From Alphaproteobacteria bacterium (GTDB lineage Bacteria; Pseudomonadota; Alphaproteobacteria; Thalassobaculales; Thalassobaculaceae), in assembly GCA_024742605.1 (NCBI GenBank), contig JANSYC010000012.1, forward strand, positions 1 through 64,000: a DNA stretch of 64,000 nucleotides, written 5' to 3'. A program made the translations under genes and the position numbers. Positions 1 through 64,000 of the stretch are shown piece by piece (the stretch's first letter is position 1; each line of letters starts with the position of its first letter). The notes beneath the pieces were generated by a model. That model ran no database searches. It was not told where the DNA came from and saw only the letters and a program-made list of their open reading frames with translations.

Positions 1-427
1 CGACGAACAGGGCATCCGGTAATTGCCGTTCGATCCGGGCCGATTTGACCCAGGGCAGCGACATCACCCGATCCCGCGCCTCTTCCAGGTCGACCGCGAG
101 GATCGGAGTGCCGCGCGCAACGTTGAGGGCCGCAAGCAAATCATCGCCCAGGGTCTCCCGGCGCCCCACCACCAGAACCTCGTCGACCCGAAGTCCCGCG
201 TCGGCCGTCAGCTTGACCATGCCGTCGCTGGTCGTCCGCCAGGCATGGTTCACCACTCCGGTGCGCACCGCCCAGCCGATGCCGGCGCCGATCCCGGCGA
301 TCACGCAGACCGCCAGACCGAAGCGGATCGCCGGTCCGCGCCATTTCGGCGCCTGCCGTCGACGCACGGGCGCGCGGCGCGCGGTGGTCGTGCCTTTTGG
401 AGCGGCGGAAGGTTTCAGGAGTCGCAT
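1..427 (-). CDS. ftsQ: cell division protein FtsQ, partial (C-terminus outside window)
   Basis: The N-terminal 142 residues of FtsQ, the bitopic inner-membrane protein that links FtsB/FtsL to the rest of the divisome. A basic, Arg/Lys-rich cytoplasmic tail (residues 1-33) is followed by one membrane segment (about 34-54) and a periplasmic POTRA-like stretch (about 65 onward) ending in the family-like LPWVKSARIERQLPD. The start is ATG at 427 with GGAGG four bases upstream. It overlaps the end of ddlB by 13 bases. Position after ddlB is the usual alphaproteobacterial dcw order, with ftsA and ftsZ expected just beyond the left edge. Recognition rests on topology, POTRA-like sequence and synteny. 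Confidence 0.9.
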   Translation of the reverse strand, partial: MRLLKPSAAPKGTTTARRAPVRRRQAPKWRGPAIRFGLAVCVIAGIGAGIGWAVRTGVVNHAWRTTSDGMVKLTADAGLRVDEVLVVGRRETLGDDLLAALNVARGTPILAVDLEEARDRVMSLPWVKSARIERQLPDALFV

Positions 428-1347
428 TTCGCCTCCCGGATCATTCGGGTCACCAGTTCGGGGAAGGGAATGCCGCGATAGGCCGCCTGTTCCGGAACCA
501 GCGAGGTCGGGGTCATCCCGGGTTGGGTGTTGATCTCCAGGAGGTAGAGATCACCCGGATCCCGCTCGGTGTCGTCGTAGCGCAGATCGGTCCGCGCCAC
601 GCCCCGGCATCCCAGGGCGCGGTACGCCGCTTCGGAAACCTCCAGCGCCTGTCGGGTGATCGCCTCGGGCAGCTTTGCCGGCAGGACGTGAACCGAACCG
701 CCGTCGGCGTACTTGGCTTCGTAGTCGTAGAACCCGCGATCCGATGTGATCTCGGTGACCGCCAGTGCCTCGCCGTCCATAACCGCAACGGTCAGTTCCC
801 GGCCCGCGATGAACCGCTCCACCAGAACGTACCGTCCGAAGGTCCAGTCCTCAGCGGTCGGCCGGTAGTTGCAGCCTTCCTTGACGATATGGACACCGAC
901 GCTGGAGCCCTGGTCGATCGGCTTGACCACATAGGGCGGCTCCATCGGATGGCCGTCGGAGAAATCGTCGATGGTCAGCACCATGCCTTCGGGGCAACGC
1001 AGGCCCAGGCGCGCGAAGACGTCCTTGGCCTTTGGTTTGTCCATGGCCATGGCTGAGGCCAGCACGCCGGAATGGGTGTACGGCAACCCCATGATGTTCA
1101 GCAGACCCTGGATATTGCCGTCTTCGCCGATCGGTCCGTGCAAGGCGTTGAAGACCACGTCGGCGCCGACCTCGGTCAGCTTGGCGGCCACATCCCGGCC
1201 GACATCGACCTCCGTCACCTTGAAACCGGCAGTGCGCAGCGCCTTGGCGCATTCGGCGCCGGTGGACAGGGAGACATCGCGCTCGGCGGACCAGCCGCCC
1301 TTCAGCAGGGCCACATGGGTTTCGGAATTCCGCATCTGGGTGCTCAT
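415..1347 (-). CDS. ddlB: D-alanine--D-alanine ligase
   Basis: A 310-residue ATP-grasp ligase that makes D-Ala-D-Ala for the peptidoglycan pentapeptide in the cytoplasm. Visible family motifs are LLKGGWSAERDVSLSTG near the N-terminus, HGPIGEDGNIQG, DQGSSVGV in the ATP-grasp region, and EINTQPGMTPTSLVP near the C-terminus. The ATG at 1347 overlaps the murB stop as ATGA, so translation is probably coupled; a second in-frame ATG lies four codons in. The last codons overlap the ftsQ start. Length and motifs are normal for Ddl. Confidence 0.96.
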   Translation of the reverse strand: MSTQMRNSETHVALLKGGWSAERDVSLSTGAECAKALRTAGFKVTEVDVGRDVAAKLTEVGADVVFNALHGPIGEDGNIQGLLNIMGLPYTHSGVLASAMAMDKPKAKDVFARLGLRCPEGMVLTIDDFSDGHPMEPPYVVKPIDQGSSVGVHIVKEGCNYRPTAEDWTFGRYVLVERFIAGRELTVAVMDGEALAVTEITSDRGFYDYEAKYADGGSVHVLPAKLPEAITRQALEVSEAAYRALGCRGVARTDLRYDDTERDPGDLYLLEINTQPGMTPTSLVPEQAAYRGIPFPELVTRMIREAKCDS

Positions 1348-2321
1348 GTCTCGGGTACTCCCATCGCAACCGGATCCCGGCCTTCGGCTGGTACGCCCAC
1401 GCGCTTGATCTCCCAGCGCAGCTTCACACCGCTGGTCTCGAACACCCGGCGGCGGATTTCCTCGCCCAGCCGCTCGATGTCCTCTCCGGTGGCATTGCCG
1501 GCATTCAGTAGAAAATTGCAGTGCAGCTCCGAGACCATGGCCCCGCCGATCCGCAGCCCCCGGCACCCGGCCGCATCGATCAGCTGCCACGCCTTGTGGC
1601 CCTCGGGATTTGCGAAGGTGGACCCGCCGGTCGGTACCCGACGCGGTTGGGTCTTTTCCCGAGCATCCCGGATGTCCCGCATAGCTGTCGCGATGGTGTC
1701 CGGATCGCCCGTCCGAGCCTGAAAAACAGCGCTGGTGAAGATCCAGTCCGCGGGCACGTCTGAGTGGCGATAGGACATCCCCATCTGGGCGGTCGTCAGG
1801 GTATGGCCGTGACCCAGCCCATCGATTGCACGCGCCGAGATCAGCACGTCCTTGGTCTCCGAGCCGTAGGCGCCCGCATTCATCCGCAAGGCACCACCGA
1901 TCGTGCCCGGAATGCCGGACAGGAACTCCAGCCCGGTCAGCCCGGCGCGCTGAGCGGCGGCGGCGACCGTGACATCGAGGGCCCCAGCCCCGGCGACCAC
2001 CTGTCCCTCTCGCGCTTCGACCCCGGCGAACGGCTTTCCGAAGCGAATCACCACCCCGGGCAGGCCGCCGTCGCGGACCAGCATGTTGGAGCCGACGCCA
2101 ATTGCAGTGACCGGCACGTCCATCGGACGGGCCGACAGGAAATCGATCAAGTCCTCCTCGTCGGCCGGACGGAACACGACCTCGCAGGGCCCGCCGACCC
2201 GGAACCAGGTCAGCTCGGCCAGAGGCACGTTCTCGCGGTACTGGCCGCGCACCTGCGGCAGCCGATCAATCAGCTTTGACATCGGACGACGCGTCCTCGG
2301 GCGCTCGAGTGTCGGGTTCAT
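1344..2321 (-). CDS. murB: UDP-N-acetylenolpyruvoylglucosamine reductase
   Basis: MurB, a 325-residue FAD- and NADPH-dependent reductase that forms UDP-MurNAc. Family segments are [17 protein letters not shown] (FAD domain), [46 protein letters not shown] and [26 protein letters not shown]; the Ser in GGSTF is the expected proton donor. The region around 270 lacks the extra loop of enterobacterial (type I) MurB, so it looks type II. I chose the ATG at 2321 because it forms an ATGA overlap with the murC stop. The downstream ATG at 2282 (MSKLIDRLP) is an alternative. Confidence 0.96.
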
Positions 2322-3811
2322 CCCGCCCCTCCGCCGCCGGAACGGCCTTTCGGGAACGGAATCGGTTCGGCCGCCGAACCCGGCGCCGCACGCGGTCCGT
2401 CGCCGAGAATGTGAGAGAGCTGCTCGGGCAGAGCCTGCGCCCAAGCGGTGATGTTGCCGGCCCCCAGGCAGACGACCATGTCGCCCTCTCGTCCGAGATC
2501 CGAGACATGGCTTGCCAGTTCGACCGGGTCCCGCAGGGCGATAACATTGCGGTGGCCGCGCGCGCGCAGTCCGTCGACCAGCGAATCCCGGTCGGCCCCG
2601 GCAATCGGCGATTCCCCCGCCGCATAAACGTCCGCCACCAGCACCGTGTCGGCATCGTTGAAACAGGAGCAGAAATCCTCGAACAGATCACGCAGCCGGG
2701 TGTAGCGGTGCGGCTGAACCACGGCGATCACCTGGCCGTCTGGGCAGGCTTGACGTGCGGCCGACAGAACCGCTGAAATCTCTACCGGATGATGACCGTA
2801 ATCGTCGATCACGGTGATGCCGCCGACCTCACCGGTCTTGGTGAACCGCCGTTTCACGCCGCCGAAGTTCTCAAGTCCGGCCCGAACCACCTGGTCCGAC
2901 AGCCCCATCTCGGCGGCGACCGCGACGGCGGCCAGCGCGTTCTGCACGTTGTGCCGGCCGTACATCGGCAGCACCAGATTCTCCAGCCGCCGTTCGGTGC
3001 CGTCCAGTCGGTCGGTGATGACCGCCGTGAACCGTGAGCCCGCTGGGGTGATGTTGACCTCGACACCGCGCACATCCGCCTGAGGGCCGAATCCGTAGGT
3101 GACGATCCGCCGGTCGGACACCCTCGGAATTAGGGCCTGCACCGTCGGGTGATCTAGGCACATGGCGGCGAATCCGTAGAACGGAATGTTCTGGACGAAG
3201 GACTGAAACGCAGCCTGAAGGTTTTCGAACGACCCGTGATGATCCAGGTGCTCCGGATCGATATTGGTGACCACGCCTATGGTCGCCGGCAGCTTGACGA
3301 AGGTGCCGTCGCTCTCATCGGCTTCGACCACCATCCAGTCACCCTCGCCCAGGCGGGCATTGGTCCCGATCGCGTTGATGATCCCGCCGTTGATGATGGT
3401 CGGATCCATGGCGGCCGCATCCAGCACCGCCGACACCAGCGAGGTGGTGGTGGTCTTGCCGTGGGTTCCGGCGACCGCGATCGCCCATTTCAGCCGCATC
3501 AGTTCGGCCAGCATTTCCGAGCGGTGGACGACCGGAATCATGCGCGCCCGCGCGGCCGCGACTTCCGGGTTGTCCGCCTTGATCGCGGTCGAGATCACCA
3601 CAATGGCGACATCCTCGACATTCGCGGCCTCATGGCCGATCAGCACCTTGATGCCCAGATTCTGCAGCCGTTTGACGTTCGGATTCTCGGAGATGTCGCT
3701 GCCCTGAACCGAATAGCCGAGATTGTGCAGCACCTCGGCGATGCCGCTCATTCCGATCCCGCCGACGCCGACGAAATGCATGGTCCCGATGGAGAGGGGG
3801 ATCTGTCTCAT
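2318..3811 (-). CDS. murC: UDP-N-acetylmuramate--L-alanine ligase
   Basis: MurC, 497 residues, adds L-Ala to UDP-MurNAc in the cytoplasm. The N-terminal nucleotide fold [18 protein letters not shown] is diagnostic of MurC, followed by the ATP P-loop [10 protein letters not shown], the Mur central domain DPEHLDHHG, and the C-terminal [10 protein letters not shown]. It starts with ATG at 3811, overlapping the murG stop as ATGA, and its stop overlaps the murB start in the same way. Its C-terminal tail is Gly-rich (GRSGGGGAG) and probably disordered. Confidence 0.97.
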
Positions 3812-4995
3812 GCGACGGCTCGCTGGTTGGTCGACGAAAGGACATCCGGGTCGGATGACGCGTTATCGGGCAAGGCCTGACCGGCACGCAGGCGCGCGCT
3901 GTCAGCGACCAGATCGGCCAGCCGCTCGACCGCGTCCGGCACGCCCGCGTCGCGGGCCGCTTCTGCGGCGGCGGTCAGGGTCGCCGGGTGGACCATGAGG
4001 TCTTCCAACTGCCGCGACAGCCGCTCGGCGGAAAGGTCCGCCTGCGGGAAGCTCCAGGCGGCCCCTTGGCTCTCGATCGCGGCGGCATTGGCGGTCTGGT
4101 GATCGTCGGTCGCGTGCGGATAGGGCACCAGCAGGGCCGGCCGACCGACCACCGTGTTCTCGGCCACCGTCGACGCCCCCGACCGGCAAACCAGCAGATG
4201 CGCCGCCGCCAGCCGGTCGGGCATATCGTCGAAGAATTTACGCACCGTCGCCTCAACCCCGAGACGTCGGTAGGTGTTTGTCACCAGATCCAACTCGGTG
4301 TCGCGCGCTTGTTGACTGATTCGGATGCGGGCGCGCAAGGCTTCCGGCAGGTTCGCGATCGCTTCCGGGATCAATTCCGCGAAGACGCTGGCACCCTGAC
4401 TTCCGCCGGTCACCAGCAACTCGAATTTTCCGGTTTCGACCAGGGCCGGGTAGCCCCGCTCCCGCAATGCGCGAATGCCGGCCCGCACCGGATTACCGGT
4501 CATGAGAACCGCATCCCGCGCGTCGGCCGGGACCTTCTCGACCTGCGCGAAGGAGGTGGCGATCGCCGTCGCCCGGCTTGCCAGCAGACGATTGGCACGA
4601 CCCAACACGGCATTCTGCTCGTGCAGGACGATCGGGATCTGCCGGGCATAGGCGGCGATCACCGGCGGCACGCTGACATAGCCCCCGAACGCGACGACCA
4701 CGGCCGGCTTCTGCCGGTGAACGATCTTGCGGCATTCCATGAAGCCGCGCGCCAAGGTGACGGCGGCCTTGAGCTTCGCAAGCAGGCCCCGTCCGGCGAG
4801 ACCGGCGGCATGAATGCGGAAGATTTCAAGATCACCCGCCTGGGTCTCGAAAGCCGTACCCCGTTTGTCGGTGATCAGGCCGACCCGCCAGCCACGGGCC
4901 AGCAGAGTCTCGGCCAGCGCCCGGGCCGGGAACACGTGACCCCCGGTGCCACCGGCGGCGATCAGGGCGAGCGGTGCGGTCGAAGCGGCCGTCAT
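3808..4995 (-). CDS. murG: UDP-GlcNAc:lipid I GlcNAc transferase
   Basis: MurG, 395 residues, a GT28 glycosyltransferase on the cytoplasmic face of the membrane that converts lipid I to lipid II. The glycine-rich loop [15 protein letters not shown] is near the N-terminus and a second, [11 protein letters not shown], lies mid-protein. [13 protein letters not shown] and [10 protein letters not shown] are the acceptor- and UDP-GlcNAc-binding segments. The ATG at 4995 overlaps the ftsW stop by ATGA. The substrate, lipid I, is made by MraY, whose gene is not in this cluster. Confidence 0.97.
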
Positions 4996-6119
4996 GGCAG
5001 GTCCTCCCCGGCGCCGGACCGTCGTCTGGTGAGGGCCAGGGCCATACCCATCGCGATCCCCAGGGCGATCAGCGACGAGCCGCCGTAGGATAGGAAGGGC
5101 AACGTCATGCCCTTGGCCGGCATCAGGTTGACCGCCGAGCCCATATGGACCAGCGCCTGCAAGGCGAACTGGGTCAGCAGACCGGTTGCCGCCAGCAGCA
5201 CGAACAGGCTCGGCTCCGACAGCAGGCGCGCGTAGCCGCGCAGCACGATGAAGGCGTAGATCGAAATGATCACCAGACAGGCGATGCCGCCGAACTCCTC
5301 GCCTGCGACCGAGAAGATGAAGTCGGCGTGGGCATCCGGCAGGTAGGCTTTCACCGTGCCCTCACCCGGTCCGGTTCCCATAAGTCCGCCGTTCATGAAG
5401 GCTTCGAGCGACCGGTCGACCTGGTAGCTGTCACCCGAAGACGGGTCGAGGAACCGGTCGATCCGGCTGCTCACATGCGGGAACAGAAAATAGGCCCCGA
5501 TCAGACCGGACACGCCCAAACCGATCAGACCGAACACCAGCACCAGCGGCATACCCGCCAGAAAGAACTGACCGAACCAGATCGCGCTGACCACCACCGT
5601 CATCCCCAGATCCGGCTGGGACAGCAGCAACGCCACCACGATCAGATACAGCCCGATCGCTACGATATGGCCGGGAAACTCGGGATCCCGCCGCCATTCG
5701 GCGAACATCCATGCACTGGCCACCGCAAAGAAGGGCTTTGCGAATTCGCTGGGCTGGAGGGTCATGCCCCCGATTCCGATCCAGCGGTGAGCGCCTTTGA
5801 TCTCGGGGCCGATCAACGGCACCAGCAGCAGCAATCCCAGGGTCACGGCCAGTCCGAGGCAACTGAAACGGCGCACCTGCACCGGGGTCATCAGCGACAC
5901 CCCGACCATCACCAGCAGCGCCACCGGCAGGATCATGAACTGGCGGCGGACGAAGTAGAGGCCGTCCAGATTGATCCGCTCCGCCACCGGTGGGCTTGCC
6001 GCCATCACCAGCAATGCGCCGATCAGGACCAGCAGGAACAGCGCGCCCAAGGTCCACCGGTCAACGGTCCACCACCACCGGCCCAGAACGCTCGTATCCG
6101 TGCGGGCGATCGTGCTCAT
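4992..6119 (-). CDS. ftsW: SEDS glycosyltransferase FtsW
   Basis: FtsW, 375 residues, the septal SEDS-family peptidoglycan polymerase partner of FtsI. Multiple hydrophobic spans (about nine or ten) are evident, with SEDS hallmarks GGMTLQPSEFAKPFF, LLLSQPDLGMTVVV, GTGPGEGTVKAYLPDAHADFIFSVAGEE and a C-terminal GMTLPFLSYGGSSLIALGIAMG. The conserved loop Asp of ...DAHADF is present. ATG at 6119 overlaps the murD stop as ATGA. Position between murD and murG favours FtsW over RodA. Confidence 0.96.
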   Translation of the reverse strand: MSTIARTDTSVLGRWWWTVDRWTLGALFLLVLIGALLVMAASPPVAERINLDGLYFVRRQFMILPVALLVMVGVSLMTPVQVRRFSCLGLAVTLGLLLLVPLIGPEIKGAHRWIGIGGMTLQPSEFAKPFFAVASAWMFAEWRRDPEFPGHIVAIGLYLIVVALLLSQPDLGMTVVVSAIWFGQFFLAGMPLVLVFGLIGLGVSGLIGAYFLFPHVSSRIDRFLDPSSGDSYQVDRSLEAFMNGGLMGTGPGEGTVKAYLPDAHADFIFSVAGEEFGGIACLVIISIYAFIVLRGYARLLSEPSLFVLLAATGLLTQFALQALVHMGSAVNLMPAKGMTLPFLSYGGSSLIALGIAMGMALALTRRRSGAGEDLP

Positions 6120-7540
6120 GACGCCACCTGCTTGCCGTTGGAGCCCTTTTCCGGGATCAGAAGATCGAGCACCAGTGACCGGAACCGGTCGCCACGCGCC
6201 TCAAAACTCGTGAACTGGTCCCAGGAGGCGGCCGCCGGAGACAGCAGGACCACCGCCCCGGGAATACCGTCCTTAGTGGCGTCCGCGTGGGCCTGTTTGA
6301 CGGCGCTTTCCAGCGTCCGGCACAGCACGGCCGGACACGCATCGCCGATCTGACGGGCGAACAGGCCGGCCGCTTCACCGATCAGATAAGCGCGACGGAC
6401 CTGCGGGAAATGTTCGGACAATCCGGCGATCCCGCCTTCCTTGGCCTGCCCACCGGCGATCCAGTAGATCGGGTCGTAGCAGGACAGCGCGCGGGCGGCG
6501 GCGTCCGCATTGGTCGCCTTACTGTCGTTCACATAGGTGACCGGGCCGACCGCCGCGACCCGTTCCTGGCGATGGGCCAAGCCGGGAAAACTACGGATGC
6601 CGGCGATGATGGCCGCGCGGTCGATCTTCAGGCCGATACAGGCGGCATAGGCGGCCGCCGCGTTCTGCGCGTTGTGCGGGCCGGGAAGAGCGGGCGCGCT
6701 GGACAGATCCAGGATGGTCTCGGGCCGGCCGGTGCGGCCATCGACCAGCACCCCATTGGAGCCGTAGACACCGCCGACCACATGCCAGGTCCCGGAAATC
6801 TCCAGCACCCTCCGGCCGAGCTGGCGCAGATCCTCCGCCACGCTTTCGGACGGGGCATCGTCAACGCCGACCACGGCAAGCGCCGTGGCCGATTGCTTGG
6901 CGAACATCCGACGCTTGGCAGTGATATAGCCCGCCAGATCGCCATGCCGCTCGATATGATCTGGACTGAGATTCAGCCAGACCGCCACATCCGGCGCGAG
7001 CGAGGGCGTGATTTCCAGCTGATAGGAACTCAATTCCAGAACGATGACGCCGCCAGGCCCCGGATCGTTGAAGTCGAGCGCCGGACGACCGAGATTGCCG
7101 CCGACTTCGACCGCGACACCCGCCTGGGTCAGGATATGGCCGATCAGGGCCGTGGTGGTCGATTTGCCGTTGGTGCCCGTGATCCCCACAACCCGGCGCC
7201 GGTCGTCCCCCTGCGGCAGGCCGCGAAGCAGAAGTTCCACATCGCCGATGATCGGAACGCCGAGGACCTTGGCCGTCGCCGCGGCAGGATGCGGTTTCGG
7301 ACGGGTGTGCGGAATGCCGGGCGAGAGCACCAGGGCCACCGCGCCCTCCAGCCCGTCCACTGCCAGATCGAAAAGCTGCACGCCGGGAATGGCTTCGGCC
7401 GCATTCCGACGGTCGGCGCTGTCGTCCCAGGCGCGAACATCGGCACCCGACGCCGCCAGCGCACGAGCCGCCATCAGCCCGGACTTTCCGAGCCCCATGA
7501 CCGCCCACACCTGATCCTTGGCAAAGGAGAGATCGATCAC
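6116..7540 (-). CDS. murD: UDP-N-acetylmuramoyl-L-alanine--D-glutamate ligase
   Basis: MurD, 474 residues, adds D-Glu to UDP-MurNAc-L-Ala. The N-terminal Rossmann-like stretch VWAVMGLGKSGLMAARAL is followed by the P-loop GITGTNGKSTTTALIGH, LELSSYQLE, LNLSPDHIERHG and VNDSKATNADAAARALSCY, all typical of MurD. The start is GTG at 7540, which forms GTGA with the murF stop. mraY normally sits immediately upstream of murD; here murD abuts murF directly. Confidence 0.96.
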   Translation of the reverse strand: MIDLSFAKDQVWAVMGLGKSGLMAARALAASGADVRAWDDSADRRNAAEAIPGVQLFDLAVDGLEGAVALVLSPGIPHTRPKPHPAAATAKVLGVPIIGDVELLLRGLPQGDDRRRVVGITGTNGKSTTTALIGHILTQAGVAVEVGGNLGRPALDFNDPGPGGVIVLELSSYQLEITPSLAPDVAVWLNLSPDHIERHGDLAGYITAKRRMFAKQSATALAVVGVDDAPSESVAEDLRQLGRRVLEISGTWHVVGGVYGSNGVLVDGRTGRPETILDLSSAPALPGPHNAQNAAAAYAACIGLKIDRAAIIAGIRSFPGLAHRQERVAAVGPVTYVNDSKATNADAAARALSCYDPIYWIAGGQAKEGGIAGLSEHFPQVRRAYLIGEAAGLFARQIGDACPAVLCRTLESAVKQAHADATKDGIPGAVVLLSPAAASWDQFTSFEARGDRFRSLVLDLLIPEKGSNGKQVAS

Positions 7541-8979
7541 GCCGAACCCTCCCCGCGATCAAGGGCCTCAAGGGCCTGAACGATCGGCTTCATGTTGGTT
7601 CCAAGCGACCCCTTGACCAGCACCACATCGCCCGGACGCACGGACGCCGCGACGGCGTCGGCCACATCCTCGGACCTGTCGCCATGGGCGGCGACCAGGC
7701 CTTCGGGCAGAACCCGGCGGAGGGCGGTCATTTCGGCACCCACCAGGAACACCCGATCCAGGCCGGCGGTGACGACAGCATCACGCAGCCCCGCATGCGC
7801 GTCTTCGGCGGCGGCTCCCAGCTCCCGCATGTCGCCGAGCACCGCGATCCGACGGCCCGTGCCGTCCGGAGCGGTGTCGGACAGAACGGAGAGTGCCGCG
7901 CGCATGGCGGGCGGGCTGGCGTTGTAGCTTTCGTCGAGCAGGGTGAACCGACCTCCGTCCGTCGTCAGTGTGACGGCGGCGCCGCGGCCGCGACCGGCGC
8001 GCACCTCGGCAAGGCCCGGCAGGGCCGCGGCGATGTCGACGCCAAGCGCGAAAAGGGTCGCGACCACGCCGCAGGAATTCAGCGCCCAGTGCGCCCCCAC
8101 CCCACCGACCGTCCAGGACATCCGGTGCCCGCCGACCGAGGCTGTCACCAGAGTGCCGCCCTCGACCGTCTCATGGGAGAGCAGACGCAGATCGGCCTGA
8201 TCATCCGCCCCGAAACTCACCACACGACCGATCCCCAGCCGCTCGGCCGAGTCGGACAGCCGCGCGAAATGCGGGTTGTCGCGGTTGAGGACCGCCGCGC
8301 CCCCCGGCTCGATCCCCTCAAGGATTTCCGCCTTGGCATCGGCGATCGCCTCGACCGACGGGAAGAATTCAATGTGTACCGGCTCGACCGTGGTGATCAG
8401 CGCCACATGGGGTCGCACCAGGCGGGTCAGCGGGCGGATCTCATCGGCGTGATTCATGCCGAGTTCGAACACGGCGAAGTCGGCGTCCGGAGCTAGGCGG
8501 GCCAAAGACAGGGGCGCGCCGATATGGTTGTTCAGGTTGCCGCGTGTCGCTTCGCATCTGCCGAGCCGCGCCAGACAGGCGGCCAGCATTTCCTTGGACC
8601 CGGTCTTGCCGACGCTTCCCGTCACGGCAGCGATCCGGGCCGAACTGCGCGCCCGCGCCGCCGTGGCCAGACCGACCAGACCGGCAAGCACGTCCGGCAC
8701 CTCGATCAGCGGTGCATCCGTGGCGAGCGCCTCGGGGCGGCGGCTCACCAGTGCGGCGGCCCCGCCGTTCTCCAGCGCCCCCTTGACGTAGTCGTGTCCG
8801 TCCGCCCGCTCCCCGGGCAAGGCCACGAAGATATCGCCGTGCAGGACCTTGCGGCTGTCGATCGTGAGACCGGAGGCCCGCCAGTCGCCGCCATAGGCGA
8901 TCCCGCCGGTCGCGGCGACCGCCTGATCGCGGGTCCAAAGCGGGGTTGACGGGCTGGTGCGGAGAGCGGCGGCGGTCAT
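7537..8979 (-). CDS. murF: UDP-MurNAc-tripeptide--D-alanyl-D-alanine ligase
   Basis: MurF, 480 residues, attaches the D-Ala-D-Ala dipeptide supplied by Ddl. Visible motifs are GLTIDSRKVLHGDIFVALPGE (UDP-binding N-domain), the P-loop VTGSVGKTGSKEMLA, NLNNHIGAPLSLARL, ELGMNHADEI and LDESYNASPPAMRAAL. ATG at 8979 overlaps the murE stop as ATGA. The stop shares a GTGA with murD, so there is no room for mraY between them. Confidence 0.96.
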   Translation of the reverse strand: MTAAALRTSPSTPLWTRDQAVAATGGIAYGGDWRASGLTIDSRKVLHGDIFVALPGERADGHDYVKGALENGGAAALVSRRPEALATDAPLIEVPDVLAGLVGLATAARARSSARIAAVTGSVGKTGSKEMLAACLARLGRCEATRGNLNNHIGAPLSLARLAPDADFAVFELGMNHADEIRPLTRLVRPHVALITTVEPVHIEFFPSVEAIADAKAEILEGIEPGGAAVLNRDNPHFARLSDSAERLGIGRVVSFGADDQADLRLLSHETVEGGTLVTASVGGHRMSWTVGGVGAHWALNSCGVVATLFALGVDIAAALPGLAEVRAGRGRGAAVTLTTDGGRFTLLDESYNASPPAMRAALSVLSDTAPDGTGRRIAVLGDMRELGAAAEDAHAGLRDAVVTAGLDRVFLVGAEMTALRRVLPEGLVAAHGDRSEDVADAVAASVRPGDVVLVKGSLGTNMKPIVQALEALDRGEGSA

Positions 8980-10454
8980 GCGGCCCCTCCCCGGATCGCT
9001 GCCACAGCGGCGCGTGCCACGGTCACGTCGTCGAACGGGTGTTTGACGCCTTTGATCTCCTGGCCGGATTCGTGACCCTTGCCGGCAATCACCAGCACGT
9101 CGCCCGGGCCGAGGCGGGCCACCGCACTATGGATCGCCTCCTCGCGGCCGCCGATCTCCTCGGTGACGGTCGGTGCCCCCGCCAGTGCCTGACGGCGGAT
9201 CTCCGCGGGATCCTCGGACCTCGGGTTGTCGTCGCTCAGAACCGGGTGATCGGCAAAGGCCGCGACCCGTTCCGCCATCATCGGGCGCTTGCCGGGATCG
9301 CGATCCCCGCCGCAGCCATAGACGCACCACAGTTTGCCGTCCACATGGGGCCGGATCGCCCCGAGAACGGTCTCGAGGGCGTCCGGCGTATGGGCGAAAT
9401 CCACATAGACCGCCGCCCCATTCTCCAGGGTTGCCGCGAGCTCCAACCGTCCGCGCACACCCGCCAACGTGCCCAGGGCCTCGACCGCTTGGTTCACCGG
9501 AGTGCCGGTCGCCAACGTCAGGCCGAGAGCCGCCATCACGTTCCAGGCCTGGAAGGCGCCGATCAGCGGCAGATCGGCGGAACAGCGCGTCCCGAGGACG
9601 GACAGTTCCAGATGCTGGCCGGTCGGGCGCGCGGCACGGGACAGAATGCGAATGTCTGCTGCGTCGGTCGTTCCGTAGCTGAGGATCCGCTGGTATCCGG
9701 CCCGTGCGGTCTCGGCGAAGATCTCGAATGCGTCGCTGTCCGCATTCAGCACCGCCGTTCCATCGGGCCCCATCACCCGATCGAACAGCCGCAGCTTGGC
9801 GCCGCGATAGGCCGACATGGAGCCGTGGTAGTCGAGATGATCCCGGCTCAGATTGGTGAACGCGGCGGCAGACAGCCGGACGCCGTCCAGCCGGCACTGA
9901 TCAAGGCCATGACTGGACGCCTCCATCGCCAGATGGGTCACACCCCTCTTCGTCAGATCGGACAGCAGCTGATGCAGCCGCACCGGGTCGGGGGTCGTCA
10001 GGCTCGGGCCTTCCGGACCTGCGTCCAGCACCACGCCCAATGTCCCCAAGCTACCGGAGCGCTTGCCCTTCCCGGCCCAGATCTGTCGGGTGAAGTCCGC
10101 CACCGAAGTCTTGCCGTTGGTCCCGGTCACCGCGACCACCGTGTCGGGCTGAACCGCGTAGAACTTGGCCGCCATGCGGGCAAGACGCCGGCGCGGCTCC
10201 TGGTCGGAAATGAACGAGGCCCGTTCCATCACGCGGCCTTCGGTGCCGGGCAGGCTGAGGATGGCCGCAGCGCCTTGGGCGATCGCCTGTTCGATATAGG
10301 CGCGGCCGTCGTGCTGAGCGCCCGGCAAAGCCGCGAACAGCCATCCGGGCCGCACGTCGCGACTGTCCGCCGTCAGACCGGCAATCTCCGGGTCACCCGG
10401 CACCAGAATCAGGGCGGGGGCCGTCACACCGTCGAAAAACTCAGAAAGTCGCAT
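8976..10454 (-). CDS. murE: UDP-MurNAc-L-Ala-D-Glu--meso-diaminopimelate ligase
   Basis: MurE, 492 residues from the chosen ATG at 10454. The P-loop is VTGTNGKTSVADF. The motif DDNPRSEDP contains the DNPR tetrad that marks meso-diaminopimelate-adding MurE rather than the lysine type, so the stem peptide probably carries mDAP. I chose 10454 because a strong ribosome binding site (AGGAGG, about ten bases upstream) precedes it. An in-frame upstream ATG at 10484 would add MKCRREEGSA and overlap ftsI further. The chosen start overlaps ftsI by 14 bases. Confidence 0.95.
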   Translation of the reverse strand: MRLSEFFDGVTAPALILVPGDPEIAGLTADSRDVRPGWLFAALPGAQHDGRAYIEQAIAQGAAAILSLPGTEGRVMERASFISDQEPRRRLARMAAKFYAVQPDTVVAVTGTNGKTSVADFTRQIWAGKGKRSGSLGTLGVVLDAGPEGPSLTTPDPVRLHQLLSDLTKRGVTHLAMEASSHGLDQCRLDGVRLSAAAFTNLSRDHLDYHGSMSAYRGAKLRLFDRVMGPDGTAVLNADSDAFEIFAETARAGYQRILSYGTTDAADIRILSRAARPTGQHLELSVLGTRCSADLPLIGAFQAWNVMAALGLTLATGTPVNQAVEALGTLAGVRGRLELAATLENGAAVYVDFAHTPDALETVLGAIRPHVDGKLWCVYGCGGDRDPGKRPMMAERVAAFADHPVLSDDNPRSEDPAEIRRQALAGAPTVTEEIGGREEAIHSAVARLGPGDVLVIAGKGHESGQEIKGVKHPFDDVTVARAAVAAIRGGAA

Positions 10455-12135
10455 TGCGCTTCCCTCCTCTCGACGGCACTTCAATCATCAGCTCGCGGCG
10501 AATTTCGGGCGCGTTTTCGTCAACCGCCGCCACACCAAGGAGCGGGGCGGCCCGTTCGACGATGCGCTTGACCGCCGGTGCCGCCACCCAGCCGCCGCTG
10601 GCGTAGCCGTGGCTGTGCTTCTGGCCCTTCGGCTCGTCGACCATGATCAGCACCACGTAGCGCGGCGCGTTCATCGGAAATGCGGCGACGAAGGACGAGA
10701 TCAGGCTCTTCTTCTTGTAGCCACCGCGACCGCCCGGTTTCTCCGCCGTGCCGGTCTTGCCGCCGATCAGATAACCCTCCGCGGCACTCTTACGGCCGGT
10801 TCCCCCCAGCACCACAAGCCGCATCAGACGGCGCATGTCATGGGAGGTCTGCTCGGAGATCACCCGTTCGCCCGGTCCGGGGGCATCCGTCCGCAGCAGC
10901 GTGATCGGCTGCTTGATCCCACCGTTCACCACCGTCGCGACACCCGAGGCCAGATGCATCGGGCTGACCGAGATGCCATGGCCGAAAGCGATCGTCATCG
11001 TGTTGATTTCACGCCACGTGCCCGGCCACAGCGGGCGCCCGCGCTCGGGCAGCTCCAGCGGCAGCTTTCCGAGAAAGCCGATCCGGCCCATGAAGGTCTT
11101 CTGCGCCTCGGTTCCGGCATCCATGGCCATCTTCACCGAGCCGATGTTCGACGAGTACATGAAGATCTCGGGCGTCGAAAGCCAGCGCGCCTTGGGATGA
11201 TCGTCGTTGATCGTGAACCGCGAGATCTTGATCGGATTGGTCGCATCGTAGCCGCCGGTCAGGGTGGTGGTGCCCTCTTCCAGCGCCATCGCGGTGTTAA
11301 AGATCTTGAAGGTCGACCCCATCTCGTAGACGCCCAGGGACGCCCGGTTGAACTCGGCCTCGTCCGGTATATCGCCCGAGCCGTTGGGATCGAAATCCGG
11401 CAAAGAGACCATGGCAATCGTCTCGCCACTGTCCACGTCCAGGACGACCCCGGTTCCACCGATCCCCTCGAAGGAAATGATCTGGCGCGCCAGTTCCTCG
11501 CGCACGATGTGCTGAACCCGCAGGTCGAGGGACAGGCGGAGAGGATCCCGCCCGCTGCGCAGAACATCGTCGAACGCCTGCTCCAATCCGGCCAGTCCCA
11601 TCCCGTCGACATTGGTGTAGCCGATGGCATGCGCGGTCAGCGGGCCCTGCGGATAGACCCGGCGCCATTCGTCCTGGAAATGCAGGCCCGGAATTCCGAG
11701 ATTGTTGACCTCGAACTGTTCGGTCGGGGTCAGGGTGCGCTTCAGCCAGACGAACCGCCGCTCGGTCTTGAGCTGGGCTGCGACCTCCGCCGGGTTCAGA
11801 TCGGTCAGCACCGTCACCAGACGTTGAGCCGCCCGATCCGCGTCGAGAATTTCCTTGGGATCGCCGTACAGCGACGGCGTGCGCAGCGAGGTCGCCAGCA
11901 GCATGCCGTTGCGGTCCAGAATGTCCGCGCGCCCGGTGGTCAGGGTCGTTCCGGAAGAACTGGCGACATTCGGCTCGTTGTGATCGCGCAGCGCCGAGAG
12001 CTCGATCACCCGTCCGCCCACGGCCGCGAAGCCCAGCGCGATCAGACAGCCCGCCACCAGCAGCCGGTTGCGGCCGATCTCGATCGCCTGCTTGGCGACG
12101 CCGTCAATCTTGACCGAGCGGGAGATCGGATTCAT
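10441..12135 (-). CDS. ftsI: septal peptidoglycan transpeptidase FtsI (PBP3)
   Basis: FtsI, 564 residues, a class B penicillin-binding protein that cross-links septal peptidoglycan in the periplasm. A cytoplasmic N-terminus precedes one membrane anchor (about 25-45). ADILDRNGMLLATS is the pedestal/dimerisation signature. Transpeptidase motifs are SxxK (MGSTFKIF), SxN (YSSNIGS) and KTG (IGGKTGTAEKPGG). The ATG at 12135 overlaps the ftsL stop as ATGA. Length is typical for alphaproteobacterial FtsI. Confidence 0.96.
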   Translation of the reverse strand: MNPISRSVKIDGVAKQAIEIGRNRLLVAGCLIALGFAAVGGRVIELSALRDHNEPNVASSSGTTLTTGRADILDRNGMLLATSLRTPSLYGDPKEILDADRAAQRLVTVLTDLNPAEVAAQLKTERRFVWLKRTLTPTEQFEVNNLGIPGLHFQDEWRRVYPQGPLTAHAIGYTNVDGMGLAGLEQAFDDVLRSGRDPLRLSLDLRVQHIVREELARQIISFEGIGGTGVVLDVDSGETIAMVSLPDFDPNGSGDIPDEAEFNRASLGVYEMGSTFKIFNTAMALEEGTTTLTGGYDATNPIKISRFTINDDHPKARWLSTPEIFMYSSNIGSVKMAMDAGTEAQKTFMGRIGFLGKLPLELPERGRPLWPGTWREINTMTIAFGHGISVSPMHLASGVATVVNGGIKQPITLLRTDAPGPGERVISEQTSHDMRRLMRLVVLGGTGRKSAAEGYLIGGKTGTAEKPGGRGGYKKKSLISSFVAAFPMNAPRYVVLIMVDEPKGQKHSHGYASGGWVAAPAVKRIVERAAPLLGVAAVDENAPEIRRELMIEVPSRGGKRNATF

Positions 12136-12623
12136 TGCACCCCCATCCCGACCGTCATGACGGCCGCCGACACGCGGGGGCCGGCCGGGGCCTGCTGCTG
12201 CAGGATCGGCGCGGAGCGGACAGCCATGATCCCGCCCGAGGCGCGCGGCGCGCCATGACGCGGACGCATCTGGGGCAGCGGCGGCAGATTGGCCGCGATC
12301 AGCTGTTCCTCGGTAATCCGGATGGTGGTGTCGTCGGCTTCGAAGTCCGGCATCCGCATCGGCAGTGCCTCAAGCGCGCCCAGGCGCCGTTCTTCCAATG
12401 GCACCAGCTTCAGGTGACGGCGCACCAGGGCTTCCAGCCGGTCCGGTCGGTTCAGATAGCTCCATTCGGCCTCCAGCACGTGGATCGCTTCCTGATCCGC
12501 CAGAATGCCGCGATGCAGGGCCGCGAGCTGGTCTTCCTTGTTCTGGACCTCGTATTTGAGCAGGAAGAGGGCCACGCCGACACAGGTCGCGATCAGAAAC
12601 CAGATGATGGTGGAACGGCGCAT
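12132..12623 (-). CDS. ftsL: cell division protein FtsL
   Basis: A 163-residue bitopic protein at the ftsL position between rsmH and ftsI. It has a very short cytoplasmic N-terminus, one membrane span (about 6-24) and a periplasmic coiled-coil (about 25-75, YEVQNKEDQLAALHRGILADQEAIHVLEAEW given here only as a region) containing the FtsL-like YLNRPDRLEALVRRHLKLVP. The C-terminal third (about 100-163) is a Pro/Met/Ala-rich tail unlike short FtsL proteins. RsmH stop and FtsL start share TGATG. Identification relies on position and topology because FtsL diverges fast. Confidence 0.88.
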   Translation of the reverse strand: MRRSTIIWFLIATCVGVALFLLKYEVQNKEDQLAALHRGILADQEAIHVLEAEWSYLNRPDRLEALVRRHLKLVPLEERRLGALEALPMRMPDFEADDTTIRITEEQLIAANLPPLPQMRPRHGAPRASGGIMAVRSAPILQQQAPAGPRVSAAVMTVGMGVQ

Positions 12624-13642
12624 CAGGCTGCCTCCTCCCGGTCATGCGCCGAAGCATCGGTCCGTTCCGCCACCCGCAGGCGGGCCGAACGGGACCGGGA
12701 ATTGCGCAGCGTCTCCTCATCGCCCGGCACGATCGGCCGACCGGTGATCACGCGGAAGCTGGGCTTGGGGCCGACCTGGGTCCGGATCGCCGCAGGGTCA
12801 TGCCGGCTGGGACCCGCCACCTTGCCGGAGCGGGCCCGCAGGAAGGTCTTCACCCGCCGGTCCTCGAGGGAATGAAAAGAGACCACGGCCAGCCGTCCGT
12901 TCGGGGAGAGCAACCGCTCGGCAGCACTGAGGCCGTGGTCGAGTTCGTCAAGCTCGCGGTTCACATGGATCCGCAGGGCCTGAAAGGTGCGGGTGGCGGG
13001 ATCGATGCTCCGCTCACCGGATTTCTTGCGCGGCGCGTGCGGCACCGACTTGCGCACCAGATCGGCCAGGGTACTGGTCCGGTCGATCCGGGCCGTCAGG
13101 CGGGCGGCCACTATGGCGCGGGCGATCCGGCGGGCGTACCGCTCCTCGCCCAGATGAAAGATGATGTCGGCAAGCTCCCCCTCGCCGGCGGTGTTCACCA
13201 CATCGGCGGCCGAGGCCCCCTCGCGCTCCATCCGCATGTCGAGCGGGCCGTCGGCCCGGAATGAGAACCCCCGCTCCGCCTGATCCAGCTGCGGGGAGGA
13301 GACGCCCAGGTCCAGAGCGATCCCGTCGACGGAGTCGCAGCCGGCCGCGCGCACCAGCCGGTCCATCTCGCCGAACCGTCCGGTCAGCGGCACCAGCCGT
13401 GTCCCATAGGTCTCGGCCAGCTCGGCCGCCCGCGCGATGGCGTCCGGGTCCCGGTCGATCGCGAACACGGTGCAGTCGGCAGCATCGAGGATCGCGCGGG
13501 TGTAGCCGCCCACCCCGAAGGTGCCGTCCACATAGCGCCCCCCGTCCCGGGGCTGCAGCGCGTCCACCACCTCGGTCAGCAGGACCGAGACATGATCTTG
13601 TGCGTTATGATTCGGGGTCCGCTCCTGGGGCGCGTCGGTCAT
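12623..13642 (-). CDS. rsmH: 16S rRNA (cytosine1402-N4)-methyltransferase
   Basis: RsmH (MraW), 339 residues, an AdoMet-dependent enzyme that methylates N4 of C1402 in 16S rRNA. Motifs are [13 protein letters not shown], the SAM loop [47 protein letters not shown] and [11 protein letters not shown]. The start at 13642 makes ATGA with the mraZ stop. The reading frame stays open upstream across mraZ, but homology begins at this start. Confidence 0.96.
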
Positions 13643-14103
13643 TCGCCGCCTCCCCCGGGCTTGACGATCCGCAGGGTCGCGCCGGATTTCCGCGCCCGCT
13701 CCCGGGCCGCCTCGCGGTGGGCCTTGAAGGCGTCCGGCGCCCAGAGCTGGAAGCCCTTGCCGAGGCCCACGAACATGGCGGTGCCGTTCAGCCCGGCGAA
13801 CCCGATCAGATCCTTCGGCAGCATCACCCGTCCGTCGCCGTCGACGGTCAGGCGGACGGAATCCGACAGAATGGTCTGCAGGTTCTCGGCTTCTTCGGAG
13901 AACGCGTCCAGCGCGTCGATCGAGTCTGCGATCTGTTCGATCCGCTCGTCGCCGCAGCCTTCCAGGCAGGGGTGCTTGAAGGACGGATAGAGGATCAGCC
14001 CGGTCGACTTCTCCTGTTCCAAGGCGGCGCGGAACGACGCGGGCACGGACACGCGGCCCTTCCCGTCGACCTTGTTTTCGAATGTGGACAGAAATACCGC
14101 CAC
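13639..14103 (-). CDS. mraZ: transcriptional regulator MraZ
   Basis: MraZ, 154 residues, an AbrB-like ring-forming DNA-binding protein that autoregulates the dcw operon. It shows the two characteristic repeats: [22 protein letters not shown] at the start and [18 protein letters not shown] in the second half. The start is called as GTG at 14103 because conservation begins at VAVFLSTF. The frame continues upstream as low-complexity Arg-rich sequence, which I judge to be non-coding leader. The TGGG boxes upstream are its probable target. Confidence 0.93.
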
Positions 14104-14287
14104 TTCGTCCGCCCGCCGGGCAACCCGACGCCTCCTTGTTCTTCGGTATCCGCGACCCTTCGGCCTTCTCCTTCTGCCCCGCTCCGGCTCCGGTCTCCCG
14201 CGTCCCCGAGCTGCAACCTGCAGCCACCTTCGCGAGCCCGAAGGGACCGCCTCCACCCAACCAGATGGCGCACGACCCCCCTTCACA
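14104..14287 (-). other. untranslated leader of mraZ
   Basis: About 180 bases separate the mraZ GTG from the nearest TGGG box. The reading frame of mraZ is open here but encodes Arg/Gly/Pro-rich low complexity with no MraZ homology, so I treat it as leader. If the promoter lies at the boxes, the transcript has an unusually long 5' leader. No clear terminator or riboswitch fold was seen. Confidence 0.4.
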
Positions 14288-14327
14288 TGGGATTAATTGG
14301 GATACCATGGGATTTTATGGGCGTCAA
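14288..14327 (-). promoter_or_regulatory. probable MraZ operator and promoter
   Basis: Four TGGG elements start at 14288, 14298, 14308 and 14318 on the plus strand, at exactly 10-bp spacing. Known MraZ sites in E. coli are TGGGN repeats separated by five bases, which this matches. On the minus strand a TTGACG (14327 to 14322) could be a -35 element with a poor -10 (TATCCC, 14304 to 14299) 17 bases away, inside the box array. Binding there would block the promoter. The promoter call is weaker than the operator call. Confidence 0.7.
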
Positions 14328-14442
14328 CGGAAATACCTGGTGTTTGCTTGGGATTTACCCGTGAAATCAGGGGCTTCCTGAACCGGCTTAAATCACGCCA
14401 AGACGAAAAACCCCGAAACAAAGACCAAGTGATTCCAGTGAT

Positions 14443-14472
14443 TTGTGAATATTGTTCGCTATATGTTCTAAT
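14443..14472 (+). promoter_or_regulatory. LexA-like box inside a promoter-like sequence
   Basis: GTTC at 14454-14457 and GTTC at 14465-14468 are separated by seven bases, the alphaproteobacterial LexA direct-repeat consensus. On the plus strand it sits between a TTGTGA (14443-14448) and TCTAAT (14467-14472) with an 18-base spacer, which resembles a sigma70 promoter. The next plus-strand gene is the DUF547 gene, about 250 bases on. The mraZ operator is about 130 bases away on the other side. An 8-base-defined motif is expected about twice by chance in a window this size. Confidence 0.45.
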
Positions 14473-14512
14473 CTAGGGTGAGTCTGGAATCAGGTCGGAT
14501 TCGCCTGGGACA

Positions 14513-14543
14513 GGGTGGAGCAAGGGTGGAGCAACGGTGGAGC
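14513..14543. repeat. three tandem copies of an 11-bp unit
   Basis: GGGTGGAGCAA occurs twice in perfect tandem (14513-14523, 14524-14534), followed by a third degenerate copy CGGTGGAGC. It lies in the non-coding stretch between the LexA-like site and the DUF547 gene. Function is unknown. The rest of 14330-14717 holds no convincing gene. Confidence 0.7.
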
Positions 14544-14717
14544 GGGGATGGGTAGCGCGTCGGGTGGCGCCCCTCGACTGGCTCAGGGCGAGGGACATCA
14601 GGGGTGACGCACAGGTTTTCGGGGCGTCACGGCCATTCACATCGGCGTGCCGCCGGTCGACGCGGCGCCCCGGCGTCCCCATACCCAAGTACACGGCACC
14701 GACAGGATGAGATCACC

Positions 14718-15587
14718 ATGCACATGCCACCCAGCCTTCGCCCCGTCTCCTCTTTGCTCACGACCGCCGTGGCCGCCGCGTCACTCTTCCTCGCCGCGAG
14801 CGCGGCTCTCGCCGACACCGGCCCGCGCCCGGATCTGTGGCCGCGGTGGCAGACCCATGATCCGGCGTCCGAAAAACGCCTCGATCCCTCGGCGTTCGAC
14901 GCCTTTCTGGCAAAATACCGCGTGATGGGCGCCGACGGGGTGGTGCGGATCGCCTACGGCGCGGTCACCCAGGCCGACAAGAGCACCCTGCAGTCCTATA
15001 TCGACGAGCTGTCCGGCGTGCCGATCTCGACCTACGACCGGGATGCGCAGTTCGCCTACTGGATCAATCTGTACAATGCGGCAACCATAGACCTGATCCT
15101 GGACCATTATCCGCTCGACAGCATCGTCGACGTCCCCTTGGGCGGATTCTTCAGTTTCGGACCCTGGGGGGCCGATATCCTGACGGTGGAGGGCCAGGCG
15201 ATCAGCCTGAACGACATCGAGCACCGCATCCTTCGCCCGATCTGGCAGGACAGCCGCGTCCACTACGTGATCAACTGCGCCTCGATCGGCTGCCCGAACG
15301 TCCCGGCACTCGCCCTGCGCGCCGACGACCTGGACAGAACGATGGAGGCGGCGGCACGCGCCTATGTCAACGACCCCCGAGGCGCGCGGGTGGAGGACGG
15401 TGCGCTGACCGTTTCCAGCATCTACGTCTGGTTCGAGAGCGATTTCGTGCGCTCCCACGGCAGCGTGATCGCCCATCTCCGCGCCTTCGCCGACCCGGAG
15501 ACCCGCGAGCGGTTGCGCGGCATCGAAACCGTGTCGGACGACGCCTACGACTGGTCCCTGAACGATGCAACAGGCTCGGGGCGATAA
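14718..15587 (+). CDS. secreted DUF547 domain protein
   Basis: A 289-residue protein with an N-terminal signal peptide (about 1-33, hydrophobic core LLTTAVAAASLFLAASAALA, cleavage near ALA-DT), so probably periplasmic. The remainder matches DUF547, with FAYWINLYNAATIDLIL, LSLNDIEH-like ISLNDIEHRILRP and HYVINCASIGCPNVP. The two Cys of INCASIGCP and the surrounding His are the conserved core. The biochemical role of DUF547 is not established. I chose ATG at 14718 because AGGATGA precedes it and the signal peptide starts there. The next feature, rnpB, is convergent. Confidence 0.85.
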   Translation: MHMPPSLRPVSSLLTTAVAAASLFLAASAALADTGPRPDLWPRWQTHDPASEKRLDPSAFDAFLAKYRVMGADGVVRIAYGAVTQADKSTLQSYIDELSGVPISTYDRDAQFAYWINLYNAATIDLILDHYPLDSIVDVPLGGFFSFGPWGADILTVEGQAISLNDIEHRILRPIWQDSRVHYVINCASIGCPNVPALALRADDLDRTMEAAARAYVNDPRGARVEDGALTVSSIYVWFESDFVRSHGSVIAHLRAFADPETRERLRGIETVSDDAYDWSLNDATGSGR

Positions 15588-15624
15588 CCGCATCCCCGAT
15601 GAACAGGACACCTCAAAACGAAAA

Positions 15625-16067
<443 letters not shown>

Positions 16068-16098
16068 AGAGCGGGCATAGGCCTCGGGCGGGGACGCG

Positions 16099-16701
16099 TC
16101 AAGCGCGGCGTGTCCGATCCGGGCGCCGGGCCTGATCGCTCGGCTCTCCGGTCTCGGCCCGAGCCGAGAGCGAGCAGCCGACCAGCCAGACATCGTCGCC
16201 CGACGGCCCCATGACCGGCAGGGACATGGTCTCCAGCGACCCGAAATGTCCGCCGGAGACGAAGCGCGCGAGGAGAAACGCCGGCGCGCCGCTCTCCGCC
16301 ACCCGGTTCGACAGGGCGATGCAGGCCTCCGCCTCCTCCGCCACCATGTGCTTGCGGAACGGAACGTTGGTCACGTCATTGCCGAACAGCCAGACGATGT
16401 CGGAACCCAGCAGCCGGTAGCGCCAGTCGTCGCGTGCCTCGGTCCGCTCGATCACGAAGAAAGCCCCCATCAGACCCAGATCATGGACGACCTCGAACCC
16501 GAAGGCCGAGCGTGGCGGCAGACCCCCAGCCGGCCTGCTCGCGAGCCAGTGGCTGTGAAGCGCTACGGCCTTCGGATGGATCGGGGCATCGATCGGCTTG
16601 AACTCCGGCATGTCGAACCGTTCGCGAGCCTGCCCGAACCGGCCTCGGGTCGGATCGAATTGATCCTTCCAGACAGAATCGCTGTCATCCATCATCCCCA
16701 T
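16099..16701 (-). CDS. PAS_5-type single-domain protein
   Basis: A 200-residue soluble protein resembling the alphaproteobacterial PAS_5 (DUF1488-unrelated, PF07310-like) family: LPPRSAFGFEVVHDLGLMGAFFVIERTEARD, then RYRLLGSDIVWLFGNDVTN, and a C-terminal SLPVMGPSGDDVWLVGCSL strand pair. No output domain, membrane segment or signal peptide is present, so any sensory partner is unknown. The C-terminus is charged and probably disordered. ATG at 16701 follows a run of ten Gs on its own strand. Two relatives occur at 26.1 and 36.4 kb. Family membership is by eye. Confidence 0.65.
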   Translation of the reverse strand: MGMMDDSDSVWKDQFDPTRGRFGQARERFDMPEFKPIDAPIHPKAVALHSHWLASRPAGGLPPRSAFGFEVVHDLGLMGAFFVIERTEARDDWRYRLLGSDIVWLFGNDVTNVPFRKHMVAEEAEACIALSNRVAESGAPAFLLARFVSGGHFGSLETMSLPVMGPSGDDVWLVGCSLSARAETGEPSDQARRPDRTRRA

Positions 16702-16711
16702 CCCCCCCCCC
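16702..16711. repeat. homopolymer C10 (G10 on coding strand)
   Basis: Ten consecutive Cs lie directly upstream of the PAS_5 start codon, so the run occupies the ribosome binding site position on the minus strand. A tract of this length is prone to slippage and to sequencing error. Length changes here would alter spacing but not frame. Confidence 0.8.
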
Positions 16712-16734
16712 TGAGATCAGACCATCGACTATAG

Positions 16735-17069
16735 GAACACAGCCCGGGGGCATGCGCCCGAATTACTTTTTGACAATTTATTTCAACAGTATAAAATATT
16801 ATATATATGCTATTTTACAATATTTATATGGATAAATTATTTTTATTCAGTATTTTTACTTTATTTGTGACTGCGAAAAACCCTTTCGGGCCAATACAAG
16901 TGTGAAACTCCCGATCCGACCAAGCACGCCGATCACACTGTCCGTTGCCGATATCCGATCAGAACAGATGACGGCAGGCCCGCTTTTTCGGTATAGCCGG
17001 TGTTCCCTCTTCCGATGCTGCGGGTCGCGTTGATCCACCGCAGACCACCCTGACCTCATCAACGGTGCC
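16735..17069 (+). promoter_or_regulatory. AT-rich island with a near-consensus sigma70 promoter
   Basis: This 335-base gap has no convincing gene. Bases from about 16760 to 16862 are very AT-rich, in sharp contrast to the flanks. On the plus strand TTGACA (16770-16775) and TAAAAT (16792-16797) are separated by 16 bases. Transcription from it would give a leader of over 250 bases before the MFS gene, or an unannotated RNA. The minus strand here probably also holds the promoter of the PAS_5 gene. Confidence 0.5.
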
Positions 17070-18335
17070 ATGACCGACAGCCCATCTGTCCCGAACGACT
17101 CCCCGATCGACGGCCGCTACGCCTGGGTCCGGCTGGCGATCACCCTCACCGTCGCGATGATCGGCGGGGTCGGCCTGTGGTCCGTGGTGGTGGTGCTGCC
17201 CCGGGTTGAGGCCGAGTTCGGCGCCGATCGGGCGGCAGCATCCTTGCCCTACGCCTTCACCATGCTCGGATTCGCGTTGGGCGGAATCATGATGGGGCGG
17301 ATGGTCGACCGCTACGGGGTGCTGCGGCCTTTGATCTTCGGGGCCTGCTGTATCGCGATTGGGTACATTGGCACCGGCATGGCGCAGTCGCTGTGGCAGT
17401 TCACCATCGGCCACGCGATCCTGATCGGGCTGCTGGGCAGCTCAATCACCTTCGGCCCGCTGATCGCCGATGTCTCCCACTGGTTCGAGAAGCGGCGCGG
17501 AATCGCGGTCGCCGTCGCCGCCAGCGGCAGCTATCTGGCGGGGACCGTCTGGCCGCCGATCGTCGAGGCGATGATGGACGCAATCGGCTGGCGCCAGACC
17601 CATATGGCGATCGGGCTGTTCGCCCTGGCCACCCTTATCCCCCTCGCCTTCCTGCTGCGCCGCCGGCCGCCGCACCAGACGATCTCGACCGCCCGTCCGA
17701 CCGGCGCGCCGCGGGTCGAGCCCGAACTCCTCGACACCGGCCTGCCGAAGCCCGTGCTGCAGGGCCTGCTGATCGTCGCCGGGTTCGCCTGCTGCGTGGC
17801 CATGTCGATGCCTCAGGTGCATATCGTAGCCTATTGCCTGGATCTGGGAATTGACAGCGGACGGGGGGCGGAGATGCTGTCCCTGATGCTGGCGACCGGC
17901 ATCGTGAGCCGACTGGCCTTTGGAGCCATCGCGGACCGGATCGGGCCGTTCAAGACCCTGCTGCTGGCCTCCGGGCTGCAGACGCTGGCACTGCTTCTGT
18001 TCCTGCCGTTCGACAGTCTCATTTCGCTCTACGTGGTCTCGGCCCTGTTCGGGCTGTCCCAGGGCGGGATCGTGCCGACCTATGCCCTCATCATCCGGAA
18101 GGTGTTCCCCGGCAGCCAGGCCGGGACCCGGGTCAGCATCGTGCTGGCGGCGACCATGATCGGCATGGGGGCCGGCGGCTGGATATCCGGCGCACTCTAC
18201 GATCTGACGCTCAGCTACCAGGCCGCGTTCCTGAACGGGGTGGCGTGGAACGTGCTGAATATCGTGATCGCGGTCTTCCTGCTGTACCGGATCAGCGGGA
18301 CGCCGGGCGGGCGTCCGGCGCCGGCGGCCGCCTAG
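17070..18335 (+). CDS. MFS transporter, monocarboxylate/oxalate type
   Basis: A 421-residue inner-membrane carrier with twelve predicted spans in two halves of six. The loop after span 2 carries the MFS motif GRMVDRYGVLRPL, repeated in the second half as GAIADRIGPFKTLLL. The general form, with WFEKRRGIAVAVAASGSYLAGTVWPP in the first half, resembles OFA/MCT-type exchangers of small organic acids, but the substrate cannot be read from sequence. It converges on btaB and their stop codons share CTAG at 18332-18335. Confidence 0.85.
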   Translation: MTDSPSVPNDSPIDGRYAWVRLAITLTVAMIGGVGLWSVVVVLPRVEAEFGADRAAASLPYAFTMLGFALGGIMMGRMVDRYGVLRPLIFGACCIAIGYIGTGMAQSLWQFTIGHAILIGLLGSSITFGPLIADVSHWFEKRRGIAVAVAASGSYLAGTVWPPIVEAMMDAIGWRQTHMAIGLFALATLIPLAFLLRRRPPHQTISTARPTGAPRVEPELLDTGLPKPVLQGLLIVAGFACCVAMSMPQVHIVAYCLDLGIDSGRGAEMLSLMLATGIVSRLAFGAIADRIGPFKTLLLASGLQTLALLLFLPFDSLISLYVVSALFGLSQGGIVPTYALIIRKVFPGSQAGTRVSIVLAATMIGMGAGGWISGALYDLTLSYQAAFLNGVAWNVLNIVIAVFLLYRISGTPGGRPAPAAA

Positions 18336-19033
18336 CCGGCGACCCGCACCCGCGCCAGAAAGGCATAGCCGCGCGTGATCTGGGTAAAGGTGACCCGGGC
18401 GCGGCCGCTGTCGTGCAGGTCCCGCAGATAGGCCGGCAGTTCGGGGCGGTAGTGCACCCCGAACAGGTCGAGCCATTTGAACAGAACCGCCCGGAACCAG
18501 CGCGGCCAACCGGCCTGGTCGCCGAAATCGACGATGTGGATTTCGCCGCCGGGTTTGAGCGCGCCCAACGCATGCTCGATCGATTCGCGCCAGGGTGGGA
18601 TCATCGACAGGGAATAGGAGAACACCACCCGGTCAAGCGGCCCGTCCAGCCCGAAGCTGGCCCGAGGGTCGAACCGCTCGGCGAACCCATGGGACAGGGC
18701 GACCTTCTCGGCGAGGCCCGCGCCCGCCAGTTTGGCACGGGCGGACTTGAGCATTTCCTCCGACGCGTCCAGCCCCATGAACCGAACCTCGGGATAGCGC
18801 CGGGCCAGCAGCACCAGATTGCGCCCGGTACCGCAGCCGACCTCGCAGACCATCTCCCCGGCCCCCGCGCCCAGATCCTCGATCAGGCGGTCGCGTCCGA
18901 ACAGGTAGTAGCGGCGGGTCAGATCGTAGATATGGCGCTGCACCCGGTACATGTCGTCCATGCGCCGGCGCACGAGGGCCAGGTCCTCGCTCCGGTCGCC
19001 CGATTCGGACTTCTCCTCGGTCACTCCGCTCAT
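18332..19033 (-). CDS. btaB: betaine lipid synthesis N-methyltransferase BtaB
   Basis: A 233-residue class I AdoMet methyltransferase with the SAM-binding motif VCEVGCGTGRNL (about residues 62-73), followed by FMGLDASEEML and VVFSYSLSMIPPW. It is called BtaB because it is coupled to a BtaA gene: its ATG at 19033 overlaps the btaA stop as ATGA. BtaB trimethylates diacylglyceryl-homoserine to the betaine lipid DGTS. Alone, the sequence would only support a generic methyltransferase. No Pho box was seen upstream of the operon. Confidence 0.87.
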   Translation of the reverse strand: MSGVTEEKSESGDRSEDLALVRRRMDDMYRVQRHIYDLTRRYYLFGRDRLIEDLGAGAGEMVCEVGCGTGRNLVLLARRYPEVRFMGLDASEEMLKSARAKLAGAGLAEKVALSHGFAERFDPRASFGLDGPLDRVVFSYSLSMIPPWRESIEHALGALKPGGEIHIVDFGDQAGWPRWFRAVLFKWLDLFGVHYRPELPAYLRDLHDSGRARVTFTQITRGYAFLARVRVAG

Positions 19034-20256
19034 GCCGCCGACGGATCCATCAGCTCATAGAGGTGGAAACCGCCATAGATCGACGACCGGTCGCGCGCGC
19101 CCAAGGCCTTGCTCTCGGCTTCGTCATAGCGGAAGCGGTTGAGGATCTCGTCCGGCACCCGGCCCGGCAGGATGGTCTCCTCCCCCGCCGTCCGGAAGAT
19201 CACGCGGGTTCCCGGCTTGGCGGTACGCAGAATCTCCTGCCAGAGCTCGGTCAGCAGTTGGTCGGTCATCCAGTCCTGGGCATCCAGCAGCACGTAGCGG
19301 TCGAGCGACTGATCATCCTGGGTCCGCAGGTAGTCGGTAACCGAGGTCTGCTCGAATCGGACCTTGTGCAGTTGGCTGCGCAGCAGGTCGTAATGCCGCT
19401 CTTCGAGATAGCGCGGCACGGCCACCCGCTTGTCCTTGTCGTAGCCCCGCCCGAAGGCCTGCCAGGCAAAGTAGTTGTCCTGCATCGGAAACCCGCAGGC
19501 GAGCCGCTCGAGCCGGGTCCGCATCAGCCCCGCCATGTTGCCGCCGGACGAGGCCGTCAGGGAATCGAACTGCGCCGGCGGAATGCCGAGCCCGAAATAG
19601 CTGACCGGCAACCGGCAGAGGGCCTTGAGAACCCGGGTCTCGAAAATCGGCTCGATCAGGGTTTCGAACATCCAGCGCTGCTCGTCCATATTGCGCGCGG
19701 TGAGGAGTCGGTTGGGATTCCGCCCGGTCAGCTTGGCGACGAGATGCAGCAGGCCGATGAACCGGCCCAGAACCCCATAGCGGTAGATGTTGCGCGCGAA
19801 CAGGTTGATTCGCAGACCCCGGAGGCCGCGCGACATCCAATAATCCCGGGTGATCGGATCAAGCCGGGTCAGCAGATGCTTCTTGAAGGCCCGCACGTTG
19901 CCCTTCTCGTCGGCATATCCGAAGAACCGGAAGAAGCTTTCGTAGTTCGGCAAGGAGGCCAGCGCCGTGGTCTTCAGGCGCCCCAGGGCGATGTGGTGCG
20001 GGTTGAGGTCCACCGCAACGATGTTGGCCGGACTTTCCGTCAGATAATTGAACACGTTGCAGCCACCGGACGCGATCGTGAGGATGCGGCTGTCGGGCGT
20101 CAGGCGCAGGGCCTGAAGGTCGACTTCCGGATCCTCCCAGATCTGCGGGTAGACCATGCCGCGGAACATAAAGGTGAACATACGGTCGAGCAGGCCCCGC
20201 TTGCTCAAACCGTTGCTTCGCATGACCGCAGCCGACACGAGCTCGTTCTTCGACAT
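19030..20256 (-). CDS. btaA: S-adenosylmethionine:diacylglycerol 3-amino-3-carboxypropyl transferase BtaA
   Basis: A 408-residue DUF3419/BtaA protein that moves the 3-amino-3-carboxypropyl group of AdoMet to diacylglycerol, the first step to betaine lipids. Diagnostic stretches are FRGMVYPQIWEDPEVDL (about 31-47), the SAM-binding loop RILTIASGGCNVFNYL (57-72), VAVDLNPHHIALGRLK, and a C-terminal methyltransferase-like part with YVLLDAQDWM and RVIFRTAG. ATG at 20256 follows AAGGAA. It is the first gene of a two-gene operon with btaB. Membrane association is expected from the substrate. Confidence 0.92.
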   Translation of the reverse strand: MSKNELVSAAVMRSNGLSKRGLLDRMFTFMFRGMVYPQIWEDPEVDLQALRLTPDSRILTIASGGCNVFNYLTESPANIVAVDLNPHHIALGRLKTTALASLPNYESFFRFFGYADEKGNVRAFKKHLLTRLDPITRDYWMSRGLRGLRINLFARNIYRYGVLGRFIGLLHLVAKLTGRNPNRLLTARNMDEQRWMFETLIEPIFETRVLKALCRLPVSYFGLGIPPAQFDSLTASSGGNMAGLMRTRLERLACGFPMQDNYFAWQAFGRGYDKDKRVAVPRYLEERHYDLLRSQLHKVRFEQTSVTDYLRTQDDQSLDRYVLLDAQDWMTDQLLTELWQEILRTAKPGTRVIFRTAGEETILPGRVPDEILNRFRYDEAESKALGARDRSSIYGGFHLYELMDPSAA

Positions 20257-20668
20257 TTCCTTGGACCTCTAAGGTTGGGCTGAACGCAGTTTAGCGGAAA
20301 GCCACCAGCGCACTGCCGACTCTTGTATGCGCAACAAAAATTTCATGGAAAAGACTAACACAACTGGCCAGTCAGCGCCCGCCCAACATCCTTGGAAAGG
20401 TCCAATTTCCGTCTGATCTGCAGCGTCACGTCAAACTCAATTATAACTTTAAAATGTGAAACCCCGGGGGCCGTGGCCTCCGGGGTTTCGGTATTCGCTG
20501 TTCGGACCAGGCATCAGGTGGGGAGAGGGGGACGTGCTCTGCGCCCGAAAGCATTTTGAAGATATGCTTTCATAATGTAATGTGCAAGAGGGTTTTTGGT
20601 TCCGAATGAAAATTATTCGCTTTGGAGGCGATACCACCGGAACAAGAATACAGTGCAGGAGGTGCCTG
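20257..20668. other. divergent intergenic region with palindrome and hairpin
   Basis: This 412-base gap separates divergent btaA and a small membrane-protein gene and holds no convincing ORF. It contains a perfect 10-bp palindrome, ACTGGCCAGT (20363-20372), a tandem CGTCACGTCA (20425-20434), an AT-rich patch (20437-20457) and the hairpin listed separately. These are candidate operators or RNA structures. No clean promoter pair could be fixed. Confidence 0.4.
20458..20489. terminator. strong hairpin, possible minus-strand terminator
   Basis: A 32-base nearly perfect inverted repeat: GAAACCCCGG pairs with CCGGGGTTTC, then a G-T wobble and GGCC/GGCC, with a tiny loop. On the minus strand it is followed by CACATTTTAAAG, a weak U-rich tail. 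No gene is visible that it would terminate on that strand, so it may end an antisense or small RNA, or act in a 5' leader. Confidence 0.45.
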
Positions 20669-20902
20669 ATGACGAAACGCGTTTTTACCCGTCGCCGCCA
20701 CGCGGTCAGATCCTCAAGACGTACGGTTCGCGCAGCCGTTTGGTTGGGACTTCCGGTCGCGATCTCGGTGTATCTGTTTGAATGGATGGAGGCTCCGGGA
20801 CTGCCGATCATTGGCCTCGCGGCGTTGATCGGCGTGCTGGTGATCTGGTCGCTCTCGGTCTTTCGGGCTCACGACCTGACCGGAGAATGGCGGTTTTTCT
20901 AG
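20669..20902 (+). CDS. small two-span membrane protein, unknown function
   Basis: A 77-residue protein that begins MTKRVFTRRRHAVRSSRR, so the N-terminus is strongly basic and likely cytoplasmic. Two hydrophobic segments follow (about 25-43 and 48-67, GLPIIGLAALIGVLVIWSL), and it ends GEWRFF. An excellent AGGAGGT ribosome binding site lies seven bases before ATG 20669, which supports expression. A longer open frame upstream lacks such a site. I do not recognise a family. Confidence 0.6.
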   Translation: MTKRVFTRRRHAVRSSRRTVRAAVWLGLPVAISVYLFEWMEAPGLPIIGLAALIGVLVIWSLSVFRAHDLTGEWRFF

Positions 20903-20948
20903 GAGTCGCCTGTTCCAGCACGTGTTGGCGCGGGCCTGAGTTGCATTT

Positions 20949-20987
20949 GGTTAACCGTTAAGCTATTTAGTTTATCGCTTAACCACA
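20949..20987 (+). promoter_or_regulatory. inverted and direct TTAA repeats upstream of the nitroreductase gene
   Basis: GTTAAGC (20957-20963) and GCTTAAC (20977-20983) form an inverted repeat with 20-bp centre spacing, typical of a dimeric regulator. A perfect GGTTAACC palindrome precedes it (20949-20956). TTAACC also recurs as a direct repeat at 20951 and 20979, reminiscent of CtrA half-sites. The cotranscribed MarR protein is the most obvious candidate binder. The start codon is 20 bases on. Confidence 0.5.
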
Positions 20988-21007
20988 TTGCATCTCGGAG
21001 ACCATCC

Positions 21008-22180
21008 ATGCGCCCTCTGCCCCATCTTCCACGCCGCAGGTTCCTGCGGATCGCCGGCGGATCCGCCATCATCCTCGCCGCCACGACCGCCGCCACCTCT
21101 GCCGGTTTCATCGCAACGCGCACCCCGGACCGGGCTCTGGCGCCTTGGAACACCGCCGGAGCGGATCCCGACCCGCGCATCCGCGCCCTCTCCCATGCGA
21201 TCCTGGCGCCCAACCCGCACAACCGGCAGCCCTGGCTGGTGGATCTGTCGGAACCGGGAGCGATCGGCCTGTCCTGCGACCGCACCCGCCTGCTGCCGGA
21301 GACCGATCCGTTCGACCGGCAGATCGTGATCGGGCTGGGCTGTTTCCTGGAGGTGCTTCGTCTGGCGGCGGCAGAAGACCGTTACCAGGCCGAGATCACC
21401 CTGTTCCCCGATGGAGTTCCCGGCCCTCGTATCGACGACCGGCCGGTTGCGATCATCCGCATGCACCCGGACGAGGCCGATCCCGATCCGCTGTTCATGC
21501 AGGTGCCCCACCGGCGGTCGAACAAGGAACCCTACGACACGGCACGTCCGGTTCCGGAGGCGGATCTTGCTGCCCTGATAACCGCAGCGGAGGGTCGGTG
21601 TCGCGCCGAAGGGGCGATCGCACCGGAGAAGGTTGCCCGATTGCGGGATCTGACCTGGCGGGCACACAGGGTCGAGGCGCTGACCCCTGCGAAGATGAAG
21701 GAAAGTGTCGATCTGATGCGGTTCGGAAAGGCCGAGATCAACGCCAGTCCGGACGGCATCGACATGGGGGGCGCGTTCCTCGAGGCGCTGAACCTGATCG
21801 GGGTTCTGACCCCGGAGACGCTGATGGACCCGCAATCGGATGCGTTCTACCGGGGCCTGGAACACTATCGCGGGCTGATGCAGAGCGCGATGGGACATAT
21901 CTGGCTGGTCACGCCCGACAATTCCCGCACCTCCCAGATCGCCGCCGGCGAGGCCTGGGTCCGGACCAATCTGACGGCAACGGCCCTGGGTCTGGCCATC
22001 CACCCGCTCAGCCAGGCGCTGCAGGAATATCCCGAGATGGCCGAGCTGGCCGCCGAGGCGAACCGGGAACTCGGCATCGCGGACGGCGAGCGGGTGCAAA
22101 TGCTGGCCCGGCTGGGCTATGGTCCCGGCCTGCCGCCCAGCCCGCGCTGGCCCCTCGAGACCCGGATCACCCGCAGTTGA
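21008..22180 (+). CDS. Tat-exported Acg-family FMN nitroreductase-like protein
   Basis: A 390-residue protein with a twin-arginine signal peptide (RRRFLRIAGG followed by a hydrophobic stretch to about residue 38). The mature part resembles Acg-type nitroreductase-fold proteins: APNPHNRQPWLV at the FMN site, DPFDRQIVIGLG, HRRSNKEPY, and TNLTATALGLAIHPLSQALQEYPEM in the second half. Such proteins bind FMN, but their physiological substrate is not settled. Export in a folded, cofactor-loaded form fits the Tat signal. The stop overlaps the downstream marR start. Confidence 0.8.
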   Translation: MRPLPHLPRRRFLRIAGGSAIILAATTAATSAGFIATRTPDRALAPWNTAGADPDPRIRALSHAILAPNPHNRQPWLVDLSEPGAIGLSCDRTRLLPETDPFDRQIVIGLGCFLEVLRLAAAEDRYQAEITLFPDGVPGPRIDDRPVAIIRMHPDEADPDPLFMQVPHRRSNKEPYDTARPVPEADLAALITAAEGRCRAEGAIAPEKVARLRDLTWRAHRVEALTPAKMKESVDLMRFGKAEINASPDGIDMGGAFLEALNLIGVLTPETLMDPQSDAFYRGLEHYRGLMQSAMGHIWLVTPDNSRTSQIAAGEAWVRTNLTATALGLAIHPLSQALQEYPEMAELAAEANRELGIADGERVQMLARLGYGPGLPPSPRWPLETRITRS

Positions 22181-22641
22181 GTTCCACCACCGAGCGCCCC
22201 GACCACCTGACCCTGTTCGCGGTCTTCAACGAGATCGCGATCATTGAGCAACTGTCCCGCGCCCGGTTCGAAGAGGTTCTGCCTGACGGATTGAAAATCT
22301 CGCAGTTCGGCGTGCTGAACCATTTCGTGCGGCTGGGCGGGGAGCGGGGCCCGGCCGAACTCGCCCGGGCGTTCCAGGTGACCAAGGCCGCGATGACCAA
22401 CACCCTGGGGCGTCTCGACGCCCGCGGGCTGGTGGAGATCACGCCCAATCCCAAGGACGGGCGCGGCAAACAGGTCAGGATAACGGACCAGGGGCGGGCG
22501 GTGCACGCCGCATCGATCGAGGCCTTGCGGCCATATCTCGAGCACCTCTCGGAAACCTTTCCCACCCAGCGCCTGGCCGCGGTCCTGCCGGTGCTGTCCG
22601 AGCTTCGGGCCTGTCTGGACGCGGACCGCGACCAGGACTGA
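22177..22641 (+). CDS. MarR-family transcriptional regulator
   Basis: A 154-residue winged-helix protein. The recognition region GPAELARAFQVTKAAMTNTLGRLDARGLVEI, followed by the wing PNPKDGRGKQVRITDQGR, is classical MarR, flanked by long helices for dimerisation. I chose the TTG at 22177 because it forms TTGA with the nitroreductase stop and no ATG occurs early in the domain. The frame is open far upstream inside the previous gene without homology. It probably regulates this two-gene operon, perhaps via the inverted repeat at 20957-20983. Confidence 0.85.
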   Translation: MSSTTERPDHLTLFAVFNEIAIIEQLSRARFEEVLPDGLKISQFGVLNHFVRLGGERGPAELARAFQVTKAAMTNTLGRLDARGLVEITPNPKDGRGKQVRITDQGRAVHAASIEALRPYLEHLSETFPTQRLAAVLPVLSELRACLDADRDQD

Positions 22642-22747
22642 GCACGCAACGGGGGTGAAGATCCTTGCCCGCCCCGTATCGGCGGCGCTACGCTCTTGCA
22701 TTCGTCCGTACGCGGACCTCCCTTCTCTCTTTCCTCAGGAGGCGGCG

Positions 22748-24130
22748 ATGCCGTTCCAAGCGAACTCTCCGGCGGCGCGTGATGCGGCGTTTTTCCTGCA
22801 CCCCTACACCAACGCCCGCGCCCATGAAGAAAACGGCCCGATGATCATCGAGCGCGGCGAAGGCGTTTACGTCTACGATGACGGCGGCAAACAGTATCTG
22901 GAGGCGATGGCCGGTCTGTGGTGCGCGTCGCTCGGCTTCAACGAGGAGCGCCTGGTCAAGGCCGCGACCGACCAGATGCGCAAACTGCCCTATTACCACA
23001 CCTTCGCGCACAAGGCGCATCTGCCGGGCATCGACCTGGCCGAGAAGCTGATCGCGACCGCGCCGGTGCCGATGTCGAAAGTCTTCTTCGCGGGTTCCGG
23101 CTCGGAGGCGAACGACACGGTCGTCAAGCTGGTCTGGTACTACAACAACGCCCGCGGCCGCCATGCAAAGAAAAAGTTCATCTCCCGCATCAAGGGTTAT
23201 CACGGCGTCACCGTGGCCTCGGCCTCGCTGACAGGAACGCCGGTCAACCATCCGGGCTTCGATCTGCCGCTGCCGGGCTTCCTGCACACCGCGAACCCGC
23301 ACTACTACCGCTACGGCCTCGAGGGTGAGAGCGAGGAGGCGTTCGCCACCCGGATGGCGGACGATCTGGAAAAGATGATCCTGGAGGAAGGCCCCGACAC
23401 CGTCGCAGCCTTCATCGCCGAGCCGATCCAGGGCGCCGGCGGCGTGATCGTGCCGCCGAAGACCTATTGGGAGAAGGTCCAGGCGGTCCTGAAGAAATAC
23501 GACGTGCTGCTGGTAGCCGACGAGGTGATCTGCGGCTTCGGACGGACCGGCAACTACTGGGGCAGCGAGACCTTCGGCATGAAACCGGACATCCTCAGCT
23601 GCGCCAAGGCCCTGTCCTCGAGCTACATGCCGATCTCGGCGGTCATGATCTCCGACGACGTCTATCAGCCGATCGCCAACCAGTCGAAGGATCTGGGAGT
23701 GCTGGGCCACGGCTACACCTACACCGCCCACCCGGTCTGTGCGGCGGTCGCACTGGAGACGCTGAAGATCTACGAGGAGCGGGACATCGTCGGCATGGTC
23801 CGGTCGGTCTCGCCGCTGTTCCTCGAGCGTCTGCATGCGCTGGGCGATCACCCCCTGGTCGGCGAGACCCGGGGCACCGGCCTGATCGGCGCCGTCGAGC
23901 TGGTTTCGAACAAGGAGACCAAGGAGCCGTTCGCCGCCAATCTGATGGCGGGCGTGCATTGCGCCAACTTCGCCACCAACCATGGCCTGATCGTGCGGGC
24001 CATCGGCGACAACATCGCCTTCACGCCGCCGCTCATCATCACCAACAACCAGGTCAACGAGCTGTTCGACAAGATGCAGCTGGCCCTGGACGACACGCTG
24101 GAAATGCTGAAGAAGGCGGAAGCGGCGTAA
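22748..24130 (+). CDS. class III (omega) aminotransferase
   Basis: A 460-residue PLP-dependent aminotransferase in the SpuC/omega-transaminase group. Landmarks are HPYTNARAHEENGPMII, AGLWCASLGF, the PLP loop FAGSGSEANDTVVKL, YHGVTVASASLTG, EPIQGAGGVIVPP, LVADEVICGFGRTGNYWG and the catalytic Lys in SCAKALSSSYMP. This group acts on putrescine, beta-alanine or other amines with pyruvate; the exact substrate is not determinable. ATG 22748 follows AGGAGG. It is monocistronic, ending at a clear terminator. Confidence 0.88.
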   Translation: MPFQANSPAARDAAFFLHPYTNARAHEENGPMIIERGEGVYVYDDGGKQYLEAMAGLWCASLGFNEERLVKAATDQMRKLPYYHTFAHKAHLPGIDLAEKLIATAPVPMSKVFFAGSGSEANDTVVKLVWYYNNARGRHAKKKFISRIKGYHGVTVASASLTGTPVNHPGFDLPLPGFLHTANPHYYRYGLEGESEEAFATRMADDLEKMILEEGPDTVAAFIAEPIQGAGGVIVPPKTYWEKVQAVLKKYDVLLVADEVICGFGRTGNYWGSETFGMKPDILSCAKALSSSYMPISAVMISDDVYQPIANQSKDLGVLGHGYTYTAHPVCAAVALETLKIYEERDIVGMVRSVSPLFLERLHALGDHPLVGETRGTGLIGAVELVSNKETKEPFAANLMAGVHCANFATNHGLIVRAIGDNIAFTPPLIITNNQVNELFDKMQLALDDTLEMLKKAEAA

Positions 24131-24156
24131 GGGTCCCGTCGAAAATCAGACAATGG

Positions 24157-24184
24157 AAGAGGAGCCATTTAGGCTCCTCTTTCA
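24157..24184. terminator. intrinsic terminator, bidirectional
   Basis: AAGAGGAGCC (24157-24166) pairs perfectly with GGCTCCTCTT (24172-24181) across a five-base loop, followed by TTTC. The reverse strand also ends in T-rich sequence, so it can serve both the aminotransferase gene and the convergent chemoreceptor gene. Confidence 0.88.
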
Positions 24185-24194
24185 TCTCAACCTC

Positions 24195-26084
24195 TCAGCC
24201 CAGCTCCTGCCTATAGGCCAGCCGCAGGTTGCCCCAGATCCGGTCGCGGACCACGATCGGGCAGTCGATCTCCTTCAGCACCTGCGTGTTGCCGCCGCCC
24301 ATGTCGCGGACATAGGCCTGGACCTGATGGGGCGTGGTATTGCGGGCGGCGAGCAGGCCGGCGCGGTCGTCGAAGATCCGGCGGTTGCGGCAATTGGCCG
24401 TGTTCCAGACCGGATCGGCCGGGTTCTGGGGCTTCGAGTAGACCGTGTTGTGGGTCGGCAGGAAGGCGTTGCGGTCCACCGCCGCACAGAACACGATGCC
24501 CTCGGCCTTCTTGACGATCGGCTCCTGGATCGCCGGAAACTCGGCATCGGTCAGGGCGACAAACGGCGTCATGAACTGTTGCGGGTTGGACCCCTCAATC
24601 GGCTCATACAGTTCCCAGAACAGATCCTCCTCGGTGATCCGACGGTTGGCGACGGCGTCGGTCAGGATCCGCGACAATTGGGCGGACCCGTCCCGGCACA
24701 ACTCGATCAGGGGCGCATCCGCCTCCTGGGTCCGTCGCATCACCGCCCGCACCGGCGCGAGGGCTTCCGGCTGACCGGTGTCGAAGCGTAGGTGAAGCCC
24801 CAGCCCGCCGCCGCCGATGGTCTCGACCGGCACCGAGCCGAACGCCGCCGAGTCGAGCGTGCCGTGCTGCCCGCCCACATCGTCGTTGCCGAGGCCCGGG
24901 TGAAACAGCGCCCCCATGGTGGACAGATCGACCACGTGTCCTTTGGAACTCTGGCCCTCCAGGCGCAACTGTGCCTCCAGGCCGACCGGAACCCGGGTAC
25001 CGCCGAAGCCCTCGGTGCCCTCCGCGTCGCCGCTTCGGGTGGTCGCCATCATAATGGCGATCCGGCGCTGCAGATCGCCGATATCGCCGGCCAGACGGTT
25101 GGAGATCTCGCTCAACCGCTCGGAGGTCTGGGTGGATACCCGCGCCACCTCACGCACGGTGCCAAGCTGTTCGGCCACCTGCCCGGTCTCGCTGGACGCC
25201 TCGTTCGCACTTCGGGCGATCTCTCCGGTCGCGGCCCGCTGCTCCGCGGCGGACGCGGCAATGGCGCCGGACCGGGACGACAGATCCTCGATGCTGGTGA
25301 CGATGCCGTTCAGGGCGCCATCGACTTCCTGGGTCGCGACGGAAATCTGCCCGGTGCGTTCGGAAACCGACAAGATGGCGTTCTCGGTATCGCTTGCCAG
25401 CGATTTCACCTCACTGGCCACCACCGCGAAGCCCCGGCCGGCCTCGCCGGCACGCGCCGCCTCGATCGTCGCGTTCAGCGCCAGCATGCGGGTCTGCCCG
25501 GCGATCCGGCGGATCAGATCGGTCACGTCCCCGATCGCCCCGGCACTCTCGTTCAGCCGCCCCATCGCCTGTTTGGCGCGGTCGACATCCTCCTTGGTGG
25601 TCGCGGCCTGATCGGAGGCTCCTTGCGCCTGATTGGTGATTTCCTGGCTGGACGCCTCCAGTTCCTCGGCGGCTCCGGCCACCGTGTTCACACTGACCCG
25701 GGTCGCGTCGGCCGAGGCGGACACCTGTTCGGTGGCCGCACTCACTTCGCCGGAGGCCGTGTCCAGCCTGAGGGCGAGCTGCGCCAGAGTATCGACCAGA
25801 TGACGCACTTCCGACAGGGTGACCGTCATCTCCCGGTCCAGGCTGCCGGTCATCGCCAGCAACCGATCCCGCTCGGCAGCGCTCTCGTCGACGGTGTCCC
25901 CCTCGGAAGCCGAAACCACCTCGAAGGCTTCCCGGATCAGATGGCTGATCTCGGTCTTGCGATCGCCCGCCGACAGACGGCGGTTCTCAAAAACCTGAAA
26001 GATCGCGGTTTCAAGAGCCATCGTCTGTTCAGCATGCTTCGAGCTGATCTCGGTTGAAACCCCCGATGGTCCTGACACCACCAT
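24195..26084 (-). CDS. soluble methyl-accepting chemotaxis protein with C-terminal sensor domain
   Basis: A 629-residue receptor without membrane spans, so probably cytoplasmic. A methyl-accepting helical hairpin spans about 80-345, with the CheA/CheW-contacting tip [30 protein letters not shown] region at 201-230. Residues about 361-455 look PilZ-like ([13 protein letters not shown], then [11 protein letters not shown]), but the RxxxR c-di-GMP motif is absent. The C-terminal 475-629 segment, with [19 protein letters not shown] and YVRDMGGG, matches a Cache/PAS-like domain found in other alphaproteobacterial receptors. ATG at 26084 or at 26021 (MALETAIF) could be the start. No CheR-binding pentapeptide. 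Confidence 0.88.
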
Positions 26085-26128
26085 GCCCTCCCCGTTTGGT
26101 TAGAGACCAGTGATTTAGCAGACATTGG

Positions 26129-26524
26129 TTGAAAAAATCCAAGATTTCCAGCGACGGCGCGTCGGGAACGTGGCGGTATCGGTTGAGTGGAGAGCAGATC
26201 AACGCGATCCACGGTGCTTCCCTGTCCGGAAGAGCGTTGGCCGATCTGGCTCAGCCGGACCAGGCCACCCAGATCGCGCGGCGCTGGGACCGGTGTGTCG
26301 ACGAGCCGATCGGCTTGAGAGCAAAGGGCCATATTTACGGGAAGCAGCACATCTACGAAGGCGAACGCGTGGTGCTCCCTCTGGCCGGCGACGATCCCGA
26401 GCAATGCTTCATCCTCGGCGTCACCGACGGCGAGTTGTCGCAATACGGCCCCCTGGACAAGGTGGAACCGGGCCACAGGAATGCGGAAACCACGTGGATA
26501 CGGCTTCCGGACCCGGCCGGTTGA
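26129..26524 (+). pseudogene. truncated PAS_5-like gene, possible remnant
   Basis: This 131-codon frame encodes WRYRLSGEQINAIHGASLSGRALADL and VVLPLAGDDPEQCFILGVTD, which resemble the second half of PAS_5 proteins (compare RYRLIGTHITEFLRRDLTGR in the relative at 36.4 kb). The first half of the domain is missing: an in-frame stop at 26111-26113 lies just upstream, and the only start is TTG at 26129 without a good ribosome binding site. It is either a 5'-truncated remnant or a short diverged protein. It is divergent to the chemoreceptor gene and convergent with ppdK. Confidence 0.5.
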
Positions 26525-26549
26525 CCCCCGGCGGGCCCCTCCGATTTAC

Positions 26550-29228
26550 CTAGTCCGCCGCCTGCGCCCGGCTCTGAGCGACGGTCGCCTGTGCGGCCGA
26601 CAACCGGGCGATCGGCACCCGGAACGGCGAGCAGCTCACATAATCGAGCCCGACGCTCTCGCAGAACTCGATCGACGCCGGGTCCCCGCCGTGCTCGCCG
26701 CAGATCCCGAGCTTGATGTCCGGTCGGACCGCCCGGCCGCGTTCGGCGGCGATCTTCACCAGTTCGCCGACGCCGACCTGATCCAGGCTGACGAACGGAT
26801 CCTGCTCGACGATGCCCTGCTCCTTGTACTCGTTCAGGAAGGCACCCGCGTCATCGCGGCTGAGGCCGTAGGTGGTCTGTGTCAGATCGTTGGTGCCGAA
26901 GCTGAAGAACTCGGCCGGGCCCGCGATCTCGCCGGCCATCAGGGCGGCGCGCGGCAGCTCGATCATGGTGCCCACCAGGTACTCGAGCTGCACCCCGGTC
27001 TCGGCGATCACCTCCTTGGCGATCCGGTCGATGATCTCCTTGAGGATCTCGATCTCGCGGGCGGTGGCCGCCAGCGGAATCATGACCTCCGGCACGGGTG
27101 CGGTGCCGGTCTTGCCGACCTCGGCCGCCGCCTCGAAGATCGCGCGGGACTGCATCTCGCAGATCTCCGGGAAGGTGACCGCCAGACGGCAGCCCCGGTG
27201 CCCGAGCATCGGGTTGCTTTCCTTCAGTTCCAGCGATCGGCGCCGGACATCGTCCATGGACACCCCGGTGGCCTTCGAGACCTCCGTCATCTCCTCGTCC
27301 GAATGCGGCAGGAACTCGTGCAGCGGCGGGTCGAGCAGGCGGATGGTGACCGGCAGTCCCTCCATGATCCGGAACAGCTCGACGAAGTCGCTCCGCTGCA
27401 TCGGCAGCAGCTTGTCCAGTTCCGTGCGCCGGCCCTTCTCGTTCGAGGCAAGGATCATGCCGCGCATGGCGATGATCCGCTCGCCCTCGAAGAACATGTG
27501 CTCGGTCCGGCAGAGGCCGATCCCCTCGGCGCCGAAATCGCGGGCGACCTGGGCGTCCGCCGGGGTCTCGGCATTGGCGCGCACCTTCATGCGGCGGACC
27601 TGATCGGCCCATTCCATCAGGGTCGCGAAATTGCCGCTCACCTCCGGCTGCACGGTCGGAACCTCGCCCACCATGATCTCACCGGTGCCGCCGTCGATGG
27701 TGATGTGATCGCCGACCTTCACGGTCGTTTCACCCACAAAGAAGGTGCCGTTGGCGTAGTCGACCCGGATGCTGCCCGCACCCGAGACGCAGGGCCGGCC
27801 CATGCCGCGGGCGACCACCGCCGCGTGGCTGGTCATGCCGCCGCGGGTGGTCAGGATGCCCTCGGCGGCGTGCATGCCGTGAATGTCCTCGGGGCTGGTC
27901 TCGATCCGCACCAGGATGACCCGCTGACCGTCCCGGGCGGCCGCCTCGGCGGCATCGGCGCTGAACACCACCTTGCCGCTGGCGGCACCCGGCGACGCCG
28001 GCAGGCCCTTGGCGATCACGTTGCGCTCGGCATCGGGGTCGAGGGTCGGATGCAGCAGCTGGTCCAGGCCCTGCGGCTCGATCCGGCTGATCGCCTCTTC
28101 CTTGGTGATCAGGCCTTCCTCGACCATGTCGACCGCGATCTTCAGGGCCGAATGCACGGTGCGCTTGCCGCTGCGGGTCTGCAGCATGTAGAGCTTGGCG
28201 CCCTGCACGGTGAACTCGATGTCCTGCATGTCCTTGTAGTGGCCCTCGAGCATCGCGCGCACGTCGCACAGCTGCTTGTAGACCTCGGGCATCACCTCTT
28301 CCATCGACGGCAGATCCGAGCCCTGGGCGCGCCGGGCCGCGACGGTCAGGGTCTGCGGCGTCCGGATACCGGCGACCACGTCCTCGCCCTGGGCGTTGAC
28401 CAGGAACTCGCCGTAGAAGTCATTGGCCCCGTGCGACGGATCGCGGGTGAAGGCCACGCCGGTGGCGCAGTCGTCGCCCATATTGCCGAACACCATCGCC
28501 TGCACGTTCACCGCCGTGCCCCAGGCCGCCGGGATGTTGTGCAGCCGGCGATAGACCTTGGCGCGCTGGTTCATCCAGGACCCGAACACCGCGCCGACCG
28601 CGCCCCAGAGCTGGTCCATCGGATCGGTCGGGAACGGGCTGCCGAGCTCGTCCTGCACGCGGGCCTTGAACTGCTCCACCAGTGTCCGGAGATCGTCCGC
28701 TTCCAGGTCGGTATCGAGGTGTACCCCCTTCTCTTCCTTGGCAATTTCGAGCAGTTCCTCGAAATGCCCGTGGTCCACGCCCAGGACAACGTCGGAGTAC
28801 ATCTGGATGAAACGACGGTAGCTGTCATAGGCGAACCGCGCGTCGCCGGAGCGCTTGATCAGGCCCTCGACGGTCTGGTCGTTCAGACCCAGGTTCAGCA
28901 CCGTATCCATCATGCCCGGCATCGAGGCCCGCGCGCCGGACCGCACCGAGACAAGCAGCGGGTTGGCGACGTCGCCGAATTTCATGCCGACCTCGGCCTC
29001 GACCTTGGCCAGCGCGGTCTCGACCTGGGCTTTCAGATCGTCGGGATAGGTCTCGCCGTTGTCGTAGTAATAGGTGCAGACCTCGGTGGTGACGGTGAAG
29101 CCCGGCGGCACCGGCAGGCCGATCGAGCTCATCTCCGCCAGGTTGGCGCCCTTGCCGCCCAGCAGATTCCGCATGTCGGCCCGACCGTCGGCCCGACCCT
29201 CACCAAATCCGTACACCCATTGAGTCAT
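26550..29228 (-). CDS. ppdK: pyruvate, phosphate dikinase
   Basis: PpdK, 892 residues, interconverts pyruvate + ATP + Pi and PEP + AMP + PPi, supporting gluconeogenesis. The ATP-grasp N-domain contains GGKGANLAEMSSIGLPVPPGFTVTTE; the central phosphohistidine domain has GGMTSHAAVVARGMGRPCVSG with the catalytic His; the C-terminal PEP/pyruvate barrel ends with LGICGEHGGDPASI, whose Cys is the acid/base residue. Full length for the family. It follows glyS on the same strand with a seven-base gap, suggesting cotranscription with glyQS. Confidence 0.97.
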   Translation of the reverse strand: MTQWVYGFGEGRADGRADMRNLLGGKGANLAEMSSIGLPVPPGFTVTTEVCTYYYDNGETYPDDLKAQVETALAKVEAEVGMKFGDVANPLLVSVRSGARASMPGMMDTVLNLGLNDQTVEGLIKRSGDARFAYDSYRRFIQMYSDVVLGVDHGHFEELLEIAKEEKGVHLDTDLEADDLRTLVEQFKARVQDELGSPFPTDPMDQLWGAVGAVFGSWMNQRAKVYRRLHNIPAAWGTAVNVQAMVFGNMGDDCATGVAFTRDPSHGANDFYGEFLVNAQGEDVVAGIRTPQTLTVAARRAQGSDLPSMEEVMPEVYKQLCDVRAMLEGHYKDMQDIEFTVQGAKLYMLQTRSGKRTVHSALKIAVDMVEEGLITKEEAISRIEPQGLDQLLHPTLDPDAERNVIAKGLPASPGAASGKVVFSADAAEAAARDGQRVILVRIETSPEDIHGMHAAEGILTTRGGMTSHAAVVARGMGRPCVSGAGSIRVDYANGTFFVGETTVKVGDHITIDGGTGEIMVGEVPTVQPEVSGNFATLMEWADQVRRMKVRANAETPADAQVARDFGAEGIGLCRTEHMFFEGERIIAMRGMILASNEKGRRTELDKLLPMQRSDFVELFRIMEGLPVTIRLLDPPLHEFLPHSDEEMTEVSKATGVSMDDVRRRSLELKESNPMLGHRGCRLAVTFPEICEMQSRAIFEAAAEVGKTGTAPVPEVMIPLAATAREIEILKEIIDRIAKEVIAETGVQLEYLVGTMIELPRAALMAGEIAGPAEFFSFGTNDLTQTTYGLSRDDAGAFLNEYKEQGIVEQDPFVSLDQVGVGELVKIAAERGRAVRPDIKLGICGEHGGDPASIEFCESVGLDYVSCSPFRVPIARLSAAQATVAQSRAQAAD

Positions 29229-29235
29229 GTCAGTC

Positions 29236-31383
29236 CTACCCCTCGATTCTGGAAAAGTCGGCCACTTCCCCCATCACCGACCGCACGGCGGCCAACAGCC
29301 GCAGACGGTTGACCCGAAGATCCGGGTCGTCGGCATTCACGGTCACGCGCTCGAAGAACGCATCGATCGGCGCACGCAACCCGGCAAGGGCGGTCATCGC
29401 AGCCGAGAAATTTTCTTGCGCGACGGAAGATGTAGCGGATTCCCGCGCGATTTCCAGGGCGGCCCCGAAAGCCCGTTCCTCCGGCTCGACAAATTCGGCA
29501 GCCGAGAACCCGTCGGTGAACGGCGTGTCCGCCTTCTTCTCCTCGGCCCGCAGAATGTTGGACGCGCGCTTGAATCCGGCCAGCAGATTGGCCCCGTCTT
29601 CGGTCTCCAGAAACGCGGACAGGGCCGCGACCAGCGCCAGAAGCCGGACCAGATCGTCCTCGCCGCCACGCTCGATCACGGCGGTGATCAGATCGTGCCG
29701 AACGCCCTGCTCGCGCTGCTGGACCTTCAGGCGGTCGACGAAGAACTCCAAAAGATCCTTCGAAACCGCAAACGCTAGGTCCGGTTCAGCCTGTGGATCC
29801 TCGTTCTTTTCGAACCTTGCGACTATCAAGCTCCGGGCCGCCTTCCGAACACCGCTATCAAATCCATCGAAAGCAGCCTTGATCGCATCATCTAGGGGCA
29901 ACCGCAGATCGTTTTCAGTGACCAACCGGATCACCCCCAAAGCCGCGCGGCGCAGAGCGAAGGGGTCCTTCGATCCGGTCGGGGTTTCGCCGATTGCGAA
30001 GAAGCCCACCAGCGTATCCAGCTTGTCGGCAAGCGCCACCGCCACCGAGACCGGCGCGCTCGGGCAGGCATCGCGGGGACCCAGGGGCGAGTAATGCTCC
30101 GCCACCGCGTTCGCGACTTCCGCTGCCTCACCATCATTGAGCGCGTAGTAGCGGCCCATCAGGCCCTGGAGCTCGGGGAACTCGCCGACCATGCCGGTGG
30201 TCAGGTCGGCCTTGGCGAGCCGCGCCGCCCGTTCGGCTCTCCCAGCATCGCAGCCTGGGATGAACGCCGCCAGTTCGCGCGCCAGTTTCGCCACCCGCTC
30301 CACCTTATCGGCGACGGTGCCCAGCGTGTCGTAGAACTTGACGTCATCCAGCGCCGGAATCCGGCTTTCGAGCGTCCGCGCCTTGTCCTGGTCCCAGAAG
30401 AACTTGGCGTCGGACAGGCGCGCGCGCAGCACCTTCTCGTTGCCAGCAATGATGTTGGCGTCGCGCTTGGGGTCGTGGGCCATGTTGGCAACCACCACGA
30501 ACCGGTCTGCCAGGGTCCCATCGGGGTTTTCGAGCGCGAAATACTTCTGGTGGCTGCGCATCGAGGTGACCAGCACCTCCGGCGGCACCTCCATGAACTC
30601 GGCGTCGATGGTGCCGATCAGCGGCACTGGCCATTCGACCAGTCCGCAGACCTCCTCCAGCAGACCCGGATCGTCCTTCAGGGTCAGCCTTGCCGTGGCC
30701 GCCAACTGGTTCGCCTCATTCGAGATGATCCGCTTCCGCTCCTCCCGGTCCAGAACCACATAGGCATTGGACAGCTTGGCGCGATAATCCTTGAACCCGG
30801 TGACCGCGAACGGCTCGGGTGCCAGGAAGCGGTGGCCCCTGGTGGTGTCGGTGAAGGGAAGTTTCCAATCTCCCAGATCCATCTCGCCATCCAGCACCTT
30901 GCCGTCGAACAGCGCCAGCACGTGGTGCAGCGGCCGGACCCAGCGGAAGCTGTTCTTGGCCCAGCGCATGGATTTCGGCCAGGGCAGCTCGCGGATCGCC
31001 TCGACCACAATCTCGGACAGCACGGCGCGGGCATCGCGGCCGGTGGTCTCGATCACCGCGAACAGGAAGGTGCCCTTCGGGGTCTCCCGCTGCTCGCACT
31101 GCTCCAGGGTCAGCCCGGTCGAGCCGAGAAACCCCTGGATCGCCTTTTCCGGCGCATCGGCCTTGGGACCCCGGCGCTCATCCTTCACGTCCGGCTGCTT
31201 CTCCGGCACGCCGTCGACCACCAGCGCCAGCCGGCGCGGGGTGACGAAGGCCTCGGCCCGCTCGAAGGCCAGTCCCGACGCCGCCAGCTTGTCGGAGACC
31301 AATTTTTTGAGATCGGCGGCCGCACGCGCCTGCATGCGGGCCGGAATCTCCTCGCTGAACAGCTCAATCAGAAGCTCAGGCAT
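29236..31383 (-). CDS. glyS: glycyl-tRNA synthetase beta subunit
   Basis: GlyS, 715 residues, the large subunit of the alpha2beta2 bacterial glycyl-tRNA synthetase, which binds tRNA. It begins [18 protein letters not shown], the family N-terminus, and contains [17 protein letters not shown]-like [23 protein letters not shown]-like [14 protein letters not shown], and [24 protein letters not shown]. The C-terminal region corresponds to an HD-like and anticodon-binding portion. ATG at 31383 lies inside the glyQ 3' end (8-base overlap), typical of glyQS coupling. Confidence 0.97.
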
Positions 31384-32350
31384 TGTCCAGACGCTCCTGC
31401 CGTGTCTTGTCCCAGTCGGCCTTCCAGGCGGCGCTCGCCTCGACCCATTTCTCGCAGCAGGCCTTCGCCAGGGTCCGGACCCGGCCGATATAGGCCTGGC
31501 GCTCGGTCACGCTGATCACCCCGCGCGCGTCCAGCAGATTGAACAGGTGGCTGGCCTTCATGCACTTGTCGTAGGCTGGCAGCGGCATCGGCTTGGCGGC
31601 GTCCAGCAGGGCCATGCATTCCCGCTCGGCGTCCTTGAAATGCTGCAACAGGGTGTCTGTCTCGGCGAACTCGAAGTTGAAGGTGGAGAATTCCAGCTCC
31701 GACTGTTTGAAGACATCGCCGTAGAACTTGCCGCCCCGGTCCTTCGGAACCCCGTCCCAGTCCAGAAAATAGACATCGTCCACGTCCTGGATGTACATGG
31801 CCAGCCGTTCCAGCCCGTAGGTCAACTCCAGGCTGACCGGCGCGCAGTCTATGCCGCCGACCTGCTGGAAATAGGTGTACTGCGAGACTTCCATGCCGTC
31901 GCACCAGACCTCCCAGCCCAGGCCCCATGCGCCCAGGGTGGGGCTCTCCCAGTCGTCCTCGACAAAGCGGATATCGTGTTCCATCGGGTCCAGCCCGATG
32001 GCGCGGAGCGAGCCGAGATAAAGCTCCTGGCTGTCGACCGGCGACGGCTTCATCAGCGCCTGAAACTGGTAGTAATGCTGCAACCGGTTCGGATTCTCGC
32101 CGTAGCGCCCGTCGGTTGGCCGCCGCGAGGGTTGCACATAGGCGGTGTTCCAGACCTCGTCCGGGCCCAGCGAGCGCAGGGTGGTCGCGGGATGAAAGGT
32201 TCCGGCGCCGACCTCAAGGTCGTAGGGCTGCAGCACCATGCAGCCCTTGTCGGCCCAATAGCGTTGCAGAGTCAGGATCAGCGACTGGAAATCCCGTCCG
32301 GGGGCGGCCAATCCGGCCCCGTCCGTGCTGCGTGGATGGCCATCCGGCAT
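31376..32350 (-). CDS. glyQ: glycyl-tRNA synthetase alpha subunit
   Basis: GlyQ, 324 residues, the catalytic class II subunit of the heterotetrameric enzyme. [43 protein letters not shown] is the family start region, then [48 protein letters not shown] and [27 protein letters not shown] chose ATG 32350 because GAGG lies at a workable distance; the in-frame TTG at 32359 has it too close. It heads a glyQ-glyS-ppdK run. Confidence 0.95.
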
Positions 32351-32535
32351 GGCGTTCAAACCTCGATCTATCGGCCCAATTTCGCGGGTGCGAGAAACTA
32401 GACGGCGCGCGGAGCATAATCAAGCGGCGCAGTGGCCCGAGGGCAAAGCCGGACACAACTGAGCTATGTCAGTGCGGGTCCCGTTGGCGGCCAATAATGT
32501 CACTTCCACGAGACATCACTTTTGAGGATCGACCC

Positions 32536-32778
32536 ATGGACGGCAATCTGCACCACGACATCGGCACCGAATTTCCCGAGATGAAGGACAGGATTCACAT
32601 CCTGAAGGCCGAGAGCGCCCACTTCGCCAAGCTCTATGAAGCCTATGAAGAGGCCGACAAGGCAGTGGTCCGGGTCGAGCAGGAGATCGAACCCACCACC
32701 GACGAACACGCCGAGGAACTGAAGAAGCGCCGCGCCAAACTGAAGGACGAGATCTTCACGATGCTGCGGGCGATGTGA
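32536..32778 (+). CDS. YdcH/DUF465 family protein
   Basis: An 80-residue, highly charged, helical protein. The segment MKDRIHILKAESAHFAKLYEAYEEADKAVVRVEQ and the closing ELKKRRAKLKDEIFTML match the DUF465 (YdcH) family, which forms a coiled-coil hairpin. Function is unknown. ATG at 32536 follows a GAGG site. It lies divergent to glyQ and its end converges on uvrB. Confidence 0.85.
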   Translation: MDGNLHHDIGTEFPEMKDRIHILKAESAHFAKLYEAYEEADKAVVRVEQEIEPTTDEHAEELKKRRAKLKDEIFTMLRAM

Positions 32779-32859
32779 GGGCTGAGCGGCGGTCTATCGG
32801 TTGAGCATCCTCAGACATTTGTCGGGGTGAGCCTTTCGAACGGCGCTCAAAGGCCCGCA

Positions 32860-35067
<2,208 letters not shown>

Positions 35068-35161
35068 AGGGGGAAGATAGGGCGTGAGGAGTATAAGGGA
35101 AAGGTGGGACGATCTTGCTTAACGGCTTGTCCAAGTCATCAACCGACGGCACTCTGGACCG

Positions 35162-35683
35162 ATGACTCAAACCAACGGTTTTTTCATCGTCGATCCGGAC
35201 GGCCATGGCGAGTTCCGGGTCTGGAGATATGTCTTCGGCTTGATGATCCTGTTCGTCACCGCCGTGTACCTGGATTCCTGGGCGACCTACCAGGACTGGT
35301 TGGCGAATCCGGATCTGAACGCTGAGAACGCCGATCCTTTCGTCTTCAGCTGGTCGGTCAGCGCCGCGGCTACGCTGTTCTACATCGCGGTCGCGCTGCT
35401 CCTGTTCTTCCTGGTCAGACGGTCGGTCGTCGCCTTCGCGGTCCTGTTCTCCTCCGCCTATGTCTTCTTCGGCGACAGCGCTTACACGATCATCTGGGAC
35501 ATCGTTGAGCCACTCGATGATGTCGCAGTCGAGGTCGGGCTGATCCAGGCGATCGCACGGATCGATCCGATGGAAAACCACAATTTTTTCCTGCAGAGCC
35601 CGATATTCCTATTGCAGGGCGCATTGATCGCGGTGGGCGTGGCGGCGATCGGATACCGGCGTCGACCCCAGGACTTGAAGTAG
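35162..35683 (+). CDS. integral membrane protein, unknown function
   Basis: A 173-residue protein with about four hydrophobic spans (roughly 20-40, 65-85, 88-108 and 145-163). Its N-terminus, MTQTNGFFIVDPDGHGEFRVWRY, is soluble, and an acidic loop separates spans 3 and 4. I do not recognise a family. It is divergent to uvrB across 94 bases. The absence of frameshifts and the clear topology support a real gene. Its start codon choice (ATG 35162) is simple, with no strong alternative. Confidence 0.65.
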   Translation: MTQTNGFFIVDPDGHGEFRVWRYVFGLMILFVTAVYLDSWATYQDWLANPDLNAENADPFVFSWSVSAAATLFYIAVALLLFFLVRRSVVAFAVLFSSAYVFFGDSAYTIIWDIVEPLDDVAVEVGLIQAIARIDPMENHNFFLQSPIFLLQGALIAVGVAAIGYRRRPQDLK

Positions 35684-35759
35684 CCCGGCACCTTCTGTCC
35701 CGGCCGCAAAGCGACCCACAGGACCGCGACAGATCGGCTACGCCATCCCGCAACAGCCG

Positions 35760-36413
35760 TCAGATCTTCGCGAACTTGGTCAGCGCTTCCTTGAAGGTCA
35801 GACCCTTGTCCATCTCCCGCATCGCCTGCGCGTCATCGACGGCGAAGCGTTCCGACATTTCGACCAGCTGCTCGAGTTTCTCGACCGGCAGCACGCAGAT
35901 GCCGGAGCCGTCGGCGACGATCCAGTCGCCGGGGCGGATCACCACGCCCTCGATCACGACAGGCTCGCCGATCGCCTCGACCTTGATGCGGGTCTTGCCA
36001 GGGGTCGGCACCATGTGCCGGGCGTAGAGCGGGAACTGGAACTCCTGCTGTTCTTCCCAGTCGCGCACCCCGCCGTCGACCAGCAGCCCGCCGATGCCCT
36101 TGAGCTTGGCGGCATAGCTGGCCATTCCGCCCCAAGTGGAGACCGGTGCCCCGCCATTTTCGACCACGATCACATCGCCGGGACCGGCTGTCTCGATCAT
36201 ATGGCCAACCTTGAAGTCGGACACCGGAAAGCTGCCTTTGGCGGCTGTCCGTTCGCGCACCGTGACAGCCGGACCGATGGCCTTGATGCCGGGGACGATC
36301 GCCCGCAACCCGGTGATGACCCCGTGTATGTCGAGATCGTCGAGTGCGTTCGCCAGCGTGCTGGTTCCGATTGCGCTCAGCTTCGCACGCAGGGCGTCGG
36401 GAGGGGTGGTCAT
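35760..36413 (-). CDS. RraA-family aldolase-like protein
   Basis: A 217-residue protein of the RraA/class II HMG-CHA aldolase fold. Family stretches are TSTLANALDDL, AVTVRERTAAKG, GDVIVVENGGAPVSTWGGMASYAAKLKGIGGLLVDGGVRDWEEQQEFQFPLYARHMVPTP and VVIEGVVIRPGDWIVADGSGICVLP. The G-x-x-x-D-GG-xRD region holds the substrate and metal-binding Arg and Asp. Members cleave 4-hydroxy-4-methyl-2-oxoglutarate-type acids or, in RraA itself, inhibit RNase E; the former is more likely for the longer aldolase-like form. No neighbour clarifies the role. Confidence 0.82.
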   Translation of the reverse strand: MTTPPDALRAKLSAIGTSTLANALDDLDIHGVITGLRAIVPGIKAIGPAVTVRERTAAKGSFPVSDFKVGHMIETAGPGDVIVVENGGAPVSTWGGMASYAAKLKGIGGLLVDGGVRDWEEQQEFQFPLYARHMVPTPGKTRIKVEAIGEPVVIEGVVIRPGDWIVADGSGICVLPVEKLEQLVEMSERFAVDDAQAMREMDKGLTFKEALTKFAKI

Positions 36414-36446
36414 GGTGGCGGCTCCGAATGGGTTAGACCGCCGATG

Positions 36447-37013
36447 TTATCCGGCTTGGCCGAAGACCACCACGCCCACAGTCATATCCGGTGTCTCGCG
36501 ATCGTTGGCGAGCGGGCAATGCACGCTGTTGTAGTAGTGCCAGGACTGATCGACCGCCCACACCACCCTCCCCGACCGAAACACAGGGCCACCCGTCACC
36601 AGGGGCCGGCGAAAACTGTCCAGCACACTGTCGAGCGCCCGGTCGAACGAGCACTCGGTGACCAGCCTGCCGGTCAGATCCCGGCGCAGGAACTCGGTGA
36701 TATGGGTTCCGATCAAGCGATAGCGGAAGTCCTGTCCGCCGTCGATCACATCCATCAGGATCACATGGCCGAACCACGGCCTGAACTCCAAGACGTCGAA
36801 ATCGGCCCGCGACGGCAAGCCCTCCCCGGATCGTTTGGAGATCCAGAAATCCCGGAAAGAGCGGACCATCGGATCCGGGCTTTCCGTCACCACATCGTCA
36901 TGCACCATCCCCGGTCCAATGTTTTGTCCGCAAGCTCCGAGGCTGGACCGGATCTCCGCCCGATCAAACCCGTGGCCAAGATATCGCAATGCCACGGGAC
37001 GCGCAGCCATCAA
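36447..37013 (-). CDS. PAS_5-type single-domain protein
   Basis: A 188-residue soluble protein of the same family as the one at 16.1 kb: LPSRADFDVLEFRPWFGHVILMDVIDGGQDFRYRLIGTHITEFLRRDLTGR, then VVWAVDQSWHYYNSVHCPLANDRETPDMTVGVVVFG. The whole domain is present and no output domain follows. A start at 37013 or the internal ATG at 36957 are both possible. It lies just downstream, on the same strand, of a membrane chemoreceptor, so a signalling link is possible but unproven. Confidence 0.7.
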   Translation of the reverse strand: MMAARPVALRYLGHGFDRAEIRSSLGACGQNIGPGMVHDDVVTESPDPMVRSFRDFWISKRSGEGLPSRADFDVLEFRPWFGHVILMDVIDGGQDFRYRLIGTHITEFLRRDLTGRLVTECSFDRALDSVLDSFRRPLVTGGPVFRSGRVVWAVDQSWHYYNSVHCPLANDRETPDMTVGVVVFGQAG

Positions 37014-37049
37014 CTGAATAACCAGCCACCTCTCCGGAAGACGTTCGCG

Positions 37050-39425
37050 CTACGAAGACCGCACGCGGGTCAGGAAGCTGTCGACTTCCCGCTCAAGGGT
37101 ATCGACGGAGTCCGAAAGCGTGCCGCACATCTGAAGCACGTCGCCGGCATCCTGGCCGGTTTTCACCGTCGCATTGCTGACCTCGGAGATCGCATTGGTC
37201 ACCTGTTGCGTGCCCTGCGCCGCTTCCTGAGTGTTGCGGGCGATCTCTTGGGTCGTCGCCCCCTGCTCCTCCACCGCGCTGGCAACGGCGGCGTTCAGCT
37301 CATCCAGCTGGGCCACCGCCGACCCGATCCCTCCGATCGCGAGCACGACCTCGTCGCTCGCGGCTTGCACCTGTTCGATCTGTACACGGATGTCATCGGT
37401 CGCCTTGGCGGTTTGGCTGGCAAGCGATTTGACTTCGTTGGCCACGACCGCGAACCCCTTGCCGGCCTCTCCCGCACGTGCCGCCTCGATCGTGGCGTTC
37501 AGCGCGAGCAGGTTGGTCTGGGCCGCGATGTCTTGAATCAGGGTGATGACATCCCCGATCCGAGCGGCCGTCTCCGCCAAGGCCTTCACTTGGGCGTCAC
37601 CGCGGCTGGTTTCGTCACTTGCCTGCTTCGCCATCGTGGCGGCCTGGCCAACCTGACGGCCGATCTCATGGACGGTGGCGGCGAGTTCCTCAGCGGCTGC
37701 GGAGACCGCCTGGACGTTGGCGCTCGATTGCTCCGACGATCCCGCGCATTCCGTCGCGCGCGTGCCGGCATCGTTGGAGGCGGTCTTCATATTTTCTGCA
37801 CGGGTCCGGACATCCTGGGCGAAGGAGATCAGTTGCCGGACCACGCCTCCAACCGAGCCTTCGAAATGATCCGCCAACTCGGTCATCGCTCGACGCTTCT
37901 CCTGCTCGGCCTTCTGTGTCCGCTGCTCCTCTTCCGCCTCCAGCCGGTTCACCCGCTCAGCGTTCTCCTTGAACACCTGGACGGCGCGCGCCATGTCGGC
38001 GATCTCGTCGGACCGGTCCAAACCCGGGACCTCGACCGAGAGATCGTTATCGGCCAAGCTTTGCATTGCTGTGGTCATTGAACCGATCGGCCGGACGAGG
38101 CTGCGCGCCAGAAGCACCGCGATACCGATCGCCAGCAGCACTGCCACCAATGTCCCAGTAATCAGCATTGCCCGGGCAAGATCCCCGTCGGCCTCTCTGC
38201 TGTCGCCGAAGCTCTCGATCCGCGCCGCCGTTTCCGTCAGGACGACACTCGATGCTTCTTCCATGTCGACGGCCGCCTGTTTCTTGCTGAACATCGCCGC
38301 GATGCTCTCGCCGAAAGCGGCCTCGTAATTGTCCGCGGCCGTGCGGAGGCCGGCCAGGCTTTCTTCCGCCTGAGTATCGTCAACGAGGGCCTCGAGGCCG
38401 ACGATCGTGGCGTTCAAAACCACCAGTCGATCGTTCACAGCCTGAACGAATTCGGGGGCGGCCTGACTTTGTTCCACATCCTTCTGGGCAATCTGGAGCG
38501 ACCGGACCTGTGCGACCAGTTCGGTTGCAAGACTCATGGTCTCCATGGCCGTCTCGACCGACTGCTGCGCCCTCTCGCCCTGAATACGAGCCTCGTCGTA
38601 GGCCTTAACCTCACGGTCACCGATCACGCTTGCGAAGGTATCGATCTGGCGAGCGGATTTTCTCAGTTCCTCCATCGCCGTGGTGGCATCGGCGGAAAAC
38701 CGGGGCGCTTCGGTCAGGTTCTCGAAGGTCTTGCGATACGTACCGACACTCTTCGCCAACTTGGTGATCGCGGCGGCTTGGGAATCCGAGCTCGACATTC
38801 TCTTAAGAGACAGCACCGAGAGGAACATTTTTTTGATCGACTCCCGAGCCACGTCGGCGTCGTCGGTACTCAAGGTGACCCGGTACTGGGCCTCATCGCG
38901 CTGAGCCCGAAGCGAGGTACCGACCATCTCATCAGCGGCGATCGAGGTCGCCATCCGCTCCTGCTGGACAATAGAAGCCTGTTCCCGCGCACCACGCATA
39001 TCGACCAGTCGCTCCGACGCCAGATTCCGGATACGGCTTGCCGCAGTCTCCAAACGATTGGCGCTGTCGTTCATATTTTCGGATTGGGTGCTACTAGCAT
39101 CGGAGAGATCGACATAGCCTTTGAATGCCGCGTCAAAATCAGCGATTGCCTTGACAATGCCTTCGGCGCCGACCGCCTGGGCCTTCTCCAGCCCGGCTGT
39201 CAATGAGACGAAGACGGACTCGACGGCATCGGGAGCACCGGCCACTTGGTACTCGGCAACCTTCAACCGCGCCGACGTGACGTCATCGGCGATCATCCGC
39301 ATGGCCTCCGCCTGATCGACCGACGCCGCATAGCGATCCAAGGCCCACCAACCGGCGCCACCAAGCAATCCCGTCACAACGACAATGGCGGCATATCCCG
39401 CTCCGATCCTTGCACCAATCCGCAC
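37050..39425 (-). CDS. membrane-bound methyl-accepting chemotaxis protein
   Basis: A 791-residue receptor: span 1 at about 9-28, a long, predominantly helical periplasmic region at about 29-415, span 2 at about 416-440, HAMP at about 438-490 ([38 protein letters not shown]) and a signalling hairpin with the tip [30 protein letters not shown] region at about 640-670. The ~385-residue sensory region is far larger than a simple four-helix bundle and looks like a stack of helical bundles. The GTG start at 39425 follows GAGGGGGAG. No CheR pentapeptide ends the protein. It is divergent to a secreted PDC-type protein. Confidence 0.93.
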
Positions 39426-39510
39426 GGCGTTCTCCCCCTCAAAATTCTATAAAGCTCACCCGTAATAGAGCAGAAATTCCTTAATGAATCGTTGCTGGGA
39501 CAATTGAGCC

Positions 39511-39553
39511 AAAAACAGAAAAAAAACGCTCTGCATTCAAAGCAAGAGCGTTT
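39511..39553 (-). terminator. intrinsic terminator in the chemoreceptor leader
   Basis: On the minus strand a stem AAACGCTCT / AGAGCGTTT (39545-39553 with 39524-39532) with a 12-base loop is followed by a run of about eight Ts and a T-rich tail. It points toward the chemoreceptor gene, whose start is 86 bases further on. It could stop antisense transcripts from the right, or act as an attenuator in the receptor leader. Confidence 0.72.
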
Positions 39554-39650
39554 GGTAACTAAATGTAAACTCACAGGCAGCATTTTAGCGCGACGGGCCC
39601 AGCCAGTACGGGGGGCTAAGCAGCAGTTTGCTTATGAAAGGGAGAGCAAA

Positions 39651-40268
39651 ATGGATGGAGTTGCCTGGAAGATGAAAGCGTCGGGATTGAAACTGGCAGG
39701 CCTCTTGGTTGCCGGTGCAATCGCCGGGTCGGTCTTTACGACCTCCGCATACGCCAATGAATTCGCCCCGCAGATCGAGACCGTCTTCAAAGAACAGGTC
39801 AAGAGCTGGCTGTCCGATCCGGCTGTCGTCGATGCCATCAAGGCTCAGAACGCCACCACTGCAAGCTACGATGACGCCAAGATCGAGGAGCTCGACCAGA
39901 CATGGCGGGCCGAGGCGAAGGCCGGCGGCGGCGACCTGGTTAGCGCAACGCTCGGCAATGCGCTGTCCGCGTTCCTGAAGGGCAAGAAGGACGCCTCCGG
40001 CGACATCTTCTCCGAGATATTCGTGATGGATGCGAAGGGCCTCAATGTCGGCCAGAGCGACGTGACCTCGGATTACATGCAGGGCGACGAAGGCAAGTTC
40101 CAGAAGACCTTCGGCGTCGGCCCCGACGCCATGTTCATCGACGAGGTCGAATTCGACGACAGCTCGCAAACCTTCCAGAGCCAGGTCAGCCATACCATCG
40201 TCGATCCGGCGGACGGCAAAGCGATCGGCGCGATCACCCTGGGCGTGAACGTCGAAAATCTTCCCTGA
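39651..40268 (+). CDS. secreted stand-alone PDC/Cache-type sensor-like protein
   Basis: A 205-residue protein with a signal peptide (about 1-36, cleaving near AYA-NE), predicted periplasmic. The mature part carries the single PDC-like pattern: VDAIKAQNATT, ELDQTWRAEA, EIFVMDAKGLNVGQSDVTSDYMQGDEGKFQKTF, then FDDSSQTFQSQVSHTIVDPADGKAIGAITLGVN. This is what Cache sensor domains of receptors look like, here without a membrane anchor or output. ATG 39651 follows AGGGAGA. It sits divergent to a membrane chemoreceptor, which suggests but does not prove that it delivers a ligand to it. Confidence 0.75.
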   Translation: MDGVAWKMKASGLKLAGLLVAGAIAGSVFTTSAYANEFAPQIETVFKEQVKSWLSDPAVVDAIKAQNATTASYDDAKIEELDQTWRAEAKAGGGDLVSATLGNALSAFLKGKKDASGDIFSEIFVMDAKGLNVGQSDVTSDYMQGDEGKFQKTFGVGPDAMFIDEVEFDDSSQTFQSQVSHTIVDPADGKAIGAITLGVNVENLP

Positions 40269-40297
40269 TTTCAACCCGGTTGCGACAGCAACTTCAG

Positions 40298-40320
40298 GCT
40301 CGCCGGTCGCACCGGCGGGC
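40298..40320. terminator. weak bidirectional hairpin
   Basis: GCTCGCCGG (40298-40306) pairs with CCGGCGGGC (40312-40320), nine pairs with one G-U and a five-base loop. No T-run follows on either strand. It lies between convergent ends of the PDC and antiporter genes, so it is a plausible shared transcription end. Confidence 0.4.
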
Positions 40321-40325
40321 CTGAC

Positions 40326-42137
40326 CTACGTCTGATCAGCGACTTTTGTCTCCGGGTCCGACACCGCGTCGATCCCATCCACGTGCCGGAGCGCCCGGAT
40401 CAGCTCCTCGACCTGCTCCGCCTCCACACCACTGCGCCTCAGCACGGCGCCGCCGAGCTGCAGACTGGCCTCCAGAGTTTCGAGGACGGTGCCGTCGACC
40501 CCAAGCTCGTCGAGACGCCGCGCATGGATCGGGTCGCGCGCCCGGGCGAAGATCGGCAGATGCGGAAGCCTGCGGCGCAGATGGCCGACCGTCCGATCCA
40601 CCGCCTGGCCGTGGGTGCTCATGGTCACCACCACCGCCCGTGCCTTCTCGCCGCCGAGCAGGTGCAGCACATCCGGGCGCTCCGCATTGCCGAAATAGAC
40701 GGCCAGCCCATCGCGGCGTCCGTCACGCACCCGCTGGACGTCGGTGTCGACCGCGATGTACCGCACGAGCTTGGCGTCGAGCAGGCGCGCCACCGTGCGG
40801 CCGACCCGCCCGAAGCCGGCGATGATTACGTGGCCCTCCAGCTCCGCGATCTCCTCGGGCCGGTTCGGCGGCGCGATGTCGCCATGCCGTTCGAACTGAC
40901 CGGCGAGATGGCTGACACCCCAGATAATTGCCGGTGTCACAGTCATGCTGAGAGCGACGACCAGGAACAGAAGATCCGCGGTCTCGCTGGAAAGAACGGC
41001 CACCGCCGTGGCCGCCCCGAAAATCACGAACGCGAACTCGCCACCCTGCGCCAGCAGGGCCGCCGACTTCAGCGCCGCCGCCATCGGCAGCCGCATCGCC
41101 AGCCCCACTCCCAGCGTCACCGCAAACTTGATCGCGATCAGCCCGCCCAGGCAGGCGAACACCAGACCCACATCGCTGAACGCCAGGCCGAGATCGATCG
41201 ACATGCCAACGGTCATGAAGAACAGACCGAGAAGAATGCCGCGAAACGGCTCGATGTCGGCTTCGACCTGATGTCGGAATTCGCTTTCCGACAGCAGCAG
41301 TCCCGCAAGAAACGCCCCCAGCGCCATCGACAGGCCGACCAACTGGGTCGCCCAGCCGATTCCCAGCACCACCAGCAGCGTCATGGCGGTGAACAGCTCC
41401 GGCGCTCCAGCGGCGGCGATGACCCGATAGAGCGGCCGCAGCAGAAGCTGTCCTGCGACCACGATCACGGTCAGCGCCACCGCCGCCTTCAGAACCGTGA
41501 AGAGCAGGGCCAGCGCCATGCTCTCTCCGCTCCCTCCCGCCCCGATCAGCGGCACGATCACCAGGATCGGAACCACGGCCAGATCCTGAAACAGCAATGT
41601 CGAGAACACCGCCCTGCCGTGCCGGGTCGACAGCTCCCCGCGCTCGGTCATCAATTGCAGGACGAACGCGGTCGACGACAGGGCAAGGGCCGCTCCAATG
41701 ACCACGGCCGCTCCGAACGGCTGCCCCGCCCACATCGAAACGATGATCAGCGCCAGCGCCGTCACGGCCACCTGCCCGGTGCCCATCCCGAAGACCAGGC
41801 GGCGCATCACCTTCAAGCGTTCGAAGGACAGCTCGAGCCCGATCGCGAACAGGAGAAACACCACCCCGATATCCGCCAACTCCCGGACCTGGCTCACGTC
41901 GTCGATCATGTGGAAGCCCGATGGCCCGATCATGGCTCCAGCGGCGAGATAGCCCAGGACCAGGCTGAACCGGAGACGCTTGATGAGCGGGGCGAACAAG
42001 ACAGCCGCCGCCAGAAAGACCAATGCGTCCCCGACCTGTGCGCCATGATGAGCGGTGGAACTGTCGAAAACGTTCAGCAGAAAATCCAAACCTTCGCTCC
42101 GCAATGATAGATCCGACCGCTTCAAATCCTCGCGCAC
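40326..42137 (-). CDS. CPA2 monovalent cation:proton antiporter with RCK domain
   Basis: A 603-residue KefB/KefC-like transporter. About twelve spans occupy residues 30-415, with the CPA2 GYLAAGAMIGPSG and LLFAIGLELSF regions and FQDLAVVPILV. After a linker comes a TrkA-N/RCK nucleotide-binding domain, VIIAGFGRVGRTVARLLDAK, followed by VYFGNAERPDVLHLLG. The glutathione-gated Kef proteins are close relatives, but Na+/H+ or K+/H+ selectivity cannot be read here. The called start is GTG 42137; a TTG about 17 codons in (LDFLLNVF), preceded by GGAG, is an alternative. It converges on the PDC gene. Confidence 0.9.
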   Translation of the reverse strand: MREDLKRSDLSLRSEGLDFLLNVFDSSTAHHGAQVGDALVFLAAAVLFAPLIKRLRFSLVLGYLAAGAMIGPSGFHMIDDVSQVRELADIGVVFLLFAIGLELSFERLKVMRRLVFGMGTGQVAVTALALIIVSMWAGQPFGAAVVIGAALALSSTAFVLQLMTERGELSTRHGRAVFSTLLFQDLAVVPILVIVPLIGAGGSGESMALALLFTVLKAAVALTVIVVAGQLLLRPLYRVIAAAGAPELFTAMTLLVVLGIGWATQLVGLSMALGAFLAGLLLSESEFRHQVEADIEPFRGILLGLFFMTVGMSIDLGLAFSDVGLVFACLGGLIAIKFAVTLGVGLAMRLPMAAALKSAALLAQGGEFAFVIFGAATAVAVLSSETADLLFLVVALSMTVTPAIIWGVSHLAGQFERHGDIAPPNRPEEIAELEGHVIIAGFGRVGRTVARLLDAKLVRYIAVDTDVQRVRDGRRDGLAVYFGNAERPDVLHLLGGEKARAVVVTMSTHGQAVDRTVGHLRRRLPHLPIFARARDPIHARRLDELGVDGTVLETLEASLQLGGAVLRRSGVEAEQVEELIRALRHVDGIDAVSDPETKVADQT

Positions 42138-42376
42138 TCAAGTGCAAACCTTACCGGACCAACTTGCGTAACGCCAATCGCACCACATCTTTGCGGGGGA
42201 TCGCGCATTGAAATTGCCTCAAGAATCCCCACAACTGCTAAAGACGTAACTAACGTCGAGAGACCGTATCGCATGCCCGTCCTTCTCTGTTGCCGCCCAA
42301 CGCAAGATCCGAACGGCTTGTCCTTTCCTTGCGGGCGGCGAAGACGTCAGCAGAATGATCGTCCGAGTGTCATACA

Positions 42377-43354
42377 ATGATGGCGGCCGGAGCCATTCTG
42401 GCCGGCCTGATTCTGCTCCTGCTCGGCGCGGAGGTGATGATCCGCGGCGCGGTCGCTCTGGCGCGCCGGCTTTCCATCTCCCCGCATGTGATCGGGCTGA
42501 CCGTTATCGCCTTCGGAACCTCGGCCCCTGAGCTGTTCGTCAGCTTGAAGGCGGCTCTTTATGGTGCGCCCGGAATCGCGATCGGCAATGTTATCGGATC
42601 GAACATCGCGAACATTCTGCTGATGATCGGCACCGTCGGGGTCATCACGCCCTTTGTGTGCAGAGGCGCACCGTTGAAGCGAGACGGGTCCATCCTGCTG
42701 ATCGGGACACTTATATTTGTCGGTGTCGGCCTGAACGGCGTTATCGAGCGGTGGCATGGCATCGTCATGCTGGTGCTGCTGGTCAGCTATCTTGTCTACT
42801 GCTACTTCGACGAACGCCGGGGCAACGGCGATGTCAGCGTCCACGCCAAAGAAGTCGAGGAGTTCGATCAGGTCCCTGAGAATGTCTGGAAGGCGGTCGG
42901 ATTTACCCTCGGCGGACTGGCCGCGGTCCTGATCGGAGCGCAGTTCCTGGTCGATGGCGCCATTGAAGTCGCTGAGTACGCCGGGATTTCCCAGACGGTG
43001 ATTGGAATAACCGTGGTCGCGGTCGGCACTTCTCTACCGGAGTTGGCGACAACTGTGATTGCCGCCATGCGGAAACACTCGGACGTGGCGCTCGGCAACA
43101 TCATCGGCTCGAACATATTCAATACACTCGGGATTTTGGGCACCGTATCCATCGTGACGCCGCTTTCGATTCCTCCGGAAGTCATGTCGCTCGATCTTTG
43201 GTTCATGGTCGGGGTCACCGTGTTGTTCGTCGGTTTGGCGCTTCGACTTCCAGCCTTCAGCCGACCTTGGGCCGTGATTTTCTTCCTGGCCTACGCGACC
43301 TTCATCACAAACCAGTTCTATCCGCTTCAGAACTTGGCGATCGCAACCAGTTGA
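42377..43354 (+). CDS. calcium/sodium (CaCA) antiporter, YrbG type
   Basis: A 325-residue inner-membrane exchanger. Two inverted alpha-repeats carry the CaCA signatures VIGLTVIAFGTSAPELFVSLKA...GNVIGSNIANILLMIG and VIGITVVAVGTSLPELATTVIAAMRKHSDVALGNIIGSNIFNTLGILG; the Glu of APELF/LPEL lines the ion site. Ten hydrophobic spans are visible. Expected role is Ca2+ extrusion driven by Na+ or H+. It starts at ATG 42377 (MMAAG) and ends 12 bases before a FolM-like gene. Confidence 0.92.
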   Translation: MMAAGAILAGLILLLLGAEVMIRGAVALARRLSISPHVIGLTVIAFGTSAPELFVSLKAALYGAPGIAIGNVIGSNIANILLMIGTVGVITPFVCRGAPLKRDGSILLIGTLIFVGVGLNGVIERWHGIVMLVLLVSYLVYCYFDERRGNGDVSVHAKEVEEFDQVPENVWKAVGFTLGGLAAVLIGAQFLVDGAIEVAEYAGISQTVIGITVVAVGTSLPELATTVIAAMRKHSDVALGNIIGSNIFNTLGILGTVSIVTPLSIPPEVMSLDLWFMVGVTVLFVGLALRLPAFSRPWAVIFFLAYATFITNQFYPLQNLAIATS

Positions 43355-43365
43355 GCGCACCAGCG

Positions 43366-44175
43366 ATGTCAGAATCCGGGTATGCAGTACCGACCTCCCA
43401 ACGGACCCCGAACGCGGTTCCGCGCACGGCGTTTGTGACCGGCGCCAGCAAGCGGGTCGGGCGAGCCATCGCGCTGAAACTGGCTCATGCCGGTTGGAAT
43501 ATAGCCGTTCACTACGGCCGCTCCATCGATGAAGCCGAGGAAGTCGCGGACCTGGCCCGTAAGGCGGGCGTTCAGGCAGCCACCTTGCAGGGCGATCTTA
43601 CGATTGAGGACCAGGTCACGCCGCTGATCGACCTGGCGACCGCCGCACTCGGGCCGGTCGGCCTTTTGGTCAACAATGCCTCCATCTTCGAGCCGGACCG
43701 CCTTCACTCGGTTTCGCGCGCTTCCTGGGACAAGCACATGGAGGCCAACCTTCGCGCTCCGGTGGTCCTGATGCAGAGCTTTGCGCGTGCCTTGCCAGCG
43801 GAGTCGGACGGCGTGATCGTAAACATCCTGGACCAGAGGGTGCGTAATCCGACCGAGGACTTCCTCTCCTATACCCTCACGAAGAACGCCCTCTGGGGGC
43901 TGACCCGCAGCCTGGCGCTGGATCTGGCGCCCCGCATTCGGGTGAACGGCATCGGTCCCGGACCGATTCTGCCCAGTGTCCATCAGAGCACAGAACTCTT
44001 CGAGAGACAGGCCGCATCGACCCCCCTTCAGCATGGGTCGGATCCCGACGAAATCGCCGACGGCGTGTTGTATCTCTCGACCGCAAAGTCCGTTACCGGA
44101 CAGATGATCGCCGTCGATGGCGGACAGCATCTGTGGTGGGCCCCGCCGGGCCAGGATACTCCAGGCGACAGCTGA
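43366..44175 (+). CDS. SDR oxidoreductase, pteridine reductase/FolM-like
   Basis: A 269-residue short-chain dehydrogenase. The cofactor loop is TGASKRVGRAIA, the TGxxxRxG form that marks pteridine reductase/FolM members rather than the usual TGxxxGxG and indicates NADPH use. The active site is YTLTK and LGPVGLLVNNAS is the second Rossmann mark. These enzymes reduce dihydrofolate or dihydromonapterin. ATG 43366 follows the antiporter stop by 12 bases, with a 24-residue N-terminal extension before the fold. Substrate remains unproven. Confidence 0.83.
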   Translation: MSESGYAVPTSQRTPNAVPRTAFVTGASKRVGRAIALKLAHAGWNIAVHYGRSIDEAEEVADLARKAGVQAATLQGDLTIEDQVTPLIDLATAALGPVGLLVNNASIFEPDRLHSVSRASWDKHMEANLRAPVVLMQSFARALPAESDGVIVNILDQRVRNPTEDFLSYTLTKNALWGLTRSLALDLAPRIRVNGIGPGPILPSVHQSTELFERQAASTPLQHGSDPDEIADGVLYLSTAKSVTGQMIAVDGGQHLWWAPPGQDTPGDS

Positions 44176-44542
44176 TAAACCCTTCGATTTCTTACGAATG
44201 TTTTGGTTCGTTCCACTGGGGCATCAACCATGCGAATTCTGTCCGAACCGTTGAATTGTGCACAGCCGCCAGCGCTGCCGAATGCCGTAAAGGTATTGTC
44301 AAGGAAGTTTCTTCTTACTGACCCATGAGATTGGCATTAAGATTGAAAATCCAATTTATTCAAATACTTATAAATAATGCATAAAAATTAGCCATAGCGT
44401 TTCAAATCAAGGGATGCCGCCGATCCCGCCTGCCTCCCACAGTTTTATACACTGGGTTTTCCACAGCAATGGTGGATTACCGAATACCCTGTTTCACAGC
44501 GCGGACTTCGGCCTGACTGGACCCGGAAAAAGCAGAGTGAGA
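44176..44542. other. AT-rich gap with DnaA-box-like sequences
   Basis: This 367-base gap holds no convincing gene. Bases from about 44310 to 44405 are AT-rich. TTATACACT (44445-44453) and TTTTCCACA (44457-44465) each differ from the DnaA box by one or two bases and lie four bases apart. There is no dnaA, parA, gidA or hemE nearby and too few boxes for an origin. The gap may hold the end of terC and the promoter region of neither neighbour, since both flanking genes converge here. Confidence 0.35.
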
Positions 44543-45268
44543 TCAAGACTCCGCGCGCTTCCGCCGGACAAACTGGTTGAGAACCTCCACCAGGACCGAG
44601 AAGCCGATGGCCGCATAAAGGTAGCCGCGATCAATGTGGAACTGCATGGCATCGGCCACCAAGGCCACGCCGATCAGCATCAGAAAGGACAGGGCCAGCA
44701 TTTTTGCGGTCGGATGCTTGTGGATGAAGTCGGCGATCGGCCCGGACGCTGCCATCATCACGCATATTGAAACGACCACGGCCGCGATCATGACCTCCAC
44801 GTGTTGGACCATCCCGATAGCTGTCAGGATCGAGTCCACGCTGAACACCAGGTCCAGGGCCATGATCTGTGCGATCACCGATACCATGCCGACCTGCGCC
44901 ACCCCGCTTGCAACACCTGAGGGCCCGTGTTCGCCACCCTCGACCATGTTGTGGATTTCGAGCGTCGCCTTGGCCAGAAGAAAGGCTCCGCCCGCGAACA
45001 GGATGATATCCCTCCAGGACACACCGTGATCGTACACGCTGAAGGCAACCGCGGTGAGCCCGATCAACCAGGTGATCGCGAACAACAGGCCGATCCGCAT
45101 GACCAATGCGCCGACCAAACCGATCGTCCGACCGAAGGCTCGGCGCTCCTCCGGCAGCTTGTTGGCGATGATCGACACGAAAATCACGTTGTCGATGCCA
45201 AGCACGATCTCCATCAGTGTCAGGGTCAGAAAACTGACCCAGATCGTCGGCTCCATAAGCAGGTCCAA
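44543..45268 (-). CDS. TerC-family membrane protein
   Basis: A 241-residue protein with about seven hydrophobic spans. TerC features are LTLMEIVLGIDNVIFVSIIANKLP, AGGAFLLAKATLEIHN and IAQIMALDLVFSVDSILTAIGM, with the two conserved acidic LGIDN and FSVDSI segments that may coordinate metal. Relatives export manganese or assist metallation of secreted proteins. It lies 48 bases after leuD on the same strand, and no yybP-ykoY-like leader fits in that gap. Confidence 0.9.
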   Translation of the reverse strand: MDLLMEPTIWVSFLTLTLMEIVLGIDNVIFVSIIANKLPEERRAFGRTIGLVGALVMRIGLLFAITWLIGLTAVAFSVYDHGVSWRDIILFAGGAFLLAKATLEIHNMVEGGEHGPSGVASGVAQVGMVSVIAQIMALDLVFSVDSILTAIGMVQHVEVMIAAVVVSICVMMAASGPIADFIHKHPTAKMLALSFLMLIGVALVADAMQFHIDRGYLYAAIGFSVLVEVLNQFVRRKRAES

Positions 45269-45316
45269 AACGGACTCCCGTTGCGGTCGATTTGCGCAGC
45301 CTGGGTAGATGGGGCG

Positions 45317-45931
45317 TCAGGTCGGGTTTCGGAAGCCGTACCGATTGGCATACTCCGTTTCGAACGCGTCCAGGGCGTCGGAGTGGGACAGGGTCAGGTC
45401 GATATCGTCCAACCCTTTCATCAGACATTCCCTGCGGAACGGGTCGATCTCGAAGGGCACGGCGTCCTCATTCGCGATCCGAAGGGTCTGGGCGGCTAGA
45501 TCGATGGTCAGCGGCGACTCGGGATCTGCCTCGGCGACCTCCCAGATCCGCTCGATCACGTCCCGCGCGACCGCCACGGTCAAAAGTCCGTTCTTGGCCG
45601 CGTTCGAGGCGAAGATATCTCCGAAGCTGGGTGCCAGCACCACCTTAATCCCCTGATCGACCAGGGCGTAGACCGCCCCTTCCCGGCTTGACCCGCCGCC
45701 GAAATTGCGATCCGCCACCAGGATCGGCGCCGTCGCATAGGCCGGCTTGTTCAGCACGAACTCCGGGTCCGGGTCGCCATGCGCGTCCCGACGCAGGTCA
45801 TGGAATAGAAAATGCTCATAGCCCGCGCTCCGGGGCTTGCGGAGATAGCGGCCGGGAAGAATCTGGTCGGTGTCCACATTGGCCAGGCGCAGTGGAACCA
45901 CCGGGGCCGAAAGGGTGGTGAAGGGCTTCAT
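45317..45931 (-). CDS. leuD: 3-isopropylmalate dehydratase small subunit
   Basis: LeuD, 204 residues, the small (swivel-domain) subunit of isopropylmalate isomerase in leucine biosynthesis. Visible features are [65 protein letters not shown] and the typical C-terminal [14 protein letters not shown] 45931 overlaps the leuC stop as ATGA. The reading frame is open upstream inside leuC and is not used. Confidence 0.96.
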
Positions 45932-47340
45932 CGGACGTCTCCCAGTCGGCGCACATCGGTGATGTGCCCGGTCACCGCCGCCGCCGCCGCCATCGCCGGG
46001 CTCATCAGATGGGTGCGGCTTCCGGGCCCCTGCCGGCCTCGGAAATTCCGGTTGGTCGTCGACGCGCAGCGCTCGCCCGGCGGCACCATATCGCCATTGG
46101 TGGCGGCGCACATGGAGCAGCCGCTTTCAAGCCATTCCGCACCGGACGCGGTGAAGACCCGGTCCAGCCCCTCGTCCTCGGCCTGGCGCTTCACGGCACT
46201 GGATCCGGGAACGATCATGGTCGGGATCACCGTCGTCCTGCCGTCCAGCACCCGTGCCGCCGACCGCAGGTCCTCGATTCGCGCGTTGGTGCAGGACCCG
46301 ATGAACACGCGGTCAATGCGAATGTCCGACAGCGCCTGCCCGGCGGCCAACCCCATATAGTCGAGCGCGGCTTCCCACGCCGCCGCCCGCCCGGGATCGC
46401 CGGCCTGCGCCGGGTCCGGCACCGTTCCGGTCACCGGCTCGGCGTGTTCGGGAGAGACGCCCCAGGTGACGGTCGGCGCAATCGACGCCCCATCAATACG
46501 CACCTCCCGGTCGAACTCGGCGCCCGCGTCTGTTTTCAACGTCTGCCATTGAGCAACGGCAGCGTCCCAGGCCTGGCCTTGCGGCACGGCGGGTCGGCCC
46601 TTGAGCCACCCGATCGTGGTCTCATCCGGAGCGATCATGCCGGCCCGGCCGCCCGCCTCGATCGACATGTTGCAGACCGTCATCCGCGCCTCCATGGACA
46701 GCTCGGTGATGGCCGATCCGGCATATTCGATCACGTGACCCGCCGCACCATCGGCGCCGACCTCAGCAATGATCGCAAGGATCAGATCTTTCGCCGTCAC
46801 GCCCGGCCCCAAGCTCCCGTCGACAGTGATCCGGAGGGTCTTCGCCGGTTTCTGCCACAGGGTCTGGGTCGCCAGCACATGGGCCACCTCGGAGGCGCCG
46901 ATGCCGAAGGCGAGGCAGCCGAAGGCCCCATGGGTCGAGGTATGGCTGTCGCCGCAGACGATCAGCAGACCGGGCTGGGTCAGGCCCTGCTCCGGGCCGA
47001 CCACATGCACGATGCCCTGATCCGGATCGTCCAGCCCGAACAACCGGATCCCCGACCCGGCGGTGTTCGCGTCCAGCAGGCGGATCATCTCCCGGATCTC
47101 GGGCTCTGCGGACCCCTTGGCGCGATCGCGGGTCGGCACGTAATGATCCGCCACGCCAACCGTCAGATCGGGGCGCCGCACCTTTCGTCCGGAGGCGGCC
47201 AACTGGTCGAAGGCGTGGAAGGACCCCTCATGGGCATAGTGCCGGTCGACCCACAACAGGGCCGTGCCGTCATCGCGGGTCGTTACCACATGCTGGTCCC
47301 AGATCTTGCGGTACAGAGTTTGGGGAGTGGAAGAGGTCAT
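45928..47340 (-). CDS. leuC: 3-isopropylmalate dehydratase large subunit
   Basis: LeuC, 470 residues, the Fe-S subunit of isopropylmalate isomerase. Three cluster cysteines are seen in [14 protein letters not shown] and SGCSMCAA; other family segments are [14 protein letters not shown] and the N-terminal [12 protein letters not shown]. The [4Fe-4S] cluster binds the substrate directly. It is coupled to leuD and followed by terC. The 99 bases upstream separate it from the divergent ABM gene; no leucine attenuator peptide was recognised. Confidence 0.97.
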
Positions 47341-47439
47341 GGCGCGCTTTCCGAAAAACTGCGTCCGCTAACGAAGCATCCGCCTGCCATCTCTGGCAAG
47401 CTCCTCCGTTCAACCTGCCCAAAACCGATGAGGATCCCA

Positions 47440-47784
47440 ATGATCGCCGTGATTTTCGAAGTGTGGCCGAAGGCGCACCATCGCCAGGACTATTTCGACA
47501 TCGCCGCCAGTCTGCGCCCGGATCTCGACGGGATCGACGGGTTCATCTCGGTCGAACGCTTCGAGAGCCTGATGCAGCCCGGCAAGCTTCTGTCGCTCTC
47601 GTTCTGGCGGGACGAGGAGGCGCTGGCCAACTGGCGCAAGCTGGCCCATCACCGGGACGCCCAATCCCAGGGTCGCCAGATGATGTTCGAGGACTACCGG
47701 CTCCGCGTCGCGGGCGTGATCCGCGACTACGGTATGACCGAGCGGGAGCAGGCTCCGGAGGACAGCCGGGCGGCGAACGGGTGA
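47440..47784 (+). CDS. ABM-domain (antibiotic biosynthesis monooxygenase-like) protein
   Basis: A 114-residue ferredoxin-like protein with MIAVIFEVWPKAHHRQDYFDIAASL, IDGFISVERFESL, GKLLSLSFWRDEEALANWRKLAHHRDAQSQG and YRLRVAGVIRDYGM, the ABM (PF03992-type) arrangement. Such proteins oxidise small aromatics or act as heme-binding or unknown enzymes. The ATG at 47440 has AGGA five bases upstream, favouring it over ATG 47428. Divergent to leuC. Confidence 0.8.
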   Translation: MIAVIFEVWPKAHHRQDYFDIAASLRPDLDGIDGFISVERFESLMQPGKLLSLSFWRDEEALANWRKLAHHRDAQSQGRQMMFEDYRLRVAGVIRDYGMTEREQAPEDSRAANG

Positions 47785-47907
47785 GCCTTCCCGCTTGACC
47801 GGCGCCATCGCTCCGGGCGACGCTCCCGTCTCTTGCCGGACGATAAAAATCAAAAATCCGTCTCGGCATTCCAGTGAAATGGACCACAGGCCCGGAGGAA
47901 ACGTGCC

Positions 47908-49644
47908 ATGACCGCCTCGAACGACCCCAACAAAGGCAAACGCCGCTCCGCCCAGTGGTGGGGCAAGCTGGACAAGGACGGTTATGCCCATCGGTCCTGG
48001 ATGAAGAATCAGGGTTTTCCAGGCGAGGTTTTCGACGGTCGGCCGGTGATCGGCATCGCCAACACGTTCAGTGAGTTCAATCCCTGCCACGGCCATTTCC
48101 GCAAGATCTGCGAGCATGTGAAACGGGGTGTCTGGGAGGCTGGCGGCTTCCCGCTGGAGTTCCCTGTGTTCTCGAACTCCGAGAGCCAGCTGCGTCCCAC
48201 CTCGATGCTGTACCGCAACCTTGCCTCGATGGACGTGGAGGAAGCGATCCGCGGGCTGCCGATGGACGGGATCGTGCTGCTGGTGGGTTGCGACAAGACC
48301 ACGCCGGCGCTGCTGATGGGCGCCGCCAGCTGTGATCTGCCGACCATCTGCGTTTCCGGCGGCCCGATGCTGAACGGCTACTACAAGGGCGAGAAGATCG
48401 GCTCCGGCACCCATGTCTGGAAGTTCTCCGAGGCGGTCCGCGCCGGCGAGATGAGCATCGAAGCGTTCATGAGCGCGGAAGCGGACAACGCCCGCTCGGC
48501 CGGACACTGCATGACCATGGGCACCGCGTCGACCATGGCCAGCATGGTGGAGTCGCTCGGTGTGTCGCTGCCTGCCAACGCCGCGATTCCGGCCGTCGAC
48601 TCCCGCCGTTATGTGCTCTCGCACATGTCCGGCAAACGGATCGTCGACATGGTGATCGAGGATCTGCGCCTCTCGAAGATCCTGACCAAGAAGAACTTCG
48701 AGAACGCCATCATGACCAATGGTGCCATCGGCGGGTCGACCAACGCGGTCATTCACCTGCAGGCGATCGCGGGCCGGATGGGCGTCGAGCTTGGTCTGGA
48801 GGACTGGGACCGTCTGGGCAAGGACATGCCGTGCCTGGTCAACCTGATGCCCTCGGGCGAACACCTGATGGAGGATTTCTACTACGCCGGCGGTCTTCCG
48901 ACCGTGCTGAAGGAGATCGGCGATTTCATCCATAAAGATGCGCTGACCGCCAACGGCAAGGCCATCTGGGACAACGTCAAAGATGCCGAGAACTACAACA
49001 CGGACGTAATCTTCCCGCTGAAGACCCCGTTCAAGCCCAATGGCGGCATCGCGGTGCTGCGCGGCAACCTGTGCCCGGATGGCGCGGTCATCAAACCGTC
49101 CGCCGCCTCGCCGGAGCTGATGGTGCATACCGGGCGTGCGGTCGTGTTCGAGGATATCGAGGACTACAAGGCCAAGATCGACGACGAGGCCCTGGAGATC
49201 GACGAGACCTGCATCATGGTGCTCAAGAACTGCGGCCCGAAGGGCTATCCGGGCATGGCCGAGGTCGGCAATATGGGTCTGCCGCCGAAGGTTCTGCGCA
49301 AGGGCATCACCGACATGGTGCGGATCTCAGACGCGCGGATGTCCGGCACCGCCTACGGCACCGTCGTCCTGCACGGCTGTCCGGAGGCGGCGGCGGGTGG
49401 GCCGCTGGCGCTGGTCCAGAACGGCGACATGATCACCCTGGACGTGCCGAACCGGAAGCTGCACTTGGATGTCTCGGCGGCGGAGCTGGAAAAGCGGCAG
49501 GCCGCCACCACGGCGTTCAGCAACCCTTATGACCGGGGCTATTCCAAGATGTACGTGGACCACGTCAATCAGGCGACGGACGGGGCCGATCTCGACTTCC
49601 TGGTCGGTAAGTCCGGCACACCGGAGATGCGCGAGAGCCACTAG
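47908..49644 (+). CDS. IlvD/Edd-family sugar-acid dehydratase
   Basis: A 578-residue dehydratase closest to L-arabinonate/D-xylonate dehydratases rather than IlvD, judging by KRRSAQWWG and HRSWMKNQGFPGEVFDGRPVIGI near the start. Cluster cysteines occur in EFNPCHGHFR, LLVGCDKTTPAL and GHCMTMGTASTM. The Mg/active-site region GAIGGSTNAVIHL and the C-terminal KNCGPKGYPGMAEVGNMGLP, SDARMSGTAYGTVVLH are intact. It removes water from an aldonic acid to give 2-keto-3-deoxy acid. ATG 47908 follows GGAGGAAA. No other sugar-acid genes adjoin it. Confidence 0.85.
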   Translation: MTASNDPNKGKRRSAQWWGKLDKDGYAHRSWMKNQGFPGEVFDGRPVIGIANTFSEFNPCHGHFRKICEHVKRGVWEAGGFPLEFPVFSNSESQLRPTSMLYRNLASMDVEEAIRGLPMDGIVLLVGCDKTTPALLMGAASCDLPTICVSGGPMLNGYYKGEKIGSGTHVWKFSEAVRAGEMSIEAFMSAEADNARSAGHCMTMGTASTMASMVESLGVSLPANAAIPAVDSRRYVLSHMSGKRIVDMVIEDLRLSKILTKKNFENAIMTNGAIGGSTNAVIHLQAIAGRMGVELGLEDWDRLGKDMPCLVNLMPSGEHLMEDFYYAGGLPTVLKEIGDFIHKDALTANGKAIWDNVKDAENYNTDVIFPLKTPFKPNGGIAVLRGNLCPDGAVIKPSAASPELMVHTGRAVVFEDIEDYKAKIDDEALEIDETCIMVLKNCGPKGYPGMAEVGNMGLPPKVLRKGITDMVRISDARMSGTAYGTVVLHGCPEAAAGGPLALVQNGDMITLDVPNRKLHLDVSAAELEKRQAATTAFSNPYDRGYSKMYVDHVNQATDGADLDFLVGKSGTPEMRESH

Positions 49645-49661
49645 CGGACGACCGGTCGGGT

Positions 49662-49682
49662 TGGAGCCGTTCCATGGCTCCA
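49662..49682 (+). terminator. weak hairpin between dehydratase and MetE-like genes
   Basis: TGGAGCC (49662-49668) pairs with GGCTCCA (49676-49682) across a seven-base loop. No T-run follows, so it is at best a partial terminator, or a structural element of the next gene's leader. Confidence 0.35.
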
Positions 49683-49751
49683 GCCTGCCTACCGATCACC
49701 GTTGCCGATCGTCCCTCTCGCCCATTGAATAGTCTCTGGAGAACCAGAATC

Positions 49752-50789
49752 ATGACCACGAACACTTTGCTGCCGACCTCGCTGGTCGGTTCCTATGCGC
49801 AGCCGAACTGGCTTCTGGATCGATCCAAGCTTGCGGGCCGGTTTCCGCCCCGTACCCGGGCCCAGGAACTGTGGCGCATTGCGGACGAGTTCCTGCAGGA
49901 GGCGCAGGACGATGCCACCCTGCTGGCGATCCGGGATCAGGAACGTGCCGGGCTCGATATTCTGACAGACGGCGAGATGCGGCGGGAAAGCTACTCCAAC
50001 CGGTTCGCGACGGCGCTGGACGGCGTCGACATCGACAATCCGGGGACGGCCCTGGACCGTTCGGGCCACCCCAACCCGGTGCCGCGGGTGGTCGGGCCGA
50101 TCAGCCGCAAGCACGCGGTCCAGGTCGAGGACGTGAAGTTTCTTCGGGCCAACACGGACCGGCGGATCAAGATCACCGTGCCCGGCCCGTTCACCATGTC
50201 GCAGCAGGCGCAGAACGACTATTACGAGGACGAGGCCGACTGCGCGCTGGCCTATGCCGCCGCCGTGCATGACGAGATCCAGGACTTGTTCTCGGCTGGC
50301 GCAGACATCGTGCAGGTTGACGAGCCCTACATGCAGGCCCGGCCCCAGAAGGCGGAGCAGTTCGGTCTGGCGGCGCTGAACCGGGCGCTGGACGGGATCA
50401 GCGGCGAGACCGCCGTGCACATCTGCTTCGGCTATGCCGCGATCATCCACGAGCGGCCGGAGGGCTATTCCTTCCTTCCGCAACTGTCGGCCTGCTCGGT
50501 CGACGGCATCTCGATCGAGACGGCGCAGTCCAAGCTCGACTGCACCGTGCTGGAGACGCTGCCGGAGAAGAAGATCATTCTCGGCGTCCTCGACCTGTCG
50601 GATCTCGAGGTCGAGAGCCCGGAGACGGTCGCGGCCCGCATCCGGCGGGCGCTGCCGCATCATGCGGCGGAAAAGATCATCGTGGCCCCGGATTGCGGCC
50701 TGAAGTACCTGCCCCGCGACGTGGCGTTCGGCAAGATCAAGGCAATGGCCGACGGTGCGGCGATCGTCCGCGCGGAGTTGGGCAGCTAA
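49752..50789 (+). CDS. core-MetE-like methyltransferase, methionine synthase II family
   Basis: A 345-residue protein resembling the catalytic barrel of cobalamin-independent methionine synthase: TSLVGSYAQPNWLL near the start, GLDILTDGEMRRESYSNRF, KITVPGPFTMSQQAQ, ADIVQVDEPYMQARP, VHICFGY, and IVAPDCGLKYLPRDVAFGKIKAM, where the His and Cys match the zinc ligands of MetE. It is less than half the length of full MetE, so it is a short 'core' form that may take methyl groups from a partner protein or other donor. ATG 49752 follows the dehydratase by 107 bases. Confidence 0.85.
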   Translation: MTTNTLLPTSLVGSYAQPNWLLDRSKLAGRFPPRTRAQELWRIADEFLQEAQDDATLLAIRDQERAGLDILTDGEMRRESYSNRFATALDGVDIDNPGTALDRSGHPNPVPRVVGPISRKHAVQVEDVKFLRANTDRRIKITVPGPFTMSQQAQNDYYEDEADCALAYAAAVHDEIQDLFSAGADIVQVDEPYMQARPQKAEQFGLAALNRALDGISGETAVHICFGYAAIIHERPEGYSFLPQLSACSVDGISIETAQSKLDCTVLETLPEKKIILGVLDLSDLEVESPETVAARIRRALPHHAAEKIIVAPDCGLKYLPRDVAFGKIKAMADGAAIVRAELGS

Positions 50790-50798
50790 ATAAACAAG

Positions 50799-50825
50799 CC
50801 GGGGAGCCTGGAAAAGGCTCCCCGG
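50799..50825. terminator. intrinsic terminator, mainly minus strand
   Basis: CCGGGGAGCC (50799-50808) pairs perfectly with GGCTCCCCGG (50816-50825), loop seven bases. The minus strand continues CTTGTTTATTT, so it terminates the 3-hydroxyacyl-CoA dehydrogenase gene; the plus side is GC-rich afterwards but the hairpin likely serves the MetE-like gene too. Confidence 0.82.
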
Positions 50826-50838
50826 ATCGTCACAGACC

Positions 50839-51720
50839 TCAGCCGACCTTCTTGCCCTTCTCGTCGTAGCGATGCCAGCCGCGGCCGCCGCGGCGGCCGA
50901 CCCGGCCTGCCGCCATCAGGTGCTTGACGGTCGGACGTGTGTGGAAACGTTCGCCATAGGCGTCCTGCAGGATGTCGGAGACCTTCAGGGTCAGATCGAG
51001 CGAAATGTTGTCCATCAGCTCGAACGGCCCGACCGGATGCCCCAGACCCAGCTTGCAGCCGATATCCACGTCCTCGGGCGTGCACGCGCCTTCCTCGACC
51101 AGCCGGATCGCCTCGTTCCACATGGCGAACAGCACCCGGTTGACCGCGAAGCCGACCACGTCCTTGACGGTGATCGGGGTCTTGCCGATGACCTTCACCG
51201 CCTCGGTGGCGATCTCGACGGCCTCGTCGGAGACGTCGAAGCCCCGGATCACCTCCACCAGCTTCATCCGGCTGACCGGCGAGAAGAAATGCAGGCCCAG
51301 GAACCGGCTGTGCCGCTTCTCAGAGAAGTACGAGGACAGCACCGAAATCGAGATCGATGATGTGTTGGACGCGATGATGCAGCTGTCCTTCAGGACCTCA
51401 TCCAGCTTCTTGTAGAGATCGCCCTTTGCGGCCTCGTCCTCGGTGATCGCCTCGATCACCAGATCGCAATCGCCGTAGCCGGACACGTCCGTCGAGGTGG
51501 TGATGTTGGCCAGCGCCCGCGGCTTGTCCTCCTCGGCGTAGAAGCCGCGGCCGATGCCGCCGTCCAGGGTCTTCTCGAGCTTGGCCATCGCCTTGTCGAC
51601 ATAGGCCTGATCCATGTCCATCAAGCGGACCTTGTGGTCAGCCAGAGCGAACACCAGTGCAATTTCAGAGCCCATCATGCCGGCGCCGCAGACGCCGATC
51701 GTACCGAGTGCCATTGTCAT
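50839..51720 (-). CDS. 3-hydroxyacyl-CoA dehydrogenase (3-hydroxybutyryl-CoA type)
   Basis: A 293-residue NAD(P)-dependent dehydrogenase of beta-oxidation or butyrate-type pathways. The Rossmann loop GVCGAGMMGSEIALVFALADHKV is at the N-terminus, VIEAITEDEAAKGDLYKKL and ASNTSSISI follow, and the catalytic His is in LGLHFFSPVSRMKLVEVI. The C-terminal domain has AVNRVLFAMWNEAI and LGHPVGPFELMDNISLDLTL. Its end lies next to a clear terminator. It is 29 bases downstream of the acyl-CoA dehydrogenase gene, same strand. Confidence 0.92.
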   Translation of the reverse strand: MTMALGTIGVCGAGMMGSEIALVFALADHKVRLMDMDQAYVDKAMAKLEKTLDGGIGRGFYAEEDKPRALANITTSTDVSGYGDCDLVIEAITEDEAAKGDLYKKLDEVLKDSCIIASNTSSISISVLSSYFSEKRHSRFLGLHFFSPVSRMKLVEVIRGFDVSDEAVEIATEAVKVIGKTPITVKDVVGFAVNRVLFAMWNEAIRLVEEGACTPEDVDIGCKLGLGHPVGPFELMDNISLDLTLKVSDILQDAYGERFHTRPTVKHLMAAGRVGRRGGRGWHRYDEKGKKVG

Positions 51721-51749
51721 CCTCCGTTAAGTGTCTTTCCGCCGAACCG

Positions 51750-53564
51750 TCAGAACCAGTCCGGCACCATGTCCGTCACCGTGTCGTCCAGCCCCCGCAA
51801 CATCGAGGCCCGCTGTGCGGCGCGCGGCAGATCCCAGACCGCGACGTACCGCGCCACGTGCAGTTTGCCGAGCAGAAAATCACGTCGGTCCCCATCGGCG
51901 CCCCTGGAGAGGTCTCGCGCGGCCACCACAGCCTGGCGCAGCCAGATCCATCCGAAGACCGCGAGCCCCGCCAGATCCATATAGGCATGGGCATTGGCGA
52001 GATGCCGGGTCGCACCACGCTCCGTAGCCGATTCCGTCAGGGACTGGGTCGTCAGGACCCAAGAATCCCGGGCCTCCTGGACCGCACCGGTGATCGCCTC
52101 CACGCCCCCCACATGGCGCGCGTCGGCCAGCGTCGCGTCGATCTCGGCGATCACCGCCCGGAATGCGGCGCCGTCCTTCATCGTGACCTTGCGGCCCAGA
52201 AGGTCGATCGCCTGAATCGCATTGGCGCCCTCGTGGATCGGGTTCAGGCGGTTGTCCCGGTAGAACCGCTCGACCGGATGGTCGCGGGTATAGCCGTAGC
52301 CCCCCATGATCTGGATCGCATTCGAATTCGCGTCCAGCGCCTGCTCGCTGAACCAGGCCTTGATGATCGGCGTGAGGACATCGAGCAGCAGACCTTCCCG
52401 TGCGCGCACCTCCCGGTCCGGGTCGTGTTTCTGGCGATCCACCCGCAGCGCCAGATCGAGCGCCAGCAGCAGTCCGCCTTCCGCCACGCTCTTCTGCTGC
52501 AGCAGCATCCGACGCACATCGGCATGCGCGATCAGGTCGATTTGTGGGGTGGTCGGGTCCTTGTCGCCCGGAGGACGCCCCTGAGGGCGCTCCCGCGCAT
52601 AGCTCAGGCTCGCCTGATAGCCCTGATAGGCCAGCATGATCGCGCCCAGAGACACGCCGACCCGCGCCTCGTTCATCATGTGGAACATCTGGGCGAGACC
52701 CTGGTTCGGCGGGCCCACCAGCCAGCCTTCGCAGTCGCCGTTCTCGCCAAAGCTCAAGACCGTGTTGACGGTGCCCCGATACCCCATCTTGTGGTTGAGA
52801 CCGGCCAACCGAACCCCGTTCGGGGCACCGGGCGCGCCGGTCTCATCCAGCCGATAGCGTGGCACGATGAACAGCGACAGCCCCTTCACCCCGGCGGGCG
52901 CCCCCTCGATCCGGGCCAGTGTCATGTGCACGATGTTATCGGCCATCTCGTGCTCACCGCCGGACGTCCACATCTTGGAACCGGAGATGGCGTAGCGGTC
53001 GCCGTCGATCTGGGTCGCCTTGGTGCGCACATCGGACAGGGAGGAGCCGGCCTGGGTCTCCGACAGTGCCATAGTGCCGAAGAACCGGCCGTCAAGCATC
53101 GGCGGCAGCCAGACAGCCTTCTGCGCCTCGGAGCCGTGGGCATGGATCAGGTTGGCCGCCGCCATGGTCAGGAACGGATAGGCCGCCGTGGGCACGTTGG
53201 CCGCCTTGAAATGGGCGAAGGCCGCCTGCTGGATCACCCAGGGCAGTTGCATGCCGCCAAGCTCTGCGTCGTGGTGTGCCGAGAGAAAACCGGCCTCGGC
53301 GAATGCCTCAAGCGCTTGCTTGATCTCCGGGATCAGAACCACCCTGCCGTCCTCGATCCGGGGCTCGTTCGCATCGGACTTGGCGGCGTGCGGCCGGAAG
53401 CTATCTTCTGCGATCCGGCGGGCGGTCTCGATCACCTGCTCGAACCAGGCCCGATCGTGCTCGGCGAAATGCGGGTAGCCGGTCACCCGATCCGCCGCCA
53501 GCACCCGCCAGAGACAGAACTCGAGATCGCGCGGGTCCACCAGTGGCCAGGTCATACCGTTCAC
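51750..53564 (-). CDS. acyl-CoA dehydrogenase with C-terminal extension
   Basis: A 604-residue FAD enzyme of the long acyl-CoA dehydrogenase class related to DmdC, with a C-terminal domain beyond the normal ACAD fold. Landmarks are FGTMALSETQAGSSLSDVRTKA (FAD/substrate loop), KMWTSGGEHEMADNIVHMTLARI, FLIAYQGYQA-like IMLAYQGYQASLSYARERPQG, and MGGYGYTRDHPVERFYRDNRLNPIHEGANAIQAIDLLGRK, with the Glu of IHEGAN as the catalytic base candidate. The GTG at 53564 overlaps the SDR stop as GTGA. Whether it handles methylmercaptopropionyl-CoA or another acyl-CoA is unknown. Confidence 0.9.
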   Translation of the reverse strand: MNGMTWPLVDPRDLEFCLWRVLAADRVTGYPHFAEHDRAWFEQVIETARRIAEDSFRPHAAKSDANEPRIEDGRVVLIPEIKQALEAFAEAGFLSAHHDAELGGMQLPWVIQQAAFAHFKAANVPTAAYPFLTMAAANLIHAHGSEAQKAVWLPPMLDGRFFGTMALSETQAGSSLSDVRTKATQIDGDRYAISGSKMWTSGGEHEMADNIVHMTLARIEGAPAGVKGLSLFIVPRYRLDETGAPGAPNGVRLAGLNHKMGYRGTVNTVLSFGENGDCEGWLVGPPNQGLAQMFHMMNEARVGVSLGAIMLAYQGYQASLSYARERPQGRPPGDKDPTTPQIDLIAHADVRRMLLQQKSVAEGGLLLALDLALRVDRQKHDPDREVRAREGLLLDVLTPIIKAWFSEQALDANSNAIQIMGGYGYTRDHPVERFYRDNRLNPIHEGANAIQAIDLLGRKVTMKDGAAFRAVIAEIDATLADARHVGGVEAITGAVQEARDSWVLTTQSLTESATERGATRHLANAHAYMDLAGLAVFGWIWLRQAVVAARDLSRGADGDRRDFLLGKLHVARYVAVWDLPRAAQRASMLRGLDDTVTDMVPDWF

Positions 53565-54334
53565 GCCACCAGGAAGCCGCCGTCGACCGTGATGGTCGAG
53601 CCGGTCATGTAGGCCGACGCATCCGAGGCCAGCAGCAGCAAAGCGCCATCCAGATCACCGTCCCGGCCCAAACGGCGCTGGGGGATTCCCTTGATCAGCT
53701 TCTCGCCGGCGGGAGTGTGGAAGAAATCGGAATTGATCGGCGTTTCGATATAGCCCGGCGCGATCGCGTTGACCCGAATCTTAGCCCGTGACAGCTCCAG
53801 TGCCATTGCGCGGGTCAACTGGATCAGCCCGGCTTTCGACGTGCAGTAGGTTGAGAGTTGTCCGATCACATCGGTCCCCAGCACGCTCGCGATATTGATG
53901 ATCGAGCCACCGCACGAGTCCTCCGGGCGGCCAGCCATTCGCCGGGCCACCTCCTGCCCGACAATGAAACAACCCTTGAGATTGGTGTCGAGCACCTGAT
54001 CGTAGTCCGCGTCGGTCATCTCGAGAAACGGTTTGGTGATGGCGATCCCGGCATTATTGACCAGCACATCGACCGGCCCCAAGGCCTCCTCGGCCTCATC
54101 CAGAGCCGCTGTCACCGAGGCGCGACAGGTCACGTCCAGGGAGACCGCGTGCGCGATGCCACCTATGGCCCCGATCTCCTCCGCAAGTGCCTGCAGTTTT
54201 CCGGCCTGCCGTGCGCCCAGGACGACCTTCGCTCCATGAGCCGCCAGCGTGCGCGCGAAGCCCGCGCCAAGACCCTGGCTGGCCCCGGTGACCAGGGCGA
54301 CTTTGCCGGTGAGATTGAAATACGCGTCGGCCAT
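53561..54334 (-). CDS. SDR oxidoreductase
   Basis: A 257-residue short-chain dehydrogenase with TGASQGLGAGFARTLAAHG, VLVNNAGIAITKPFLEM, the active site STYCTSKAGLIQL (YxxxK) and a C-terminal TGSTITVDGGFLVA. It is the first gene of an SDR-ACAD-3-hydroxyacyl-CoA dehydrogenase operon, so an acyl-CoA or ketone/alcohol substrate is likely. Specific substrate unknown. Confidence 0.88.
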   Translation of the reverse strand: MADAYFNLTGKVALVTGASQGLGAGFARTLAAHGAKVVLGARQAGKLQALAEEIGAIGGIAHAVSLDVTCRASVTAALDEAEEALGPVDVLVNNAGIAITKPFLEMTDADYDQVLDTNLKGCFIVGQEVARRMAGRPEDSCGGSIINIASVLGTDVIGQLSTYCTSKAGLIQLTRAMALELSRAKIRVNAIAPGYIETPINSDFFHTPAGEKLIKGIPQRRLGRDGDLDGALLLLASDASAYMTGSTITVDGGFLVA

Positions 54335-54567
54335 GGTTCCTGCTCCCGATATGGAGCGGAAGTCTTAACGGGCCGTCCCCAGCAAGGCAAACGTCGAGCC
54401 GCCGGGGTCCCGGTTGCGACGGACCGCTGTGCATGCGCCTCGCGCATGATGAGATACCCCGAATCAACATGAGGCGGTTCGGCTCAATCCATCGTAAGGT
54501 ATCGTGCTTCTCTGCGGCGCGGCTTCGGGTTCTCCGATGCAGCCGTCTCTCACTTTAAGGAAACGTC

Positions 54568-54891
54568 ATGGTTAGCGGTTTCGCCCTGATTCCCGAGGGC
54601 GCTGTGCTGTATTTTATCGGAACGCTTCTGCTCGCCCGTGCCGCCGTATTCGGGCATCGCGAGGACAAGCACGATTCGAGCTTCCTGGTGATCAACTTGA
54701 TCAGCATCAGCGTGGTCGTTCTTCTCGCCGTCGGCATCGGCATGATGGTGGTCGGCGCGGCAGGAATTGAGGGCTTCATGACATGGGTCGTGCTCGCCGC
54801 AATCCCAGTGCTGATGGCCATCTCCGCAAAGGTCAGCTGGGGTCTGCTCGGTCCGAAAGACCCCGCGCCCCAGGTCGCACACCAGACCTGA
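54568..54891 (+). CDS. small integral membrane protein, unknown function
   Basis: A 107-residue protein with three hydrophobic segments (about 12-28, 40-62, 72-92) and a charged loop HREDKHDSS after the first. The C-terminus is cytoplasmic-like (GPKDPAPQVAHQT). ATG 54568 has AAGGA upstream. I do not recognise a family. It is monocistronic and flanked by oppositely oriented genes. Confidence 0.62.
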   Translation: MVSGFALIPEGAVLYFIGTLLLARAAVFGHREDKHDSSFLVINLISISVVVLLAVGIGMMVVGAAGIEGFMTWVVLAAIPVLMAISAKVSWGLLGPKDPAPQVAHQT

Positions 54892-54907
54892 GGCCAAACC
54901 GGCGTCG

Positions 54908-55162
54908 TCAGCCGGTTCCGGTCAACTGAGACAGGATCCAGATCCGGATCGCACCGGACAGGTTCGGTGTGTCCGGATCGGCGACTCGCGCTTCGTCGAT
55001 CTGAGCCACAAGCGCGTTGACCGACTGGCCGCGTCGGCTTGCCAGATCCGCCAGATGCGCCCAGAACGCATCCTCCATCGAGATCGATGTGGCGTGCCCG
55101 GAAATCAGGACCGAGCGTTTGCGCGGCCGGGCCGCGCCTGGCACCAGGGTGATCTCATCCAC
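54908..55162 (-). CDS. ribbon-helix-helix domain protein
   Basis: An 84-residue protein with the RHH_4-like arrangement: a beta-strand [20 protein letters not shown], then helices [24 protein letters not shown]. Such short alphaproteobacterial RHH proteins often follow fumC or fatty-acid genes. The start at 55162 overlaps the fumC end by eight bases, indicating coupling. Target unknown. Confidence 0.8.
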
Positions 55163-56558
55163 CGTCCGGCCCCAGCATCGCCTCCGGGACCACCCATCGG
55201 TCGAAATCTTCCGCCGACAATGCGTTCAGATTCAGAGCCGCCTGTTTCAGGGTCGTGCCCTGTTCATGGGCCGTTTTGGCGATCTTCGCGGCCGCGTCGT
55301 AGCCGATATGCGGGGCCAGTGCGGTGACGAGCATCAGGCTTTCCCCCAACAGCTGACCGATCCGGTCCCGGTCCGCCTCCAGCCCTTCGACGCAACGTTC
55401 CGAAAAACTGGCCGCCGCATCGCCCAATAGAACGACGGAAGACAGGAACGCGTCGATCATCACCGGCTTGAACACGTTCAGTTCCATATGGCCTGAGGCC
55501 CCCGCGACGGTGATCGTGGTGTGGTTCCCCATCACCCGCGCGCACACCATGGTCAGAGCCTCCGCCTGCGTGGGGTTGACCTTGCCGGGCATGATCGATG
55601 AGCCCGGTTCGTTAGCCGGCAGGATCAGCTCTCCCAGACCGCAGCGCGGCCCGGAGCCCAGAAGCCGGATATCGTTCGCCACCTTCATCAACGACGCCGC
55701 AATGGTGTTCAGCATGCCGGAGGCGTCGACCAGCGCATCATGGGCAGCCAGCGCCTCGAACTTGTTGGGGGCCGCCTCGAACGGCAGCCCGGTCAATTCC
55801 GCCACCTCGGCTGCGAAGGCCTCCGCGAAACCCGGCTCGGCGTTCACGCCCGTGCCGACCGCGGTGCCACCCTGGGCCAGCAGGTAGAGTCGGGGCAGGC
55901 TGGCCTTCGCACGCTCGACCGACAGGGCGGCCTGATGCGCCCATCCACCGACCTCGTCGCCCAGACGCAGTGGGGTGGCGTCCTGCAGATGGGTGCGGCC
56001 GATCTTGATGATGTCGTGGAACGCCGTCGCCTTCGCGGCCAGTGCGGCATGCAGCCGCTCGAGCCCGGGCAGCAGCCTGTCATGCACACTGCGCACCGCC
56101 GCGATATGCATGGCGGTCGGGAAACTGTCATTGGAGGACTGGCCGCAGTTCACGTGATCGTTCGGATGCACCGGTGATTTGGTACCGCGCACACCTCCCA
56201 GAATTTCATTCGCCCGGTTCGCGATCACCTCATTCAGGTTCATGTTGGTCTGGGTCCCGGAGCCGGTCTGCCAGACCACCAGCGGGAACTCCGCATCGTG
56301 CCGGCCGGCCTCGACCTCGCAGGCGGCCCGGTCGATCGCATCGGCGATTGTTGCGTCTAGGACCTTGAGCCGCTTGTTGACCCGCGCGGCCGCCCGTTTC
56401 TGGGTGGCAAAGGCGTGGATCAACTGGATCGGCATCCGGCCGTCACCGATCGGAAAGTTCTCGAGCGAGCGCTGGGTCTGGGCGCCCCAGAGCCGGTCCG
56501 CCGGGACCTTGATCTCGCCGAGGCTGTCGGTCTCGATCCTGGTTTCGACGTGGCTCAT
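55155..56558 (-). CDS. fumC: class II fumarate hydratase
   Basis: FumC, 467 residues, the iron-independent fumarase of the TCA cycle. Motifs are [73 protein letters not shown] and the signature [17 protein letters not shown]. Length and motifs are normal. Its 3' end overlaps the RHH gene and it may be controlled with it. Confidence 0.97.
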
Positions 56559-56568
56559 AACAGCATCC

Positions 56569-57942
56569 TCAGGTGCGTTTCAGGAGTGCGACCACCTCTA
56601 TGTGTGGGGTCCAGGGGAACTGATCAATCGGTCGGACGGCTTCAATCCGATAGCCGCCGTCGACCAGGACCCGCAGATCACGCGCCAGGGTGGCCGGATT
56701 GCAGGACACTGCAACGATCGTCGGGACCTTAGAGGCCGCCAGTTCCGCCGCCTGCGCCTTGGCCCCGGCACGCGGTGGGTCGAAGATCACGACGTCGAAC
56801 GCCGAAAGCTCCTCCACCGTCACCGGATCCCGAAAAAGATCCCGCACCTCGGTGGTCAACCGGGGCCCCAGCCCCGCCGCATCGACCGCCCGGCGCAGGG
56901 CACCGATCGCCGCAGGGTCACCGTCGACCCCTCGGACCAGCCCGCCGGCGACCAGCGGCAACGACAAGGTGCCGATGCCGCAGAACAGATCGAGTCTCTT
57001 CCCCGCCCCTTCGGCCGCCGCCAGAACACGAGCGGTCATTTCCGCCTCACCCTCCGCCGTCGCCTGCAGGAAGCCCCCGGGAGATGGGATCACCGGCACG
57101 CCACCAAACCGCAGCACCGGGTCTCGGCGCGCGGACACCGGGTCGAGAAAGCCGCCCGCGTCATCCGCCGCCTTGAGCGACAGCCGCGCCAGGTCATGGC
57201 TCTCGGCAAACGCGGCAAGAGATTCGCGCGCTGCCAGATCCGGTCGGCTCGGCAGCGTCAGCAGCAGATCGACGCCCGCCTCGGTCAAGGTCAGATGCGC
57301 TGAGGCATCCGCTCCGACCGCAAGCAAAGTTTCCAGGAGCTCCTTTATGGGAGCCAGCATGGCGTCGAGTTCCGGACGGATCACCAGGCAATGGGAAATC
57401 GGTTCGATCCGTTTGCCAAGGCGCTCATGGAAGCCAAGAACAACGCCGCCCTTCAGATGACGTGCGGCCAGATCCGCGCGTCGCCGTGAGTCGGGCGACG
57501 AGCGGTGCAGATCCTCGATTGGCGACCCCGCCAGGTCGACCCGGCTCAATTGCAGCTTGACCTGCGCCAGCTTCCAAGCGGCGTAGGCGGTGTCCTCCCA
57601 ATGCTGCAGGAGACAGCCACCGCAGGCCATGAAGTGCGGGCATGGCGGCTCGACCCGATCCGGGGACGACTCCAGCAGTTCGACCGGACGGGCCACAATC
57701 CCCTCGCCCCGGTCCAGCTCCGGCTGCACCAGAAGACGCTCACCCGGCAGGCTGTAGGGCACGAAGACCGGGCGCGTGCGAACGTCCCAACCGATCTTGA
57801 TCTCGGCTTCCGTCACCCCGTCTCCACGGGCACCGACATGCTCGATCACCAATTCCATCGGCGGCTGGTTGGCAGGCACATGGCCCTTCTTCATCGGGGT
57901 CGGACGGCGGCGATGACGCGGCTTGCGGTTGGGGGATACCAT
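56569..57942 (-). CDS. RNA (uracil-5-)-methyltransferase, RlmD/TrmA family
   Basis: A 457-residue AdoMet-dependent RNA methyltransferase. An N-terminal TRAM-like region ([41 protein letters not shown]) precedes the Fe-S cysteines of [16 protein letters not shown], with a further Cys in ISHCLVI. The SAM loop is [15 protein letters not shown], and [10 protein letters not shown] and the nucleophilic Cys of [15 protein letters not shown] complete the family. Whether it targets 23S rRNA U1939 or another site cannot be decided. Confidence 0.9.
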
Positions 57943-57946
57943 CGGA

Positions 57947-58603
57947 TCAGCCGCGCGTGCCGTCGGCGCGGAAGCCCCGCCACATCGGCGCGGTATGCGT
58001 CCCGACGAAATCGGCGAGCATTACATTGAAACTCATGCTGATCCGTTCTTGGTCTGTGGTGTAGTTGGGCTTCACGCTGTGGCGCAGCCAGGAGGGAAAC
58101 AGAAGCATCCGCCCCGGCTTCGCCTCGATCTCGATCTCGCTCGCGGTTTCTGCCACCTGCTGGGTGGCGGCCGGACGGATCACCCCGGCTTGCGGACGTG
58201 GATCGTGGAAGGTGATCGCGTCGCTCGGCGGCAAGGTCTTGGCGTAGTACACACCGGACAGGACGTTGTTCGGGTGGGTATGCGGCGGATGAAACCCCGC
58301 GGGCGGGTTCACATTGGCCCAGCACCCGGTGATGACGTAGTCCGGCGGCGCAACCGCCAGCTCCTTGAGGGTCCCGCCAACGGCGGCATCCAGGAACGGA
58401 TAAAAGGCTTCGAAGACCGCCTGTTCGTGCAGGTCATGGGTGGTCTGCCACGTCTCCCCCGGGCGCAACTTCGGGCGCGGCGAGAACCAGGCCTCCAGAT
58501 GAGCCAGCAGATCCGCGTTGAACCGCGCGGCCGCGTCGTCCGGCAGGTCGAACCCCCGGACCAAGGTCGGAAACAGCGGAAAAGCGGCGGATTTGGCGAA
58601 CAT
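57947..58603 (-). CDS. TIGR02466-type putative 2OG-Fe(II) oxygenase
   Basis: A 218-residue protein with the cupin-like segment CWANVNPPAGFHPPHTHPNNVLSGVYYAKT (HxH in HPPHTHP), GRMLLFPSWLRHSVKPNY, and a closing ERISMSFNVML, which fit TIGR02466 putative hydroxylases. The distal His of WLRHS and the first His/His pair are the probable iron ligands, though the expected Asp is not clear to me. Role unknown. Lies five bases after the methyltransferase stop, same strand. Confidence 0.8.
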   Translation of the reverse strand: MFAKSAAFPLFPTLVRGFDLPDDAAARFNADLLAHLEAWFSPRPKLRPGETWQTTHDLHEQAVFEAFYPFLDAAVGGTLKELAVAPPDYVITGCWANVNPPAGFHPPHTHPNNVLSGVYYAKTLPPSDAITFHDPRPQAGVIRPAATQQVAETASEIEIEAKPGRMLLFPSWLRHSVKPNYTTDQERISMSFNVMLADFVGTHTAPMWRGFRADGTRG

Positions 58604-58660
58604 TCCCCGTCCTCAAAAGTGCGCGGCCGGACGGTAACCGAACCCGACGCAAACGCCAAG

Positions 58661-59113
58661 CTACACGGGGTCCGGCGCGCGGCTTGGACGTGTCACGATC
58701 CAAGACGCGACGAGGGCCAATACTGCAGCGCTGACCGCCGGCACTGTCCAGTCTGCGGCCATGGCCGCGTCACCCGCGACCCAGACCGTCACCATCGCCT
58801 GACTGACCACCATCATGGCCACCGCCGCGACCTTGGCCCGCACCGGAATCACCCTGTGGGCATGCCATGCCCGCAGGGGAGCGCCGAACCGTGGATGATT
58901 GAACAGCCACATCTGAAACCGCGCGGAGGACCTGGAGAAGGCCCAGAGCCCGATGATGAGAAAAACCGTTCCCGGCAACCCTGGCAGGATCACGCCCGCA
59001 ATCCCAACCCCGGTCGCGACGAATCCGAGCGCCAGCATTGCATATCTGGCGGGACCGCAAAGCTGCGGTTTGGCGGTCGGGGTCGCAGATCGAGGGCGGG
59101 CTGAATCGGTCAT
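58661..59113 (-). CDS. YbaN/DUF454 inner-membrane protein
   Basis: A 150-residue membrane protein with spans around 24-46 and 90-140. The DUF454 core is ALGFVATGVGIAGVILPGLPGTVFLIIGLWAFSRSSARFQMWLFNHPRFG. Function is unknown. ATG 59113 is chosen over an in-frame TTG at 59134 because the upstream codons lack homology. Confidence 0.85.
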   Translation of the reverse strand: MTDSARPRSATPTAKPQLCGPARYAMLALGFVATGVGIAGVILPGLPGTVFLIIGLWAFSRSSARFQMWLFNHPRFGAPLRAWHAHRVIPVRAKVAAVAMMVVSQAMVTVWVAGDAAMAADWTVPAVSAAVLALVASWIVTRPSRAPDPV

Positions 59114-59191
59114 CGCCCCAGTATATAGGATCAAGAAAGCCGGGTCGAAACCGATTTCGCGCCCATCGACGCTTGCCCAAGGCCTAGAATC

Positions 59192-59800
59192 TCAGGACAC
59201 GCGTCTCAGGGTTGGTGCAGGTTTTGTACCCGGAGCCGCGCCCGAGACTGCGGCCGCCTTTTCGAGTTCCTTGTAGTAGTTGTCGTCGGGTTTGGCCTTG
59301 TTCTCGGTCTTCGGCGCGAAATCGGCCGGCTTCGCCTTGGTCGGGCCATCCTTCTTGATGCCGCCGGACAGGGATGCCGCTTCGATCGCGCGGTCGCTGA
59401 TGCGCTTGAACTCGGGCGGCGCCTTCATCCGCACAGCACCCGCCAGCTTATCCCGGGCTTCCGAGATTTTCTTGTCCCGGGTTTCCCTGTCATCCCGCAT
59501 CGCCGCCATTTGCGCGCCGTGAACCGCGATATCGGTCGCCTTCATGAAGACATCCCGCATCAGTGCATCCATCTTGGCCTGCGCCTCCTGCCGGAAGTCC
59601 GGGGGAAGAATTGGGTTTTTCAACGACGTCTTAAGACGTTCGACGACCGCTTCGCATTTTTCCGTATTACCGGCTTCCACAAAGGGCGCCATGCTTTCGA
59701 GCGAGCCGTTCAGAGAGTTCTTCAAAGCCTCGATCTTCCGCGCCTTGGCCGCTTGTTCTGCCTCTTTCGCGTCCGAATTTCCCTTGGATTTTCCAAACAT
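59192..59800 (-). CDS. charged coiled-coil protein, unknown function
   Basis: A 202-residue soluble protein, largely helical and Lys/Glu/Ala-rich, with probable coiled coil at about 10-130 and a disordered C-terminus. MFGKSKG is the start because AGGAGGAAACA directly precedes the ATG at 59800. An upstream ATG (59818) would make it eight codons longer. No recognised family. A good promoter lies just upstream. Confidence 0.7.
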   Translation of the reverse strand: MFGKSKGNSDAKEAEQAAKARKIEALKNSLNGSLESMAPFVEAGNTEKCEAVVERLKTSLKNPILPPDFRQEAQAKMDALMRDVFMKATDIAVHGAQMAAMRDDRETRDKKISEARDKLAGAVRMKAPPEFKRISDRAIEAASLSGGIKKDGPTKAKPADFAPKTENKAKPDDNYYKELEKAAAVSGAAPGTKPAPTLRRVS

Positions 59801-59834
59801 TGTTTCCTCCTCGGCCATTTTGGCCGTCAGGAAA

Positions 59835-59863
59835 ATAATATATTACGAATATAAAATATTCAA
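59835..59863 (-). promoter_or_regulatory. sigma70-type promoter of the coiled-coil gene
   Basis: On the minus strand TTGAAT (59863 to 59858) and TATTAT (59840 to 59835) are separated by 17 bases in an AT-rich patch. Predicted transcription starts about 28 bases before the ATG, which leaves room for the AGGAGG site. Confidence 0.65.
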
Positions 59864-60011
59864 TATTTGAACGCCAAAAGGGAAACACACCCTTCCATCA
59901 AAAGTAATTCAAATTGTGGCGTTCGGACTGAAAAGTATTATTCGGAGCAGATAAGAAGGGAGCCGCAAAAGTCGATGCTCCGACCCGGTGTCGGCCCGGG
60001 GTCCTGCCGGA

Positions 60012-60995
60012 TCATCCGTTCGGGCGTAGAAGAACCTTCCCGTCTCGGCCATAGGTTCCAGCGTGCTTGAGCGCCGCCTGAATCTCGGACAGTGGATAGC
60101 GCGCAACAACGGGAACACTGATGGTTCCGTCCACCACCCGCTGGGCCAGACCCGCATACATGTCGGAGATCTCGCCATGGCTCATGCCGCGCATGACCTT
60201 TGCCAGCCAGAAGCCGGTCAGGGTCAGGCCCTTGAACACCACCTGATCGGCCGTCAGCTGGCACGGATCTCCGGACAGGAGACCGTAGTTGACCAGCACC
60301 CCGCCTTCGGCCATGCAGTCGCCCATGCGCTGAACCAGAGACCCGGCCACTGCATCGATGCCCAGCCGGATCTCGGCATTTCCTGTCGCGTCCTGAACCC
60401 GGTGCGCCAGTTCCGGTCCGTCGACCACGACAACATCGGCGCCTATATCCATCAGCGGTTCGATCAATTCGGGCCGGCGCACCACGTTGACCGTCCGGAT
60501 TCCCTCGGACGCCGCAAGTTTGATCAGGTTGACCCCGACTCCGGAATTGGCGGCACTCTGGATCACCCACTCGCCTGCACCGACCGGCACATAGTCGGTC
60601 AGCATCCGCCAGGCGGTCGCCAGATTGACCTTCATCATCGCCGCCTGCTCGAGGTCGACCTCGGGCGGCAACAGAACCACTTCGGTTTCTGCCAGATCGA
60701 GTTTCTGGGCCCAGTTGGCACGACCCAGGCTTAGAACCCGGTCTCCGACCGCGAGCCGTTCGACCCCAGGCCCCACCGCCTCGACCACACCGGCGGCCTC
60801 GATCCCGATCAGGCTGGGCACATCCGGGCGGGCAGCATACTTGCCTTCGATCAGCAGAATGTCCGCCGGATTGATCGAACAAGCCTCGACCCGCACCACC
60901 ACGCGACCGGTTCCGGGGCTGCCCGGCTCGGGCACGTCTTTCGCGACCACGACGTCATGGGCGGGACCGATGGCGGTCAGTTCGGCGGCGAGCAT
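60012..60995 (-). CDS. NADPH:quinone oxidoreductase / MECR-like MDR protein
   Basis: A 327-residue medium-chain dehydrogenase/reductase lacking zinc-binding cysteines. GTGRVVVRVEACSINPADILLIEGKY, AAGVVEAVGPGVERLAVGDRVL and WVIQSAANSGVGVNLIKLAASEGIRTVNVVRR (NADPH-binding Rossmann) match QOR/enoyl reductase relatives; the NPAD motif and the Tyr in LIEGKY are typical of 2-enoyl thioester reductases. Substrate is not determinable. The gene ends 20 bases before greA begins on the same strand. Confidence 0.85.
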   Translation of the reverse strand: MLAAELTAIGPAHDVVVAKDVPEPGSPGTGRVVVRVEACSINPADILLIEGKYAARPDVPSLIGIEAAGVVEAVGPGVERLAVGDRVLSLGRANWAQKLDLAETEVVLLPPEVDLEQAAMMKVNLATAWRMLTDYVPVGAGEWVIQSAANSGVGVNLIKLAASEGIRTVNVVRRPELIEPLMDIGADVVVVDGPELAHRVQDATGNAEIRLGIDAVAGSLVQRMGDCMAEGGVLVNYGLLSGDPCQLTADQVVFKGLTLTGFWLAKVMRGMSHGEISDMYAGLAQRVVDGTISVPVVARYPLSEIQAALKHAGTYGRDGKVLLRPNG

Positions 60996-61015
60996 TACGG
61001 CCTCCGTCTTCCGGT

Positions 61016-61489
61016 TCAGGCGATCTCAATCGAGAGAATTTCCAGACTCTTGGCTCCGCGCGGCGTGGCGACCTCCACCGAATCTCCAACCCGCTTGCCG
61101 ATCAGCGCCTTGGCGATCGGCGAAAGGGTCGAAATCAGCCCCGCGTTGATATCCGCCTCGTAGGGGCCGACGATTGTGTAGTCGGTCTCCTCGTCGGTAT
61201 CCTCATCGGCCACGCGCACGCGCGCGCCGAACGTCACGGTCTCACCGCTGAGTTTCGAGGTGTCGATCACCTCGCTCCGGCTGATCACGTCTTCCAGCTC
61301 GCCGACCCGGCCCTCGATGAAGGACTGGCGTTCGCGCGCAGCGTGATATTCCGCGTTCTCCGACAGGTCACCGTGCTCACGCGCTTCTGCGATCGCCTTG
61401 ATAACCTCGTGACGGTCGACGCTTTTCAGCTGCTTCAGTTCGGCCTGCAGGCGATCGTAGCCCGCTTGGCTCATTGGCACTTTATCCAT
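61016..61489 (-). CDS. greA: transcription elongation factor GreA
   Basis: GreA, 157 residues, rescues backtracked RNA polymerase by stimulating transcript cleavage. The N-terminal coiled-coil contains [17 protein letters not shown] and the acidic-tip [25 protein letters not shown]; the C-terminal domain has [36 protein letters not shown]. Short alternative start at MSQAG. It lies between carB and an MDR gene, as in many proteobacteria. Confidence 0.97.
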
Positions 61490-61616
61490 TGGCAGTCATA
61501 CCCAAGGTTGCAGTCCCCAAAACATTCCGACCTGCGGCGCATTCCGCCCGATCAAGTGACCCACCATGTGTTTGGGGGAAACCGGAGGCCGATCGGCCCG
61601 GGCGGTCAGGCCACTA

Positions 61617-64000
<2,384 letters not shown>

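Follow-up and report, generated by a model that had tools for sequence, protein, structure and literature searches.

A predicted secreted, stand-alone Cache protein encoded beside chemoreceptors, and a possible docking partnership between the two

The receptor gene and its divergent neighbour

The locus lies in a 64,000-nucleotide stretch of alphaproteobacterial DNA (contig JANSYC010000012.1; hereafter the window), where a chemoreceptor gene and a gene for a small, probably exported protein are divergently arranged. Their features are as follows.

37050..39425, minus strand: methyl-accepting chemotaxis receptor, GTG start, 791 aa
39363..39419, minus strand: transmembrane (TM) helix 1, residues 3-21, by hydropathy
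38166..39362, minus strand: periplasmic ectodomain, about residues 22-420, predicted all-helical and McpZ/HBM-like (AlphaFold, Foldseek)
38109..38165, minus strand: TM helix 2, residues 421-439, by hydropathy
37959..38114, minus strand: HAMP domain, residues 438-489 (PF00672, E 2.4e-12)
37173..37643, minus strand: MCP signalling domain, residues 595-751 (PF00015, MCPsignal, E 3.1e-29)
39426..39650, no strand: divergent intergenic region, 225 bp, separating the two start codons
39651..40268, plus strand: putative secreted stand-alone Cache (PDC) protein, 205 aa, by predicted fold; no Pfam or NCBIfam match
39651..39755, plus strand: predicted signal peptide, residues 1-35, ending in TSAYA before NE, read from the sequence
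40065..40091, plus strand: family motif TSDYMQGDE, residues 139-147, between strands 2 and 3 of the Cache sheet

The receptor opens with an MRIG motif, as do the receptors of relatives, and its signalling domain carries the QTNLLALNA hairpin motif, the pattern starting at residue 630. A Pfam scan returned nothing significant between the two TM helices, where the ectodomain of roughly 400 residues lies, and Pfam HBM gave no match over its curated cut-off in the window receptor; among receptors linked to relatives of the small protein, HBM was matched under the cut-off in L031 (E 3.7e-4) and over it in L084. An AlphaFold model of the ectodomain (alignment A4, 20 rows; mean pLDDT 87.5, pTM 0.66) consists of eight helices and no strand. 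Comparison of this model with solved structures matched the McpZ ligand domain 8f7n (Foldseek E 5.8e-8; Z 19.4 over 351 residues, rmsd 11.1), the McpS HBM 2yfb (Z 19.7 over 223 residues, 2.0 A) and TorS, alone and TorT-bound (Z about 16). For mostly helical models, the aligner's own warning is that Z values up to about 13 may reflect a common arrangement; the McpZ and McpS scores stand well over this background, TorS less so, as unrelated helical proteins also reach 16. At the sequence level, profile A4 matched PcpI (E 8.8e-8) and McpS (E 7.9e-5), in agreement with HBM, and McpZ was not among its matches in the PDB. One weak phmmer match of the ectodomain to an octopine-binding protein (E 0.012) was taken as chance. 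On these models, the ectodomain is predicted to form an elongated helical bundle between the TM helices, bimodular or longer, with a fold of the McpZ/McpS/TorS type.

The 225-bp intergenic region contains no repeat and no sigma-70-like promoter pair, and its single terminator-like site is within chance level. The receptor gene is followed by a gene for a PAS_5 protein (36447-37013, minus strand) that matches the motility regulator MopJ below threshold, and the order MCP, PAS_5, RraA-like is repeated in L030, L034, L035, L036 and L037. A second MCP-type signalling domain occurs in the window at 24195-26084 on the minus strand, its frame showing no clear TM segment.

The small protein likely starts at the ATG at 39651, which is preceded by an AGGGAG-type ribosome site, and its sequence contains no cysteine and, past the export signal, no second TM segment. 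A hydrophobic N-terminal segment is present in 112 of 118 relatives examined, and AxA in 106 of the 118. The protein matched nothing in Pfam or NCBIfam even at E 1, relatives gave sub-threshold matches to dCache_1 (E 0.0051 and 0.11), and a sequence search of the PDB with the family profile returned nothing at E up to 1. The AlphaFold model (alignment A1, 29 sequences; mean pLDDT 88.8, about 96 in the mature part) has an alpha/beta fold with a long N-terminal helix and the element order of a single Cache domain. Over residues 25-205 it matched the Cache/PDC structures of CitA (1p0z, Z 11.6), DcuS (3by8, Z 11.8), WalK (4ywz, Z 12.0) and DctB (2zbb, Z 12.7). With the sensor domains of KinD and Tlp3 included, roughly 120-140 residues were aligned by VIA-align at Z values between about 10 and 13, and Foldseek E values reached down to 8.7e-7. 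These data support the assignment of the small protein as a secreted, unanchored Cache/PDC protein, the secretion signal being read from sequence and the fold predicted.

T139, S140, D141, Q144, D146 and E147 of the family motif are invariant among the 29 sequences of A1. The motif sits where Cache domains form their ligand pocket and may have a pocket role itself; its near-invariant form, TSD(Y/F)(W/M)Q(G/A)DE, suggests that the whole core family would bind one kind of ligand.

The preliminary description of the locus had placed a membrane chemoreceptor divergent to a secreted PDC/Cache protein with a signal peptide and no anchor. The arrangement is confirmed, with 225 bp between the start codons, and the predicted Cache fold, hydrophobic export segment and lack of a second TM segment agree with the character given to the neighbour. 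Its helical, non-PDC sensory region likewise agrees with the strand-free model, with the length revised from ~385 to about 400 residues; the neighbouring open reading frame, drawn from a TTG at 39492, keeps its end at 40268 and probably loses its start to the ATG.

Linkage of the Cache gene to receptor genes

Among 61 genomes, the Cache family comprises 29 copies in 16 genomes, the window's own included, and an MCP gene adjoins all 29. Fourteen copies form class A, with the Cache gene divergent to that of a ~790-800-aa receptor; in the 15 copies of class B the Cache gene lies directly upstream, on the same strand, of a receptor measuring 534-581 aa where complete, that of L044 being interrupted by a contig end. 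Of five class B receptors scanned, CHASE3 was over the cut-off in L045, L046 and L050 and not in L043 or L057. Where one genome holds both classes, each Cache class stays with its own receptor class. At two loci (L031:1955-6841 and L032:8139-13045) one Cache gene accompanies a tandem pair of class A receptors.

A GTDB scan with A1 as the query alignment and one genome per species found at least 569 relatives of the Cache family. Among the best 80 of these, an MCP gene adjoins 74; of the remaining six, L090, L110 and L129 have a contig end close by that leaves one side unreadable. In a survey of 289 alphaproteobacterial genomes, each at least 90% complete, 39 carried the family, with 55 copies in all, 44 of which adjoin an MCP gene and nine of which have no receptor neighbour. 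The chance of an MCP neighbour for a random gene, estimated from the numbers of MCP matches and candidates, is roughly 1-7%; the Cache-MCP pairing is far above chance. The two also co-occur at the level of genomes, as MCPs were present in 156 of the 289, comprising all 39 genomes with the family versus 117 of the 250 others (Fisher P 3e-12, kinship ignored). Full-length class A ectodomains occur in four of the 289 genomes, with a divergent Cache gene in G000, G002 and G122 and none near in G082. The other two of the 55 copies have different neighbours. At L155:3964-5433, two tandem Cache genes precede one MCP gene, and the copy in question lies behind the one that adjoins it. At L178:4622-8587 the Cache gene overlaps a histidine kinase gene, whose product has two TM segments, and a response-regulator gene follows; this is the same Cache family with another output.

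In a phylum-level sample of 397 genomes, 38 had the Cache family, in 48 copies. An MCP gene adjoins 23 of the 33 core copies; of the ten without one, eight are in genomes of a single family, f23. Two f23 orphans (L175:4752-8574 and L242:4723-8545) have as neighbours genes for an OmpA-family protein of 603 aa (the one scanned being that of L175) and for a protein of 383 aa, and no MCP gene. Seventeen plasmid records matched the family, and in the eight neighbourhoods viewed an MCP gene stood beside the Cache gene in four (Ruegeria, Paroceanicella, Rhizobium and Agrobacterium) and not in the other four (two Azospirillum, two Pseudoalteromonas). An EAL gene next to the Azospirillum copies was considered as a partner and set aside, the one scanned lying on the opposite strand and encoding a PAS-GGDEF-EAL protein in which no periplasmic domain was recognised. 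No member of the Cache family turned up in the phage collection searched.

Gene order was counted over 166 copies (the window plus loci L030-L192, some loci being entered twice). Of these, 145 are linked: 102 with the Cache gene followed by the MCP gene, 25 divergent and 18 with the MCP gene first. Reduced to 139 distinct linked pairs, the receptor ectodomain exceeds 350 residues in all 20 divergent pairs and is below 220 residues in 104 of the 119 others, as parsed by hydropathy, which misparsed at least some of the in-between ones. A tree of 150 Cache sequences, 136 of them linked, requires at least six gene-order changes, or nineteen when loss of linkage is counted. The pairing is thus kept in three gene orders and with unlike receptor ectodomains.

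A test of co-divergence favoured the ectodomain only in the short-ectodomain class. Over 102 such pairs, Cache distances followed those of the ectodomain (r 0.78, partial r 0.72) and not those of the signalling domain (partial r -0.02), with a half-sample range for the difference in partial r of 0.61 to 0.87; these and the other r values reported are based on plain distances, and a version with Kimura distances, which were saturated, gave a weaker contrast (0.44 versus 0.17) with invalid half-samples. Similar contrasts were seen for short-ectodomain, Cache-first pairs alone (0.70 for the ectodomain versus 0.11 for the signalling domain) and for close pairs (0.61 versus 0.11). The trend was opposite in 13 MCP-first pairs (partial r 0.16 for the ectodomain versus 0.44 for the signalling domain), and for the 20 long-ectodomain pairs, the class of the window, the corresponding values were 0.19 and 0.55, with a difference range of -0.86 to 0.47. 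The ectodomain is the receptor half nearer the Cache gene in Cache-first order, which could itself produce the ectodomain-specific signal, as recombination inside the signalling domain could give the same picture. We therefore take co-divergence in the short-ectodomain class as support and not as proof.

The pair is conserved across genomes, as the 29 of 29, 74 of the best 80 (of at least 569) and 44 of 55 copies beside an MCP gene attest, and the possibility that the two genes would not be kept together, which the preliminary description had named as grounds for abandoning its proposal, did not materialize. The co-occurrence it anticipated holds as linkage, but the partner is sometimes absent, as in the nine alphaproteobacterial copies without a receptor neighbour. 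The contrast it drew between the fold of the receptor and that of the sensor holds for the window pair but does not generalize, since the ectodomain is itself dCache_1-like in at least three linked receptors, narrowly over the Pfam cut-off in L136 and under it in L115 and L083.

A docking model and its alternatives

We propose that the soluble Cache protein plays the part of a periplasmic binding protein, docking on the neighbouring receptor, and that the two form one sensory unit. The small protein would be exported to the periplasm and fold as a single Cache domain, its pocket would bind a small ligand, and the protein would dock on the long helical ectodomain of the receptor encoded next door, the loaded or unloaded complex altering the TM-HAMP signal to the chemotaxis kinase. 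Such action would resemble that of TorT on TorS or PstS on CtpL, with the Cache fold as the carrier. In this model ligand binding, docking and the direction of signalling are inferred. In its favour are the two predicted folds, the linkage, the co-occurrence with MCPs, the gene-order changes, the matching of classes, the co-divergence of the short class and the precedents; against it stand the contrary co-divergence values of the long-ectodomain and MCP-first pairs, the orphan copies, the G082 receptor that has no Cache gene nearby, the partners with Cache-like ectodomains and the kinase neighbour at L178. The docking of a secreted sensor on the receptor, as first suggested for this locus, is the best supported of the explanations that we considered, with a probability of about 0.6.

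Other architectures of the Cache module bear on what the protein may carry. In twelve distant relatives the Cache domain is preceded by an N-terminal domain related to family-3 solute-binding proteins: its profile (A5) matched the arginine-binding protein 3tql (E 1.2e-7), and SBP_bac_3 was matched in one of five fusions scanned (E 0.003). L224 encodes a Peripla_BP_5 protein with a C-terminal Cache domain, and residues 364-494 of 5ere, a solved extracellular ligand-binding receptor, match the Cache model. Four histidine kinases (L223, L225, L226 and L227) have a distant Cache match inside a dCache_1 ectodomain. Together, the fusion and dCache_1 architectures suggest that the stand-alone form arose from a membrane-bound dCache domain or went through soluble fusions. 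At L149:2658-6428, an MCP gene lies between an upstream stand-alone Cache gene and a downstream gene for a solute-binding domain plus Cache, all on one strand, and at L230:4624-5961 a family-3 solute-binding-like domain fused to Cache is encoded 26 bp from a 557-aa MCP frame.

The soluble Cache domain might even serve as a general plug, a speculative broadening of the docking model in which the bare Cache would sense its own ligand, solute-binding fusions would bring others to the same kind of receptor socket, and inputs would be swapped through soluble Cache proteins rather than receptor ectodomains. The same fusions, together with the Peripla_BP_5 protein of L224, could instead mean that the Cache protein is mainly a docking adaptor whose ligand is brought by another domain or protein. 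We consider this unlikely: an MCP gene lies beside two of the twelve solute-binding fusions and beside none of the other ten, a core-family protein consists of the Cache domain and has no remaining part that could carry a ligand, and the motif at the usual position of the Cache pocket is among the best conserved columns of that family.

It is also improbable that the Cache protein and the receptor are co-regulated and respond to the same ligand but never touch, the former being a periplasmic buffer, scavenger or delivery protein. A divergent or operonic layout alone would give co-expression, and the orphan copies and the solitary G082 receptor fit such independence, but linkage has been kept through at least six gene-order changes and across unlike ectodomains, co-divergence is ectodomain-specific in the large class, and transporters, not receptors, are the neighbours that one would expect for a scavenger. 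Least probable is that the receptor senses alone, as McpS does through its HBM, with the Cache protein a modulator of range or adaptation: the HBM/McpZ-like ectodomain, the McpS structures 2yfa and 2yfb, which are ligand complexes, and G082 fit this, but it offers no reason for the retention of this Cache family by receptors whose ectodomains are of the CHASE3 type.

For many chemoreceptors no ligand is known, and assignment is difficult where the ectodomain is helical. If docking occurs as proposed, ligand screens on the receptor ectodomain alone would fail and screens on the small soluble Cache protein would work, and this would apply widely, given at least 569 relatives in one genome set. 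Indirect sensing would then include, besides the binding-protein fold, the most common of the extracellular sensor folds.

Comparison with known systems

According to PMC12889525, fusion to an output is the rule for over 90% of Cache domains, and the stand-alone form is atypical. The accessible part of the founding Cache survey (PMC4822843) contains no discussion that we found of stand-alone, secreted or soluble Cache proteins, and our literature search, largely outside subscription journals, returned no account of a chemoreceptor that has a secreted Cache protein as its partner. Several plasmid-borne relatives carry the automatic NCBI name 'PDC sensor domain-containing protein', with no function or pairing attached.

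In its predicted fold the small protein resembles the dCache_1/sCache sensors CitA, DcuS, DctB and WalK, from which it differs in having no TM anchor or output domain and a weak or absent Pfam match. It shares its stand-alone form with sCache_heme (DUF3365/Tll0287), which, according to PMC12889525, binds c-type heme through CXXCH and has redox roles when alone, whereas the window protein has no cysteine. The receptor ectodomain resembles McpZ and the HBM of McpS and PcpI in fold and sequence profile; for McpZ, by contrast, a soluble Cache partner was not found in the accessible parts of the literature searched.

The closest parallels are TorT/TorS, PstS/CtpL, maltose-binding protein/Tar and LsrB/Tsr, which the window pair would resemble in its soluble secreted protein, helical ectodomain and proposed docking relay. 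As summarized in PMC6321045, binding proteins drive 4HB receptors in E. coli, HBM receptors (CtpL), sCache receptors (TlpB) and dCache receptors; TorT/TorS, XylFII/LytS and LuxP/LuxQ are solved complexes; and CtpL/PstS and TorS/TorT are precedents for helical ectodomains run by binding proteins. The window pair shares with such systems a soluble protein that is probably secreted, as its signal peptide indicates, and encoded with its receptor. The model of the small protein shows a Cache fold in place of the two-lobed fold of periplasmic binding proteins. Whereas the carriers of binding-protein-driven receptors are two-lobed, that of the window would be a single Cache domain, usually encoded beside its receptor, and the Cache-MCP pair would be a new variation on indirect chemoreception, not a system of a new kind.
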